Source: Deltaproteobacteria bacterium (GTDB lineage Bacteria; Desulfobacterota; Binatia; UTPRO1). From it: a stretch of DNA of 53,664 nucleotides. The stretch lies in contig JAJCZP010000016.1 of the NCBI GenBank assembly GCA_029262315.1, positions 1 to 53,664 on the forward strand, given 5' to 3'. Below are positions 1-53,664 of the stretch, piece after piece. The position numbers and the translations under genes were made by a program. Each line of letters begins with the position of its first letter. Position 1 is the stretch's first letter. The notes below the pieces were generated by a model that did not search any database, was not told where the DNA came from, and saw only the letters and a list, made by a program, of their open reading frames with translations.

Positions 1-106
1 CGACATGGCCGCCCCCCCCGGTTTGGTGTTGTCGCGTCTTTGGGGGGGGGAGGTTCCCTGAATGGCGGGGCCGCGGCGCTGGGGGGCCCCCCGGCAATGC
101 TCGTCG
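1..106. other. GC homopolymer / hairpin stretch downstream of the thiolase
   Basis: No gene is visible here. Eight C (12-19) are followed 22 bases later by nine G (42-50), which could pair as a hairpin. A perfect 12-base palindrome of six G then six C lies at 81-92. It sits just past the thiolase stop, so it may help terminate that transcript, but there is no T tract. It is also the window edge, where homopolymers are prone to assembly error. Confidence 0.4.
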
Positions 107-1405
107 TCAGTCCAACCGCTCGATGACGGTCGAGATGCCCATGCCGGCACCGATGCACTGCGTGGCGAGACCGTAGCGGCCGTTGCTCCGGCGGAGTTCC
201 TTGGCCACCGTCGTGACGAGGCGCGCTCCCGTGGCACCGAGTGGATGCCCGATCGCCAGTGAGCCGCCGTTCACGTTCACTTTGTCAGCGGCGATGCCAA
301 GCTCGCGGATTGACGGCAACACCTGCGCCGCGAACGCCTCGTTGAACTCGACGCGATCGATTTTGTCAGCGCCGATGCCCGCCTGGGCGAGTGCCTTCTT
401 CGAGGACACGATCGGGCCGATGCCCATCAGCTGTGGCTTGACGCCGCCGACGGCGATGCCGGCGATGCGCGCGAGCGGTGTCAGTCCGAGTGCCAGCGCC
501 CGTTCCTCGCTCATCAGGATGGCCGCGGAGATGCCGTCGTTGGTCGGGCAGGAGTTGCCCGCGGTGATGATGATCTCTTTGTCGCCGTGGCTGATGACGC
601 CCTTCAGCGCGGGCAGGCTCGCGAGCTTCTCGGCGGTGGTTCCAGGGCGAATGCCCTCATCGCGATCGAAGACGACGGTCTTCCCGTGCTCGGCTTCTAC
701 CCACGCGCCTTTGTCATCGAACACCGGATCCTCGACTTCGAGCGGGATGACCTCGTCCTTGTAGACGCCAGCCTCATAGGCCGCGTGTGTCGCGGCGTGG
801 CTCGTGACGGCGTAGGCGTCCAGTTCCTCGCGCGTCAGGCCGTATACCTCGGCGACGTTCTGCGCGGTCTGCGGCATGTTCTGGAGCCAGGGCGACGAAA
901 GAATGTACTCCGGGAACGGGACCGAGAAGTACTTGTCGTGATCGGGCGCCATCTTTCGCTGCACGTCGTTCAGCTCGCTGATCCTCTTGTTGAGTTTGGT
1001 GACGCGTGTCGGCGGCCCACCTCCGCCCCCGAGGCCGCGACCCATGCGCTCGATGCCCATCGCTACACCGCATTCGATCGTGCCGGTCTGGATGGCCATC
1101 GTGACGCGGTGGAGCGTTTCCATGCTCGATCCACATTGGCGATTCGAATTGAAGGCGCACGCTTCGAGCGGGAGGCCGGCAAGCCGCTGTACGTTGCCGA
1201 TGTATGAGAATTCCGACGGGCCACCGACGATGCCGATGCCGACGTCCTCGATAAGGCCGTCGGCGACTTTCGGGTTGCGGTCGAGCAGGGCGCGGAGCAC
1301 GGTCGCTCCGGCTTCGTCGAGACGGGTGGCGACCAGCTTACCGCGCCCACCCCGGGCGAACGCGGAACGAGCTCCATCGACGAGAACGACGTTTTTGAGC
1401 TGCAT
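107..1405 (-). CDS. Acetyl-CoA C-acyltransferase (thiolase)
   Basis: A 432-residue thiolase of normal family length. It should cleave 3-ketoacyl-CoA with CoA (or condense two acyl-CoAs) in the last step of beta-oxidation. The nucleophilic cysteine is C91 in NRQCGSS; the family NEAFA motif, the GHPLGATG histidine loop and the C-terminal CIGAGMG cysteine are all present, so it looks active. The ATG start is followed by a typical first strand (VVLVDGARSAF). It is divergent from the acyl-CoA ligase at 1512; the 106 bp between them must hold both promoters. Fatty-acid versus other acyl substrates cannot be decided from sequence alone. Confidence 0.93.
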   Translation of the reverse strand: MQLKNVVLVDGARSAFARGGRGKLVATRLDEAGATVLRALLDRNPKVADGLIEDVGIGIVGGPSEFSYIGNVQRLAGLPLEACAFNSNRQCGSSMETLHRVTMAIQTGTIECGVAMGIERMGRGLGGGGGPPTRVTKLNKRISELNDVQRKMAPDHDKYFSVPFPEYILSSPWLQNMPQTAQNVAEVYGLTREELDAYAVTSHAATHAAYEAGVYKDEVIPLEVEDPVFDDKGAWVEAEHGKTVVFDRDEGIRPGTTAEKLASLPALKGVISHGDKEIIITAGNSCPTNDGISAAILMSEERALALGLTPLARIAGIAVGGVKPQLMGIGPIVSSKKALAQAGIGADKIDRVEFNEAFAAQVLPSIRELGIAADKVNVNGGSLAIGHPLGATGARLVTTVAKELRRSNGRYGLATQCIGAGMGISTVIERLD

Positions 1406-1511
1406 GGGGATTCCTTCCTCGGTCGCGCCGGCCGGCGCGGTCTGTGGGTTTCGAAGCCGTGGCGGAGCAGGCTACACTAAGTTCGCGTCAAGTTCACTGG
1501 TACACGCCCTC

Positions 1512-3101
1512 GTGATTCTCGACCACGCGCACGCCCGGCCCCGCGATCTCGCCCTCGACGATCTGACCCGCCAGCGCACCTGGGCGGAGTTGGTCGAGCG
1601 CGCGACCCGGCTCGCCCATTATCTGCGGGACGATCTGGGGCTCGACGCGGATGCCCACGTCGCCGTGCTCATGGGTAACCGCGTCGAGTTCGTCGAGATC
1701 ATCCTCGGGGCGCTCATGGCGGGGGTGTGGATCACGCCGATCAACTGGCATCTACAAGCCGACGAGATCGCCTACATCGTGCGCGATTCGGAGGCGCGGG
1801 TGCTGTTCACCGACGAGGCGCTCGTCGACACGGCACAGGCCGCCGTCGAAGGTGGTCCGGGCAGGGGTGGTGTGGCAGCGGCCGTGCATGCCCCCGAAGA
1901 GATGGATGGTCGGGTCGAGATGCCCCTCCCGACGATCGTAGCCGCGGGGCAGGATTTCGAGGCACTGCTGGCGACCGCTTCTGCGGCACCAGTAGGGTTG
2001 GAAGGCCCCGCGGGTGGGACGATGATCTACACCAGCGGGACGACCGGGCGTCCCAAGGGCGTGAAGCGCGCCCGTTCCGGAACTCTGGGCGCGGCCCTCG
2101 ATGCCCACGCGGCGTCCGGGCGCGCGCTCGGCCTCGATGGCGCGGGGCCGCATCTCGTGACCGGTCCGCTCTATCATGCGGCGCCACTCATGTTCGCCAT
2201 GTACGATTTGGGAAACGGTGCGCCGATGGTGATCATGCCACGCTGGAGCGCGGAACGAACGCTCGAGCTCGTGCGTGACCGCTCCGTGGCGCACACGCAT
2301 CTGGTGCCGACCATGTTCGTGCGGCTGCTGCGGTTGACCGAAGCGACGCGTGCGGCTTTCGATCCCACCCCGCTTCGCCTTGTGCTTCACGGTGCCGCGC
2401 CGGTGGCGCCGGAGGTGAAGCGCCAGATGATCGCGTGGTGGGGCGAGAAGCTGGTCGAATATTGGGGCGCGACCGAGGGTGGTTTCTGCACGCTCGTCGA
2501 CTCGCGCGAGTGGCTTACCCATGAGGGAACGGTCGGGCGCGCCACGTCGAACTTCGAAGTGTTCGCGGTTGCGGACGATGGTGCCCGGCTTCCCCCTGGG
2601 CCGACGGGGACGCTCTATTGCCGGCATCGAACGCTCGATCGCGCGTTCGAGTATCACCGCGATCCCGACAAGACCGCGGCCGCCTTCCTGGCGCCGGGAA
2701 CGTTCACGACCGGAGATGTCGGCTTCGTCGACACCGAGGGCTACGTCTATCTCTCCGATCGGAAGTCGAACATGATCATTTCGGGCGGCGTGAACATCTA
2801 TCCCGCCGAGATCGAGCACGTCTTCCAAGGACATCCCGCCGTGGCCGATGTTGCCGTCTTCGGCATACCGGACGACGAGTGGGGCGAGTCGGTGCACGCC
2901 GCCGTCCAACTCGAACCCGGGATTGCCGCAGGGCCTGACCGGGCGGACGAGTTGCTGGCCTTCGCTCGCGCGCGTCTCGCGCGCTACAAGATTCCACGTG
3001 CCATCGACTTCCATGAGACGTTGCCCCGTCACCCTACCGGCAAGCTGCTGGTGCGTCTTCTGCGGGAGCCGTTCTGGAAGGATCGGAAGCGCCGAATCTG
3101 A
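1512..3101 (+). CDS. Acyl-CoA synthetase (AMP-binding, FadD family)
   Basis: ATP-dependent acyl-CoA ligase, about 529 residues. It carries the P-loop-like motif YTSGTTGRPKG, the adenine-binding YWGATEGG, the TGD motif, the SDRKSNMIISGGVNIYPAEIE hinge region (split here as SDRKSNMI and GGVNIYPAEIE), and a C-terminal PTGKLL lysine. The open frame runs far upstream over the antisense of the thiolase, so the start was placed at GTG 1512 where ligase homology begins; no clear ribosome site supports it. The next gene starts 36 bp downstream, suggesting an operon with the LLM oxidoreductase. Substrate unknown; the neighbourhood suggests a carboxylate entering beta-oxidation. Confidence 0.88.
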   Translation: MILDHAHARPRDLALDDLTRQRTWAELVERATRLAHYLRDDLGLDADAHVAVLMGNRVEFVEIILGALMAGVWITPINWHLQADEIAYIVRDSEARVLFTDEALVDTAQAAVEGGPGRGGVAAAVHAPEEMDGRVEMPLPTIVAAGQDFEALLATASAAPVGLEGPAGGTMIYTSGTTGRPKGVKRARSGTLGAALDAHAASGRALGLDGAGPHLVTGPLYHAAPLMFAMYDLGNGAPMVIMPRWSAERTLELVRDRSVAHTHLVPTMFVRLLRLTEATRAAFDPTPLRLVLHGAAPVAPEVKRQMIAWWGEKLVEYWGATEGGFCTLVDSREWLTHEGTVGRATSNFEVFAVADDGARLPPGPTGTLYCRHRTLDRAFEYHRDPDKTAAAFLAPGTFTTGDVGFVDTEGYVYLSDRKSNMIISGGVNIYPAEIEHVFQGHPAVADVAVFGIPDDEWGESVHAAVQLEPGIAAGPDRADELLAFARARLARYKIPRAIDFHETLPRHPTGKLLVRLLREPFWKDRKRRI

Positions 3102-3137
3102 TGAGTGCGAGGAGCCACGCGTGACGGGAGACGACCG

Positions 3138-3971
3138 ATGAAGATCGGGGTGACGACGTTTGTCACTGATCAGTCGATGAACATCGTCGCGCTGGCGCGT
3201 GCGGCCGAAGAGCGTGGTTTTCATTCGCTCTACGTGCCCGAGCACACGCATATCCCGACCAGCCGTCGGACGCCGTCGCCCACCGGTGACGCGGTGCTTG
3301 CGGAAGAGTACAAGCGTACGCTCGATCCGTTTGTTGCGTTGGCGGCGGCCGCGGCGGTGACGACGCGGCTCGAGATCGGCACGGGTGTGTGCTTGGTCGC
3401 GCAGCGCGATCCCATCGTGTTGGCGAAGGAGGTGGCGTCGCTCGACTTCATCTCGAACGGCCGCTTCATGTTCGGGATCGGCTTTGGGTGGAACCGCGAG
3501 GAGATGCAGAGTCATGGGGTCGTCTTCCAAGAGCGCCGGGCGCTCGTACGCGAGAAGATGCTTGCCATGCAGCGACTGTGGCACGAGGACGAGGCGTCGT
3601 TCGCTGGCGACCACGTCCGACTTCAGGAGAGCTGGGCCTGGCCGAAGCCCGTGCGAACGCCCTGGCCGCCTGTGCTGATCGGTGGCGCGCCCGGCCCGAA
3701 GCTGTTCGAGCATATTGCCGAGTACGGCGATGCCTGGATTCCCATCGGCGGCGCTGGTGTCGTGAAGGCGCTGCCGGCGCTTCACGAGGCGGTCGCGAAA
3801 GCCGGTCGCGATCCGTCGCAGGTCGATGTGATCCCGTTCGGGAGCATCCCGGACGAGCGCAAGCTCGAGTACTACGCCTCGCTCGGGGTGCGGGAGGTGG
3901 TGGCCCGGCTCCCGTCGGCACCGGAGTCCGAGGTCCTGGCTCTCCTCGACCGCTACGCCAAGCTGGTGTAG
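3138..3971 (+). CDS. LLM-class (luciferase-like) F420-dependent oxidoreductase
   Basis: A 277-residue TIM-barrel protein of the bacterial luciferase-like superfamily. Seen: the N-terminal KIGVTTFVTDQS strand, SLYVPEHTHIP, the NGRFMFGIGFGWN loop typical of F420-type members, and PVLIGGAPG. Such enzymes use reduced F420 or FMN for hydride transfer or oxygenation. The start was set at ATG 3138, preceded by GGGAG, rather than a longer upstream start. It ends 11 bp before the FadD3-like ligase, so both probably share a transcript. Cofactor choice is inferred from family resemblance. Confidence 0.85.
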   Translation: MKIGVTTFVTDQSMNIVALARAAEERGFHSLYVPEHTHIPTSRRTPSPTGDAVLAEEYKRTLDPFVALAAAAAVTTRLEIGTGVCLVAQRDPIVLAKEVASLDFISNGRFMFGIGFGWNREEMQSHGVVFQERRALVREKMLAMQRLWHEDEASFAGDHVRLQESWAWPKPVRTPWPPVLIGGAPGPKLFEHIAEYGDAWIPIGGAGVVKALPALHEAVAKAGRDPSQVDVIPFGSIPDERKLEYYASLGVREVVARLPSAPESEVLALLDRYAKLV

Positions 3972-3982
3972 CTGAGCCCGTG

Positions 3983-5608
3983 ATGATTACCAACGAACAG
4001 ACCATTCCCCGCCTCGTCCGCCGCGCCGCGGAGCGGTACGGAACGAAGATCGCCATCGAGGACGGCGACACGAGCCTGAGCTACTCGGCGCTCTGCGACG
4101 CGGCGCTTCAGGCTGCGCGCGCGTTCATGGCCTTGGGGGTGCAGCCTGGCGACCGCATCGCGATCTGGGCACCCAACATCTACGAATGGATCGTCGCCGC
4201 CGTCGGACTACAGTCGGCGGGCGGCGTTCTGGTGCCACTGAACACGCGATACAAAGGTGCCGAGGCCGGTTACATCCTCAAGAAGAGCGGAGCCCGTATT
4301 CTTTGCACGGTCGGGGGGTTTCTCGGGACCGACTATGTACCCATGTTGCGCGAGGCCCTCGGCGGCGCGGGCGCAGCGCATCCCGTGGCCGACCTGCCAG
4401 CGCTCGAGCGGATAGTGTTGCTTCGTCACGACCCTGCCGATGCGGTAGCTGCGTCGGCAGGGGTCGTCGGATGGGCCGACTTCCTCCAGCAGGGCTCGGA
4501 CGTTACCGAGGCGGAGGCCGAGGCACGGATAGCGCAGGGCAAGGCCGATGATCTGTCCGACATCATGTTTACGTCAGGCACTACCGGAAACCCCAAGGGT
4601 GCCATGACCGCTCACGGCCAGAACATTCGGGCCTTCCAAGCCTGGGCGGAGGTCATCGGTCTGGCGGAGACGGACCGGTATCTCATCGTCAATCCGTTCT
4701 TCCACTCCTTTGGCTACAAGGCCGGGTGGCTCGCGTCGGCCATGTGCGGTGCCACCATGCTGCCGCATCAGGTCTTCGACGTGCCGGCGATCCTGGCGCG
4801 TGTCGGGAACGAGCGGGTGTCGGTACTCCCGGGACCGCCCGCGATCTACCAGTCCATTCTCATGCATCCTGACCGGCAGAAGTACGATCTGTCGTGTCTC
4901 CGCCTCGCAGTCACTGGCGCTGCGCCGACTCCCGTCGAGCTCATCGAAGCCATGCGTGACACACTCGGCTTCGAGACGGTCATCACGGGATACGGCCTTA
5001 CCGAATGCTGCGGCATCGTCGCGATGTGCCGCTATGACGACGATCCGACCACGATCGCCACCACGTCTGGCCGTGCCATTCCCGGGATCGAGGTGCGGTG
5101 CATCGGCGAGAACGGCGCCGAGGTGGCGCGCGGTGAGCCTGGAGAAGTCGTGGTTCGTGGCTATAACGTCATGCAGGGCTACTTCGAGGAGTCGACCGCG
5201 ACCGATGAGACCATTGACGCCGACGGCTGGCTCCATACCGGTGACATCGCGGTCATGGACGACCGCGGCTATCTCAAGATCACCGATCGCATCAAAGACA
5301 TGTTCATCATGGGCGGCTTCAATTGCTATCCCGCCGAGATCGAGAGTCTCATGCGCGGGCACGAGAACATCGCCGCGGTGGCCGTCATCGGGATCCCCGA
5401 CGAGCGTATGGGGGAGGTCGGGATGGCGTTTGTCGTGTCGAAGCCGGGTGTCACCGCTGACGTCCAGGCCATTGCCGCGTGGTGCCGCGAGACGATGGCG
5501 AACTACAAGGTGCCGCGTCACGTCGAGATCGTCGATGAGCTCCCGGTGAACGCCATGGGCAAGGTGATGAAGTTCAAGCTGCGGGAACGCGCGAAGGCGC
5601 GGCGTTGA
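3983..5608 (+). CDS. FadD3-like acyl-CoA ligase
   Basis: A 541-residue AMP-forming acyl-CoA ligase. The core is TSGTTGNPKGAM, followed by VNPFFHSFGYKAG, GYGLTECC, HTGDIAV and IKDMFIMGGFNCYPAEIE, with the terminal lysine in NAMGKVMK. The NPFFHSFGYKAG block and the GATMLPHQVFDV segment closely resemble FadD3, the ligase that activates the C/D-ring remnant (HIP) of steroids in Mycobacterium and Rhodococcus. The start ATG 3983 follows the previous gene by 11 bp. The FadD3 assignment is by remembered sequence likeness; a general medium-chain ligase is the alternative. Confidence 0.85.
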   Translation: MITNEQTIPRLVRRAAERYGTKIAIEDGDTSLSYSALCDAALQAARAFMALGVQPGDRIAIWAPNIYEWIVAAVGLQSAGGVLVPLNTRYKGAEAGYILKKSGARILCTVGGFLGTDYVPMLREALGGAGAAHPVADLPALERIVLLRHDPADAVAASAGVVGWADFLQQGSDVTEAEAEARIAQGKADDLSDIMFTSGTTGNPKGAMTAHGQNIRAFQAWAEVIGLAETDRYLIVNPFFHSFGYKAGWLASAMCGATMLPHQVFDVPAILARVGNERVSVLPGPPAIYQSILMHPDRQKYDLSCLRLAVTGAAPTPVELIEAMRDTLGFETVITGYGLTECCGIVAMCRYDDDPTTIATTSGRAIPGIEVRCIGENGAEVARGEPGEVVVRGYNVMQGYFEESTATDETIDADGWLHTGDIAVMDDRGYLKITDRIKDMFIMGGFNCYPAEIESLMRGHENIAAVAVIGIPDERMGEVGMAFVVSKPGVTADVQAIAAWCRETMANYKVPRHVEIVDELPVNAMGKVMKFKLRERAKARR

Positions 5609-6000
5609 TGTCTCGCACGATTCAGCTTGCCGCGTCGCTCCCCGCTTCGCCCGACCGCTTGTTCGACATGTATCTCGATCCTGTCGAGCATGCTGCGTTT
5701 ACGGGATCGCCGGTTACCATCGGCGCGCAGCCCGGGGCCCAGTTCCGGGCGTTCAATGACGTTCTTTCCGGTACGATATTGCAGGTCGTGCCGAAGCGGC
5801 TCATCGTCCAATCGTGGCGCTCGCCGCACTGGGGTGCCGCGGACATCGATTCGACGCTGATCCTCACGTTCGTCCCCGAGAAGGACGGCGGCCGGATCGA
5901 CCTCGTCCAGGTCAACGTGGTCGAGGACGACTTCGCGGGTGTGAGCCACGGCTGGGAAAAGTTCTACTGGACGCCGTGGCGTGCATACCTCACCCGGTAG
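5608..6000 (+). CDS. SRPBCC / AHSA1-like domain protein
   Basis: A 130-residue single-domain protein of the START/Bet v1-like (SRPBCC) fold. It opens with IQLAASLPASPDRLFDMYLD, the usual first strand and helix, and has VVPKRLIVQSWRSPHW and the terminal GWEKFYWTPWRAYL helix of AHSA1-type members. These domains enclose a hydrophobic cavity; no enzymatic role can be assigned. The start ATG overlaps the stop of the FadD3-like ligase (TGATG), indicating translational coupling, so the function may involve the ligase product. Confidence 0.82.
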   Translation: MSRTIQLAASLPASPDRLFDMYLDPVEHAAFTGSPVTIGAQPGAQFRAFNDVLSGTILQVVPKRLIVQSWRSPHWGAADIDSTLILTFVPEKDGGRIDLVQVNVVEDDFAGVSHGWEKFYWTPWRAYLTR

Positions 6001-6041
6001 CGAGCAGGGGGGACGCCACCGCGGATGCGGATGAGGCCGCG

Positions 6042-6716
6042 ATGAACGAAGAACGAGACGTAAGGGTGCGAGTCGTCGCGTCCGATCGCGTTGGATCTCG
6101 TGACCTGGAAGCGCTCGCGGGGCTCTTCGAGGCGACGTATCGAGACGCGGATAGACGGTACCTCGAGAGGTCGTTGGCCACGTTCCGGTTCGTCGCGATC
6201 GCGGAGTGTGATGACGAGGTCGTGGGGTTTTCCTTCGGCGATTCCGTGCAGTGCCCGCTTCCGCGATTGTCTGATCCTCAATCGGTCGCGCTGGCAGGCA
6301 TCGCGTGTGTCGCCGACACGATGAGAAAGCGTGGGCTGTTCGTGCGACTGGCGAGCGAGGCGATGCAGGCCGGCGGCGGTGTGGAGCCCGGCCGGCGTTT
6401 TCTCTTCGTAGGGCGCATGGCGCATGTCGTGACCTACCGGACGATGGCGCGGATGTCGCCGAGTGTCGTCCCAGCGGCGGGGAAGACCATCGAGCCGTGG
6501 CACCGCGAGATGGCCGTCGCACTGGCATCGCTGTTCGGGGTCGATGTGGATCACGAGACGTTCGTGGTGCGTGGGAGTGGTACGCCCGTCGGATTCCCCC
6601 GTATCGCCTACGAGGCTACTCCCGAGGAAGCGTCGCTGTTCGCGGCGGTCGATCGCTCGCGAGGTGATTCGCTGCTTTCTATGTGCTGGATTCCGGACGC
6701 GCCCGTGGGGTGGTGA
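6042..6716 (+). CDS. GNAT-like N-acetyltransferase domain protein
   Basis: A protein of 224 residues from ATG 6042. The first two-thirds read like a GNAT fold: an N-terminal strand VRVRVVASD, a helix LAGLFEATY, then FRFVAIAECDDEVVGFSFGD and AGIACVADTMRKRGLFVRLA, where the beta4 strand and acetyl-CoA-binding helix lie. The classic Q/RxxGxG/A loop is degenerate (DTMRKRGLFV). Substrate unknown. It ends 5 bp before the next membrane-protein gene. Remote homology only, so function is tentative. Confidence 0.65.
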   Translation: MNEERDVRVRVVASDRVGSRDLEALAGLFEATYRDADRRYLERSLATFRFVAIAECDDEVVGFSFGDSVQCPLPRLSDPQSVALAGIACVADTMRKRGLFVRLASEAMQAGGGVEPGRRFLFVGRMAHVVTYRTMARMSPSVVPAAGKTIEPWHREMAVALASLFGVDVDHETFVVRGSGTPVGFPRIAYEATPEEASLFAAVDRSRGDSLLSMCWIPDAPVGW

Positions 6717-6721
6717 CTGCA

Positions 6722-7162
6722 ATGACCGATCTGCTCTATCAAGGAACCCTATTGCTGAACGCGCTCTGGTTTGGTGCGGGTTTTTGGTACTTTGCTCTCA
6801 AGCACGAGACGGCAGCCAAGTTGCTCATTCCCCGCACGGCGCGGTCCTCTCCCATCTTTCTTACGATGTCCTCGGCCCTGCCGTTTCTCGGTGGGATGAA
6901 CTTCGCCCTGTCGTTGCTGGCGGTGATGCTGCTCGCACGACGAGACCTATTCGTGGCGCCGGCCGAGCAGAGTATCCTTCTGATCGCGTTTGGCGTCGCG
7001 CATGCCACGCAGTTCCTGATCAATGTGCCCGTTGCGCGTCGTGGCGGGCGCATCGGCGAATCGTATTGGGATGTTCTGCACGGGCCGATGCTGTTCATCT
7101 TCGTGGGCGATGCCGTCATGACGCTGCTCAACTTCACGGTTGTGGCCGCGTTGTTCGCCTGA
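6722..7162 (+). CDS. Small multi-pass membrane protein, unknown function
   Basis: A 146-residue protein with about four hydrophobic segments: GTLLLNALWFGAGFWYFAL near the N-terminus, ALPFLGGMNFALSLLAVMLL, ILLIAFGVAHATQFLINV, and MLFIFVGDAVMTLLNFTVVA. No catalytic motif is evident. The ATG at 6722 begins 5 bp after the GNAT stop. I do not recognise a named family; size and topology resemble small DoxX/DUF-type inner-membrane proteins, without enough evidence to assign one. Confidence 0.68.
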   Translation: MTDLLYQGTLLLNALWFGAGFWYFALKHETAAKLLIPRTARSSPIFLTMSSALPFLGGMNFALSLLAVMLLARRDLFVAPAEQSILLIAFGVAHATQFLINVPVARRGGRIGESYWDVLHGPMLFIFVGDAVMTLLNFTVVAALFA

Positions 7163-7254
7163 CGTGCCAGGGGGCCACGCCCTATAGGGAGGAGGCCGGA
7201 ACGCCATGAGCACACCTTGCGTCGGCGGCCGTTGGCGCCCTATGCTTTGACGCC

Positions 7255-7653
7255 ATGCCGCCCGCACTCCCGCGTCCGTGGTGGATGACCGCGTTGGCCG
7301 TCATCTGTCTACTCGCCCTACTGATCAACGTCCCGCGCGATCTCTTCTTTTCCGCAACGCGTGACGTGGAAGTGTGGTTTGGCGTCGAGATTCGGGGGTG
7401 GCTCGCGCTTGCGACGGCGCCATTGCACTGGTTGATCTTCGGCGTCGGGGCGTGGGCATTTTGGACTGCGCGCCCGTGGGCGCCCGCGGCTGGTGCGGCG
7501 TACTTGTTCTATGCGGGGTTGAGTCATCTGATCTGGAGCGAAGCGAGTCAGAACGGGCGTGGGTGGCCGATCGGGCTCTTGCAGGCCACGGCGATCTCGA
7601 CGATCGCCCTGATCCTGCTTCGGCTTCGTACGAGGCCCCGAACGGAAACATGA
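7255..7653 (+). CDS. Small multi-pass membrane protein, unknown function
   Basis: A 132-residue hydrophobic protein with about four membrane segments (WWMTALAVICLLALLIN, LALATAPLHWLIFGVGAWAFW, AAGAAYLFYAGLSHLIW, LQATAISTIALILLRL). No family recognised. Its last codons overlap, in another frame, what looks like the tail of a VOC-family protein (7623-7703), so its present C-terminus (RLRTRPRTET) may have been created by a deletion joining two genes. Confidence 0.6.
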   Translation: MPPALPRPWWMTALAVICLLALLINVPRDLFFSATRDVEVWFGVEIRGWLALATAPLHWLIFGVGAWAFWTARPWAPAAGAAYLFYAGLSHLIWSEASQNGRGWPIGLLQATAISTIALILLRLRTRPRTET

Positions 7654-7703
7654 TCGAGTTCAATCAGACCATCGTATCGGAGTCGGGGGGCCCTGTGTCG
7701 TGA
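7623..7703 (+). pseudogene. Remnant: C-terminal tail of a VOC (glyoxalase-fold) protein
   Basis: In the frame offset from the membrane gene, the DNA reads SYEAPNGNMIEFNQTI followed by about ten residues and a stop at 7701-7703. The block APNGNMIEF matches the final metal-ligand strand of VOC/glyoxalase domains (DPDGNxIEF). The stop overlaps the GTG start of the selenoprotein (GTGA), as expected if an intact VOC gene once preceded and was coupled to it. Only the last quarter of a domain is present. Coincidence cannot be excluded. Confidence 0.4.
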
Positions 7704-8851
7704 GCCAGGACGAGTACACGGACGAGTTCGGCTTCGTCGCGCCGTTGAAGACGACGAGCAACCAGCGGCGGATACCTGACGAAGGATTTCCGACGGGTCC
7801 GGCGATCGGCGAACGCTTGCCAGACTTTACCCTGGTCGATCAGCGCGGAAGATCCGTCGATCTTCATGCCGATCGGGCGGACGCCAAGGCGGCAGTGGTG
7901 TTCTTCCGATCGGCGGTCTGGTGACCCCCCTGCATGACGCAGCTCGGTGAGCTGCAAGACGCACTACCCAAGTTCAGGGCCGCGGGCATCAAGCTCTACG
8001 CTGTGAGCTACGACGCGCCTGAAGCGCTGGCGGCTTTCGCGGAGGCACGCGGTATCGAGTTTTCGCTCCTCTCGGACACCGACTCGGCCGTGATTCGCTC
8101 GTTTGGCATCTTGAATACGCTGATCCAGCCCGAGGATATTCCGTTCCACGGCATACCGTACCCCGGGACCTATCTCGTCGATGAGGCGGGCGTCATCCGT
8201 GAAAAATTCTTTCCTCGCCATCTTGCGAATCGTGCCAGCGCCGAGACCGTCGTCGATTCCGCCCTCGGAAAGATCCTGATGGGTGATGACGAGCCGCGTG
8301 CGAGCGGCGGCGACGATGCGGTGCGCATTACCGCGTTCGTGCACGGTGGCGGCGGTGTGTTGAAGTCAGGCCCAGTTCGTCAACTCGTGGTCCGATTCGA
8401 GTTGCGGGAAGGGCTGCATATCTACGGCGAGCCGGTTCCCGACGGGATGGTGGCGACCAGCATCTCCGTGCGAGGGCCCGACGGCCTGCATGTGGAATCG
8501 CCGGTCGTGCCGGCGACGCAACCACTGGTGCTCTCCGGACTCGGCGTCACCCTCCACGTGTGGAGTGGGACCGTGGACATCGTCGTGCCCGTGTGGGCCG
8601 ATTCGCGACTCGTGTGCGTGACGCGTCCCGTCGATGTCCCGAGCGCAACGCTCGAGGTCACGGTACGTTACCAGGCCTGCGACGAGGCGACGTGCATGGT
8701 TCCGCGGACGGAGCGCCTGCAGGTTACTGTGCCCGTCGAGCCCCACGATGTGCCCAACATCGACCTTCTCGCCAAGAACGGGCAAAAGGTGACATCGATG
8801 GATTCCATGACGCATCTCGACAAGCTCGTCCGTCGGTTCCTTCCGGGTTGA
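7700..8851 (+). CDS. Probable selenoprotein: redoxin domain (UxxC) fused to DsbD-alpha-like domain
   Basis: Read through the in-frame TGA at 7922-7924, this is one 383-residue protein. Residues about 35-195 are an AhpC/TSA-type redoxin: LPDFTLVDQRGR, VVFFRSAVW, then U75-P-P-C78, MTQLGELQ, YAVSYDAPE, FSLLSDTDSAVIRSFGI and YPGTYLVDEAGVI. Homologues have WCPxC at the TGA site, so TGA falls exactly on the redox cysteine. Residues about 205-355 resemble the periplasmic N-terminal domain of DsbD (LHIYGEPVPDG; YQACDEATC with C327 and C332). Taking the TGA as a stop would leave a 74-residue stub and an ATG-initiated piece lacking C78. A perfect hairpin with a GGT loop lies just downstream. Start GTG 7700. 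No signal peptide seen. Confidence 0.85.
7939..7955 (+). promoter_or_regulatory. Candidate bacterial SECIS hairpin
   Basis: A perfect 7-bp stem (GCAGCTC / GAGCTGC) closes a GGT loop at 7946-7948, beginning 21 bases after the TGA at 7922-7924. In the Escherichia coli fdhF SECIS, SelB recognises an apical stem with a GGU-containing loop at nearly this spacing (about 18 bases). The hairpin lies inside the redoxin coding frame, as bacterial SECIS elements do. Confidence 0.78.
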
Positions 8852-8862
8852 GCGCTGGCGCA

Positions 8863-9330
8863 ATGGCGATCACGATTCGCGAGGCCGACCTGGCCGATCC
8901 GGTCGAGGGCGAGGGCTTGGTCGAAGTCCTCGACTCCTACGCGCGCGGTCCCGGGGGACAGAATGCGCCGTTGGCGGCCGAGGTGCGCGCCAGGCTGATC
9001 TCTGGTCTGCGCGCACATCCGACCGCACTCCCGCTCGTCGCTGTTTCGGGATCCACGATCGTCGGTGCGGCCGTATGCGTGTGGGGTTACTCGACCTTCG
9101 CGGCACGTCCCCTGCTGAATATCCACGACTTCGTGGTGCTTCCCGAGTTTCGGGGGCAGGGGATCGGACGCCAGCTTCTCGACGACGTCGAGGGGCGTGC
9201 GCGGGCGCGCGGCTGCTGTAAGGTGACGCTCGAGGTGCACGAGTCGAACGAGGGGGCGAAGCGGCTGTACCGCGACGTCGGCTTCGGTCCTTGGGCCACA
9301 CGGACGCTCTTCGTCTCAAAGCAGCTGTAG
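8863..9330 (+). CDS. GNAT family N-acetyltransferase
   Basis: A 155-residue GNAT enzyme, the standard size. Seen: N-terminal ITIREADLAD, the substrate strand VAVSGSTIVGAAVCVWGYST, the catalytic strand LLNIHDFVVLPEFRGQGIG with the acetyl-CoA pyrophosphate loop RGQGIG, and the terminal EVHESNEGAKRLYRDVGF. It should acetylate an amine with acetyl-CoA in the cytoplasm; the substrate is unknown. Start ATG 8863, 11 bp after the selenoprotein stop, so it is probably in the same transcript. Confidence 0.88.
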   Translation: MAITIREADLADPVEGEGLVEVLDSYARGPGGQNAPLAAEVRARLISGLRAHPTALPLVAVSGSTIVGAAVCVWGYSTFAARPLLNIHDFVVLPEFRGQGIGRQLLDDVEGRARARGCCKVTLEVHESNEGAKRLYRDVGFGPWATRTLFVSKQL

Positions 9331-9374
9331 CCGAGCGGCCGCGGATGCTCCGACAAACCAATACGCCGCTCGGC
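9330..9374 (+). terminator. Terminator-like inverted repeat after the GNAT gene
   Basis: A perfect 10-bp stem (GCCGAGCGGC at 9330-9339 and GCCGCTCGGC at 9365-9374) starts on the last base of the GNAT stop codon. There is no T tract, so it may be a processing or stabilising hairpin rather than an intrinsic terminator. Confidence 0.45.
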
Positions 9375-9419
9375 AATCCGCCTGTCGACTGCTGTTCGTC
9401 GGGAAGCGCGCAGTAGCTC

Positions 9420-10157
9420 GTGATCCAGTCTGTGCCCCTCACCGGGAGTGAGATTGTGCTGGCGGGTGTCATCATGGCCTTTGCCGCGTCGGTCCAGGCG
9501 ACGATCGGTTTTGGCGCGGGCCTGATCGCGGCACCGTTGCTGCTCCTCATCCATCCGGCGTTCGCGCCGACTCCGCTGCTCGCGGCCAGTCTCGTGCTCA
9601 CCGTGCTCGTGGCGTGGCGCGAGCGCGCATCGGTCGACCTCGACGGTTTGAAGTTCATGGTCACGGGCCGAGCCGTCGGCACTGTGCCGGCCGCGTGGCT
9701 GTTCGCGACGATCTCCGGAGCCGCGTTCGACGCGCTGTTCGGCATTCTCGTCCTGTTGGCTGTCGGACTCAGTTTGGCGCGGGGCGGTTTCGAACGAAGC
9801 GGACGGAATCTTACCCTTGCCGGCATCGCCTCGGGGATGATGGGGACGCTCTCTTCCATAGGGGGGCCGCCCGTCGCGTTGATGTATCAACGCGCCCCGC
9901 CAAACGTGTTTCGCGCGACCCTCGGTGTGCACCTGATCGTCGGTACCACGATGTCGCTTCTGTCGATCTGGTTCGTGGGGCGTCTCGGGGCCGTCGAGCT
10001 CGCGCTCGCCGGTGTGCTCGTTCCTCCCGTGCTCCTTGGGTACGGGATGTCGCGCTTCGGAATGCATTTCGTCGATGCGGCCCTCCTGCGGCGTGCCGTG
10101 CTGGTATTGTCGTCAGGGGCCGCGTTGGCTGTGGTGGTCCGCGCGATCACGCGTTGA
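9420..10157 (+). CDS. TauE/SafE family membrane permease
   Basis: A 245-residue inner-membrane protein with about eight helices in two similar halves. The N-terminal half holds the family signature ASVQATIGFGAGLIAAPLLLL, repeated in the second half as GMMGTLSSIGGPPVALMYQ. TauE/SafE proteins export sulfite, sulfoacetate or related organic anions. The start is GTG 9420. No adjacent sulfur-metabolism gene is present, so the substrate is open. Confidence 0.9.
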   Translation: MIQSVPLTGSEIVLAGVIMAFAASVQATIGFGAGLIAAPLLLLIHPAFAPTPLLAASLVLTVLVAWRERASVDLDGLKFMVTGRAVGTVPAAWLFATISGAAFDALFGILVLLAVGLSLARGGFERSGRNLTLAGIASGMMGTLSSIGGPPVALMYQRAPPNVFRATLGVHLIVGTTMSLLSIWFVGRLGAVELALAGVLVPPVLLGYGMSRFGMHFVDAALLRRAVLVLSSGAALAVVVRAITR

Positions 10158-10214
10158 CGCCGCCGATCGGATCGACCTTGCGCCGGCTATGCGCGCATGC
10201 GATGAACCGCGGCC

Positions 10215-11294
10215 ATGCGCCGCCGTTTGATTCAAATCGTCCTCAGCATCGTTGCGGTAGTAGTCCTTTGGCAAGTCGGGCGGATCCTCGTGATTGGCGG
10301 AGTCTTCCGGACTATCGAGCCGCATTTCTCGGGTCGGTGCCGGATGGTTCCAGGGCCAGTCGGAGCGGAAGATGTCACCATTCATCCGGTGACCGGTGTG
10401 GCCTATCTTTCCGCGTCCGACCGGCGATCGGTGATGGCCGGAACGCCGAAGCCGGGTGCGATCTGGTCCTATGACCTCGATCAGCCGAACGCCTCGCCCG
10501 TGAATCTCACCCCCGATGCCGACGTCGGCTTTCAGCCGCACGGCATTTCCTTGTGGGTGGACGACGGCGGCCCGGACGTCCTGTTCGTGATCAACCATGC
10601 GCCGGTGGAAGGTGGAGGTGAGCGGCACACGATCGAGATCTACGATGTGACCGACAATGGACTCATGCATCGCGCATCGTTGACGCACCCGCTGCTCGTC
10701 ATGCCCAACGACCTGGTGGCCGTGGGGCGCGACCGCTTCTACGTCACCAACACACATCGGCACCCACCCGGAACGATGCAGACGCTCGAGACCTATCTCC
10801 AGCTCGCGGGCGCGCAAGTGCTCTTCTACGGTCCCGGAGGCTTCCGGCCGGCGATCGAGGACATGGTGTTCCCCAACGGCATCAACGTCAGCCGAGACGG
10901 GCGTACGCTGTTCGTCGCGACGGTGACGGAGCAGCGGCTGCGGGTATTCGACCGTGATCCTGCCACTGAGACGCTGCGCCCGCGCGTCGTCGTGCCGCTC
11001 GGGAGCGGGGCCGACAACATCGAGTTGGAGGCCGACGGGACCATCTGGATCGGCGCGCATCCGAAACCGCTCCGGTTGCAGGCCTATGCGGACGATCCCG
11101 AGAAGGTCGCGCCCTCGCAGGTCCTCCGCGTTCGCGAGACCAGCGCGGGCGCTTACGAGGTTGACGAGGTCTATGCCAACCCCGGAGACGAGATTGCGGC
11201 CGCGAGTGTCGCCGCCGTGCGGGGTCGACGGATCCTGATCGGTCAGATCTTCGATGAGGGCGTCCTCGATTGTCAGATGGACGGGCATGAGTGA
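10215..11294 (+). CDS. Paraoxonase / arylesterase-like six-bladed propeller lactonase
   Basis: A 359-residue protein, very close in length to paraoxonase PON1 (355). The N-terminal hydrophobic segment IVLSIVAVVVLW probably anchors it in the membrane or is an uncleaved signal. Expected calcium-binding and catalytic positions are visible in order: the GAEDVTIHP turn, MPNDLVAVG, FPNGINVS and GADNIELE, corresponding to the asparagine and aspartate ligands in PON1. It likely hydrolyses lactones or aryl esters outside the cytoplasm. It overlaps the following thioesterase start by 8 bp, implying co-translation. Confidence 0.87.
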   Translation: MRRRLIQIVLSIVAVVVLWQVGRILVIGGVFRTIEPHFSGRCRMVPGPVGAEDVTIHPVTGVAYLSASDRRSVMAGTPKPGAIWSYDLDQPNASPVNLTPDADVGFQPHGISLWVDDGGPDVLFVINHAPVEGGGERHTIEIYDVTDNGLMHRASLTHPLLVMPNDLVAVGRDRFYVTNTHRHPPGTMQTLETYLQLAGAQVLFYGPGGFRPAIEDMVFPNGINVSRDGRTLFVATVTEQRLRVFDRDPATETLRPRVVVPLGSGADNIELEADGTIWIGAHPKPLRLQAYADDPEKVAPSQVLRVRETSAGAYEVDEVYANPGDEIAAASVAAVRGRRILIGQIFDEGVLDCQMDGHE

Positions 11295-11898
11295 CCTTCC
11301 GCTGACCGAGCGTCGCCGCGTCGCGCAGGCGTTGCGGGAGCTCGCGTTTCAGGTGGCGACGGTGGATATCGCCGACGCCGAGCTGGCCTCCATCGCGACG
11401 GCACTGGAACCGTTGCGCGCGCGGCTGGCCAGCGAGCCGCGCCTGGTCTTGAACGTGTCGGGCCTGCACTCGACCGACCATGCGCGCGTGCGTTTCGGAC
11501 GCGAGCCTCTGTACGATCGCGATCCGCTCGTGGGGTTGTCCAATCCCTTGGCCCCGCCTCTCCGTCGCGTCGAGGGGGGCGGTCTGGCGGAGTGGGAGGT
11601 GACGTTCAGCGAGACCTATGCCGGGCATCCGGGACTCGTGCATGGCGGGTACGTCGCTGCCGTCCTCGATCATGTCCTTGGGGTTGCGGCGTCCAGTAGC
11701 GGTGTGGCCTCGATGACCGGGACGCTCACCACTCGATATTTGCGGCCGACGCCGCTCGACACGAGGCTCGTCTGCGTTGGGACAGTCGATCGGGTCGAAG
11801 GGCGCAAGGTGTTTTGCCGGGCGACGTTGGAGGCCGCGGGGGAGGTGCTCGTGGAGGCCGAAGGCCTCTACCTCCGCGTGGATCTCGATCGATTCTGA
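11287..11898 (+). CDS. PaaI-like hotdog thioesterase
   Basis: A 203-residue protein starting at ATG 11287, inside the end of the paraoxonase gene. A helical N-terminal extension of about 80 residues precedes a hotdog domain with GLVHGGYVAAVLDHVLG (active-site helix with the conserved aspartate) and MTGTLTTRYLRPTPLDTRL. It should hydrolyse acyl-CoA thioesters. It is clearly paralogous to the gene at 37536-38249, sharing the SNPLAPP segment before the hotdog fold and the VEGRKVF block near the end. Confidence 0.86.
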   Translation: MSDLPLTERRRVAQALRELAFQVATVDIADAELASIATALEPLRARLASEPRLVLNVSGLHSTDHARVRFGREPLYDRDPLVGLSNPLAPPLRRVEGGGLAEWEVTFSETYAGHPGLVHGGYVAAVLDHVLGVAASSSGVASMTGTLTTRYLRPTPLDTRLVCVGTVDRVEGRKVFCRATLEAAGEVLVEAEGLYLRVDLDRF

Positions 11899-11958
11899 GC
11901 CTCTTTGCGCCAGCTGTGCGCTCGTGGGAGAGAGCATGGCGATGCCGGGAGGTTCGGA

Positions 11959-12372
11959 ATGAATGTTGAGTTGCAGATGTTGGTGCTCGTGTCGTTGTTG
12001 ACCGTGGCCTTGTCGCTCGTCGGCGCCGGGGCGCTCATGGTGTACAGCGGCATCCCGTACGCAGCGGGCAATCGGGACTCGCCGACGACGCTACCCCCCT
12101 GGGCGCAACGCGCCGAACGCGCGTATCGGAACAGTCTCGACAACCTACTGCCATTTGCGGCGTTGGTGTTGGTTGCGCAGGTGGCCGGCGTGTCGAACGA
12201 GGCGACCGCCTGGGGCGCCACCGTGTTTTTCTGGGGGCGGCTGGCGCACGCGGGCATCTACATCGCTGGTATCCCGTATCTCAGGACGGTTGCGTTCGTG
12301 ATCGCGTTCGGGGGTATGTTCGACATCGTGCGTGCGCTCTTTGGCGCGTGGTCGGCCGTGCCTCTCGGATAG
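11959..12372 (+). CDS. MAPEG family membrane protein
   Basis: A 137-residue integral membrane protein with four hydrophobic segments. The block RAERAYRNSLDNLLPFAALVL matches the MAPEG signature (ERAxRNxxENxPxF; here ENxP is DNLLPF), followed by FFWGRLAHAGIYIAGIPYLRT. MAPEG proteins include microsomal glutathione transferases and eicosanoid synthases; bacterial members mostly lack a defined role. Start ATG 11959. It is one of two MAPEG genes here (see 13591). Confidence 0.85.
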   Translation: MNVELQMLVLVSLLTVALSLVGAGALMVYSGIPYAAGNRDSPTTLPPWAQRAERAYRNSLDNLLPFAALVLVAQVAGVSNEATAWGATVFFWGRLAHAGIYIAGIPYLRTVAFVIAFGGMFDIVRALFGAWSAVPLG

Positions 12373-12383
12373 GGAACTCCGGC

Positions 12384-13406
12384 ATGCGACAGCTCACGTG
12401 TGTCGGACCGAACGCCGTCGAGTGGCGCGAGATTCCCGAGCCACGCCTCGAGGGTGACGATCAGGCGTTGGTTCGCCCGCTCGCGGTGGCGCGGTGCGAG
12501 ATCGATCCGGTGCTGACCTCCGGGCTGTTTCCCGTCGACGAGCCGTTCGCGCTGGGGCATGAAGCCGTGGCCGAGGTGGTCAGCCTGGGCGACAGCGTGC
12601 GCGGATTGCAGGTCGGGCAGCGCGTCGTGGTCGCCTTCCAGCTGAGTTGCGGACGGTGCCACACCTGCAGCGTCGGCCACAGCGGCAACTGCCAGGAGTT
12701 CCCCGTGCTGTCCGACTACGGCATGCGGCCCCTGTCCGGTGTCGAGTATGGGGGTATGCTCTCGGACCTGGTCCGCGTGCCGCATGCCGAGGCGATGCTG
12801 CAACCAGTGCCCGACGACCTCGACACGGTGTCGCTCGCCAGCGTCTCCGACAATGTGCTCGACGGCTATCGTACGGTCGCGCCGCATCTCGCGACGCATC
12901 CTGGCGCCGACGTTCTGTTCGTCTGTCACGGTACCCCGAGTCTGACGCTGTACGGCGTGCAGGCGGCCAAGGCGTTCGGTGCTGGCAAGGTGGACGTGGC
13001 TTCCGATCGAGCCGACGTCCTGGCGCTGGCCGAAAAATTGGGCGCCCGACCGATCGAGACCGACTTCGGCCGGCGTCAGGGGCGCTACCCGATCGTCGTC
13101 GACTGCGGTTTGCGTGTCGAGGGGCTGCACTATGCTCTCGGCTCGACTGAGGCCGAGGGGATTTGTCAAAGCGTCAGTTTCTTTCCGCTGCCCGAGACGC
13201 CGATACCGCTCGGGAAGCTCTATACGCTCGGGATCAAGTTTTTCATCGGGCGCGCGCACGCCGTTTCGCTGCTTCCCGAGGTTATGGCGCACATCGCGTC
13301 CGGTGCGTTGCGTCCGGGGGACGTGACGACGCGTACCGTGACGTGGGAGGACGCGCCCCAGGCCTTTCTCGAGGAAACCATCAAGCTGGTGGTTCGCCGT
13401 GATTGA
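12384..13406 (+). CDS. Zinc-dependent medium-chain alcohol dehydrogenase
   Basis: A 340-residue MDR-superfamily dehydrogenase. Catalytic zinc ligands C38 and H59-E60 (ALGHEAV) and the structural zinc lobe C89, C92, C95, C103 (CxxCxxC plus a fourth cysteine) are all present. The cofactor domain has a diverged dinucleotide loop (CHGTPSLTLYGVQAAKA) rather than GxGxxG, which is odd and may alter NAD(P) binding. Start ATG 12384, 11 bp after the MAPEG gene. Substrate unknown. Confidence 0.87.
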   Translation: MRQLTCVGPNAVEWREIPEPRLEGDDQALVRPLAVARCEIDPVLTSGLFPVDEPFALGHEAVAEVVSLGDSVRGLQVGQRVVVAFQLSCGRCHTCSVGHSGNCQEFPVLSDYGMRPLSGVEYGGMLSDLVRVPHAEAMLQPVPDDLDTVSLASVSDNVLDGYRTVAPHLATHPGADVLFVCHGTPSLTLYGVQAAKAFGAGKVDVASDRADVLALAEKLGARPIETDFGRRQGRYPIVVDCGLRVEGLHYALGSTEAEGICQSVSFFPLPETPIPLGKLYTLGIKFFIGRAHAVSLLPEVMAHIASGALRPGDVTTRTVTWEDAPQAFLEETIKLVVRRD

Positions 13407-13472
13407 CGGACGCGTTCTCCTCGTAACGGGGGTCGGGTTGACTCCCTGCCGGGAACGATGGGAGTACACGCT

Positions 13473-13589
13473 ATGGCTGGAACAGCGAAGCATACGACCG
13501 TGACCGTACTTCCGACCATGCGCTACGACTCGTGTCGGGGCCCTGAGGGGCATTTCTGGAATTTCTGGACGTCGGAAGGGACGCACTGA
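13473..13589 (+). pseudogene. Internally deleted VOC (PhnB-like) gene remnant
   Basis: A 38-residue frame. Its first half (VTVLPTMRYDS) matches the N-terminal strand of PhnB-like VOC proteins (VIPxLRYRD), and its second half (SCRGPEGHFWNFWT) matches their C-terminal strand (CRDPEGHxWSFGT). The roughly 100 residues normally between these are missing with frame preserved, so it looks like a precise internal deletion. GGAAGGG at its 3' end may now serve as the ribosome site for the MAPEG gene 2 bp downstream. Confidence 0.55.
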
Positions 13590-13590
13590 C

Positions 13591-13995
13591 ATGCCCGAGT
13601 TCGCGCAGCCTTACCTATACCTCGTGATCGCGTTTGGCGTGTGTGGCGGTCTGCTGTTGCTGCAGCTGTTGGTCGCCGACATCGTGGCGGCGGTGGGCGG
13701 GCACATCCCGGGTACGTCGGTTCACGAGAGCCACGATGTGTTTCTCTTCCGTGCGGTGCGGGCCCACGCGAACACCAACGAGAGCATTGCCGCCTTTGTG
13801 CTCATCGGCGTGTTCGCGATGTTCGTCTCTGCACCGCCTACGTGGGTGAATGGGTTGGCCTTGGTCTTCGTCGGCGCGCGCATTGGGCATATGGCGACCT
13901 ACTACGCCGACCTTCGATCGCTCCGAAGTGCGTGCTTTGTCGTTGGGCTACTCGCGCTCCTCGGCCTTCTCTCGGTGGGCCTCCTGGCGCTCTGA
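13591..13995 (+). CDS. MAPEG family membrane protein
   Basis: A 134-residue membrane protein with four hydrophobic segments. The signature region FRAVRAHANTNESIAAFVLIGVF contains the RAxxNxxE pattern of MAPEG proteins. HMATYYADLRSLRSACFVVG is the usual third-to-fourth segment boundary. It differs substantially from the MAPEG protein at 11959, so it is not a recent duplicate. Function unknown beyond family. Confidence 0.83.
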   Translation: MPEFAQPYLYLVIAFGVCGGLLLLQLLVADIVAAVGGHIPGTSVHESHDVFLFRAVRAHANTNESIAAFVLIGVFAMFVSAPPTWVNGLALVFVGARIGHMATYYADLRSLRSACFVVGLLALLGLLSVGLLAL

Positions 13996-14047
13996 GGGTC
14001 GTGCGGCGTGAGGCCGTCCAGATAGTGAACCGAAGGGGAGATCGGCA

Positions 14048-14839
14048 ATGAGTCCCGCGATCGAGTTCGATGAAGCGGCCAGCCGCGCCGTCGAGGCCGC
14101 GTACCTCACGACTGATGTGGTGGCGCAACGATGTACCATCATGAAAGCCCTGGAAGTGCGGCCAGGCGAGCGCGTGCTCGATATCGGCTCGGGGCCGGGG
14201 CTGCTCGCCCACGATCTAGCCGCGACCGTAGGCGCGGAAGGGCGGCTCTGCGGGATCGACATGAGTGAGGCGATGGTGGCTATGGCTCGCGCGCGCTGTG
14301 CCGGGCAGACCCAGGCGACCTTCGAGGTCGCCGATGCCTGCGCACTGCCGTTCGATGATGGCGCGTTCGACGTCGCGGTGTCGACGCAGGTCTACGAGTA
14401 CGTTGCCGACATTCCCACGGCGTTCACGGAGTTGCGGCGGGTGTTGCGTCCTGGCGGGCGACTCGCGATCCTCGATGCGGACTACGGCTCGTTGGTCATC
14501 CACACGGAGGACCCGGCGCGTTTGGCGCGTATCGTGGCCGCGTGGGACGAGCACTTCGTGCATGCGGGGCTGCCGCGAACCCTTGCGCCGTCACTTCGAG
14601 AGGCGGGATTCGACGTCCGCCAGCGCGACGTCATTCCGATGTTCAATCCCGAGTACCATCCCAACACGTTCAGCTACCATCTCACCATGATGATGGCGAT
14701 GTTCGCCATCGGGCGATGTGGGGTGACGCAGGACGATGCCGATGCATGGCTCGCGGAGTTGGCGGCACTTGGTCGAGCCGGGAAGTATTTCTACAGCTTG
14801 AATCGCTATCTCTTCATCGCCGACAAGCCGGACGGATGA
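14048..14839 (+). CDS. Class I SAM-dependent methyltransferase (UbiE/Methyltransf_11 type)
   Basis: A 263-residue soluble methyltransferase. Motif I is VLDIGSGPGLLAHDLA, the acidic strand is LCGIDMSEAMVAMARAR, motif II/post II is FEVADACALPFDDGAFDVAVSTQVYEYV (core ALPFDDGAFD), and motif III is LRRVLRPGGRLAILDADYG. The C-terminal third likely binds the acceptor. This type methylates small molecules such as quinones or sterol-like lipids. It is separated by 52 bp from the MAPEG gene with GGGGAG before ATG 14048. Confidence 0.9.
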   Translation: MSPAIEFDEAASRAVEAAYLTTDVVAQRCTIMKALEVRPGERVLDIGSGPGLLAHDLAATVGAEGRLCGIDMSEAMVAMARARCAGQTQATFEVADACALPFDDGAFDVAVSTQVYEYVADIPTAFTELRRVLRPGGRLAILDADYGSLVIHTEDPARLARIVAAWDEHFVHAGLPRTLAPSLREAGFDVRQRDVIPMFNPEYHPNTFSYHLTMMMAMFAIGRCGVTQDDADAWLAELAALGRAGKYFYSLNRYLFIADKPDG

Positions 14840-14959
14840 TAGCGGACCGCGTGGCTTCTCGGTTCGACAGTTCGCCGCCGATCGACCTAATTTGCGGTTG
14901 CCGTCGCGCCGGCGGGGACGCCGAGCGCTCGGAATTTCTGCATCTCAATGGAGCCGACT

Positions 14960-15727
14960 ATGAGTAAGCGTTTCGCAGGCAAGGTCGCGGTTGTCACGGG
15001 TGCGGCAGGCGGCATCGGACGTGCCACGGTGGTTCGGCTCGCAGGCGAGGGGGCGCAGGTGTTTGCGACAGACCTCGCGGGCACGGCACTCGACGAGATG
15101 GCCGCCGCGGCGGACGGCGTCGTTGCCACGGCTGCGCACGACGTGACGAGCTGGGACGACTGGCAGCGTGTCATGGCCGACGCGGCCACTCGATTCGGTG
15201 GGATCGACTGCCTCGTGAACAACGCCGGCATCGAAGGCCCCATTGGCGCACTCGACGAAGCGCCCGACGAGGCGTTCGATCTCGTCATGGCCGTGAATGT
15301 GAAAGGTGTGTTTCTCGGCATCAAGGCGGCGATCCCCGCGTTCCGGAAGCGAGGGGCAGGTGCGATCGTCAACTTGGCCTCCGTGGCGGGAGTCATCGGT
15401 GAGCCGGCCATCGGGCCATACGTTGCGACCAAACACGCGGTGATCGGACTCACCAAGTCGGTGGCAAGCGGATACGGAGCGGAGGGCATACGCGCGAACG
15501 CGGTCTGCCCCGCGCCCATCGACACGCGCATGATGAGCGCCCTCGAGACGGGACTGGCTCCGGGGGAAGAGGCGAGCGTGCGTGCGCTTCTCGAGCAGCG
15601 GATCCCCCTTGGGCGCTACGGCACGGCCGACGAGGTCGCCGCGGTCATCGCGTTTCTCGCCAGCGACGATGCCAGTTACGTCAGCGGCTCGATCTACACG
15701 GTCGACGGTGGGATGACGAACTACTGA
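14960..15727 (+). CDS. Short-chain dehydrogenase/reductase (FabG-type)
   Basis: A 255-residue classical SDR: cofactor loop TGAAGGIGRA, NNAG strand (VNNAGIEG), catalytic serine in NLASVAG, YxxxK in YVATKHA, and C-terminal YVSGSIYTVDGGM. NAD(P)-dependent alcohol/ketone oxidoreductase. An upstream in-frame ATG exists at 14948, but GGAG at 14950-14953 is well spaced for ATG 14960, which was chosen. It is convergent with the methyltransferase at 15767. Confidence 0.92.
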   Translation: MSKRFAGKVAVVTGAAGGIGRATVVRLAGEGAQVFATDLAGTALDEMAAAADGVVATAAHDVTSWDDWQRVMADAATRFGGIDCLVNNAGIEGPIGALDEAPDEAFDLVMAVNVKGVFLGIKAAIPAFRKRGAGAIVNLASVAGVIGEPAIGPYVATKHAVIGLTKSVASGYGAEGIRANAVCPAPIDTRMMSALETGLAPGEEASVRALLEQRIPLGRYGTADEVAAVIAFLASDDASYVSGSIYTVDGGMTNY

Positions 15728-15729
15728 AT

Positions 15730-15752
15730 CCGCGGGGGATGTGTCCCCCCGG
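15730..15752. terminator. Hairpin between convergent SDR and methyltransferase genes
   Basis: GGGGGA (15734-15739) pairs with TCCCCC (15744-15749) around a TGTG loop. The stem is extended by CCG/CGG with one bulged C. It lies 3 bp after the SDR stop and 15 bp after the opposing gene, so it could serve both. No T tract follows on the plus strand. Confidence 0.5.
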
Positions 15753-15766
15753 CGACAGGCGATGCT

Positions 15767-16603
15767 TCACACGATGGCGACGGCTTGCAGCATCGCGATA
15801 CGACCAGTGCCGAGATTCTCGACCATATTCTTCGCCATGGCCGGCCACTCTTCGCCGAGCATCAGGTGGAGTCCCAACGTCGGTTCTGGTCCGCTGCCCG
15901 AGGCTGCCCGGGCTTTGAACCAATCGACCGCCTTCTGGGTTACGTCACGCCATTCCGCGATCCGGAGCCCGCAGGCGGTCAGGATGTCGCGTGTCTCCGT
16001 GGCGTTGACGAGGAAGCTCATATCGGCGGAGCGAGCCCATGGCACAGGAAGACGGATCTCCTCGCCATTGCCGCGGATCGGATCGTAGATCGCGAGCCGT
16101 CCTCCCGGTCTGACGACGCGGGCCATCTCACCGAAGAAGGCGCGCTTGTCGCGAATGTTCATTGAGATGTGCTGTGTCCAGGCGCCGTCGAAGGTGTCGT
16201 CCGGGAATGGCAGTTGGAGTGCGTTGCCCTGGCGATAGTCTACCCGTTCGGTCAGATCGACGCGTCGAGCGAGTTCCGTCGCCACCTGACAATATTCGGC
16301 GGTCAAGTCGATCCCTGTGACGCGGCAGCCGCAGTGGGACGCAAGGCAACGTGATGGCCCGCCCAATCCCGAGCCGACGTCGAGAATCCGATCATCGGAG
16401 GCAAAGGCGGCAAGTGCCGCGAGTTCGAGAGTCGCTTCGCGGCCGCGGACGTGGAACTCGTCGACGGCGCTCAAGTCCTCGAAGGTCACTCGTTGCGGGT
16501 CGAGGCCCGATGCCACGAGCCCGGCGTCGATTCGCTGCTGCAGAGAGCCAGGCTCGTCGGAGAACCAGTGGCGCTGCACCGTGGCTTCGAATTCGGAGTC
16601 CAT
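15767..16603 (-). CDS. SAM-dependent methyltransferase (sterol/glycine-methyltransferase-like)
   Basis: A 278-residue methyltransferase: motif I ILDVGSGLGGPSRCLA, acidic strand VTGIDLTAEYCQVA, QGNALQLPFPDDTFDGAW core LPFPDDTFD, QHISMNIRDK, and VVRPGGRLAIYDP. The GSGLGGPSR loop and NI.DK segment resemble sarcosine/dimethylglycine and sterol C-methyltransferase-like enzymes. The start ATG at 16603 has AGGAG upstream on the minus strand; a longer open frame to 16681 begins with unlikely sequence. It lies 34 bp downstream of the cyclase gene. Confidence 0.9.
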   Translation of the reverse strand: MDSEFEATVQRHWFSDEPGSLQQRIDAGLVASGLDPQRVTFEDLSAVDEFHVRGREATLELAALAAFASDDRILDVGSGLGGPSRCLASHCGCRVTGIDLTAEYCQVATELARRVDLTERVDYRQGNALQLPFPDDTFDGAWTQHISMNIRDKRAFFGEMARVVRPGGRLAIYDPIRGNGEEIRLPVPWARSADMSFLVNATETRDILTACGLRIAEWRDVTQKAVDWFKARAASGSGPEPTLGLHLMLGEEWPAMAKNMVENLGTGRIAMLQAVAIV

Positions 16604-16637
16604 GGAGGTCTCCTCCCTGCGCGTCGGTTCGCTGCGC

Positions 16638-17282
16638 TCAGGTCGTTGGGCGCGCTTGATAGTATTCGAACAGCAAGTCATCGCTGCTCTGGATCTCGAA
16701 GGATACGTCGGTGCGGGTGCGTAGGGCTTCGTAGGCGCGTTCGGTCACGAGCGTCTCACCGCCGCGGGCGGTGTCTTCGCCCAGCTTACTCGTCCGGTTC
16801 ATTTCGTCACCCATCGCCAGGTTGGGGCCGATCGCGTAGACGGGTCCGTAGCCGATCCCAATGCAGCATTCGGCGCGTCCGATCTTGCTGAAGTTGGGCG
16901 ATTCGTAGATCCGGCTCCGGCGGTGAATCTCGATCGCCGCATCGAGTGCGGCGTGCGGTTCAGCGTAGAGCGCGACGAGGTCGTCGGCGAAGGCTCGGAC
17001 GAAACGGGCGCCCGTATCATTGAACACCGGCAGGCACATCTTCTGTGCCTCGAGGATGCGGAGAAAGCTCCGCACGGCGCCGCCATGGATCGTGGTTTCG
17101 GTGAAGCCTGTCATGTCGAGCACCAGGATCGCGTGCTCGGTCATATACTTGGCATCGAAGTCGGCGAGAGACATCTCATCGCGCGAGACGGCGAGCAGGT
17201 CTCGATACACTTCCTCGGTCCAACCCTGGTACGAGGCCAGTTCGGCGGAGTCTTCGAGAAGATCAAATGGAACGGAAGGCAT
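16638..17282 (-). CDS. Class III adenylate/guanylate cyclase domain protein
   Basis: A 214-residue single-domain cyclase. The first metal-binding aspartate lies in ILVLDMTGFTETT, the dimer-partner segment is ARFVRAFADDLVALY with the second aspartate pair, and GIGYGPVYAIG is the cyclase glycine loop; GEMN/GDEMNRTSKL matches the transition-state helix. It would make cAMP or cGMP as a homodimer. No sensor or membrane domain is fused; the first 45 residues are a short helical leader. Which nucleotide is used cannot be settled. Confidence 0.84.
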   Translation of the reverse strand: MPSVPFDLLEDSAELASYQGWTEEVYRDLLAVSRDEMSLADFDAKYMTEHAILVLDMTGFTETTIHGGAVRSFLRILEAQKMCLPVFNDTGARFVRAFADDLVALYAEPHAALDAAIEIHRRSRIYESPNFSKIGRAECCIGIGYGPVYAIGPNLAMGDEMNRTSKLGEDTARGGETLVTERAYEALRTRTDVSFEIQSSDDLLFEYYQARPTT

Positions 17283-17350
17283 GCAAACCCCCTGTGGCTA
17301 GCTGGCTGTCGAGGGGCGCAGCATGCCAAAGATGAAGAAAGAACCAAAGC

Positions 17351-17998
17351 TCAACCTGAGGGCCGCGAAGTCGTCTCCATAGAGCGATCGTGCACTCGGC
17401 TGAGCAGGAGCAGCGCCGCTAGTGCGCCCAGGAGCGCCAGGAACATGTCCCACTGCGTATCCCATTCGTCGCCCTGGGTGCCGAGGAACGATTCCGCCGA
17501 ATCACCCCCCACGAGTGCCGCCCACCACTCGATCAACTCATAGAACGCGCTGAAGGCGAGGCACACCGCCGTGACGAGGAAGAAAAGCCAGCGACCTCGC
17601 GGGACGGGCGAGCGCCGCAACAGGATCTCCCGGGCAAGGATCGCGGGGATGAACCCCTGGGCGAGATGCCCGATCCGGTCGTAGTGGTTGCGGGACAGAT
17701 CGAGCAGGTCCTGCACCCAGAACCCGATCGGAACCCGAGCGTAGGTGTAGTGACCGCCCACGAGCAGGATGACGCCGTGCAGGAAGAGCAAGCGGTAGAG
17801 AAGCGGCGACAGCGGGAACGTCCGGAAGGTGGCGACGAGCAGCGGTACACCGATCAGAATGGGGGCGACCTCGAGCCACCATGTCCCGCGTTCGAACGGC
17901 TGGATGCCGGACCAGGTCAGCAGGATCGCCATTGCGGCGAGGAGCGCGTGTGGCTCCCTCGAAGTTCTCGCGTCGGTCATTCCCAGGCACGTCCACAT
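17351..17998 (-). CDS. DUF2238 (YjdF-like) inner-membrane protein
   Basis: A 215-residue multi-pass membrane protein with about six segments. Recognisable family features are GGHYTYARVPIGFW, RNHYDRIGHLAQGFIPA, AFYELIEWWAALVGG and GTQGDEWDTQWDMFLALLGA, with conserved charged and aromatic residues at membrane edges. Function unknown in all members I know. Either ATG at 17998 or 17980 could be the start. Confidence 0.85.
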   Translation of the reverse strand: MWTCLGMTDARTSREPHALLAAMAILLTWSGIQPFERGTWWLEVAPILIGVPLLVATFRTFPLSPLLYRLLFLHGVILLVGGHYTYARVPIGFWVQDLLDLSRNHYDRIGHLAQGFIPAILAREILLRRSPVPRGRWLFFLVTAVCLAFSAFYELIEWWAALVGGDSAESFLGTQGDEWDTQWDMFLALLGALAALLLLSRVHDRSMETTSRPSG

Positions 17999-18111
17999 GA
18001 CGCCCCGCCGCCTTCACAAAGACGTGGTTCCGCGTCCGCGGACTGCGGGGTCCGAAAAACGCCAGCATCGAGGCCCCTCTTACGCTTGAATCGTCGAAAG
18101 GGAGAACCGGA

Positions 18112-18258
18112 ATGAAACTGACAGTTCGAGGTATTCCGAGCGAAGACGTCAACGGCGTTCGGGCTGGTGGCCCCGACGCCAACCATCAACCTGCGTTGCG
18201 GCGTGTCGCCGAAGGCTTGGCGAATCCGTGTCGTCACTGGCGTGCCAGGAGATCTTGA
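18112..18258 (+). pseudogene. Truncated, frameshifted DUF1203-like remnant
   Basis: A 48-codon frame with GGGAG 7 bp upstream. It begins KLTVRGIPSEDV and continues GGPDANHQP and NPCRH, the N-terminal pattern of DUF1203 proteins (GGPDANGQP...NPCRHC). After CRH the frame runs into a stop, while an adjacent frame reads CQEILSDA, as if 5 bases had been inserted. The remaining domain of about 100 residues is not found downstream. Confidence 0.45.
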
Positions 18259-18494
18259 GCGACGCGAGTGTCGCGTATGTTCACATTCGATCCAAGTTCA
18301 ACTGCTTCCAGTGTCGCGTCGATCGTGACCGCTAGGTGCGGCTTTCCCCACGGTGAACATAGGTGCAGGAGGAATCGAGGTGCAAGCGCCCGTTCGCAGA
18401 TCTTCGCGTTGCGCGCTCGCTCCGTGGTAGGTTCGCCCCGGCCGCCGCGCGTCGCGGACGGCCGATGCAGTTCACCGGGAGGGGGCGAACGCGA
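18259..18494. other. Non-coding stretch before the lipoprotein gene
   Basis: No convincing gene, promoter or repeat seen. The open frame of the next gene extends back to 18363, but that part is arginine-rich, low in expected signal features and probably untranslated. This leader and the DUF1203-like remnant together make the longest gene-poor gap in the window (17999-18494). Confidence 0.4.
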
Positions 18495-19736
18495 GTGCCG
18501 GGGTCGGATTCATCGTCGAGTGCTGTGAGAGCGTGCCAGATTCGATCGGCACCGGTCGGTCGATATGCCGCGTTACTCGGCCTCTTCGCGTGTGCCAGCT
18601 TCCTCGCTACGGGGTGCGTCGCGGCGCGGTCGATCGATAGGGTGAAAGACGCAGCTCGCGGCGGGCCGATTGTCGTGCCGGTCGAGTCGCACCGTGTCCT
18701 CGCGCCCAGGGCGCGCGTCGCCGGTGGTCTCCTGAACCCGCGTGGCATCCTGCCTCTGGCCGACGGATCGCTGCTGGTGGCGGCGGCCGGCACTGGCGAT
18801 CCGGAAGATCCGTTCACCGGCACGTTGCTACGCCTCCAGGATATCAATGGCGACGGGCGCTACGACGGCGCGAGCGAGCGAACGGTACTCCTCGACAAGC
18901 AACCGTCCGCGAACATTCTGGACATCGTACGACGCGATGAGGTCTTCGGGATGGCAGCGGTGGCGGAGGGGGGAGGGAGCGTTCTGGTGAGCGTGGCTTT
19001 CTTCCTCGGCCCATCGACGATCTTCCGTGTGGACGACGGCGAGCTTTCGCATTGGGCCACGGTCCACGGCAACATAAATTCTCTCGACTACGACCCCGGC
19101 CGCCGGGCCTGGCTCGGTATCTCGAGTTCGGCAGACGAGATCGTGTGGCTGCGTCCGGGACGTGGTGCTGAGCGCATCGTGAAGCTGCCGCCCCTTGCGG
19201 GCGGTCAGGACTCGGTGCCTGGCTACGTGCGCCACGAGCCGCGTACCGGTGCCGCACTGGTGACCTTGTTCAACGGTGCGACGCGGGACGAGGAAGGCGG
19301 GGAGGGGGCCGAGTTCGAGGTGCGCGTGGGCGGTATCGTGCGGGTCCATCCGGATTCGGGAGCGACAGAATGGGTCGTGACCGGGCTCACGGCGCCGACC
19401 GATCTCGTCGTGGCCTCGGATGGTCGACTGTATGTGCTCGAGCTTTGTGATGGATTTGCGGATCCCCTTGCGACGCGCGCCGCGCTCAGCGAAGGCACCA
19501 GTCACGGAGGGTTTACGCGCTATAGTGGACGTCTCCTTCGTATCGATCTCGAGACCGGCGTCGTCGACGTGTTGGCGGAAGGGCTCGACGCCCCCACCAA
19601 TCTTGCCTTGGCGGGTTCGTCCATCTTCATCACCGAAGGCATGGGGACGCCGGGGCGCTCGATCCCGGGTCCTGATGGTCCGGTGGCGCTCGAGGGCTTT
19701 ATCGAAAGGGTCTCTCTGCCAACGCCCACGCCATGA
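18495..19736 (+). CDS. Beta-propeller lipoprotein (NHL/ScyD-like)
   Basis: About 413 residues from GTG 18495, preceded by GGGAGGGGG. The signal YAALLGLFACASFLATGC ends in a lipobox with C41 as the lipid-bearing cysteine. The mature part has propeller-like strands: GGLLNPRGILPLADGSLLVA, LLRLQDINGDGRYDG (a calcium-type DxNxDG loop), FGMAAVAEGGGSVLVSV, LTAPTDLVVASDGRLYVLE and GRLLRIDLETGVV. It resembles ScyD/ScyE-type and SMP-30-like proteins; ligand unknown. The start is uncertain (ATG 18465 and GTG 18525 are also in frame). Confidence 0.75.
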   Translation: MPGSDSSSSAVRACQIRSAPVGRYAALLGLFACASFLATGCVAARSIDRVKDAARGGPIVVPVESHRVLAPRARVAGGLLNPRGILPLADGSLLVAAAGTGDPEDPFTGTLLRLQDINGDGRYDGASERTVLLDKQPSANILDIVRRDEVFGMAAVAEGGGSVLVSVAFFLGPSTIFRVDDGELSHWATVHGNINSLDYDPGRRAWLGISSSADEIVWLRPGRGAERIVKLPPLAGGQDSVPGYVRHEPRTGAALVTLFNGATRDEEGGEGAEFEVRVGGIVRVHPDSGATEWVVTGLTAPTDLVVASDGRLYVLELCDGFADPLATRAALSEGTSHGGFTRYSGRLLRIDLETGVVDVLAEGLDAPTNLALAGSSIFITEGMGTPGRSIPGPDGPVALEGFIERVSLPTPTP

Positions 19737-19769
19737 TAGCCAACAGCCCTACCGGGAGGCGAACGACCA

Positions 19770-20195
19770 ATGGATACTCCGAACCTGAAAATCCTGGGAG
19801 CCTACGGCGCCCGCATGGCCGGTGGCGACTACGACGCCGTCTACGAGTTTTTTGCCGAGGGATTTCACAGCCATGTGACACCGCGGGTGAACCCGGCAGC
19901 GGTTGGGACCGACATCAGACCGCACGAGCGCACGTTTTGGGAACAAGCGCGGCAGGCGTTCCCCGATTTCGAGATGCGGGTGGATCTGATGCTCGAATCC
20001 GGAGACTTGGTCGTCTCGAACTGGACGATCACCGGGACGCATAGCGACGGAGACTACTACGACGTACCGCCATCCGGTCGGAAGGTGACGATCAACGGTA
20101 CGGCCATTCTGCGGTTCGAGAACGGAAAGATCGTCGAGCATTGGGGCGGCCCGCACTGTATGCGAGGTGTCGGCCTGGTGCGGGAAGCACCATGA
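19770..20195 (+). CDS. SnoaL/NTF2-fold protein
   Basis: A 141-residue NTF2-like protein: helical start LKILGAYGARMAGGDYDAVYEFF, then DFEMRVDLMLESGDLVVSNWTITGTHSDGDY and NGTAILRFENGKIVEHWGG. The IVEHWG ending is characteristic of SnoaL-like polyketide cyclases and steroid-isomerase-fold enzymes. A role as a steroid delta-isomerase or cyclase is plausible given the adjacent sterol operon but unproven. Its stop overlaps the next start (ATGA). Confidence 0.84.
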   Translation: MDTPNLKILGAYGARMAGGDYDAVYEFFAEGFHSHVTPRVNPAAVGTDIRPHERTFWEQARQAFPDFEMRVDLMLESGDLVVSNWTITGTHSDGDYYDVPPSGRKVTINGTAILRFENGKIVEHWGGPHCMRGVGLVREAP

Positions 20196-20605
20196 CCTCG
20201 AACCAGGGCGCCGCGCTCGCATTCTTCGAGGCCATACGTCGGAACGACAAGGCCGAGATCCTGGCCTTCTTCGATGCCAACACCTTCTACCACAATATCC
20301 CGATGGATCCCGTGGTCGGGCACGACGCAATCTGGACGATGCTCGCGATCGTGCTCGAGCGTAGTACCGAGGTGGAGTGGGTGGTGCATCACATTGCGGA
20401 GTCGGGGGCCGGTGTCGTGCTGACCGAGCGGACGGACCGTTTCCTGATCGACGGGACCTGGATCGAGTATCCGTTAATGGGCGCTATGGAGTTCCGAAAT
20501 GGCAAGATCATCGCATGGCGCGACTACTTCGATCTCGCCCAATGTACGGAGCAGACCCACAGCCATCCGCGCCCGGCGGGCAACGAGCGCCAGCCCAACG
20601 CCTAG
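20192..20605 (+). CDS. Limonene-1,2-epoxide hydrolase family protein
   Basis: A 137-residue NTF2-fold hydrolase. All five catalytic positions of limonene-epoxide hydrolase (Y53, N55, R99, D101, D132) have counterparts with near-identical spacing: Y33 and N35 in FYHNIPMDP, R80 and D82 in LTERTDRF, and D111 in WRDYFDL. It should open an epoxide with water. Translationally coupled to the SnoaL-like gene. In actinobacterial sterol clusters this family (EphG-type) acts on cholesterol epoxides, a reasonable guess here. Confidence 0.88.
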   Translation: MTSNQGAALAFFEAIRRNDKAEILAFFDANTFYHNIPMDPVVGHDAIWTMLAIVLERSTEVEWVVHHIAESGAGVVLTERTDRFLIDGTWIEYPLMGAMEFRNGKIIAWRDYFDLAQCTEQTHSHPRPAGNERQPNA

Positions 20606-20728
20606 CGGCACGGCCTGATATTCCACATCTTTCTGCCTGGGTTCGGCGCTTCTCCGCCGTGGCGCCGGGCTCCCTTCTGGAGCTGATTCGCCCCGGAGAA
20701 CTCCCCAGAGGGCTCGTTCCCCGGTCCG

Positions 20729-20757
20729 TTGCATGCGCGGCCTTTTTCCCGTAAATA
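20729..20757 (+). promoter_or_regulatory. Predicted promoter of the sterol operon
   Basis: TTGCAT (20729-20734) and TAAATA (20752-20757) are separated by 17 bases, about 70 bp upstream of the chsE2 start. The -10 hexamer is weak but lies in a locally AT-rich patch in otherwise GC-rich DNA, and its last bases coincide with the KstR-like operator. Confidence 0.5.
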
Positions 20758-20769
20758 GAACGTGTTTCA
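20756..20769 (+). promoter_or_regulatory. KstR-like operator
   Basis: The sequence TAGAACGTGTTTCA fits the mycobacterial KstR consensus TnnAACnnGTTnnA at every fixed position. It overlaps the predicted -10 element 57 bp before the chsE2 start, an ideal site for repression by a TetR-family regulator. No kstR gene is in the window. Confidence 0.65.
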
Positions 20770-20825
20770 GTTTTCCATCGCCGCGCCGCGTTTCGCAACG
20801 GCCGAACGAATCCAAGGGGAGACAA

Positions 20826-22013
20826 TTGCATCTAGATTTCACCCCGGAGCAACGCGCGCTCCGTCAGGAGATCCGAACCTATTTCGAGGAGATGTTCACG
20901 CCCGAGCTTCGGACGAGGTTCGAGGGCGAATTCCACGAGGTCGGCGGACCCGTTTTCCGTGAGATCGTCGGCCGGATCGGCCGTGACGGGTGGTGGGGCA
21001 TCGGCTTGCCCACAGAGTACGGAGGGCAGGGGCGGACGTCCCTCGAGCAGTTCATCTTCGGGGACGAGGTCTACCGGAACCGGGCGCCGCTCAACATCAT
21101 TTCCGTCAACACGATCGCCCCGACGCTCATCGCCCACGGTAGTGAAGAGCAGAAGCAAGAATTCCTTCCGAAGATCCTCGCCGGCGAGCTGCAGTTTGGG
21201 GTCGGCTACACCGAAGCCGGTGCCGGTACCGATCTCGCCTCGCTGCAAACCAAGGCTGTGCGCGAGGGCGACGAGTACGTCATCAACGGCCAGAAGAGTT
21301 TCACGACGTACGCGCACGACGCCGACTACATCTGGCTCGCGGCCCGCACTGATCCCGACGCGCCAAAGAAGCACAAGGGCATTTCGATCATCCTGGTGCC
21401 CACGAGTGCGCCCGGGTTCTCGTGTACGCCGATCTACACGCTCGGCAGCGAGCGCACGAACGCGACCTACTACGACAACGTCCGCGTGCCGGTCACGAAT
21501 TTGGTCGGTCCCGAGCACGGCGGCTGGCGTCTCATCACCTCGCAGCTGAACCACGAACGCATCACCCTGGCGTGTCCGGGGCTCGCGGATCGGCTGGTCG
21601 ACGAGGTGTGGGAGTGGGCCGCGCGGACGGACGCCCCGGAGGGCGGGCGCATGCTCGACCGTCCGTGGGTGCAGCTCTTGCTCGCTCGGGTCTACGCCAA
21701 GCTGGAGGCGCTCAAAGTGTTGAACTGGCGTTCGGCCTGGTCGATCTCGGCCGGCGTACCCGACATGGGTGAGGCCTCCGCTGTCAAAGTGATGGGCACG
21801 GAGTTCTTCGTCGAGTGTTATCGCGCGCTGCTCGAAATCGTCGATGCGGCAGGTCTGGTGCGGTTCGGCGAGCCGGGCGCCATGTTTGGCGGGCTCCTCG
21901 AGCAGGCGTATCGCGGTGCCGCGACCCTCACCTTCGGAGGCGGCGTGAACGAAGTGCAGCGCGACATCATCGCCATGGCATCGCTCGGTCTCCCACGGGC
22001 GCAGCGACGGTGA
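20826..22013 (+). CDS. chsE2: Acyl-CoA dehydrogenase, ChsE2 (FadE29)-like
   Basis: A 395-residue FAD acyl-CoA dehydrogenase starting at TTG 20826 with GGGGAGA just upstream. N-terminal LDFTPEQRALRQEIRTYF, GVGYTEAGAGTDLASLQT (FAD/acyl loop), NGQKSFTTYAHDADYIWLAARTDP (family block AHDADYIWLAARTDP) and LITSQLNHERITL match mycobacterial FadE29, the catalytic ChsE2 subunit of the alpha2-beta2 enzyme that desaturates the three-carbon side chain of steroid acyl-CoA. The glutamate in QLNHER lies where the catalytic base is expected. First gene of a seven-gene run with gaps of 30 bp or less. Confidence 0.9.
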   Translation: MHLDFTPEQRALRQEIRTYFEEMFTPELRTRFEGEFHEVGGPVFREIVGRIGRDGWWGIGLPTEYGGQGRTSLEQFIFGDEVYRNRAPLNIISVNTIAPTLIAHGSEEQKQEFLPKILAGELQFGVGYTEAGAGTDLASLQTKAVREGDEYVINGQKSFTTYAHDADYIWLAARTDPDAPKKHKGISIILVPTSAPGFSCTPIYTLGSERTNATYYDNVRVPVTNLVGPEHGGWRLITSQLNHERITLACPGLADRLVDEVWEWAARTDAPEGGRMLDRPWVQLLLARVYAKLEALKVLNWRSAWSISAGVPDMGEASAVKVMGTEFFVECYRALLEIVDAAGLVRFGEPGAMFGGLLEQAYRGAATLTFGGGVNEVQRDIIAMASLGLPRAQRR

Positions 22014-22038
22014 GCCAGCTCGCGACGTTGGAGGAATC

Positions 22039-23016
22039 ATGACCACCGAGAAGCAGGAATTCGAGCAGCAGCTACAGGCCTATGTGGGTCTCGAGATCGG
22101 TCCCCCCGATGAGGGGCTCGATCCCGTGAACGAGACCATGATCCGTCACTGGTGCGACGCGCTCGACGACCGGAATCCCATTTACACCGATCCAGAGGCC
22201 GCCAAAGCCGCCGGGCACGACGGTGTGGTCGCACCACCCTCGATGATGCAGTCGTGGATCCTTCGTGGTGTGGAGATGGCACGCCCGGAGACGATGAAGC
22301 CGAACAAGCAGACGGAGCTGCACGCGCTGCTGACCGGGCACGGCTACACGGGCGTGGTCGCGACAAACTGCGAGCAGGGCTACACACGCTATTTGCGCCC
22401 CGGCGATCGCGTTTCGACGACGACGGTGATCGAGGCCATCTCCGAAGAAAAGGCAACGGCGCTGGGCATCGGCTACTTCATCAATACGCGCGAGATCTAT
22501 CGCGACCAGCAGGGCGCGGAAGTTGGATGGCAGGTTTTCCGGGTGCTGAAGTTCAAACCGGCACAAGCGCAGCCGGCCGCGGCGGATACCGGCGCAGCTC
22601 CGGCAACGCCGCGTCGCATGCGCCCGCCCCTCGGGCACGACAATCAATGGTGGTGGGACGGCATCGGTCGTGGCGAGTTGCTGATTCAGAAGTGCGGTAG
22701 CTGTGGGACCCTTCGTCATCCGCCGCGGCCGATGTGTGGTGCCTGCCAGTCCATAGAGCGGGAGACCGTTAGGGCCTCGGGACGAGGCACGCTCTACAGC
22801 TTTACGACGATGCACCATCCGAAGATTCCCGGGTACGAGTACCCGCTCGTCTGCGCGTTGGTCGAGCTCGAGGAGGGCACCCGTCTGCTCACCAATCTGG
22901 TCGAGTGTTCCGCCGACGCGGTCAAGATCGGCATGCCGGTCGAGCTCGTGATGACGGCGGTCGACGAGGAGCTGACCCTGCCGCTGTTCCGACCCGCCCA
23001 GGCGAACAAAGGCTAG
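22039..23016 (+). CDS. chsH2: MaoC-like / DUF35 fusion, ChsH2-like steroid enoyl-CoA hydratase subunit
   Basis: A 325-residue two-domain protein. Residues about 10-170 are a MaoC-N hotdog (HWCDALDDRNPIYTD, VVAPPSMMQSW, GYTRYLRPGDRV). Residues about 195-320 are DUF35: a zinc ribbon with C219, C222, C233, C236 followed by an OB fold (GTLYSFTTMHHPKIPGYEYP). This is the architecture of mycobacterial ChsH2, which pairs with ChsH1 to hydrate the steroid enoyl-CoA and, through DUF35, with the aldolase Ltp2. Both partner genes lie just downstream. Confidence 0.93.
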   Translation: MTTEKQEFEQQLQAYVGLEIGPPDEGLDPVNETMIRHWCDALDDRNPIYTDPEAAKAAGHDGVVAPPSMMQSWILRGVEMARPETMKPNKQTELHALLTGHGYTGVVATNCEQGYTRYLRPGDRVSTTTVIEAISEEKATALGIGYFINTREIYRDQQGAEVGWQVFRVLKFKPAQAQPAAADTGAAPATPRRMRPPLGHDNQWWWDGIGRGELLIQKCGSCGTLRHPPRPMCGACQSIERETVRASGRGTLYSFTTMHHPKIPGYEYPLVCALVELEEGTRLLTNLVECSADAVKIGMPVELVMTAVDEELTLPLFRPAQANKG

Positions 23017-23024
23017 CGGACGGT

Positions 23025-24161
23025 ATGGATTTCGAATTCACAGAGGACCAGACCGCCATTCGGGATCTCGTGCGCGGGATTCTCGAGGGCGAGCTCACGC
23101 CCGAGCGATTGAAACGGATCGAGGCCGAGCCCGACTGGTTCGACCGCAAGCTGTGGGCAACACTGGCCGAGTCCGGTGTGCTCGGGATCGCCGTACCGGC
23201 TGCGCACGGCGGCATGGGCCTCGGTGTGCTCGAACTCGCAGTGTTGCTGGAAGAGATCGGTCGCACTGTGGCGCCGCTCCCGATCTTGCCGACGCTCGTG
23301 TTCGCCGGACTACCGATTGCGGCCTTCGGAACCGACACGCAACGCGAGACGTGGCTCCCCGGCATTGCCGCTGGCGAGACCATTCTGACCGCAGCGTTGG
23401 TGGACGCAGGCTCCGACGATCCGGTGATGCCCGGGACGACGGCGCGTGCCGATGGCGATGGCTGGGTGCTGGACGGGGAGAAGCGGTTCGTTCCCGCTGT
23501 GCATCTCGCGAGTCGGGTGCTGGTGCCGGCGCGTACGCCCGACGGTGTCGCTATCTTCCTCTTGGATCCGACGGCGTCAGGCGTGGCCCAGACCCGTTTC
23601 GTGAGCACCACCGGCGAGCCGGTCTTCACGCTGAAGCTGGACGGCGCGCGGGTCGAGGGCGATCAGGTGCTGGGTGGGGATGTCCGGAACGCCGATGCCC
23701 AGGTGTCGTGGCTCTACGAGCGTGCGTTGGCCGCGACATGCGCGACGCAGGTCGGCGTATCCGAGAAGGCGCTCGAGGTGACGACGAGCTACGTGCGCGA
23801 TCGCGTACAGTTCGGTGTGCCGATCGGGAGCTTCCAGGCCGTGCAGCACCGTTCGGCGGATGCGTACATCGACCTGGCTTCGATGCGCTGGCTGGCATGG
23901 CGCGCCGCTTGGAAGCTCGCCACGGGCGAGCCGGCGGCTCGCGACGTGGCGGTTGCGAAGTATTGGGCCGCCGAGGGTGGGTCCCGTATCGCGAATACGG
24001 CGCAGCATCTGCACGGCGGTATCGGGGTCGATCTCGACTACCCGATCCACCGTTATTTTGTCTGGTCGAAAGCGCTGGAGATCAGTCTCGGCGCGGCCAC
24101 ACCACAGCTGGTCCGTCTCGGCCGTAGTATCGCGCAGAGCGGGCCGAACACGCTGTCGTGA
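23025..24161 (+). CDS. chsE1: Acyl-CoA dehydrogenase, ChsE1 (FadE28)-like
   Basis: A 378-residue acyl-CoA dehydrogenase, ATG 23025 placed 8 bp after chsH2. It begins MDFEFTEDQTAIRDLV and has GVLGIAVPAAHGGMGLG, the R-x-Q-F-G-x-P-I-G-x-F-Q-A-V-Q-H segment of the C-terminal helical domain, and HLHGGIGVDLDYPIHRYF. It is diverged from the gene at 20826 in the way FadE28 differs from FadE29; in mycobacteria the two form one heterotetramer with two active sites. Pairing with 20826 is inferred from context. Confidence 0.9.
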   Translation: MDFEFTEDQTAIRDLVRGILEGELTPERLKRIEAEPDWFDRKLWATLAESGVLGIAVPAAHGGMGLGVLELAVLLEEIGRTVAPLPILPTLVFAGLPIAAFGTDTQRETWLPGIAAGETILTAALVDAGSDDPVMPGTTARADGDGWVLDGEKRFVPAVHLASRVLVPARTPDGVAIFLLDPTASGVAQTRFVSTTGEPVFTLKLDGARVEGDQVLGGDVRNADAQVSWLYERALAATCATQVGVSEKALEVTTSYVRDRVQFGVPIGSFQAVQHRSADAYIDLASMRWLAWRAAWKLATGEPAARDVAVAKYWAAEGGSRIANTAQHLHGGIGVDLDYPIHRYFVWSKALEISLGAATPQLVRLGRSIAQSGPNTLS

Positions 24162-24171
24162 AGGAGAAGGC

Positions 24172-24597
24172 ATGACTACCAAGACGCTCACTTTCGGAGA
24201 CGTGCAGGTCGGTGCGGAGCTGCCCGAGCTGGCGATTCCGATCACCTCGACCCTGATCGTCGCTGGGGCACTCGCATCGCGCGATTTCACGCCAGTGCAT
24301 CACGACAAGGCGGCCGCCCAGGCTACCGGCATGCAGGACGTTTTCATGAACATCCTGACGACCAATGGGCTCGTCGGGCGCTATGTGACCGAGTGGACGG
24401 GTGCCGGTGGCGTTTTGAAAGGGGTGTCGATCAAGCTCGGCGCGCCGAACTTGCCGGGAGACACCATGAAGATGAAGGGTACGGTCTCACAGAAAGATGA
24501 CGCCACGGGCGTTGTGGTCGTGGACGTTGCCGGCACCAACGGATGGGGCGATCACGTCACCGGAAGCGTGCAGGTCGCCCTGCCGAAGGAGGCCTAG
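24172..24597 (+). CDS. chsH1: MaoC-like hydratase, ChsH1-like
   Basis: A 141-residue single hotdog domain with AAGGAGAAGG before ATG 24172. The hydratase-2 motif appears as ASRDFTPVHHDKAAA, with the catalytic aspartate and histidine pair (D..PVH), followed by MNILTTNGLVGRYVTEW as in mycobacterial ChsH1 (Rv3541c). With ChsH2 it would hydrate the C17-C20 or C20-C22 enoyl-CoA of the shortened side chain. Confidence 0.9.
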   Translation: MTTKTLTFGDVQVGAELPELAIPITSTLIVAGALASRDFTPVHHDKAAAQATGMQDVFMNILTTNGLVGRYVTEWTGAGGVLKGVSIKLGAPNLPGDTMKMKGTVSQKDDATGVVVVDVAGTNGWGDHVTGSVQVALPKEA

Positions 24598-24599
24598 GC

Positions 24600-25775
24600 A
24601 TGTCTTTCACCCTGAACGACAAGGCTGCCATCGTCGGCATCGGGCAGACGGAGTTCTCGAAGAACTCGGGCCGCTCCGAGTTGCATCTGGCGGCGGAGGC
24701 TGTGAAGGCCGCGCTCGATGACGCCGGCATCGCCCCGTCGGAAGTAGACGGCATGACGACGTTCTCGGTCGACACCAACCAGGAGATCGCCGTGGCGCAG
24801 GCGGTCGGGATCGGCGAACTCACGTTTTTTGCCCGCACTGAGTATGGCGGCGGCGCTGCGATCGCCGTCTTGCTTCATGCCGCGATGGCGGTGGCGACCG
24901 GCGTGGCCAAGACGGTCGTTGTGTATCGCGCGTTCAACGAACGTTCCGGCTGGCGCTTCAGCACCGGCGTGTCCGAAGGCGTGCCGCTTACGTCCGACAT
25001 GTTGCATTGGAGCTGGTACATGCCCTACGGGCTGATGACGCCCCCAAGCTGGGTCGCCATGTTCGCGCAGCGCTACATGCACGAGTACGGCTGTACGAGT
25101 CTCGATCTTGCCGAGGTGGCGGTCGCCGCACGGAAGCACGCTGTGAATAATCCAGACGCCTGGTTCTACGAGCGTCCCATCACCATCGAAGACCACCAGA
25201 ACTCGCGTTTCATCGCCGAGCCGCTGCGCCTGCTCGATTGCTGTCAGGAGTCGGACGCCGGCTGTGCAGTGGTGATCACGTCCACCGAGCGTGCGAAGGA
25301 CCTCAAGGGGTCCGCGGCGGTCATTCGCGGCATTGCCCAGGGCGCCGGCGCGGATCAGGAGCAGATGACCAGCTACTATCGCCCCAGTATCTCGTCACTC
25401 CCGGAAATGGATCTCGTCGCGCGGCAGGTGTACGCCATGGCCGGCCTCGGGCCGGGCGAGATCGACTGTGCCAACATCTACGACGCATTCACGCCGATCG
25501 TGCTGTGGCAGCTCGAGTCGTGCGGATTTTGTGGGCGCGGCGAAGGAAAAGATTTCGTCAAGAACGGTGCGCTGGAAGTCGGCGGGCGTTTGCCGACCAA
25601 TACGAACGGTGGCCAGCTGAGCGAGGCCTACGTGCACGGCATGAACGGCGTCAACGAGGGCGTGCGGCTGATTCGCGGCACGTCGGTCAATCAGCCGGCG
25701 AAGAACGATCACGTGTTGGTGACGGCGGGGGTCGGCGTGCCGACCAGCGCCATGATTCTCGGACAATTGCAGTAG
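24600..25775 (+). CDS. ltp2: Thiolase-like aldolase, Ltp2-like
   Basis: A 391-residue thiolase-superfamily protein starting at ATG 24600, 2 bp after chsH1, with AAGGAGG upstream. Typical lipid-transfer/SCP2-thiolase features are AIVGIGQTEFSKNSGRSEL, ARTEYGGGAAIAVLLHAA (where thiolases carry the nucleophile; here GG, no cysteine), ANIYDAFTPIVLWQLE and GGQLSEAYVHGMNG. Absence of the nucleophilic cysteine fits Ltp2, which performs retro-aldol cleavage to release propionyl-CoA and leave the 17-ketosteroid, using tyrosines instead. It needs the DUF35 domain of ChsH2. Confidence 0.92.
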   Translation: MSFTLNDKAAIVGIGQTEFSKNSGRSELHLAAEAVKAALDDAGIAPSEVDGMTTFSVDTNQEIAVAQAVGIGELTFFARTEYGGGAAIAVLLHAAMAVATGVAKTVVVYRAFNERSGWRFSTGVSEGVPLTSDMLHWSWYMPYGLMTPPSWVAMFAQRYMHEYGCTSLDLAEVAVAARKHAVNNPDAWFYERPITIEDHQNSRFIAEPLRLLDCCQESDAGCAVVITSTERAKDLKGSAAVIRGIAQGAGADQEQMTSYYRPSISSLPEMDLVARQVYAMAGLGPGEIDCANIYDAFTPIVLWQLESCGFCGRGEGKDFVKNGALEVGGRLPTNTNGGQLSEAYVHGMNGVNEGVRLIRGTSVNQPAKNDHVLVTAGVGVPTSAMILGQLQ

Positions 25776-26980
<1,205 letters not shown>

Positions 26981-26981
<1 letters not shown>

Positions 26982-27892
26982 TGTTGGACGGCAAGGTAGC
27001 CATCGTTACTGGCGCGGCGCGCGGTCTAGGGCGTGTCGAAGCGCTCGAACTGGCCCGTCAGGGCGCGCGGGTCGTCGTCAACGACCTGGGAAAGGCGGGG
27101 GACGGTTCCGGTCGCGACGAGGGGCCCGCGAACGCCGTAGTCGAAGAGATCAAGGCCCTGGGCGGCGAGGCGGTTCCCCATTTCGGCGACGTCGCGGTGT
27201 GGGCGGACGCGCAGGCGTTGATCGGGACCGCGGTCGAGACTTTCGGCGATCTGCACATCCTGGTCAACAATGCCGGATTCCTCCGCGACCGGATGATTTT
27301 CAACATGTCCGAGGAGGATTTCGACGCGGTCGTGCGGGTACATCTGAAGGGGCACTTCTGCACCATGCGCCATGCGAGCGTTCACTGGCGCGAGCGTTCG
27401 AAGGCCGCGGGTGGCGAGATATACGGACGCATCATCAATACGTCGTCCGAGGCGTTCATTTTCGGCTCGCCCGGCCAGCCCAACTACGCGGCGGCCAAGG
27501 CCGGGATCGTGGCGCTCACGATGTCGGCGGCACAAGGGCTCCAGCGGTACGGTGTCATGGCAAACGCGATCATGCCCCGCGCCCGCACGCGTATGAACGA
27601 CACCGGCGCGCTTGCCGATATGTTCGCAAAGCCCTCCGAGGGCTTCGACACCTTTGCCCCAGAGCACGTATCGCCGCTGGTGGCCTATCTGGCCTCCCCC
27701 GACGCGGGGAACGTGTCGGGCCAGGTCATCGTCGTCTATGGCAAGTCGATGACGGTCGTGGGTGCGCCGAGCATCGATACGCAGTTCGAGGCCGCCGAAT
27801 CGTGGACCGTGGCGAGCGTCGCCGAGGCCCTCGGCCCGCACTTTGCCAAGCTCCGGCCGGTGACCGATGGATTCACAGTGTCCCCATTCTGA
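26981..27892 (+). CDS. SDR, Hsd4A / multifunctional-enzyme-2 N-domain type
   Basis: A 303-residue SDR coupled to the thiolase by a 1-base overlap. The cofactor loop TGAARGLGRVEAL is followed by VVVNDLGKAGDGSGRD, the long loop typical of the (3R)-hydroxyacyl-CoA dehydrogenase domain of MFE-2 and of Hsd4A. Then come LVNNAGFLRDRMIFN, NTSSEAF, and the catalytic Y and K in NYAAAKAG. In sterol catabolism Hsd4A oxidises the hydroxyacyl-CoA (and 17-beta-hydroxyl), feeding FadA5. The last 40 residues extend beyond a minimal SDR, as in that subgroup. Confidence 0.88.
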
Positions 27893-27936
27893 TGGCGAAT
27901 CGCGAGGTTAGGCGATTGGTGCCGGTGGGCGCGAGG

Positions 27937-27965
27937 TTGCATTGCTCCTGCCGACGCCGTATTAA
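27937..27965 (+). promoter_or_regulatory. Predicted promoter of the glycosyltransferase operon
   Basis: TTGCAT (27937-27942) and TATTAA (27960-27965) with a 17-base spacer, 99 bp before the glycosyltransferase start in the 172-bp gap after the sterol operon. A small GCCCG/CGGGC hairpin follows. The -35 hexamer is identical to the one before the sterol operon. Confidence 0.45.
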
Positions 27966-28064
27966 AACAGGCCCGATGCGGGCAGGTTCGGCGCTCGCGG
28001 GTCAACCTTTCCATCAGCGCGTCCGTTTCGGCGCTACGGACTACGAACAATTCGAGGTGGGTGA

Positions 28065-29333
28065 ATGAACGCAGGATCGCTCCGCGTCTGCTTACTGACG
28101 TATCGCGGCAATCCCCGTTGCGGTGGTCAGGGCATCTATGTCCGACACCTCAGTCGGGAGCTGATGGCGCTCGGTCACGAGGTGACCGTGTGGAGCGGCC
28201 CGCCGTATCCGGAATTGCTGCCCGGCGTGCATCTCACCAAGATTCCGAGCCTCGATCTGTGGCAGGACAAGGGCTACATGCGGATCCCGCGCTTGTCCGA
28301 GCTGCGCGACCCGATCAACCGGCTCGAGTACGTGCGGACGATGACGGGGACGTTCCCGGAGCCACTGGCCTTCTCGCAGCGCGTCGCGCGGATGTTCGGC
28401 TCGAACGGTTATCGCAACGATTTTGACATCGTGCACGACAATCAGTGCCTCGGCTCGGCGTTGCTCGAACTGCAGAGTCAGATTCCGGTCGTGGCGACCA
28501 TTCACCACCCCGTGACGCAGGATCTGCAGATCGCCCTCAAGAGCGCGCCGAACTTCTATCGGCGCCTCGGCATCCGCCGCTGGTACAGCTTTCTCGAGAT
28601 GCAACTCGAGGTTGCACGCCAGATGACGCGTATCATGACGGTGTCCGACACGTCGGCGGCGGCCTTGCACGAGGAGTACGGCATCGCCGAAGATCGTCTG
28701 CGTTGTATCGGGAACGGCATCGATCTCGACATCTTCCGACCGATTCCCGAGATCGAGCGCGATCCGAACCGTCTGATCACTACGCTCTCGGCGGACTCTC
28801 CTCTCAAGGGCTTCGTGTACCTGCTCGAGGCGCTCGCCGAGCTGCGCAAGACGCGACCAGAGTTGAAGCTCACCGTCATCGGTTCGCCTGCGCGGAAGTC
28901 GAAGACACTCAAGGATCTCAAACGCCTGCGCGTGCGCGACGCGGTCGAGTTCTCCGGCAAAGTCGAGGAAGAGGCCATTCCCCGCGCATACGCCGGATCG
29001 GTCGTCGCCGTGATCCCCTCGCTCTACGAGGGCTTTAGTTTTCCGGCTGGTGAGGCCATGGCGTGCGGCGTGCCGGTAGTCGGGACGACCGCCGGTGCGC
29101 TTCCCGAGGTCCTTGGCCGCGATGGCAAAGCGAGCGTGCTGGTGCCGCCGCGTTCGGGGGAGGCTCTGGCGCGCGAGATTGGCGCACTCCTCGATGCGCC
29201 GGAGCGCCGGCGCATCATGGGCGCGGCCGGGCGCGCGCGAGTCGAGGAACTCTTTAGTTGGCGCCGAGCGGCGCAGAACATCGTCGATGTGTATCGTGAG
29301 GTGCTCGACGAGCGGCTAGCCATCGCGTGCTGA
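28065..29333 (+). CDS. Glycosyltransferase family 4
   Basis: A 422-residue GT-B glycosyltransferase. The N-terminal half has VCLLTYRGNPRCGGQGIYVRHL (acceptor loop GGQGIYV) and ELMALGHEVTVWSG; the C-terminal half has VIPSLYEGFSFPAGEAMACGVPVV with the nucleotide-sugar E-x7-E motif. A retaining transferase using a UDP- or GDP-sugar is expected. It overlaps the methyltransferase gene and is first of a three-gene coupled unit, so the trio probably builds one glycoconjugate or glycolipid. Acceptor unknown. Confidence 0.9.
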   Translation: MNAGSLRVCLLTYRGNPRCGGQGIYVRHLSRELMALGHEVTVWSGPPYPELLPGVHLTKIPSLDLWQDKGYMRIPRLSELRDPINRLEYVRTMTGTFPEPLAFSQRVARMFGSNGYRNDFDIVHDNQCLGSALLELQSQIPVVATIHHPVTQDLQIALKSAPNFYRRLGIRRWYSFLEMQLEVARQMTRIMTVSDTSAAALHEEYGIAEDRLRCIGNGIDLDIFRPIPEIERDPNRLITTLSADSPLKGFVYLLEALAELRKTRPELKLTVIGSPARKSKTLKDLKRLRVRDAVEFSGKVEEEAIPRAYAGSVVAVIPSLYEGFSFPAGEAMACGVPVVGTTAGALPEVLGRDGKASVLVPPRSGEALAREIGALLDAPERRRIMGAAGRARVEELFSWRRAAQNIVDVYREVLDERLAIAC

Positions 29334-30055
29334 CCGTCGATTTCGAACGGATGCCGCTCCAGCCCGGGGCGACGGTGCTCGACCTCGGATGTGGTGCGGG
29401 TCGGCATAGCCGAGGGACGCGCCGGCTGCCGGGGGTGGCCATCGCCGCGCTCGATCTTGGTGAGAAGGAAGTGCGCGACACCGCGGCGAACCTCCGGGAT
29501 TGCGACGAGATCGGAGAGGCGGCGGGCGGCTCGTTGCCCGACGCGGGGCCGTGGGCGTCGATCCGCGGGAGCGCGTACGAGATTCCGTTCGCCGACGAGT
29601 CGTTCGACTGTGTGATCGCCTCCGAGGTTCTCGAGCATCTCTTCGAGGACGGGCACGCGCTGCGCGAGATCAAGCGTGTGCTTCGTCCGGGCGGCATGCT
29701 CGCAGTGTCGGTGCCACGCGAAGGGCCGGAGCGCATCTGTTGGATGCTGTCGCAGGAGTACCACGAGGCGGCGGGTGGGCACGTGCGCGTCTATCAGAAA
29801 GAAGCACTGCGAAAGCTTCTGGTCGAGCAGGGATATCAGATTGTCGACCAACACTTCGCCCACGCTTTGCACTCACCCTTCTGGTGGATGCGGTGCGCGA
29901 TCGGTCCGACCAACGAGACCGCACTCCCCGTCAAGCTCTACCACGGCCTGCTCGTCTGGGACTTGATGGCCCGGCCGTGGATCACACGAACGATCGAGGG
30001 CCTCTTGAATCCGTTGATCGGCAAGAGCCTCGTATTCTACGCGGTGAAACCATGA
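29327..30055 (+). CDS. Class I SAM-dependent methyltransferase
   Basis: A 242-residue methyltransferase. Motif I is VLDLGCGAGRHSRGTR, followed by IAALDLGEKEV, IPFADESFDCVIASEVLEH (core PFADESFD) and IKRVLRPGGMLAVSVPRE. The GTG start at 29327 lies inside the end of the glycosyltransferase gene, and its stop overlaps the start of the next gene (ATGA), so all three are translationally coupled. The C-terminal hydrophobic stretch suggests a membrane-lipid acceptor. Confidence 0.88.
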   Translation: MLTVDFERMPLQPGATVLDLGCGAGRHSRGTRRLPGVAIAALDLGEKEVRDTAANLRDCDEIGEAAGGSLPDAGPWASIRGSAYEIPFADESFDCVIASEVLEHLFEDGHALREIKRVLRPGGMLAVSVPREGPERICWMLSQEYHEAAGGHVRVYQKEALRKLLVEQGYQIVDQHFAHALHSPFWWMRCAIGPTNETALPVKLYHGLLVWDLMARPWITRTIEGLLNPLIGKSLVFYAVKP

Positions 30056-31152
30056 ATTCCGGACACCCTCTCGGCGCTGCGGAGCGCCAGCGGACGGCAG
30101 ATTGGTTGGAGGCGCAGCAGCAGAGCGACGGCTCCTTCGATTGGTGTCTCGGCGGCAAGTACGATCCTTGGGACCACATCCACTGCGCGATGGGGTTGAT
30201 GCAAATGGGACGCTTCGAGCCGGCACTGGCCGCGTTCGAGTTCCTGGTGCGGACCCAGTACCCCGATGGCGCCTGGATCGCCGAGCGACGTGACGGCCGT
30301 ATTACCAACTCGGGGCATGAGTCGAATCACGCCGCGTATTTGGCGACCGGGCTCTGGTATTACTATCGCGCTCGCCAGGACGTCGATCTTCTGGCGGAGA
30401 TGTGGCCTGTGCTCGAACGCGCCATCGAGTTCGTGGTGCGCTTGCAGGACGAGACCGGGGCTATTTCGTGGATCGTCAACGACGGGAAGGTCTGGAAGGC
30501 GCCGCTGCTTACCGGGTCGTCGTCGGTCCACGGCAGTCTGACGTGCGCCATCAGGGTGGCCGAGCTTCTTGGGCACGACCGCCCGCGCTGGCGCCGATGC
30601 CGTGAGCGACTGGGGCGCCTGCTTCGTCAGGACCTGGAGCGATTCTGGAAGGTCGATTTGCCCGAAGGCCCTGGCAAGATGTCGATGGACTGGTACTACC
30701 CCGTGCTGGGGGGAGCCGTTCGCGGCGAGGCGGGACGCGCCCGGTTGCTCGATCCGGTGTTGACGGATGCGTTTCTCTCCGAAGGGAAGGGCGTACGCTG
30801 CGTCATTGCGCGCCCGTGGTATACGGCGGCCGAGACCTCGGAGTTCATTCTCGCGCTCGATGCCGCTGGACTCTCGGCGCGGGCGCGCGAGGTGTTCTCG
30901 TGGCTCGAGCCGTTCCGCACCGAGCGGGCCGCCTACTGGACGGGGCTTGGGTATCCGGAGAAGCTTCCGTATCCCGAGAACGAGGAGACGACCTACACTG
31001 CGGCGACGATTCTCATGGCTTCCGACGCGCTTGCCGACGACTCTCCGACGAGCAGTTTCTTCCGCGACCTCGCGGGGGATGCTCTCGACACCGATCAGCC
31101 GGACGACGTCCGCGACGATTCGCGCGTGGCAGAGAACATCAGCGACGCCTGA
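30052..31152 (+). CDS. Prenyltransferase / squalene-cyclase-fold (alpha/alpha toroid) protein
   Basis: A 366-residue protein with repeated helical motifs of the terpene-cyclase class II/prenyltransferase toroid: WLEAQQQSDGSFDW, FLVRTQYPDGAWIAE (QW-like Q..DG.W repeats), then HESNHAAYLATGLWYYYRA and YTAAETSEFILALDAAGL. It lacks the DxDD acid of squalene-hopene cyclases, so cyclase activity is doubtful. In many Actinobacteria a similar gene sits beside GT4 and methyltransferase genes. Product unknown. Confidence 0.78.
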   Translation: MNSGHPLGAAERQRTADWLEAQQQSDGSFDWCLGGKYDPWDHIHCAMGLMQMGRFEPALAAFEFLVRTQYPDGAWIAERRDGRITNSGHESNHAAYLATGLWYYYRARQDVDLLAEMWPVLERAIEFVVRLQDETGAISWIVNDGKVWKAPLLTGSSSVHGSLTCAIRVAELLGHDRPRWRRCRERLGRLLRQDLERFWKVDLPEGPGKMSMDWYYPVLGGAVRGEAGRARLLDPVLTDAFLSEGKGVRCVIARPWYTAAETSEFILALDAAGLSARAREVFSWLEPFRTERAAYWTGLGYPEKLPYPENEETTYTAATILMASDALADDSPTSSFFRDLAGDALDTDQPDDVRDDSRVAENISDA

Positions 31153-31178
31153 CTCGAAGTAGCCGCCGGTATGAATAA

Positions 31179-31196
31179 CAGGACAGAAGTGTCCTG
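31179..31196 (+). terminator. Terminator-like hairpin after the GT/MT/toroid operon
   Basis: A 7-bp perfect stem (CAGGACA / TGTCCTG) with GAAG loop, 26 bp after the stop at 31152 and before the Hip module. No following T tract, so it may instead belong to the Hip control region. Confidence 0.4.
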
Positions 31197-31201
31197 AAAC
31201 G

Positions 31202-31307
31202 TCGCTTCAAGCGATATTTGCGCCATCTTTGTCCCTGGACGTGCATCTTTGTTGTTGAATCAAGGGCAATAACTGGCACAATTCATAGAGCTATTGGCGA
31301 TAACAGG
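31202..31307 (+). promoter_or_regulatory. Repeat-rich control region of the HipBA module
   Basis: This AT-richer stretch holds three repeat sets. A palindrome TCGCTTCAAGCGA lies at 31202-31214. Direct repeats CATCTTTGT occur at 31224-31232 and 31244-31252 (20-bp period). Imperfect direct repeats GGCAATAACTGG and GGCGATAACAGG (10 of 12 identical) occur at 31265-31276 and 31296-31307 (31-bp period, about three helical turns). HipB proteins bind repeated operators before their own gene, so autoregulation is likely. Confidence 0.55.
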
Positions 31308-31323
31308 CCATGAGCTGCACTCT

Positions 31324-31677
31324 ATGGGACAAGCGAGCGAAAAGCCTCTCAAGCATCGTCTCGATGTTCTGAGCCGGCGGCTCGTTCAGCATCGCCTCAA
31401 TCGCAATCTGACCCAGGTCGAACTCGCGAGGGAGGCGGGGGTTTCGCGACGCACGTTGGCCAGACTCGAGAGCGGTGAATCGACCCAGCTCGACAGCTTC
31501 CTTCGTATCCTCGGCGCGCTCGGTCTCGAGGCCGGGCTGGACCGCTTGATCCCCGATGTGCCCGAGAGCCCGATTCAGCAGCTCGAGCGTTCTGGACGCA
31601 CAAGGAAGCGCGCCACCGGCCGCAGGAAGCACCGTCCGGATGCCCCAGGGCCATGGTCTTGGGCTGACGACTCGTGA
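31324..31677 (+). CDS. HipB-like helix-turn-helix antitoxin/regulator
   Basis: A 117-residue protein with an XRE/Cro-type HTH at about residues 14-65: LVQHRLNRNLTQVELAREAG then VSRRTLARLESGES. The C-terminal 40 residues are basic and disordered-looking (RKRATGRRKHR). It overlaps the HipA-like gene by GTGA, the usual antitoxin-toxin arrangement, and should repress the operon and restrain the kinase. The start ATG 31324 was chosen over a TTG at 31294, which lies within the operator repeat. Confidence 0.85.
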   Translation: MGQASEKPLKHRLDVLSRRLVQHRLNRNLTQVELAREAGVSRRTLARLESGESTQLDSFLRILGALGLEAGLDRLIPDVPESPIQQLERSGRTRKRATGRRKHRPDAPGPWSWADDS

Positions 31678-32966
31678 CGATCGCCGAGGTCCGGCTGTGG
31701 GGCCGAAGGATCGGTGCGGTCACCTGGAGCGAGATCGATCGAGTTGCGTCCTTCGAGTACGAGCCAGGTTTCCGCACCAGCGGAATCCAGGTTTCGCCGG
31801 TCGAGATGCCGCTCGATGCAAAGATCTACCAGTTCTCCGGGCTCCCAGAGGAGGCGTTCAAGGGACTGCCCGGCATGCTCGCGGACTCGCTCCCCGATCG
31901 GTTCGGGAACGCGCTGATTGATGAGTGGCTCGCGCGCCACGGTCGATCCCGCGAGTCTTTCAATCCTGTCGAGCGGTTGTGCTACGTCGGCACACGCGGC
32001 ATAGGCGCGCTCGAGTATCACCCGTCCCAAGGCCCGCACGCATCGGCGGAAGACCTCGACGTGGGCGGCCTGGTCGAGCTCGCCAGTGCGGTGCTGTCGC
32101 AGCGTAGCGCCTTGCAGGCCGCTCTTGCACAGGATGCCGACGCGATGAATCAGATTCTGCAGGTCGGGACGTCCGCGGGCGGTGCGAGAGCCAAAGCCGT
32201 CGTTGCCTGGAATCCCGAGACCCGCGTCGTGCGGTCCGGACAGGTGGATCTGGAGTCCGGCTTCTCGCATTGGATCCTCAAGCTCGACGGTGTGCGATCA
32301 GACGACGCCCGGGAGGTTGGGACGACACTCGGGTACGGACTGGTCGAGTATGCGTACTCACAGCTCGCCGAACGCGCGGGAGTCCAGATGAGCGAGTGCC
32401 GCATCCTGAAAGAAAGCGAGCGACAGCACTTCATCACGCGCCGGTTCGACCGTACCGACCGTGGCGCGAAGCTGCACATGCAATCACTGGCGGCCTTGGG
32501 CCACTACGACTACCGCGCCGCCGGCGCCTATTCGTACGAGCAGGCCGTCGAGCTCATGCGGGGACTCGAGCTTTCACAGCCCGAGATCGAGCAGCAATAC
32601 CGTCGCACGGTTTTCAACGTCATCGCTCGGAATCAGGACGACCACGTCAAGAACATCGCGTTCCTCATGGACAAGACCGGCCGGTGGTCGCTCTCGCCGG
32701 CTTTCGACGTAACGTATAGCTACAACCCAACTGGTACCTGGACGTCCAAGCATCAGATGAGCGTGAACGGTAAGCGCGACAACTTCGCGCGCGACGACCT
32801 GTTCGCGTTCGCCCGTTTCTGCAACATCAAGACGGCACCCGCACGGCGCATCGTCGACGACGTCGTGGAGGCGGTGCGCGATTGGCCGGCAATCGCGGCT
32901 ACTGCCGGGCTGCCCGAGGACCGGAGCGTTGCGGTGGGTCGCCATCACCGGACAGAGCTCGTCTGA
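31674..32966 (+). CDS. HipA-like serine/threonine kinase toxin
   Basis: A 430-residue HipA-family kinase of normal length. Seen: N-terminal subdomain with GLPGMLADSLPDRFGNALI, the phosphate-loop GTSAGGARAKAV with S167 at the position of the autophosphorylated serine of E. coli HipA, HFITRRFDR, the catalytic RNQDDHVKNIAFL (D..xKN) and the metal-binding aspartate in LSPAFDVTYSY. E. coli HipA phosphorylates glutamyl-tRNA synthetase and induces persistence; this target is not established for diverged members. GTG start coupled to the HipB gene. Confidence 0.9.
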   Translation: MTIAEVRLWGRRIGAVTWSEIDRVASFEYEPGFRTSGIQVSPVEMPLDAKIYQFSGLPEEAFKGLPGMLADSLPDRFGNALIDEWLARHGRSRESFNPVERLCYVGTRGIGALEYHPSQGPHASAEDLDVGGLVELASAVLSQRSALQAALAQDADAMNQILQVGTSAGGARAKAVVAWNPETRVVRSGQVDLESGFSHWILKLDGVRSDDAREVGTTLGYGLVEYAYSQLAERAGVQMSECRILKESERQHFITRRFDRTDRGAKLHMQSLAALGHYDYRAAGAYSYEQAVELMRGLELSQPEIEQQYRRTVFNVIARNQDDHVKNIAFLMDKTGRWSLSPAFDVTYSYNPTGTWTSKHQMSVNGKRDNFARDDLFAFARFCNIKTAPARRIVDDVVEAVRDWPAIAATAGLPEDRSVAVGRHHRTELV

Positions 32967-33055
32967 AGGGTGCGGTCTTCATGCCCGCGCGCGCGGCTCC
33001 CGCTCCCGTGGCGACGATCGAGGGATCGCCGAAACGATCGCGAAAGGTCGTCGCT

Positions 33056-33673
33056 TCAGCGCCGCCGTAGCACGCCGAGGGTCTTCGTCGTTGGCAGCTC
33101 GTCGTACGCGCCGCTCGCGCACGCGTGGCGATAGAGCTCGATCGGCGCCTGGCCGCCGTCGGCAGGGTTCGGGAAGAGATCATGGATCGCGAGAATGCCG
33201 CCCGGCGCGATCTTCGGCGTCCACGCGTCGTAGTCACCCCGGGCAGCCTCGAAGCTGTGGCCGCCGTCGATGAAGAGCATGCCGATGGGCGTCGACCAGA
33301 TCTTCGCCAGGACGGCACTCTGGGCGACGACAATCATCGCGTGTTGCTCCAACCCGGCAAGGCGAAGCGTGCGGCGGAGGAACGGCAAGGTGTCCATCGC
33401 CTTGGCCTCGGTGTCCCACGTGTCGGTGTCGTGGTGCTCCCAGCCGGGCTGGTTCTCTTCCGAGCCTCGGTGGTGATCGACGCAGAGGAGCGTGCCGTTC
33501 GCGGCGCGCGCGCCCGTGCCGAGGTAGACCGCTGATTTGCCACAGTAGCTGCCGATTTCGACGATGGGACCGATTTGGGCGTGAGCGCGGGCGAGTTCGT
33601 GTAGGCGGAGGCCTTCCTCTTCGTCGAGGAATCCCTTGCATGCATGTGCGACGGCGAGCGCCTGTGGATCCAT
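33056..33673 (-). CDS. Class I SAM-dependent methyltransferase (CmcI/Methyltransf_24 type)
   Basis: A 205-residue protein from ATG 33673. It has IVEIGSYCGKSAVYLGTGA (motif I with the GSYxGKS loop typical of cephalosporin-hydroxylase-like and sugar O-methyltransferase families), LLCVDHHRGSEE, and LFIDGGHSFEAARGDYDAW with FIDGGH, then GGILAIHDLFPNP. The conserved D and H residues could bind a metal. Small-molecule or sugar O-methylation is likely. It is divergent from the membrane protein at 33821. Confidence 0.85.
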   Translation of the reverse strand: MDPQALAVAHACKGFLDEEEGLRLHELARAHAQIGPIVEIGSYCGKSAVYLGTGARAANGTLLCVDHHRGSEENQPGWEHHDTDTWDTEAKAMDTLPFLRRTLRLAGLEQHAMIVVAQSAVLAKIWSTPIGMLFIDGGHSFEAARGDYDAWTPKIAPGGILAIHDLFPNPADGGQAPIELYRHACASGAYDELPTTKTLGVLRRR

Positions 33674-33820
33674 GGCCGCGGCATCGTACAGGACTCGGGT
33701 GTGCCGGCAAGCCGTCGAGAGCCGCGAGCGCGCTCCGCCGATTCGACGACGTCCGGTCGTGCATGCCCTCCACACCGGGACCGCCGGCGGCTACAGTCGC
33801 TCTGGGGAGGCTCAGGTGCC

Positions 33821-34471
33821 GTGGAAGGTCAGATCAAGAAGTCACGGACGCCGTTGCTCATGGCGTCGATCGCCGGGGTCGTCGCGACCACGGGCGACCT
33901 GTTGTTGCTCTACGTCGTGAACGCCGAGCGGCCCGCGCTCGAGCTCGCAGCGGCGCCGCCGTGGGCGTTAGCCGTAGGCTCGGTACTCGGTGTGGCCGCC
34001 ATCCCGTTCTATGCGCTTGGGTATCGCGAGCTTGGCAGTGCGCTCGCTGCGCGCGCACCGACGCGCGCGCGTGTGGTCCAGGCGGCCGGCGCGGTCGCCG
34101 CGATTCTCGGAGCGATCATCCACGGTCTTACTGGCGGGCTCATCGAGCGGGATCTCGCGTCTCCAGGGCCGGCGCGGCCGCCGTTCGAGGCGATGATGGC
34201 CTGGAACGACCCGCTCCTTCCGGCGTTGTGGGTCGCGGCGACGCTCCTTGTCGTGCTGGCGTCGATCGCGATGGCGCGCGATGCTGGAGAAAGCGGTCTG
34301 CCGTTGACCGTACGTGTCTTCAATCCTGTCGCGTTGACCCTTGCCCTCGGTGGGATTGGCCTCGGTGGCGAGCTTGGGCGCTCGTTCCTGACGCCGGCCG
34401 CGCCCAACGTCGCGCACGCGCTCTGCTTCGCCTGGGCTGCGCGTGTGCTGGGCCGACACGGACGGTACTGA
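33821..34471 (+). CDS. Multi-pass membrane protein, unknown function
   Basis: A 216-residue protein from GTG 33821 with GGGGAGG 10 bp upstream. About six membrane segments: LLMASIAGVVATTGDLLLLYVV, WALAVGSVLGVAAIPFYALG, VVQAAGAVAAILGAIIHGL, LLPALWVAATLLVVLASIAM, VALTLALGGIGLGGELG and AHALCFAWAARVL. The pattern GDLLLLY...PFYALGYRELG resembles a family of actinobacterial and proteobacterial membrane proteins without known role (possibly DUF6796). Confidence 0.68.
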   Translation: MEGQIKKSRTPLLMASIAGVVATTGDLLLLYVVNAERPALELAAAPPWALAVGSVLGVAAIPFYALGYRELGSALAARAPTRARVVQAAGAVAAILGAIIHGLTGGLIERDLASPGPARPPFEAMMAWNDPLLPALWVAATLLVVLASIAMARDAGESGLPLTVRVFNPVALTLALGGIGLGGELGRSFLTPAAPNVAHALCFAWAARVLGRHGRY

Positions 34472-34552
34472 GATGTCGGGTCAAGGGCACCGTGTGTTTC
34501 GCGTCGCACGGCGCGGGTGCTCGTGGGGCAGCGATGCCACTGAGGCGCGGCG

Positions 34553-35758
34553 TTAGGGGATGGCGCCGCGCTCTTTGAGTCCGGCGATCGCATCCCACTC
34601 GTAGCCGAGTTCGAGCAGGATGTCCTCGGTGTGTTGTCCGCATTCCGGCGTGGCGCCGGCGGGTGCCCATTGTGTTTCGGAGAAGTCGAGAGGCGTCGCG
34701 ACGCCGGGCGCCGTCGTGCCATCGACCTGCGGCACCTCGACGAAGCTACCCGCAGCGTGGACCTGCGGATCAGCGATTACTTCCTTTGTCGTTTGGACCG
34801 GTGCCCACCACATGCCGGCATCGTCGAATGCCTGGCCCCATTCGGCGAGCGACTTGGTTGCGAAGATTGCGTCGAGGATCGCCACGAGTTCGACGACGTT
34901 CTCCCGACGTGTGGTGATGGTTGCGAAGCGGGAGTCGTTGAGGAGGTCGGGGCGGGCGAGCGCACGGACGAGATCCGGCCAATGGCGTTGTCCTTGGAGA
35001 CCGAGCAACCAGAACCATCGTTCGTCACTGGTGCGGTAGCAACTAATGACCGGGTTCGGTTGATTGGTCCGGGTCATCGGAGTGGCCTCGATCCCGAACC
35101 GGAGCGCAGAGTTGGTGTCCCATCCGAGCACGAAGACGCCGATTCGAAGGAGCGAGGTCGTCACCAGCTGTCCGCGTCCCGTGCGCTCGCGTGCGAGGAG
35201 TGCGGCGGTGATGCCGCCGGCCAACGTCATGCCGGCGACGTGATCGCCCATGGCGCCGCGCTGGACCGGCGGGTCGGTGCCTGGCGCCGTCAGCGCCGCC
35301 GCGATCCCCGCGCGTGCCCAGAACGCGCCGACGTCGTACGCGGGCCGATGGGCCTCTGGACCAGTCTCGCCGTAGCCGGTGACCCGCGAGTACACGAGGC
35401 GGGGGTTCCGAGCGGCAAGCGTGTCGTAGTCGAGACCGAGCCGTGCGAGGGCCGCGGGGCGGACGTTCGTGACGAACACGTCGGCCTGATCGAGCAGCGC
35501 GAGCGCGATCGTTCTGCCTTCGTCGGTACGGAGATCGAGCGCGATGCTCCGCTTGCCTCGGTTGTCGAGCTCGAAGGGTGGGTTCGCCGGCAGCTCGATG
35601 CCGGCCGCGACCATGAACAAACCGCGGAACGGATCGCCCTCGCGCGGTTCGATCTTGACCACGTCGGCGCCCCAATCGGCCAGGATGCCCCCCGCGGATG
35701 GGCCAGCGACCCACACAGCCAACTCGACGACGCGAATGCCTTCACACGGACCGGCCAT
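34553..35758 (-). CDS. Class III CoA-transferase (CaiB/BaiF family)
   Basis: A 401-residue enzyme of family length. Start ATG 35758 begins GIRVVELAVWVAGP; then ILADWGADVVKIEPREGDPFR, NRGKRSIALDL, VFVTNVRPAALARLGLDY and YSRVTGYGETGP. D172 in GAMGDHVAGM is the conserved aspartate that forms the acyl-CoA anhydride intermediate. It moves CoA between carboxylates, or may be linked to racemisation as in alpha-methylacyl-CoA racemases of the same family, a step needed for sterol side chains. The open frame continues upstream to 36343, but this covers antisense of the next gene. Confidence 0.91.
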   Translation of the reverse strand: MAGPCEGIRVVELAVWVAGPSAGGILADWGADVVKIEPREGDPFRGLFMVAAGIELPANPPFELDNRGKRSIALDLRTDEGRTIALALLDQADVFVTNVRPAALARLGLDYDTLAARNPRLVYSRVTGYGETGPEAHRPAYDVGAFWARAGIAAALTAPGTDPPVQRGAMGDHVAGMTLAGGITAALLARERTGRGQLVTTSLLRIGVFVLGWDTNSALRFGIEATPMTRTNQPNPVISCYRTSDERWFWLLGLQGQRHWPDLVRALARPDLLNDSRFATITTRRENVVELVAILDAIFATKSLAEWGQAFDDAGMWWAPVQTTKEVIADPQVHAAGSFVEVPQVDGTTAPGVATPLDFSETQWAPAGATPECGQHTEDILLELGYEWDAIAGLKERGAIP

Positions 35759-35888
35759 GACGTTCCTCCAGCGTGCTGGGCTACCACCGCCCGAAGCGGT
35801 GGCGCAACCACGGTGCGCAATGCGTACTCGCAGTGTTGAGCGACGGCGGGCGCCGGCGGCAGAACGGCGGTGGGAGGGCTTACGCTCG

Positions 35889-37469
35889 ATGCATGACGAT
35901 TGGAAGATGAAGGCAGGCGTGTTCATTCTGGCGGCGGCAACCGTGGCGCTCGCGTCGGGGCCCATGCTGCCAGCAGGAACGGCGGGCGCGGGTCTCGTGC
36001 CGGCAGTGGTCGTGAACGAGATCCATGCGGATCCAGACGCCACCGCTGGTGACGCCAACGGCGACGGGACGGTCCAGAGCGCGGCCGACGAGTTTGTGGA
36101 GATCGTGAATCCCGGGCCAGCGGTTCTCGACGTCAGCGGTTGGACGGTTGTCGACGCGATCAGCACGCGCCACGTGTTTCCGCCCGGGTCGCTCCTGCTC
36201 GCTGGGTGCGGTGTCGTGGTGTTTGGCGGCGGCAATCCGACCGGGAGCTTCGGATCGATGCTGGTCCAGACTGCGTCGAGTGGTTCCCTCGGCTTGAACA
36301 ACGGCGGCGACACTGTCGTAGTCAACGATGGTGCCGGCGTCATCGCGAGCTATGCCTACGGTTCCGAGGGTGGCGGGAATCAGTCGCTGACCCGCGACCC
36401 CGATATCGTGGGTGCGAATCCCCTCGTCCGTCACCAGATCGCGACCGGCTCGGGCGGGGCACGATTCTCCCCCGGAACCCGGGTCGACGGCAGCGCGCTC
36501 GCCGCTTGTGCCGGGCCGGTGCCGACGGGTACCCCGGCGGCTATGGCGACGGCCACCGTCGCTGCTACCGCGACCCCGACCGTTCAGATTACGCCCACCG
36601 GAACGGCGACAGTGGTTCCTTCAGCGACCACGACTCCGGTGGCGACGGCAACGCCGGTGGCGACGGCAACGCCAGTGGCGACGGCAACGCCGGTGGCGAC
36701 GGTAACGCCAGTGGCGACGGCAACGCCGGTGGCGACGGCAACGCCGGTGGCGACGGCAACGCCGGTGGCGACGGCAACGCCAGTGGCGACGGCAACGCCG
36801 GTGGTGACGGCAACGCCGGTGGCGACGGCAACGCCAGTGGCGACGGCAACGCCGGTGGTGACGGCAACGCCGGTGGTGACGGCAACGCCGACGGTCGAGC
36901 CGACGGCGTCGATGGCCCTCTGTTTGGCGACTCCGCGTCCGGAATGTCTGACATCGATCCGCACGGGCCGAAGCATGCTCGTCCTGCAGGACCACGCGGT
37001 AGACCGGCGTGATCGGATCGTCTGGAAATGGCGGAAAGGAATGGCGACGTCTGTCGTCGACTTTGGCGATCCGCTGGCCAGCGACGACTATGCGCTCTGT
37101 GTGTACGACGAGTCGATATCAACGCCCCGACTCGTTCTGGCCGCCGCCGTGCCGGCCAACGACGCCTGCGCGGATACAGGCAACGACTGCTGGGCGCGAG
37201 CGCGCGCCGGGGCTCGGGTGCTGCGGTACAAGAGCGCCCGAGGCGTTCCCGACGGCGTCACCCGAGTGGTCCTGAAGCCTGGCGATGATGGTGTGGCTCG
37301 CATCACATTGCAGGCGCGCGGCGCGCATGTCGAGGTTCCTGAACTTCCGCTCGCGCTACCGCTTCGGGTGCAACTTCAGGGCGGGCACGGAGGCTGCTGG
37401 GAGTCCCGACATACGACGGTCGGGGTGCGACGGAACGACGTGCAGATCTTCCGGGGGCACGCCGAGTAG
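35889..37469 (+). CDS. Secreted lamin-tail-domain protein with TPVATA repeat linker
   Basis: A 526-residue exported protein. The signal peptide is roughly residues 1-32 (MKAGVFILAAATVALASG core). A lamin-tail domain follows: VVNEIHADPDATAGDANGDG, DEFVEIVNPGPAVLDVSGW, NNGGDTVVVNDG and ASYAYGSEGGGNQSLTR. A threonine-proline-rich linker of 14 hexapeptide repeats spans about residues 249-332. The C-terminal domain (IVWKWRKGMA, DYALCVYDES, RYKSARGVPDG) is of a type I recall from Binatia proteins. The start ATG 35889 is preceded by GGGAGGG. Probably a cell-surface protein; ligand unknown. Confidence 0.82.
   Translation: MHDDWKMKAGVFILAAATVALASGPMLPAGTAGAGLVPAVVVNEIHADPDATAGDANGDGTVQSAADEFVEIVNPGPAVLDVSGWTVVDAISTRHVFPPGSLLLAGCGVVVFGGGNPTGSFGSMLVQTASSGSLGLNNGGDTVVVNDGAGVIASYAYGSEGGGNQSLTRDPDIVGANPLVRHQIATGSGGARFSPGTRVDGSALAACAGPVPTGTPAAMATATVAATATPTVQITPTGTATVVPSATTTPVATATPVATATPVATATPVATVTPVATATPVATATPVATATPVATATPVATATPVVTATPVATATPVATATPVVTATPVVTATPTVEPTASMALCLATPRPECLTSIRTGRSMLVLQDHAVDRRDRIVWKWRKGMATSVVDFGDPLASDDYALCVYDESISTPRLVLAAAVPANDACADTGNDCWARARAGARVLRYKSARGVPDGVTRVVLKPGDDGVARITLQARGAHVEVPELPLALPLRVQLQGGHGGCWESRHTTVGVRRNDVQIFRGHAE
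36633..36884 (+). repeat. 14 tandem 18-bp repeats encoding TPVATA
   Basis: Fourteen consecutive 18-bp units encode TPVATA, with single-residue variants TPVATV (unit 4) and TPVVTA (units 10, 13, 14). The near-identical DNA suggests recent expansion and possible length variation between strains. Overlapping open frames on both strands (for example GGDGNA repeats) are by-products of the repeat. Confidence 0.95.
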
Positions 37470-37471
37470 CG

Positions 37472-37519
37472 CCCGGCCCGTACCGCGCGTCTTCTCCCCG
37501 TGGTCGCGGTATGGCCGGG
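37472..37519. terminator. Long inverted repeat between convergent genes
   Basis: CCCGGCCCGTACCGCG (37472-37487) pairs with CGCGGTATGGCCGGG (37505-37519), about 14 of 15 pairs with one bulge and a 17-base loop. It sits just after the lamin-tail gene stop and before the opposing thioesterase stop, as a two-way terminator would. Confidence 0.5.
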
Positions 37520-37535
37520 TCGGGCTCGAGGGCGA

Positions 37536-38249
37536 TCAGGTGCTGGCGCGCTTGATCGCCTCGAGCTTGGCCCGCCGGCGCATGAGCGCGTCCATCTTCT
37601 TTCGATCGACGGAAATGAACAGACCGTCGGCCTCGGCCGTGACCTCGTTTGCGGCGAAGAGCCGGCCGCGTGTGAAGATCTTTCGTCCCTCGATCCGCAG
37701 AATCTCGGCCTCGAAGAACAGCTCGGTATGGAGGGGGGTGGGGCGCCGATACCGAATCGTGAGCGTGCCGGTCATGCCGGGATTGCCGCTGCGTGATTGG
37801 ACGAAGCCCAACACCTCGTCGAAGGCGGCGGCGACATAGCCTCCGTGCACACTGCCGGGAGGACCTTCGTACGCCGAGCCGAAGGTGACGGTCGCCTCGG
37901 CGCCGCGCTCGCCGACCTGTCCGATCGTTATTGGAGGCGCGAGCGGGTTTGCGAGCCCCATGAATGGGCTCTGGTCGAAGAAGGCGCCGACGTCTCCGGC
38001 GTTCGCGGATTCCGCGTAGTGAAATCGCTTCAGGCGAGGATGTGCTTTGAGCGCTTCGGCATAGCGCTCGAGACCCTCCGCCGCACTCCGCAGTTCGTCC
38101 TCGGGGGCGTTGCTCGGGACGAGGCGCTCGATCACGAGTCGCATCGCGCGGGCGAGGCGCCGCTTCTGCTCCCACGCTGCGGCACCCGACGTCTTTGTGG
38201 TGTCCCAGTGCAGCGTGACCTTTCGCTTCCGCTTCGGCTTCTCGGTCAC
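37536..38249 (-). CDS. PaaI-like hotdog thioesterase
   Basis: A 237-residue protein: basic N-terminus (EKPKRKRKVTLHW), a helical region, then FMGLANPLAPP and the hotdog domain with GSVHGGYVAAAFDEVLGF and MTGTLTIRYRRPTPLHTELFF. The aspartate in AAFDEVLG is the expected catalytic residue. Acyl-CoA thioesterase activity is likely. Paralogue of 11287-11898; both share the unusual N-terminal extension. Confidence 0.86.
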   Translation of the reverse strand: MTEKPKRKRKVTLHWDTTKTSGAAAWEQKRRLARAMRLVIERLVPSNAPEDELRSAAEGLERYAEALKAHPRLKRFHYAESANAGDVGAFFDQSPFMGLANPLAPPITIGQVGERGAEATVTFGSAYEGPPGSVHGGYVAAAFDEVLGFVQSRSGNPGMTGTLTIRYRRPTPLHTELFFEAEILRIEGRKIFTRGRLFAANEVTAEADGLFISVDRKKMDALMRRRAKLEAIKRAST

Positions 38250-38329
38250 ATGCCCATCCTCCCACGTCCGCGGCGGCGCGGCGAACGCCGCGCTTCGCGC
38301 CGTGGGGGGATCGTGCTAGACGAGTCGCC

Positions 38330-39238
38330 ATGCGGTTTTCCTTTGCCGATTCCATGATCGACCCGAGCTTCTATCTACCGCTGGCGCAGGCGGTGGAGGA
38401 AGCTGGATGGTCCTCGATGATCGTGCCCGACAGCCTGTGCTACCCGGAAGTGTCCGATAGCAAGTATCCGTACACGCCGGATGGCAACCGGGAATTTCTC
38501 GAGAACAAGCCCTTCATCGATCCGTTCGTTCTCGTGCCCGCCATGGGTGCCGTTACCAAGACTCTGCGTTTCAACACCTTCGTGGTGAAGTTGCCGATTC
38601 GTCATCCGGTGCTGGTCGCGAAGTCGGTCAGTTCCATCGCCGTGTTGACGAACGACAGGTTTGGGTTCGGGGTGGGCGTGAGCCCATGGCCCGACGATTT
38701 CCGGGCGTGCGATGCGCAATGGAAAGGGCGCGGCAAGCGCATGAACGAGATGCTCGAGATGATTCGTGGTCTCACGCGCGCCGCCGAGGGCTCGACTGAC
38801 GGCCCCTTTGCCCGCGGGGACTTCTTCGAGTTTCACGGCGAGTACTATGATCTCGAGAGCATCAAGATGTGTCCGGCGCCGCGTGTTCCGATTCCGATCC
38901 TGATCGGCGGCCACTCCGAGGCCGCACTCACGCGCGCGGCACGACTCGGCGACGGATGGATGCACGCCGGTGGCGACCCAGCCGAGTTCGATACCATGAT
39001 GGCACGACTCCAGGAGCTGCGGCGCGAGTACGGGCGCGAGCGCGAGCCCTTCGAGGTGCACGTCATCTCGCTCGACGCGTATAGTGTCGATGGTGCCCGG
39101 CGGCTCGAGGATCGTGGCGTGACCGACGCCATCGTGGGATTCCGGAATGCGTACGCCATGGAGCCCGACGCCGAGACCCTGCAGCACAAGATCGACTGCG
39201 TGCGCCGGTTCGCCGACGACGTCATCGCCAAGACGTGA
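38330..39238 (+). CDS. LLM-class F420-dependent oxidoreductase
   Basis: A 302-residue luciferase-like TIM barrel. Features: MRFSFADSMIDPSFYLPLA, SSMIVPDSLCYPE, NDRFGFGVGVSPWPDDF (cofactor-binding loop), and VPIPILIGGHSEAALTRAARLGDGW (PILIGGHSEA). These match F420-type members that act on hydrophobic ketones or enones. It is separated by 64 bp from the thiolase-like gene. Divergent from the thioesterase at 37536, whose start is 80 bp away. Confidence 0.86.
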   Translation: MRFSFADSMIDPSFYLPLAQAVEEAGWSSMIVPDSLCYPEVSDSKYPYTPDGNREFLENKPFIDPFVLVPAMGAVTKTLRFNTFVVKLPIRHPVLVAKSVSSIAVLTNDRFGFGVGVSPWPDDFRACDAQWKGRGKRMNEMLEMIRGLTRAAEGSTDGPFARGDFFEFHGEYYDLESIKMCPAPRVPIPILIGGHSEAALTRAARLGDGWMHAGGDPAEFDTMMARLQELRREYGREREPFEVHVISLDAYSVDGARRLEDRGVTDAIVGFRNAYAMEPDAETLQHKIDCVRRFADDVIAKT

Positions 39239-39302
39239 CGGTGCCGGGTCGCGCTGATCACGGCGCGGTGGGAATGCGCGATACGCCTCCCCTGTTTGCC
39301 CG

Positions 39303-40775
39303 ATGAGCATGGACCCAAAGACTCCCGTACTGGTCGGTGTCGGTGCGGTCGTCCAGCGGGCGGCCGATCCTGCGACCGCGGATGAAGCGGTGGCACTCAT
39401 GGCCACGGCCCTCGAGCGAGCGGCCGACGACGCTGGAAGCCGGCAGCTCCTCACCGATGCGGACGGTATCGCCGTGCCAAGGGGGCTCTGGGAGTACAGT
39501 GATCCAGCGCGCATGGTCGCGGCGCGACTCGGCGCGCGGCAGGCGCGTACGTCGCTCGCCGAGATTGGGGTGTTGCAGCCGACCCTGGTGAATGCCGCGT
39601 GCCGCGACATCGCCTGTGGCAAAGCTGATGTCGTGCTGGTGGCGGGTGGCGAGGCGAAGTATCGGAACGTGAGCGCGCGAGGTGCGGGAGTCGCCGTCAG
39701 CGATACACCGCAAGTAGGCGTCGCGCCCGACGAGACGCTGCGCCCCGCCGACGAGCTGTTTACTCAGCTCGAGGTCGAGCGAGGCCTCGTCATGCCCGTG
39801 AACTGCTACGCGGTGATGGAAAACGCACTCCGCTACGCTGATGGACAGACGGTCGAGGCGCATCGCGACGCGGTGGCCGCGTTGTGGGCGGGCTTCAGCC
39901 TGGTCGCGGCCGACAATCCGTACGCCTGGTACCGCGAGCCGATATCGGCCGCGGAGATCCGTGATGCGTCACCCACGAACCGGATGCTCGCGTTTCCGTA
40001 CACCAAGCGCCACAACTCGCAGTGGAACGTCGATCAAGCTGCCGGCCTGATCCTGTGCTCGGTGGAGAAGGCGCGGGCGCTCGGCCTTGCGTCGGATGGA
40101 TGGATTTTCCCGTTGGCCGCAGTCGAGTCCAACCATATGGTTCCGATGGTGCTCCGCCGTGAGCTGCACCGGTGTCCGGCGTTCGCCATCGCGGGTACTC
40201 GCGCCCTGGCATTCGCCGGGCGCACGCGCGCCGATCTTCGACATGTCGATCTCTACAGCTGTTTCCCGATCGCCGTTCGCATCCAGGCCCGCGAGCTGGG
40301 ATTGACCGAGCAGCGGCCGCTGACGGTCACGGGAGGGATGGCGTTCGCCGGGGGACCGCTCAACAACTATGTTCTACAAGCTACGGTGCGGATGGCCGAA
40401 GTGCTGCGCGACGATCGTGACGCGACGGGTCTGACGACGGCGGTCAGCGGCATGCTCATGAAGCAGGGCGTCAATCTCTGGTCGGCAACGCCAGCGGCAG
40501 GGAGCTTCCGATTCGAGGATGTGTCCGCCGAGGCGGCGACGGCGACGGCGACGCTGACACTGGTCGACGATTTCGAAGGCGAGGCGCCGGTGGCAAGTTA
40601 TACCGTGTTGTACTTGGACGAGACGCCGGTTCGCGGCATCGTTCTCTGTGATCTGCCGGATGAACGCCGTGCGCTGGTGACCACCGACGACAGCGCGATC
40701 ATCCAGGGCATCCTTGCCGACGAGTTCTGCGGTCGCCAGGTGCGCGTGGGGTCGGGCGGCACCTTTTCGGTCTGA
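39303..40775 (+). CDS. Thiolase-superfamily protein (acetyl-CoA acetyltransferase-like)
   Basis: A 490-residue protein with N-terminal thiolase landmarks: TPVLVGVGAVVQRAADP, DGIAVPRG, ADVVLVAGGEAKYR and VDLYSCFPIAVRIQARELG. An OB-like C-terminal extension of about 80 residues includes ASYTVLYLDETPVRGIVLCDL. The classical nucleophile motif is not evident; cysteines in VNAACRDIACGKAD lie nearby. It resembles large mycobacterial thiolase-like proteins of the Rv1627c type, whose reaction is not clear to me. Likely steroid or lipid acyl-CoA related. Confidence 0.82.
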   Translation: MSMDPKTPVLVGVGAVVQRAADPATADEAVALMATALERAADDAGSRQLLTDADGIAVPRGLWEYSDPARMVAARLGARQARTSLAEIGVLQPTLVNAACRDIACGKADVVLVAGGEAKYRNVSARGAGVAVSDTPQVGVAPDETLRPADELFTQLEVERGLVMPVNCYAVMENALRYADGQTVEAHRDAVAALWAGFSLVAADNPYAWYREPISAAEIRDASPTNRMLAFPYTKRHNSQWNVDQAAGLILCSVEKARALGLASDGWIFPLAAVESNHMVPMVLRRELHRCPAFAIAGTRALAFAGRTRADLRHVDLYSCFPIAVRIQARELGLTEQRPLTVTGGMAFAGGPLNNYVLQATVRMAEVLRDDRDATGLTTAVSGMLMKQGVNLWSATPAAGSFRFEDVSAEAATATATLTLVDDFEGEAPVASYTVLYLDETPVRGIVLCDLPDERRALVTTDDSAIIQGILADEFCGRQVRVGSGGTFSV

Positions 40776-40879
40776 CCGATGTGTTCGGATCGACCGTGCG
40801 AGCCTGCCAGGGCGATTGGCGAGGTGTCGCCGCACGGAAAGTGTCGAGTTCGATGGTGGCCGCACGGCCAGCGTTCGTC

Positions 40880-42814
40880 TCAGGGTGCTGGCGCGGCTTC
40901 AGGCGTGGTGGTCGTGTTCTGTGCGCGCACGACGGCGAGAATATCGGCGCCGTAGCGCTCGGCTTTCGACGGCCCGATTCCGTGCGCGAGCTTGAGTTCG
41001 TCGAGGGTGCGTGGCCGGAGGCGAGCGATGTCACGGAGGGAGCGGTCACTCGCGACGACGTAGGCAGGTACCTCGGCGCGCTGGGCCTCTTCGAGCCGCC
41101 AGTGGCGCAATGCCTCGAATACGATTTGTTCGGCTGGGTCGAGTGTAGGGACGGTGGTCGCGCCCGTGCCCGTGCCGCGGTGCCCCGCGCCTGAGGCTCG
41201 CTCCGTTTCCCGTCCGCCCGCGCGCGCAACGCGTGTCGGTGGCAACAGCACGCGCGCCGGCCGCTCGCCACGCATGACCGCATGGCCGTCGCTCGTGAGC
41301 ACCAGCACCGGGCGATCGTCGCCACTGAATCCGACCCAGCCGGCGACGACGCAGCGGCGGAGCAGCCGGGCGATCCACGGCCCGGGGTACTCGCGCAGAA
41401 TTCCGAATGTGCGGGTGCGGGCGAGTCCGCTGTAGTCGAGCCGGGGCTCCGGATCGCCATGGAGGAGCTTCACCGCGAGCTGCATGCCGAATCGGCGATC
41501 GACGCGCGCCACCCCACTCAGTGCCTTGCGGACGATCACCGTGATGGCGTCCTCGTCCTGCTCCTCTCCGCTGGCGAGTGATTGACAGTTGTCGCACCGT
41601 CCGCACCCGTCGAGCGCCTCCGCGTCGTCGCTGAAGTAGCGCAAAATGGCGTCGTGCCGGCAGCTTCCGCCTTCCAACCAGCGCATGAGATCGAGAAACA
41701 GACCCCACTTGTGTTCGACGACCTCGGCCGCGGGCGGTGGATCGCCGCTTTCGAGCAGGCGCCGCCGTTGTGGGAGATCTCCCGGAAGCGTGGTGAGGAG
41801 GGCGACGGCGTTCTCGCCATCGCGTCCCGCACGGCCGACTTCCTGATAGTACGCCTCCACAGAGCCTGGCGGTGCGAGATGCAGCACCGCGCGGACGTCG
41901 GCGCGATCGATGCCCATGCCGAAAGCGTTGGTAGCGACGACGATCTCGAGTTCGCCATCGCTGAAGGCCTGCTGCGCTCGGCTGCGGACAGCGCCGGGCA
42001 GTCCAGCATGGTATGCCGCGGTCTTCCAGCCCCGGTCGCCCAGGCGCGCGCATTCCTCCTCGGTGAGCTTGCGCGTGGGGGCGTACACGATGGCGGTGCC
42101 GCGGCCACTGCCGGGGGCGTCCAACGCTTCTGCGAGTGTGGCATCGACCAAGCGCCGTCGCTCGTTCGCGCTGTCGACCTCGGCGGCGCGCAGCGCGAGG
42201 TTTGGGCGCGCGAAGCCGTGTACGATCTGCGGGGTGTCGTTGCCGAGCCCGAGTCGCACCAGGATCTCGTCCCGGACGATCGGGGTCGCGGTGGCCGTGC
42301 ACGCCAAGACCCGGACGTCCTCGAGCTCGCGGAGCACATTGCCGATCTCGAGGTACTCGGGTCTGAAGTCGTGTCCCCACTCGCTGATGCAATGTGCCTC
42401 GTCGATGGCGACGAGCGGGCAATCGAGGTCTTGAAGGAGCGCGCGAAAGCCGGAGAAGACGAGTCGCTCGGGCGCGACATACACCAGCGTGCAGTCCCCG
42501 GCGCGAATTGCCGCCATGCGAGCGCGCATCTCGCTCGCCTCGACCGTCGAGGCGAGAAATGTCGCTGCGATGCCGCGCTCGCTGAGGGCATGCACCTGAT
42601 CGTGCATCAACGAGATCAGAGGGGAGACGACGAGCGTGGTTCCAGGGAGCAGGCACGCGGGGAGCTGGTAGGTGAGGCTCTTGCCGCCGCCGGTTGGCGC
42701 GACGAGCAGGAGTCGCCGGTGTGCCAGCAGGGCGTCGATCGCCTCTCGTTGCCCAGGACGGAAGTCCGTGTAGCCGAGCTGCCGGAGGCCGGCGTCCAGA
42801 TCGAGATCAGCCAC
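40880..42814 (-). CDS. recQ: ATP-dependent DNA helicase RecQ
   Basis: A 644-residue RecQ. Order: Walker A APTGGGKSLTYQL, VVSPLISLMHDQ, DEAH box AIDEAHCISEWGHDFRPEY, motif VI region VGRAGRDGE, zinc-binding cysteines SCRHDAILRYF and CGRCDNC, winged-helix RQC, and a C-terminal HRDC domain ending LAHGIGPSKAERYG. It unwinds recombination intermediates 3' to 5'. Start set at GTG 42814, 5 bp after the aminotransferase stop; the open frame continues upstream but overlaps that gene. Confidence 0.93.
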   Translation of the reverse strand: MADLDLDAGLRQLGYTDFRPGQREAIDALLAHRRLLLVAPTGGGKSLTYQLPACLLPGTTLVVSPLISLMHDQVHALSERGIAATFLASTVEASEMRARMAAIRAGDCTLVYVAPERLVFSGFRALLQDLDCPLVAIDEAHCISEWGHDFRPEYLEIGNVLRELEDVRVLACTATATPIVRDEILVRLGLGNDTPQIVHGFARPNLALRAAEVDSANERRRLVDATLAEALDAPGSGRGTAIVYAPTRKLTEEECARLGDRGWKTAAYHAGLPGAVRSRAQQAFSDGELEIVVATNAFGMGIDRADVRAVLHLAPPGSVEAYYQEVGRAGRDGENAVALLTTLPGDLPQRRRLLESGDPPPAAEVVEHKWGLFLDLMRWLEGGSCRHDAILRYFSDDAEALDGCGRCDNCQSLASGEEQDEDAITVIVRKALSGVARVDRRFGMQLAVKLLHGDPEPRLDYSGLARTRTFGILREYPGPWIARLLRRCVVAGWVGFSGDDRPVLVLTSDGHAVMRGERPARVLLPPTRVARAGGRETERASGAGHRGTGTGATTVPTLDPAEQIVFEALRHWRLEEAQRAEVPAYVVASDRSLRDIARLRPRTLDELKLAHGIGPSKAERYGADILAVVRAQNTTTTPEAAPAP

Positions 42815-42819
42815 GCGCG

Positions 42820-44118
42820 TTAGGTCTTGAGTTGTGACGCGACGGTGTGAAAGGCATCGAGTGTCCGTTGCACGTCTTCGTCGGTGTGTGCGAGCGAGAC
42901 GAAGAATTTCTCGTGTCCCTTCACGATACCCTGATCGAGGAGGAGTTCCGTAAAACGCATGTGCAGGCCACGATCGCTGGCAAGCATGCTGCGGAAGTCG
43001 GTGATGGGCTCCGCGCCGAACCAGACCTCGAAGCATGGCGGCTCGCCGAGTACCTGCGCTGGGATTCCGGCGGCGGCCAGAGCGTCGCCGAGTCCGCGCA
43101 TGAGGCGCTCTCCGGTCGCGAACAACCGCGTGTAGGTGTCTTCCTGGCAGAGTACCCCGATTGCGGCGAGCGCGGCAGCGCACGAGACTGGGTTGCCGCT
43201 GTAGGTGCCGGTCTGCATGACGTAGCCGCCGCGGCCAGCCTCGAACGGATCGATGTGGCGCATCAGCTCCTTGCGGCCGCAGAGGACCGAGATCGGATGG
43301 CCACCGGAGATGCTCTTGCCGAGGGCGCAGAGGTCGGGCGTGACCCCGTAGTACTCCTGGGCGCCGCCGAGCCCGAGTCGAAAGCCGGTGACCACCTCGT
43401 CGAAGATCAGCGGCACGTCGTAGCGCTCGGTTGTAGCGCGGAGGGCCTCGAGGAAGCCGGGCTGCGGCCGAATCGTTCGCTGCAGCGGCTCGATGATGAC
43501 GGCTGCAAGCTTGTCGTGATGCTCATCGATGAGCGCGGTCGTCGTGGCGGGGTCGTTGAAGGGCGCGACGAGTACGCCGTCGGCGACGCTTGCCGGAATA
43601 CCGGCCGAGTTCGGTACCGCGGTCGGATAGTCAGCGGGACGGTGTGTCCATTGGTTGCTCATGAGCGCGTAGTCGCTCATGCCGTGGAAGCCGCCCTCGA
43701 ACTTCAGGATGACATCGCGTTTTCGGTAGGCCCGCGCTACCCGCAGCGCGAAGAAGGTCGATTCGGAGCCGGCGCTGTGAAACGACACACGCTCGGCGCA
43801 GGGTACCAGCCGGACGATTTCCTCGGCGAGTCGGATCGCGGGCTCACTGACCATGAGGTACGTGTTGCCGCGCTCGAGTTGCTGGCGGACGGCTTCGACG
43901 ACCGCGGGGTGCGCGTGCCCGAGGACCATGGGCCCGGACCCGAGCAGGTAGTCGATGTATTCGTTGCCGCTGACGTCGCGGATGTGTCCGCCGCGGGCTT
44001 CGGCGACCACCATGGCGTGATCGGGCGATGCCGTAGCGTTCCGGACCCCGGAGGGGAGGAGACGGCGCGCGGTCTCGAGCAGCGCCGATTCTTCAGCTGT
44101 ACGTGGCTTCCGGGGCAT
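42820..44118 (-). CDS. Class III aminotransferase (glutamate-1-semialdehyde aminomutase-like)
   Basis: A 432-residue fold-type I PLP enzyme. Seen: LLPSGVRNATASPDHAMVV, YIDYLLGSGPMVLGHAHPAV, SAGSESTFFALRVARAYRK, FEGGFHGMSDYAL, PLIFDEVVTGFRLGLGG (PLP aspartate) and LGKSISGGHP with the Schiff-base lysine. It resembles HemL, but the neighbourhood gives no heme genes, so it is more likely an omega-aminotransferase or aminomutase of unknown substrate. Cotranscribed with recQ. Confidence 0.9.
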   Translation of the reverse strand: MPRKPRTAEESALLETARRLLPSGVRNATASPDHAMVVAEARGGHIRDVSGNEYIDYLLGSGPMVLGHAHPAVVEAVRQQLERGNTYLMVSEPAIRLAEEIVRLVPCAERVSFHSAGSESTFFALRVARAYRKRDVILKFEGGFHGMSDYALMSNQWTHRPADYPTAVPNSAGIPASVADGVLVAPFNDPATTTALIDEHHDKLAAVIIEPLQRTIRPQPGFLEALRATTERYDVPLIFDEVVTGFRLGLGGAQEYYGVTPDLCALGKSISGGHPISVLCGRKELMRHIDPFEAGRGGYVMQTGTYSGNPVSCAAALAAIGVLCQEDTYTRLFATGERLMRGLGDALAAAGIPAQVLGEPPCFEVWFGAEPITDFRSMLASDRGLHMRFTELLLDQGIVKGHEKFFVSLAHTDEDVQRTLDAFHTVASQLKT

Positions 44119-44254
44119 GCGGATTTAGACCTCGTGCGTCGCACCGGGGAGCCCGCCTGTCAAGGCGACTCGTATCGGATGACCGTGATCGGGTAGCGCG
44201 TCCCGCGTGACGTCCGCGAGCGCCATCAGGCTGCCGAGCGCCGTTCTGAGCGCT

Positions 44255-45277
44255 CTACGATGCCAGCGCGGTGATCACGCGGCCGAGTGCGGGATCGTGC
44301 GCGGGATCCACCGGGAGTCGGAGCGTGATGCCGCTGGCGAGGCCGCCGTACCAGGCGCGCAGTAGCGGTGCGATTTCGTCGTAGGTGCCCGTGGCGACGA
44401 GGGCGTCGAGGATGTCGTCGGTGATCAGCGCCGGCATGTCCTGCCACTTGCCGGCGCGGGTGAGCGCGCGGAGTTCCGTGCCGAGGGCCTCCCAGCCGTA
44501 GAGTGCCAGCGTCGGCCAGTACTGCGGCGTGGAATAGAGAAATCCGAAGTACTCGCGGAGACTCTCACGTTCGCGCGAGACGGCAGCATGGTCGGGGCCG
44601 GTGGCGACGAACGTGCTCGCGATCAGCGCGCGGGGAGGAGACTCCCGGTCACCGCGCGCTGCGCCCGACGCAAGGCCGGGCAGACAACGTTCGCGGAGAA
44701 AACGCGGTCCGCTGTTCGTGGGATGGGTCATCAGGCCGTCTGCGATTTCGCCCGCGAGCGCGACCATGCCTGGATTCACACCGCCGAGGAATATTGGAAT
44801 GTCTGGGTGCTCGATGGGCCCGGGATTGAAGAAGGGCTGCATGCGGGTGAGCTGATAGTTGTCGGAGGTGAAGGCGAGTGGAGCATCGGTTTGCCAGCTT
44901 TGCCATACCGCCCGGACGGCGCCGACGTAGTCGCGCATGCGTCCGAGCGGCGGGGTCCACGGCGTGCCGAATCGTCCCACGATGTTGCCCTTGATCTGCG
45001 AGCCGAGTCCGAGCGCAAAGCGACCTCCCGACAGAGCCTGCAGATCCCAGGCGGCGTAGGCGACGGTCGTCGGGCTGCGCGGGAAAGCCACGGTGACGCT
45101 TGTGGCGACCTCGAGGGTGGTCGTGTGCTCGAGTGCCAGTAGGGCCGTCAGAAAGCCGTCGTGGACTGCCTCCGGAATCAGGAGGCCCTGGAAGCCTATC
45201 CGCTCGGCGCGGATGGCCCAGGCGGCGACGTCGCGAAGGGGCAGACGCGGATCTTCGATGGCGGCAAAAACCTTCAT
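44255..45277 (-). CDS. LLM-class F420-dependent oxidoreductase (TIGR03617-like)
   Basis: A 340-residue luciferase-like protein. It begins MKVFAAIEDPRLPLRDVA, then GFQGLLIPEAVHDGFL, GRFALGLGSQIKGNIVGRFG (loop SQIKGNI is typical of this subgroup), PDIPIFLGGVNPGMVALAGEIADG (core FLGGVNPGMV) and ATGTYDEIAPLL. The third such enzyme in the window. Its start is 37 bp from that of the divergent FATP-like ligase, suggesting shared control. Confidence 0.87.
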   Translation of the reverse strand: MKVFAAIEDPRLPLRDVAAWAIRAERIGFQGLLIPEAVHDGFLTALLALEHTTTLEVATSVTVAFPRSPTTVAYAAWDLQALSGGRFALGLGSQIKGNIVGRFGTPWTPPLGRMRDYVGAVRAVWQSWQTDAPLAFTSDNYQLTRMQPFFNPGPIEHPDIPIFLGGVNPGMVALAGEIADGLMTHPTNSGPRFLRERCLPGLASGAARGDRESPPRALIASTFVATGPDHAAVSRERESLREYFGFLYSTPQYWPTLALYGWEALGTELRALTRAGKWQDMPALITDDILDALVATGTYDEIAPLLRAWYGGLASGITLRLPVDPAHDPALGRVITALAS

Positions 45278-45314
45278 GGGGGCGGGGCTCCAATTCGGTC
45301 TGGCTGTATAGTAG

Positions 45315-47132
45315 ATGCTCCCTGTGCCCGTCGACCGTGAAGAGGCCCAAGCCAGGCTGAACCAACTCGCCGCCGGGACGCTTGGCCATCGTGCGAGTCA
45401 GCCCTACACCGTAGCGGATCGGTTCGAGGAGCGCGCTGCGGCCGCGCCCGATCGTCCTTTCGTGTTCTTTGAGGATCGCACGATCACCTATGGGGAGTTC
45501 AACGCCCTGGCGAACCGACTCGCGCACGTGGCTCGGGCGACGGGTCTCCGCCGCGGCGACGTCGCCGGGTTGATGATGGAGAACCGGCCGGAGTTCCTGG
45601 CCTGCTGGGTCGGGCTCGCAAAGCTCGGTGTGACGGTGGCGTTGATCAATACTCATCTTCGTGGCCAACCGCTGATCCGCTCGATCGAGACCACGGGCGC
45701 TCGACGGCTTTTCGTTGGTAGCGAGTGCATGGCGGGACTCGCGGGCACGGCCGGGGAGCTTGACGAGCGCTGGCCGATCCATGTCTGGGTCGAGGGGGCG
45801 CCGCCGCTCGATGCTTCGTCGGCAGAGGGGTCCTGGCCTCGTGGTGCGGTCGGACTCGACGCCGGGCTTGCGGAGGCCTCGGAGGCGAATCTCGACGCGT
45901 CCGTCCGCGCCGGTCTGATCGCGGAGCGTGACCTCTTTCACATCTTCACGTCGGGGACGACGGGCCTTCCGAAAGCCGCGCGCCTGAGTCACATGCGTTT
46001 TCTCGGTGTCGGTGATGGCATGTCGTCGATCGCCGGATGGGGGCCGGATGACGTCATTGCCTGTGTCCTGCCGCTCTACCACGGGGCGGCGGGCATGGTG
46101 GTCGTGTCGTCGGCGCTCGCGCAAGGAGGGGCCATCGCGCTTCGCCGGCGCTTCAGTGCCAGTCGCTTCTGGGACGATGCCAGGCACTATGGCGTCACGG
46201 GCTTCCAGTACATCGGTGAGATCTGTCGCTACCTGCTGAACCAACCACCCAGTGCGCGCGACCGCGATCACAAGATCCGCGTCATGATGGGCGCCGGTCT
46301 CGCGCCTGGCATCTGGGAGGCGTTTCAGGCGCGGTTCGGTATCGAGCGCATCATCGAAGGCTGGAGTTCGACCGAAGCCAATACCAACATGATCAATCTC
46401 GAGGGCAAGGTGGGTGCGTGCGGGTACCTGCCCTTCAAAGATCGCCACAACGGGCGCCTCATTCGTTATGACGTCGAGACGGATACCCATCCTCGCGATG
46501 CCGATGGATTCTGCATCGAGTGTGGCGTCGACGAGCCCGGAGAGTTCATCGGGATGATTCTCGACATCCCAGACTCCGGGGCCGGCCGTTTCGAGGGCTA
46601 CACGTCGGAACGCGAGACCGAGCGGAAGATCCTCCGTGACGTTTTTCAGCAGGGCGATCGCTGGTATCGCTCGGGCGACCTTCTGCGCCATGACGCGGAC
46701 GACTTCTACTACTTTGTCGATCGCATCGGCGACACGTTTCGCTGGAAGAGCGAGAATGTGTCGACGCAGGAAGTGGTGGAGGCGCTCGAGGATTTCCCCG
46801 GGCTCGAGGTCGCCAACGTGTTCGGCGTGCAGGTCCCTGGGTCGGAAGGGCGAGCGGGCATGGCTGCGCTGGTGTTGCGCGATCGCGATGCGTTCGACGG
46901 GAAGGCGTTCTTCGATCTGGCCGCGCAACGCTTGCCTCCTTATGCTGCTCCCGTCTTCGTGCGTCTGGTGGGGCAGGCCGACATGACCTCCACCTTCAAG
47001 CTCAAGAAGGTCGATCTGCAGCGCGAAGGGTACGACCGGGCGATCGTGCGCGACCCGTTGTTCGTGCGCGACGAGCGCGCGGGGGCGTACGTGCCGCTCA
47101 CCGAGGACAATCTTCCCGGACGACCCGCATGA
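45315..47132 (+). CDS. Very-long-chain acyl-CoA synthetase (FadD6/FATP-like)
   Basis: A 605-residue acyl-CoA ligase of the FATP/SLC27 type. AMP motif FTSGTTGLPKAARLSH; FQYIGEICRYLLNQPP, IIEGWSSTEANTNMINL (family-specific ATE motif), RYDVETDTHPRDADGFC, SGDLLRHDADDFYYFVDRIGDTFRWKSENVST (core VDRIGDTFRWKSENV) and STFKLKKVDLQREGYD are close to bacterial FadD6. It activates long or branched acids, possibly sterol C26/C27 acids. Start ATG 45315; divergent from the LLM gene. Confidence 0.92.
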   Translation: MLPVPVDREEAQARLNQLAAGTLGHRASQPYTVADRFEERAAAAPDRPFVFFEDRTITYGEFNALANRLAHVARATGLRRGDVAGLMMENRPEFLACWVGLAKLGVTVALINTHLRGQPLIRSIETTGARRLFVGSECMAGLAGTAGELDERWPIHVWVEGAPPLDASSAEGSWPRGAVGLDAGLAEASEANLDASVRAGLIAERDLFHIFTSGTTGLPKAARLSHMRFLGVGDGMSSIAGWGPDDVIACVLPLYHGAAGMVVVSSALAQGGAIALRRRFSASRFWDDARHYGVTGFQYIGEICRYLLNQPPSARDRDHKIRVMMGAGLAPGIWEAFQARFGIERIIEGWSSTEANTNMINLEGKVGACGYLPFKDRHNGRLIRYDVETDTHPRDADGFCIECGVDEPGEFIGMILDIPDSGAGRFEGYTSERETERKILRDVFQQGDRWYRSGDLLRHDADDFYYFVDRIGDTFRWKSENVSTQEVVEALEDFPGLEVANVFGVQVPGSEGRAGMAALVLRDRDAFDGKAFFDLAAQRLPPYAAPVFVRLVGQADMTSTFKLKKVDLQREGYDRAIVRDPLFVRDERAGAYVPLTEDNLPGRPA

Positions 47133-47235
47133 GGGAAGCGTCGAAGCGGCGCGTCAGTATCCGTTGGCGTACGCGTGCGCCTTGCGACGATGGATATGCG
47201 TCGTCGTCAGCGGTTGTCGCGCCGCCCGCGGCGTC

Positions 47236-49131
47236 TCACGTGATGCGACTTGCGATCTGGTAGGTGACGAAGCTTGCGGTCCAGGCCAGCGCCAGCATGT
47301 AGCTGAAGGCGAGGGCGGGCCAGCGCCAGCTCCCGGTTTCGCGCGCCATGACGACGACGGTGGACGTGCACTGCAGCGCGAAGACGAAGAACACCAGGAG
47401 CGAGAGCGCGGTGGCGAACGTATAGGGCGGATCCCCGGTGACTGGATCGGGGCTCTTGAGCGCGGTGCGCAGTCCGTCGAAATCGTCGGTGTCGCCCACC
47501 GCGTAGATCTGGGCGAGGGTCGAGACCACAACCTCGCGCGCCGCGAGGCTCGCGATCAGGCTAATGCCGATCTTCCAATCGAATCCAAGGGGGGCGATGG
47601 CCGGCTCCACGGCGCGCCCGACCTGGGCCGCGATGCTGGCGTGCAGGTTGGCCTGGGTCTGCGTGGTCGCGTCCATGCCCGGTGTGACGGTGGCGCCGGG
47701 GAAGCGTAGGAGCGCCCAGAGAACCATCGAGACGAAGAGGATGGTCTTGCCGGCGCGTTTCAGGAAGGCGCTGGCGCTGTTCCAGACCTGGCGCGCGAGG
47801 AGGCTCGCGGTCGGCATGCGATACGGCGGCAGCTCCATATAGAAGAACGACGGGGTGCCGCGGAGGAGCGTCTTGTTGAGCAGCGCGGCCGACCCGAAGG
47901 CGGTGAGGGCGCCGAGAAGGTAGAGGGCAAGCATGACCAGGGCCTGCACTCCGATGCCGAGTACCGTCGCTGCCGGGATGAAGGCGCCAATCAGGAGCGT
48001 ATAGACGGGAAGGCGCGCCGAGCACGTCATGAAGGGTGCGACCAGGATCGTCGCGAGGCGCTGGCGCGGCGACGCGATGGCACGTGCAGCCATGATCCCG
48101 GGAACGGCGCAGGCGTAGCAGGAGAGGAGTGGCACGAAGCTCCGGCCCTGCAACCCGACCCAGCCCATGACACGATCGACTACGAACGCGGCGCGCGCCA
48201 TGTAGCCCACGTCCTGAAGTAAATGGATGAGCAGAAAGAGGAGCGCGATTTGTGGCAGGAAGACCGCCACCGCGCCGACGCCAGCAAGGAGGCCGTCGGC
48301 GAGGAAATCGGCGAGAATACCGGCCGGAAGGATCCCGCGTACGACGCGCCCGAGCGTTCCGAACACTCCGTCGATGAGATCCATGGCAGGCACGGCCCAG
48401 CTGAAGATCGATTGAAACAACAGCAGCATGACCAGCAGGAAGACGCCGATCCCGGCGACCGGGTGGAGGAGCACGCGATCGATGCGATCGCTCCAGGCAT
48501 CGGGCTCGAGCTGACCGATGCCGATCTCGTCGCAGATCTCGTCTGCCCAGGCGAAGCGCTCGTCGGTCGTGGCCGGGACCGGCTGTGCGGGACGCGCCCA
48601 GCTTTCGGGTCGCTCGAGGAGTTCCCGGACGCGATCGAGACCGATCCCCCGGTGTCCGACGATGCCCGCGACCGGGATTCCGAGACGGGCCGCCAGCTTT
48701 GGAAGGTGAATCCGACCGCCGCGTGCGCGGATCTCGTCGAGCATGGTCACCACGAGTGCCGTCGGGCGGTCATGCGCCAGGATCTCGGCGAGGAGGCCGA
48801 GGCTTCGGCGAAGCGTCGTTCCGTCGACGACGACTAGCAAGGCATCGGGGGACGCCTCGCCCGCAAGCGTTCCATCGATGACCTCGACGGCGACTTGCTC
48901 GTCCGCTGTCTCGCCGATCAGCGTGTACGTGCCGGGGAGATCGAGGAGCCGGATCGAACGGATGCCGTCGCGCAGCCGCCCCTCGCGCCGTTCCACGGTC
49001 ACACCCGGGTAGTTGCCCACGTGCGCGCTGGCACCGGTGAGCGCGTTGAAGAGCGTGGTCTTCCCCGCGTTCGGTGCACCGGCGAGTGCGATTCGCAGCG
49101 TCGAACCGGCGGTCGTTGCGTCGGCGCTCAC
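47236..49131 (-). CDS. feoB: Ferrous iron transporter FeoB
   Basis: A 631-residue FeoB, shorter than the usual 700-770. The G domain has G1 GAPNAGKT (18-25), switch I NYPGVTVE, G3 DLPGTY and a G4 position TMLD (129-132) where most FeoBs have NMxD. The membrane part has two gate motifs: VPLLSCYACAVPGIMAAR with two cysteines and SARLPVYTLLIGAF, then AGKTILFVSMVLWAL and SLAAREVVVSTLAQIY. It imports Fe2+ across the inner membrane. GTG start overlaps the feoA stop. Function clear, with the G4 change noted. Confidence 0.95.
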   Translation of the reverse strand: MSADATTAGSTLRIALAGAPNAGKTTLFNALTGASAHVGNYPGVTVERREGRLRDGIRSIRLLDLPGTYTLIGETADEQVAVEVIDGTLAGEASPDALLVVVDGTTLRRSLGLLAEILAHDRPTALVVTMLDEIRARGGRIHLPKLAARLGIPVAGIVGHRGIGLDRVRELLERPESWARPAQPVPATTDERFAWADEICDEIGIGQLEPDAWSDRIDRVLLHPVAGIGVFLLVMLLLFQSIFSWAVPAMDLIDGVFGTLGRVVRGILPAGILADFLADGLLAGVGAVAVFLPQIALLFLLIHLLQDVGYMARAAFVVDRVMGWVGLQGRSFVPLLSCYACAVPGIMAARAIASPRQRLATILVAPFMTCSARLPVYTLLIGAFIPAATVLGIGVQALVMLALYLLGALTAFGSAALLNKTLLRGTPSFFYMELPPYRMPTASLLARQVWNSASAFLKRAGKTILFVSMVLWALLRFPGATVTPGMDATTQTQANLHASIAAQVGRAVEPAIAPLGFDWKIGISLIASLAAREVVVSTLAQIYAVGDTDDFDGLRTALKSPDPVTGDPPYTFATALSLLVFFVFALQCTSTVVVMARETGSWRWPALAFSYMLALAWTASFVTYQIASRIT

Positions 49132-49379
49132 GCCGAGTCGCCTGCCGGCTCGACCGAGAACATCGCGAGCTCGACGTGGCGGACGCAGATCCGCGCGCCG
49201 CGGATCTCGACTTCGATGGGATCGCCGAGGGGCGCGCGCCGCACGACCCGGATCATCGTGCCGCTGACGAAGCCGAGCTCACGCAGTCGATGAGGGCCGC
49301 GATGCTCCGGGTGCGCGCAAAGGCGCCCGTTCTCCCCCGGGGTGAGGCTCGCGAGCGATTGGCATTCGTAGTGCGCCGT
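49128..49379 (-). CDS. feoA: FeoA, probable non-ATG (ACG) start
   Basis: An 83-residue SH3-like FeoA: SLASLTPGENGRL, LRELGFVSGTMIRVV and RAPLGDPIEVEIRGARICVR are the family blocks; FeoA assists FeoB in the cytoplasm. No ATG, GTG or TTG occurs in frame between the Fur box and the domain. The best candidate is ACG at 49379-49377, with GGAG 8 bases upstream; an ATG mutated or miscalled to ACG would give the same picture. Its stop overlaps the feoB start. Confidence 0.8.
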   Translation of the reverse strand, partial: TAHYECQSLASLTPGENGRLCAHPEHRGPHRLRELGFVSGTMIRVVRRAPLGDPIEVEIRGARICVRHVELAMFSVEPAGDSA

Positions 49380-49396
49380 GGTGAGGACTCCGTCTT

Positions 49397-49415
49397 GAGA
49401 ATGAGAATCAATTTC
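49397..49415 (-). promoter_or_regulatory. Fur box before feoAB
   Basis: On the minus strand GAAATTGATTCTCATTCTC matches the Fur consensus GATAATGATAATCATTATC at 14 of 19 positions. It lies at the expected transcription start of feoAB, so iron-loaded Fur would block initiation. Confidence 0.75.
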
Positions 49416-49421
49416 AGCGTC

Positions 49422-49450
49422 AGGGTATTGTGGGTGTCGGGCAGGGTCAA
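49422..49450 (-). promoter_or_regulatory. Predicted feoAB promoter
   Basis: TTGACC (49450-49445) and TACCCT (49427-49422) with a 17-base spacer on the minus strand; the predicted start falls in the Fur box. The -10 element is poor. Confidence 0.5.
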
Positions 49451-49525
49451 GCGGCGATGCCGTGCTCGCCCTGCGTCGTTCGAGCCCGTGCTCGTCGGCT
49501 GCCGGGCTCTCGTCGGCCACGAGAT

Positions 49526-49555
49526 TTGACTCGGCGCGCGCGCCCCTGCTATTCG
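49526..49555 (+). promoter_or_regulatory. Predicted promoter of the cobalamin operon
   Basis: TTGACT (49526-49531) and TATTCG (49550-49555) with an 18-base spacer; TGC immediately before the -10 gives an extended -10 (TGn). The predicted start is a few bases before the riboswitch. It is back-to-back with the feo promoter. Confidence 0.55.
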
Positions 49556-49562
49556 CCACGCA

Positions 49563-49708
49563 GCGCTTGGGGGGTTCCCAAGGGAAGCCGGTGAGAATCC
49601 GGCACGGCTCCCGCCACTGTGAGTCGGAACGAACGCGCAATTTCAGCCACTGTCCTTTCGAGGATGGGAAGGTAGCGCTAGTAGGCCGCCGACGAGTCAG
49701 GAGACCTA
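49563..49708 (+). ncRNA. Cobalamin riboswitch
   Basis: The adenosylcobalamin-type aptamer core is plain: AAGGGAAGCCGGTGAGAATC, then CGGCACGGCTCCCGCCACTG (the B12 box region GCCACTGTGA) and the 3' strand GAGTCAGGAGACC at 49694-49706. Boundaries are approximate. The next gene begins 170 bp downstream, leaving room for an expression platform; GGGGACGA near 49754 can pair with TCGTCCCC near 49804. It would reduce expression of the three downstream genes when cobalamin is plentiful. Confidence 0.93.
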
Positions 49709-49877
49709 ACCCTCGAAGCCATGGCTCGAACCGTCCTCCGGGAATTGGGGACGAGGGCATATCTGATCTGTTGCCGATCGGGGTCCCACTCCGGCGGTCG
49801 CATCGTCCCCTCGTCGTCGCGCCCGCGAGGCTCAACGCCGGTATTGCGGGAAGCCGTACCGGGGGAAGGCCACTCCC

Positions 49878-51263
49878 ATGGCGCATCAGGAAACCACGAC
49901 GCGGTTACGCCGCGTCCTCCTCTCGACCTTCATTTTCTCGCTGCTGTTTCTCCCCGCCCTACTGCAGGCGCAGCCGACGGCGGGGCCGGACTACATCGTC
50001 GGGCAGACGTCGCTTCCGGCCGCCAATCAAGCCGGCGTCGCCTATGTCGGTACCGACATCTACGTCGGCGCCGGGACATTCGCCGTTGGCGGGCAAAGCA
50101 TCATCCGTGTCGCCCCTGACGGTACGAGCACCACGCTCGTGACTGGACTCAACTCGATTGGTGGCGTCGCGTACAACGCCGCATGCGATATCCTCCTCTT
50201 TACGGACAACGGTCTCGAGGGACCAGGCGCGACGACCGGTGACACCGTGTATGGGCTTCCCGCGCCGCGTGACGCCGTGGGTTCCGTCAACGCTGCGACG
50301 TTGGAACTGATCGCACCGGGCACCATTCCCACGGCGGCCAACGTCCTGGGGTTGCCCGATTGCAGCGTGCTGGTCACCGACCCCACCGGTGACAACATCG
50401 GTCGCGTCGTGAAGGTCGATGCCGGGGTGGCGAGTGATCTCGTGACCGGGCTCGATTTCGTGTCAGGTCTCGCGCTGACCGACTCCGACGAGTTGTTGGT
50501 CGGCGAGGTCGATGCGAATACCTTTGCGGGAAGCGTCCACCGCTTCGATCTCGCCGGATCCCCGCTGGGCACCCTTGCCACCGGTCTCTCCGGGTCGTTC
50601 GATGCGGCGCTGGATCCGATGGGCGATCTGATCGTCACAGGTGGTTTCACCTTCGACTTTGGGAGTTCGACCCTGGTACGGATCGCCCCCGACAGTACTG
50701 TCGACGAGATCGCCTCGGGCTTTGGCTTCACGAGTGGCGTCGCGGTCGACGCTCCCTCGGGACAGATTGCGGCGCTGGACTTCGGCGTCGCTGGCGTCGA
50801 TACGCTGACGCCCGTGGCCAATCTCACGGCGGGCGGCAAGGCCAAGAAGGACTGCCAGGTCGAGTGGTGGGGCGGCGAGACCGACCTGAATCGCCGCGGC
50901 CATCCGATCCCGCGTTGGACGTGCCATGACGGCGACGCGTGTGATCGCGATGGTGCGGTCGACGGTTCGTGTACCTTTTTGGTTGGTGCCTGCTTCGCGG
51001 TCGACGATGCACGCCTGGCGGCTTGCCAGTCGCCGACGATCGAGGCCGCCGTCCTGACCAGCAAGAAGCTGCCAGACGTCGCGGCCGAGTTGCAGGGCGC
51101 CGTGAACGCGGTGCTCCCGACGAGCGCTCCGGTGTGCAGCCGGGCTGTGGCGGTGACGATTCCTGTCAGCCGGAAGGGGCCGAGCCTCGGGATCAAGACC
51201 ATCGTCGGCGGCAAGCGCGGTGACCGCGACCGTCTCGGTCTCCGTTGTCGGGCGAGTGACTGA
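49878..51263 (+). CDS. Secreted beta-propeller protein of the cobalamin operon
   Basis: A 461-residue exported protein. Signal peptide at residues 1-32 (RRVLLSTFIFSLLFLPALLQAQ). Residues about 33-315 show repeated propeller strands: QAGVAYVGTDIYVGAG, SIIRVAPDGTSTTLVTGL, RVVKVDAGVASDLVTGLD, SVHRFDLAGSPLGTLATGL and LVRIAPDSTVDEIASGF. A cysteine-rich C-terminal domain (WTCHDGDACDRDGAVDGSC) follows, of a type I associate with Binatia. It is the first gene after the riboswitch, so a role in corrinoid capture like the BtuG propeller of Bacteroides is inferred. Confidence 0.85.
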   Translation: MAHQETTTRLRRVLLSTFIFSLLFLPALLQAQPTAGPDYIVGQTSLPAANQAGVAYVGTDIYVGAGTFAVGGQSIIRVAPDGTSTTLVTGLNSIGGVAYNAACDILLFTDNGLEGPGATTGDTVYGLPAPRDAVGSVNAATLELIAPGTIPTAANVLGLPDCSVLVTDPTGDNIGRVVKVDAGVASDLVTGLDFVSGLALTDSDELLVGEVDANTFAGSVHRFDLAGSPLGTLATGLSGSFDAALDPMGDLIVTGGFTFDFGSSTLVRIAPDSTVDEIASGFGFTSGVAVDAPSGQIAALDFGVAGVDTLTPVANLTAGGKAKKDCQVEWWGGETDLNRRGHPIPRWTCHDGDACDRDGAVDGSCTFLVGACFAVDDARLAACQSPTIEAAVLTSKKLPDVAAELQGAVNAVLPTSAPVCSRAVAVTIPVSRKGPSLGIKTIVGGKRGDRDRLGLRCRASD

Positions 51264-51280
51264 GGCGCAATCACATCCGA

Positions 51281-51310
51281 CGGAGGCGGGCCCGATGTGG
51301 CCCGCCTCCG
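51281..51310 (+). other. Perfect 12-bp hairpin between two genes of the cobalamin operon
   Basis: CGGAGGCGGGCC and GGCCCGCCTCCG form a perfect 12-bp stem with loop CGATGT, 17 bp after the propeller stop. There is no T tract. It may act as an attenuator or protect the upstream mRNA end. An in-frame ATG (51295) lies in the loop and would be an inefficient start. Confidence 0.7.
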
Positions 51311-51330
51311 TTGCTGACCACGCCGCGGCG

Positions 51331-52263
51331 GTGTCGGCATGGCGGGGGCTGTCTGGGAGCCGTGTGCTCTTGCTGATCGGCAGCGTCTTGGTTGCCGGTG
51401 TCGTTGCGGGTGCGGATCCCGTAGCCGCGGAGCCTTGCGTCGACGCCGTTGTCGAGTTCACTGCCGGTACGAACGGCGGGTTCCAGGAAGAGCTCCTTCC
51501 CGACATCGTTCTCGGGCCGCCGTTCGGCGATGGCGTGACGGATGGCTCGCTCGACGTGGCCTCGCTCGGCGATGGCGGCTCGATAACGGTGGCCTTCGAG
51601 GACAATGTAATCCTCGACGGTCCGGGCGTCGACTTCACGATTTTCGAGAATCCGTTCGGAGACGGCGTGACGCAGGCAACATTCATCGAGGTCGGTGTCG
51701 TGTCGGTGAGTGCCGACGGAGAGAACTTCTTCGAGATTCCGTTCGACCCGAACAGCTTTCTGGGTCTCGCCGGCGTGACGCCGGTCGAGAGCCATCCGGA
51801 CAACGGCATCGACCCGCGCGATCCGACGGTGGCGGGGGGCGACGCCTTCGATCTCGCTGACGTGGGGTTGAGCGAGGCTCGCTTCGTGCGAATCGATGAC
51901 CCCGGCGTGCTGATTCATGATCCCGGCAACGACTTTCCGACGCCCGGGGCCGGGAAGTCGGGATTCGATCTGGACGCCATCGTTGCCGTGCATTCCATGG
52001 ACACGTGCGCGGCTTGTTGCGACGTCGACGGCAGCGGTACGATCACGCCCGGCGATGCTCTGTTGCTCCTGCGCGACGTCCTGAACCAGCCGCTCGCCAT
52101 CGCGCCTTGTGGAGAGGCGCCCTGTCGGAGCCTTCATTGCGGAGATACCGACGATAGCGGCGGTGTTGGACTGACCGACGTGGTGCGCTGCCAGCAACTC
52201 GCCTCCGAGCTGGCTCCGGCCATCGCGCTATGCGCGACGGGCCCCTGCGACTTCGCGCCATGA
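51331..52263 (+). CDS. Secreted cell-surface protein with dockerin-like repeats
   Basis: About 310 residues from GTG 51331; ATG 51295 and GTG 51364 are alternatives. The signal peptide is VLLLIGSVLVAGVVAGADPVAA. The main domain reads DGPGVDFTIFENPFGDG, FIEVGVVSVSADGENFFEIP and ARFVRIDDPG, a pattern I recall in surface proteins beside btuB in other phyla. Two dockerin/EF-hand-like repeats end it: DVDGSGTITPGDALLLL and DTDDSGGVGLTDVVRC. The last codon overlaps the receptor start (ATGA). Likely an accessory surface protein for corrinoid uptake. Confidence 0.8.
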   Translation: MSAWRGLSGSRVLLLIGSVLVAGVVAGADPVAAEPCVDAVVEFTAGTNGGFQEELLPDIVLGPPFGDGVTDGSLDVASLGDGGSITVAFEDNVILDGPGVDFTIFENPFGDGVTQATFIEVGVVSVSADGENFFEIPFDPNSFLGLAGVTPVESHPDNGIDPRDPTVAGGDAFDLADVGLSEARFVRIDDPGVLIHDPGNDFPTPGAGKSGFDLDAIVAVHSMDTCAACCDVDGSGTITPGDALLLLRDVLNQPLAIAPCGEAPCRSLHCGDTDDSGGVGLTDVVRCQQLASELAPAIALCATGPCDFAP

Positions 52264-53664
52264 GGGGATCACGACCATGCGCCCCGTGCGACGGGTCCGC
52301 GCGACGAACGCGCTCCCTCAGCGGCCTGCTGGCCCTCGTGCTGCTCGTGTCCGCCTCTCGGGCGCCGGCGCAGCCCGCCGATCTCGCGTCCGAGCAACCT
52401 CCACCGCAGGCACCAGTCGACGATGGCGTGATCTCCACCATCGAGGTGACCGCTGCGCCAATCGAGGAAGCGACGCGCGATCAGAGTGCGTTTGCCACGG
52501 TCGTGCAGATTCGCGATCAGCCCGCCGAGGGGCAGACGCTCACCGATGTGCTCGATGACAGTGTTGGTGTGCAGGTGCGCCGTTTCGGCGGGCTCGGCGA
52601 CTTTGCCACGGTCTCGATTCGCGGCAGCAGTCCGGGGCAAGTACGCATCTACCTCGATGGCGTGCCGCTCACGCGTGCACGGAGCGAGACGGTGAACCTG
52701 GCCGACCTGCCGCTCGATCAGCTCGACCGTGTCGAGGTGTATCGCGGCGTGAGCCCGCTCGCGGTGTCGGCCTCCGCGCTCGGCGGAGTGGTCAATCTCG
52801 TGACGCGTACGCCGAGCGACGAGCCTTCGTTTAGTCTGATCGCCGGGGGTGGCTCGTTCGGGACTCGCAAGGTCAGTTCGACGGCGTCGATGGCCGGCGG
52901 GCCGTGGAGCGGGTTCGTTGCGGCGTCGTACCTCGGCTCGGAGGGCGACTTCAGTTTCCGCGATGACAACGGCACGCCGGAGAATCCGAACGACGACGAG
53001 ACGGTCGATCGCGAGAACAATCATTTTGACGCGTTCGAGGGGCTCGCCAAGGTGCAGTACGCGTACGACGGCGGGGAGACCTTCACCGCGCTGCAAGAAG
53101 TGTTTACGAACGACCAGGGCGTTCCGGGGATCGGCGCATTCCAGTCGGAAAACGCGAACCTCCGCGAGCTTCGCAGCCTGACGTACCTGCGCTACCGGGA
53201 CGAGCAGGTTGGCAGTCGGCCGCTGGCGCTGACCGGCACGGGCTTCTTCGTGTTCGAGAAGCAGGATTTCCGTGATCTGCAGGGCGAGATCGGCCTCGGC
53301 AATCAGGCCACGAGCAACCGAACCTACGTCGGCGGAGCGGGCGTGGAGGGCGAGTACCTGTACGGGTTGCACGAGATCGTCGGCCGGCTGGATCTCATCG
53401 GTGAGCTCTTTTCGCCGAAGGAGAAGCTGGCCGACGAGCCCAATGGCCCGAACCAGTCCCGGATCACCCTGAATAGCGCCATAGGCGACACGTTCGGTCT
53501 CTTCGGCGATCGGCTGATCTTGCAGCCGTCGTTTCGTTACGAGTTCGTGCACGACGATTTCAGCGGATCGATCGGGCCGGGCGGTGCGCTTACCGGCGAG
53601 GCCGGTGGCGGCGACGAGCATCTCTTTACGCCGCGCTTGGGTGTGAGCGTCGTCGCGATGCCCT
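52260..53664 (+). CDS. TonB-dependent outer-membrane receptor (BtuB-like), 3' end outside window
   Basis: The frame opens at ATG 52260, overlapping the previous stop (ATGA), and stays open to the window end; at least 468 residues are present. Signal peptide SGLLALVLLVSASRAPAQ with cleavage after about residue 37; a TonB-box-like segment GVISTIEVTAAP; plug domain QTLTDVLDDSVGVQVRRFGG, SIRGSSPGQVRIYLDGVPL, LDQLDRVEVYRGVSPL and ALGGVVNLVTRTP; then the first barrel strands. The upstream cobalamin riboswitch indicates a corrinoid receptor. The C-terminal half of the barrel lies beyond the window. Confidence 0.92.
   Translation, partial: MRGSRPCAPCDGSARRTRSLSGLLALVLLVSASRAPAQPADLASEQPPPQAPVDDGVISTIEVTAAPIEEATRDQSAFATVVQIRDQPAEGQTLTDVLDDSVGVQVRRFGGLGDFATVSIRGSSPGQVRIYLDGVPLTRARSETVNLADLPLDQLDRVEVYRGVSPLAVSASALGGVVNLVTRTPSDEPSFSLIAGGGSFGTRKVSSTASMAGGPWSGFVAASYLGSEGDFSFRDDNGTPENPNDDETVDRENNHFDAFEGLAKVQYAYDGGETFTALQEVFTNDQGVPGIGAFQSENANLRELRSLTYLRYRDEQVGSRPLALTGTGFFVFEKQDFRDLQGEIGLGNQATSNRTYVGGAGVEGEYLYGLHEIVGRLDLIGELFSPKEKLADEPNGPNQSRITLNSAIGDTFGLFGDRLILQPSFRYEFVHDDFSGSIGPGGALTGEAGGGDEHLFTPRLGVSVVAMP

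Follow-up and report, generated by a model that had tools for sequence, protein, structure and literature searches.

How is a redoxin gene read when its frame carries a TGA at the first position of the active-site pair, and what does the domain fused behind it do? The question is raised by a draft genome (298 contigs) of Deltaproteobacteria bacterium (Binatia; UTPRO1; GCA_029262315.1), in which we analysed positions 1-53,664 of the forward strand of contig JAJCZP010000016.1 (hereafter the window; 53,664 nucleotides). The gene contains a single internal TGA in its frame, which appears as ...FFRSAVW-U-PPC... in the read-through translation, and its terminator at 8849-8851 is likewise TGA. A preliminary description had placed this TGA inside a redoxin whose halves share one frame; translation and the span of the Pfam match bear this out. 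The start codon is probably the GTG at 7700, judging from its fit to the starts of the close homologues L024, L025 and L027.

In the list of open reading frames of at least 80 amino acids, only 7934-8851 (305 amino acids) represents the frame of the gene, because the 74 codons upstream of the TGA fall below the limit. An automatic caller is therefore likely to cut the gene, as had been predicted. The features are collected in Table 1.

Table 1. Features of the redoxin–DsbD_N gene, in positions of the window
Feature	Position	Strand	Details
Whole gene	7700-8851	+	383 residues plus stop, proposed selenocysteine (Sec) at 75; GTG start at 7700 probable
AhpC-TSA / redoxin domain, residues 36-168	7805-8203	+	Pfam PF00578 E 9e-32; Foldseek Bcp4, ResA, AhpE
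In-frame TGA, proposed Sec codon (U75 of W-U-P-P-C)	7922-7924	+	TGA in 25/25 homologous loci with the site
C78 codon, second member of the UxxC pair	7931-7933	+	Invariant in 24/24 (alignment)
Bacterial SECIS-like hairpin	7939-7955	+	Stem 7939-7945 with 7949-7955, loop GGT 7946-7948
DsbD_N (nDsbD-like) domain, residues 227-341	8378-8722	+	Pfam PF11412 E 1.4e-8; Foldseek top match nDsbD 1l6p
C327-xxxx-C332 pair of the DsbD_N domain	8678-8695	+	Both invariant in 24/24

A redoxin–DsbD_N fusion and its relatives

We searched 148 genomes of the class and found matches at E ≤1e-20 in 24 of them, at 26 places. A further contig scan added a full-length relative from Deltaproteobacteria bacterium OFTM229 (L009; 61% identity), giving 27 homologous loci with the window's own included, and also returned a distant redoxin from Sulfurovum sp. 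(L010). W-TGA-x-x-C was present in 25 of the 27 loci; the remaining two (L028 and L046) lack the active-site stretch and are left out of the TGA count. TGC or TGT stood at the TGA site in none of the 25 fusion loci, and identity to the window protein ranged from 66% down to 25% among the 23 aligned relatives. The alignment of 24 sequences (24 of 28 possible rows, the window and L023 being counted apart) also omits L023, which is the same as the window, and L048, whose frame is broken.

Several of these loci depart from the common form. L028 (G103:C11) and L046 (G033:C40) keep the DsbD_N half, with the upstream redoxin active-site stretch missing, and are degraded, rearranged or misassembled. 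L048 (G037:C48) is a second fusion copy within one genome, with the frame broken in its second half. The most distant fusion, L045 (G010:C190; 25% identity), reads W-U-I-Y-C instead of W-U-P-x-C.

In a sample of 395 genomes of the phylum, which included part of the class, 32 matched the alignment at E 1e-20, with up to five candidates scored per genome; full-length matches came solely from G032 and the window's own genome, which had been found before. A search of viral contigs for relatives yielded 39 pattern matches, none of which was confirmed. In the plasmid collection, four records, and one in another search, matched the redoxin half only. An all-against-all comparison of open reading frames from 21 loci found no group in more than 6 of the 21 besides the gene and its overlapping frames, and no widely shared gene among these loci names a partner.

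AhpC-TSA and DsbD_N were both matched in all 24 aligned proteins. The redoxin half of the window protein is well above the Pfam cut-offs (PF00578, 110 bits versus 26; PF08534, 63.6 versus 26.6) and has U/C-x-x-C at the active site of the match, which places it among the UxxC Prx-like/redoxin thiol:disulfide oxidoreductases. The AhpC-TSA match runs across the TGA, confirming the earlier proposal that both halves form one redoxin fold. The DsbD_N match (35.3 bits versus a cut-off of 25), together with the two cysteines, assigns the second half to the nDsbD type.

Structural modelling gave a pLDDT of 87.4 and a pTM of 0.86 at full length, and a pLDDT of 87.6 for the C-terminal part alone. Foldseek searches with the C-terminal model returned nDsbD first (1l6p, 3pfu, 1jpe and the nDsbD–cDsbD complex 1vrs; best E 2.5e-5), with TM-scores, normalised to the target, of 0.52-0.60 for those from E. 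coli. As gamma-adaptin ear domains followed close behind (1iu1, E 1.3e-4), the fold does not single out nDsbD, and the assignment rests on the Pfam match together with the cysteine motif. C327 and C332 line up with cysteines of E. coli DsbD (YQGCADAGFC segment). Pfam, Foldseek and the invariant cysteines thus agree with the preliminary view of this half as resembling the N-terminal domain of DsbD.

The Pfam scan contained no transmembrane DsbD family, and nothing follows DsbD_N in the scan or the model; the gene product is not a full DsbD protein (nDsbD, transmembrane part and cDsbD). No NCBIfam model exceeded its cut-off for the window protein. Together with the conserved TGA and hairpin, these data support the designation of the protein as a selenoprotein, that of its first half as a UxxC redoxin and that of its second half as DsbD-alpha-like. 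DsbD_N is also present on its own in two fusion-lacking members of the class, and therefore looks like a movable module. These redoxin-free proteins (L085 and L086) have signal peptides by eye, and each adjoins a gene that resembles a response regulator (by eye).

A possible electron relay within one chain

The DsbD_N domain of E. coli, nDsbD, is periplasmic and exchanges electrons with the thioredoxin-fold cDsbD; the title of PDB entry 1vrs names the disulphide-linked complex of the two. From this known exchange, the invariant residues and the fusion itself, we infer a relay in which the fused nDsbD-type domain would serve the Sec redoxin, within the same chain, as electron donor or relay. 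The UGA would be decoded as Sec by SelB with the downstream hairpin, a step for which conservation is the basis, and the product would combine a thioredoxin-fold redoxin (active site W-Sec-Pro-Pro-Cys) with a C-terminal nDsbD-type domain bearing Cys-xxxx-Cys. Sec75 would act as a fast nucleophile towards a peroxide or an oxidised thiol substrate, and Cys78 would resolve the intermediate as a selenenylsulphide. The C327/C332 pair may then exchange electrons with the Sec75–Cys78 bond in cis, a step that is plausible by analogy with DsbD. We favour, with moderate confidence, the statement as a whole, namely that the gene encodes a single selenoprotein whose Sec redoxin and nDsbD-type domain exchange electrons in cis.

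The principal alternative is a selenoperoxidase, in which the DsbD_N-like half would be structural or used for docking and electrons would come from thioredoxin or glutathione rather than from C327/C332. This is in keeping with the sequence and fold relatives of the redoxin half, which include peroxiredoxins (AhpE, Bcp and PrxQ) as well as ResA. However, the C-terminal half has just 8 invariant columns out of 236 (24 sequences), two of which are C327 and C332; this points to a redox role for the pair, and we consider the selenoperoxidase a serious but less likely option.

A stronger form of the in-cis relay can be offered only tentatively. It would be a self-contained selenenylsulphide relay in which the nDsbD-type domain recharges the Sec redoxin, mostly lacking any evident export signal and with Sec obligatory. 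The window protein has no hydrophobic N-terminal segment, whereas nDsbD is periplasmic, and the fused domain may thus be unable to meet the usual partner of DsbD. With true starts uncertain, the best 19-residue hydropathy mean before the redoxin was ≤0.62 in 19 of the 25 proteins, that of the window included, and ≥1.2 in the other six (L029, L030, L037, L042, L045 and L047). Sec would be obligatory in this form because Cys is absent from the position in all 25 fusion loci that contain it. Cys-containing redoxin–DsbD_N proteins exist in databases from other phyla, so the term holds only for the genomes searched.

Decoding of the in-frame UGA

The preliminary description had pointed to a perfect hairpin with a GGT loop downstream of the TGA. 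The hairpin (GCAGCTC-GGT-GAGCTGC) forms seven pairs, with 21 bases between the TGA and the loop as described, and it is kept in all 25 homologues. Its folding energy alone is unremarkable (at 44 nt, z = -1.49 with 17 of 200 shuffles as good; z = -0.30 at 53 nt and +0.21 at 69 nt), so the case for the hairpin rests on conservation. A stem of six or seven pairs with a three-base, G-first loop stood at the identical place in 25/25 homologues, the outermost pair failing to form in 8. Across the 25 genes, three of the seven pairs have changed on both sides, and hairpin cells were paired in 95.4% of cases versus 18.9-36.6% when the partner was slid as a control. When synonymous codons were redrawn 2000 times from each gene's own usage, the number of genes forming all six inner pairs averaged 2.4 and never exceeded 9, versus 25/25 in the real sequences; because the genes share ancestry, the comparison does not amount to a strict probability. 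The first Leu codon of the hairpin is CTC in 24 of the 25 genes and the second is CTG or TTG in all of them. In the A+T-richer L045, compensatory changes in both partners of two inner pairs preserve the hairpin. The predicted minimum-energy fold of L048 retains only five of the pairs.

The bacterial SECIS rules given in the excerpts of PMC13188914 used here specify a loop of 3-9 nt, a stem of 4-16 bp, a G in the first two loop positions, a spacing of 16-37 nt and a minimum free energy of at most -7.5. The hairpin falls within these rules, and fifty-base folds were at or below -8.4 kcal/mol in 25/25 genes. Scanning 7600-8900 against Rfam (E up to 10) returned nothing; this carries little weight because the same mode missed L049, where ARAGORN finds a tRNA-Trp.

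We then compared the TGA position in more distant matches. Among 30 loci scanned, 24 had a redoxin match, with TGA at the position in 12 (for example, HW-U-PYC and VW-U-PYC), Cys in four (L010, L096, L102 and L109) and Ser in two (L095 and L103); the remaining six had T-x-x-C, as in ordinary peroxiredoxins. Cys also stands there in two proteins encoded on plasmids, L135 and L136. Sec/Cys exchange is thus seen at the position, with other residues in more distant redoxins. The question raised in the preliminary description, whether Cys replaces Sec at residue 75, is answered positively for some distant redoxins and negatively for the fusion loci (0/25).

Of the Sec genes that the preliminary description named, selA, selB and selD are present in the window's genome (G000), all over the curated cut-off, with selA adjoining selB on one contig and selD on another. 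selC was not found in the draft, an absence which that description had itself listed as counting against Sec. The Rfam model, three patterns and a model built from relatives found no tRNA-Sec in this genome, in searches that scored part of the candidates (150 of 861, 150 of 3334 and 26 of 837). As a control, two of the three patterns matched 18/18 tRNA-Sec genes of relatives (18 of 21 were used for this and for the relatives' alignment). ARAGORN found no tRNA-Sec in stretches of G000 totalling 429,069 bases, partly overlapping.

The other carriers of the gene present a different picture. Of these 23 class genomes, 21 contain a tRNA-Sec of at least 67 bits, with the anticodon TCA in its sequence, and ARAGORN called it in each of the 7 of these on which it was run; in the remaining two (G052 and G053), tRNA-Ser alone gave a score. 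A class-wide search at E 1e-10, in which the controls gave a signal only in E. coli and M. jannaschii, recovered a tRNA-Sec in 107 of the 148 genomes and in 0/6 genomes of family f1 (G000 and G143-G147). Possible reasons are an assembly gap at selC, an unusual tRNA-Sec in family f1 or a lack of Sec use in the other five genomes. Elsewhere in the class, G029:C18 carries two tRNA-Sec genes about 2.8 kb apart (L062 and L076), with a third variant on another contig (L082). G000 itself encodes a second redoxin with an in-frame TGA (L114:4986; G000:C97, about 18985), which reads HW-U-PFC and has a hairpin of eight pairs with a GGT loop behind it; it is likely another selenoprotein.

With no tRNA-Sec found, one may ask whether the UGA is decoded as a different amino acid or simply read through. 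The result for family f1 would fit such decoding, as would that for G000, where patterns that recover every control tRNA-Sec find none. Against it stand the retention of selA, selB and selD, the intact hairpin, the Cys in some distant redoxins and the tRNA-Sec in most other carriers; outright reassignment is further contradicted by the TGA that ends the gene. We judge non-Sec decoding very improbable. The same low standing applies to a two-product scheme, in which the UGA would usually terminate, the frame from the ATG at 7934 would give a separate protein, and read-through would occur only when selenium is plentiful. That ATG does stand 9 bases downstream of the TGA. It is shared, however, by just 4 of the 25 homologues (L023-L026), the others having CGC, CGA, CTG, TGG and so on, and its product would lack the strands at 44-68 of the modelled fold.

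Over residues 30-345, protein identity to L024 is 69% before the TGA and 69% after it, and in five close homologues most nucleotide differences fall at third positions on both sides, which shows purifying selection on both. A sequencing error or young nonsense mutation in a dead gene, imaginable for a single draft genome and a codon that normally means stop and terminates this very gene, is already contradicted by homologues in 14 genera of the class plus L009 that read W-TGA-x-x-C at the same site, and by the purifying selection on both halves, and can be practically dismissed. Residue 75 is almost certainly selenocysteine.

Relation to known systems

The gene represents an additional selenoprotein architecture, one that standard gene calling would break into two genes and in which Sec is strictly kept, with no Cys form in the genomes searched. 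It is a natural single chain pairing a Sec redoxin with an nDsbD domain, suited to testing electron transfer. The lack of a recognisable tRNA-Sec throughout family f1, beside intact selA, selB and selD in the window's genome, is a checkable puzzle.

UxxC Sec redoxins are already catalogued in Table 1 of PMC13188914, as a Prx-like thiol:disulfide oxidoreductase (PF00578) and a Redoxin family protein (PF08534). These share with the window protein the domain and the Sec in first position of UxxC; going by the descriptions in that table, they differ in naming a single domain, whereas the redoxin of the window is joined to DsbD_N. That join is not listed or named in the excerpts of this review used here, in which DsbD occurs once, for the rhodanese/DsbD fusion-like selenoprotein TsoB (NF045694, UxxxxU; Table 1). 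TsoB resembles the window protein in being a selenoprotein described as DsbD fusion-like and differs in its rhodanese and its two Sec; the 15 families that the window protein matches at E up to 1 do not include NF045694. The sole fusion passage in the excerpts of PMC9312934 concerns SelD, and the titles and abstract openings of open-licence literature on selenoprotein or DsbD fusions do not name the redoxin–nDsbD fusion.

A further precedent is Prx-like 3 (UxxC) fused to Unknown_3, as described in the excerpts of PMC2398784, which likewise joins a Sec redoxin to a second Cys-bearing domain. Unknown_3 is described as having three conserved Cys with CxxC, whereas the second half of the window protein has CxxxxC; by this description the two are probably distinct. 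Finally, this half is like nDsbD (DsbD-alpha, PF11412; E. coli 1l6p/1jpe) by Pfam, Foldseek and the YQxC....C..P motif. It differs in sequence (17% identity), in cysteine spacing (four residues between the cysteines, versus five in E. coli nDsbD) and in setting: no transmembrane DsbD part is seen, and the domain follows a redoxin, whereas nDsbD leads DsbD.
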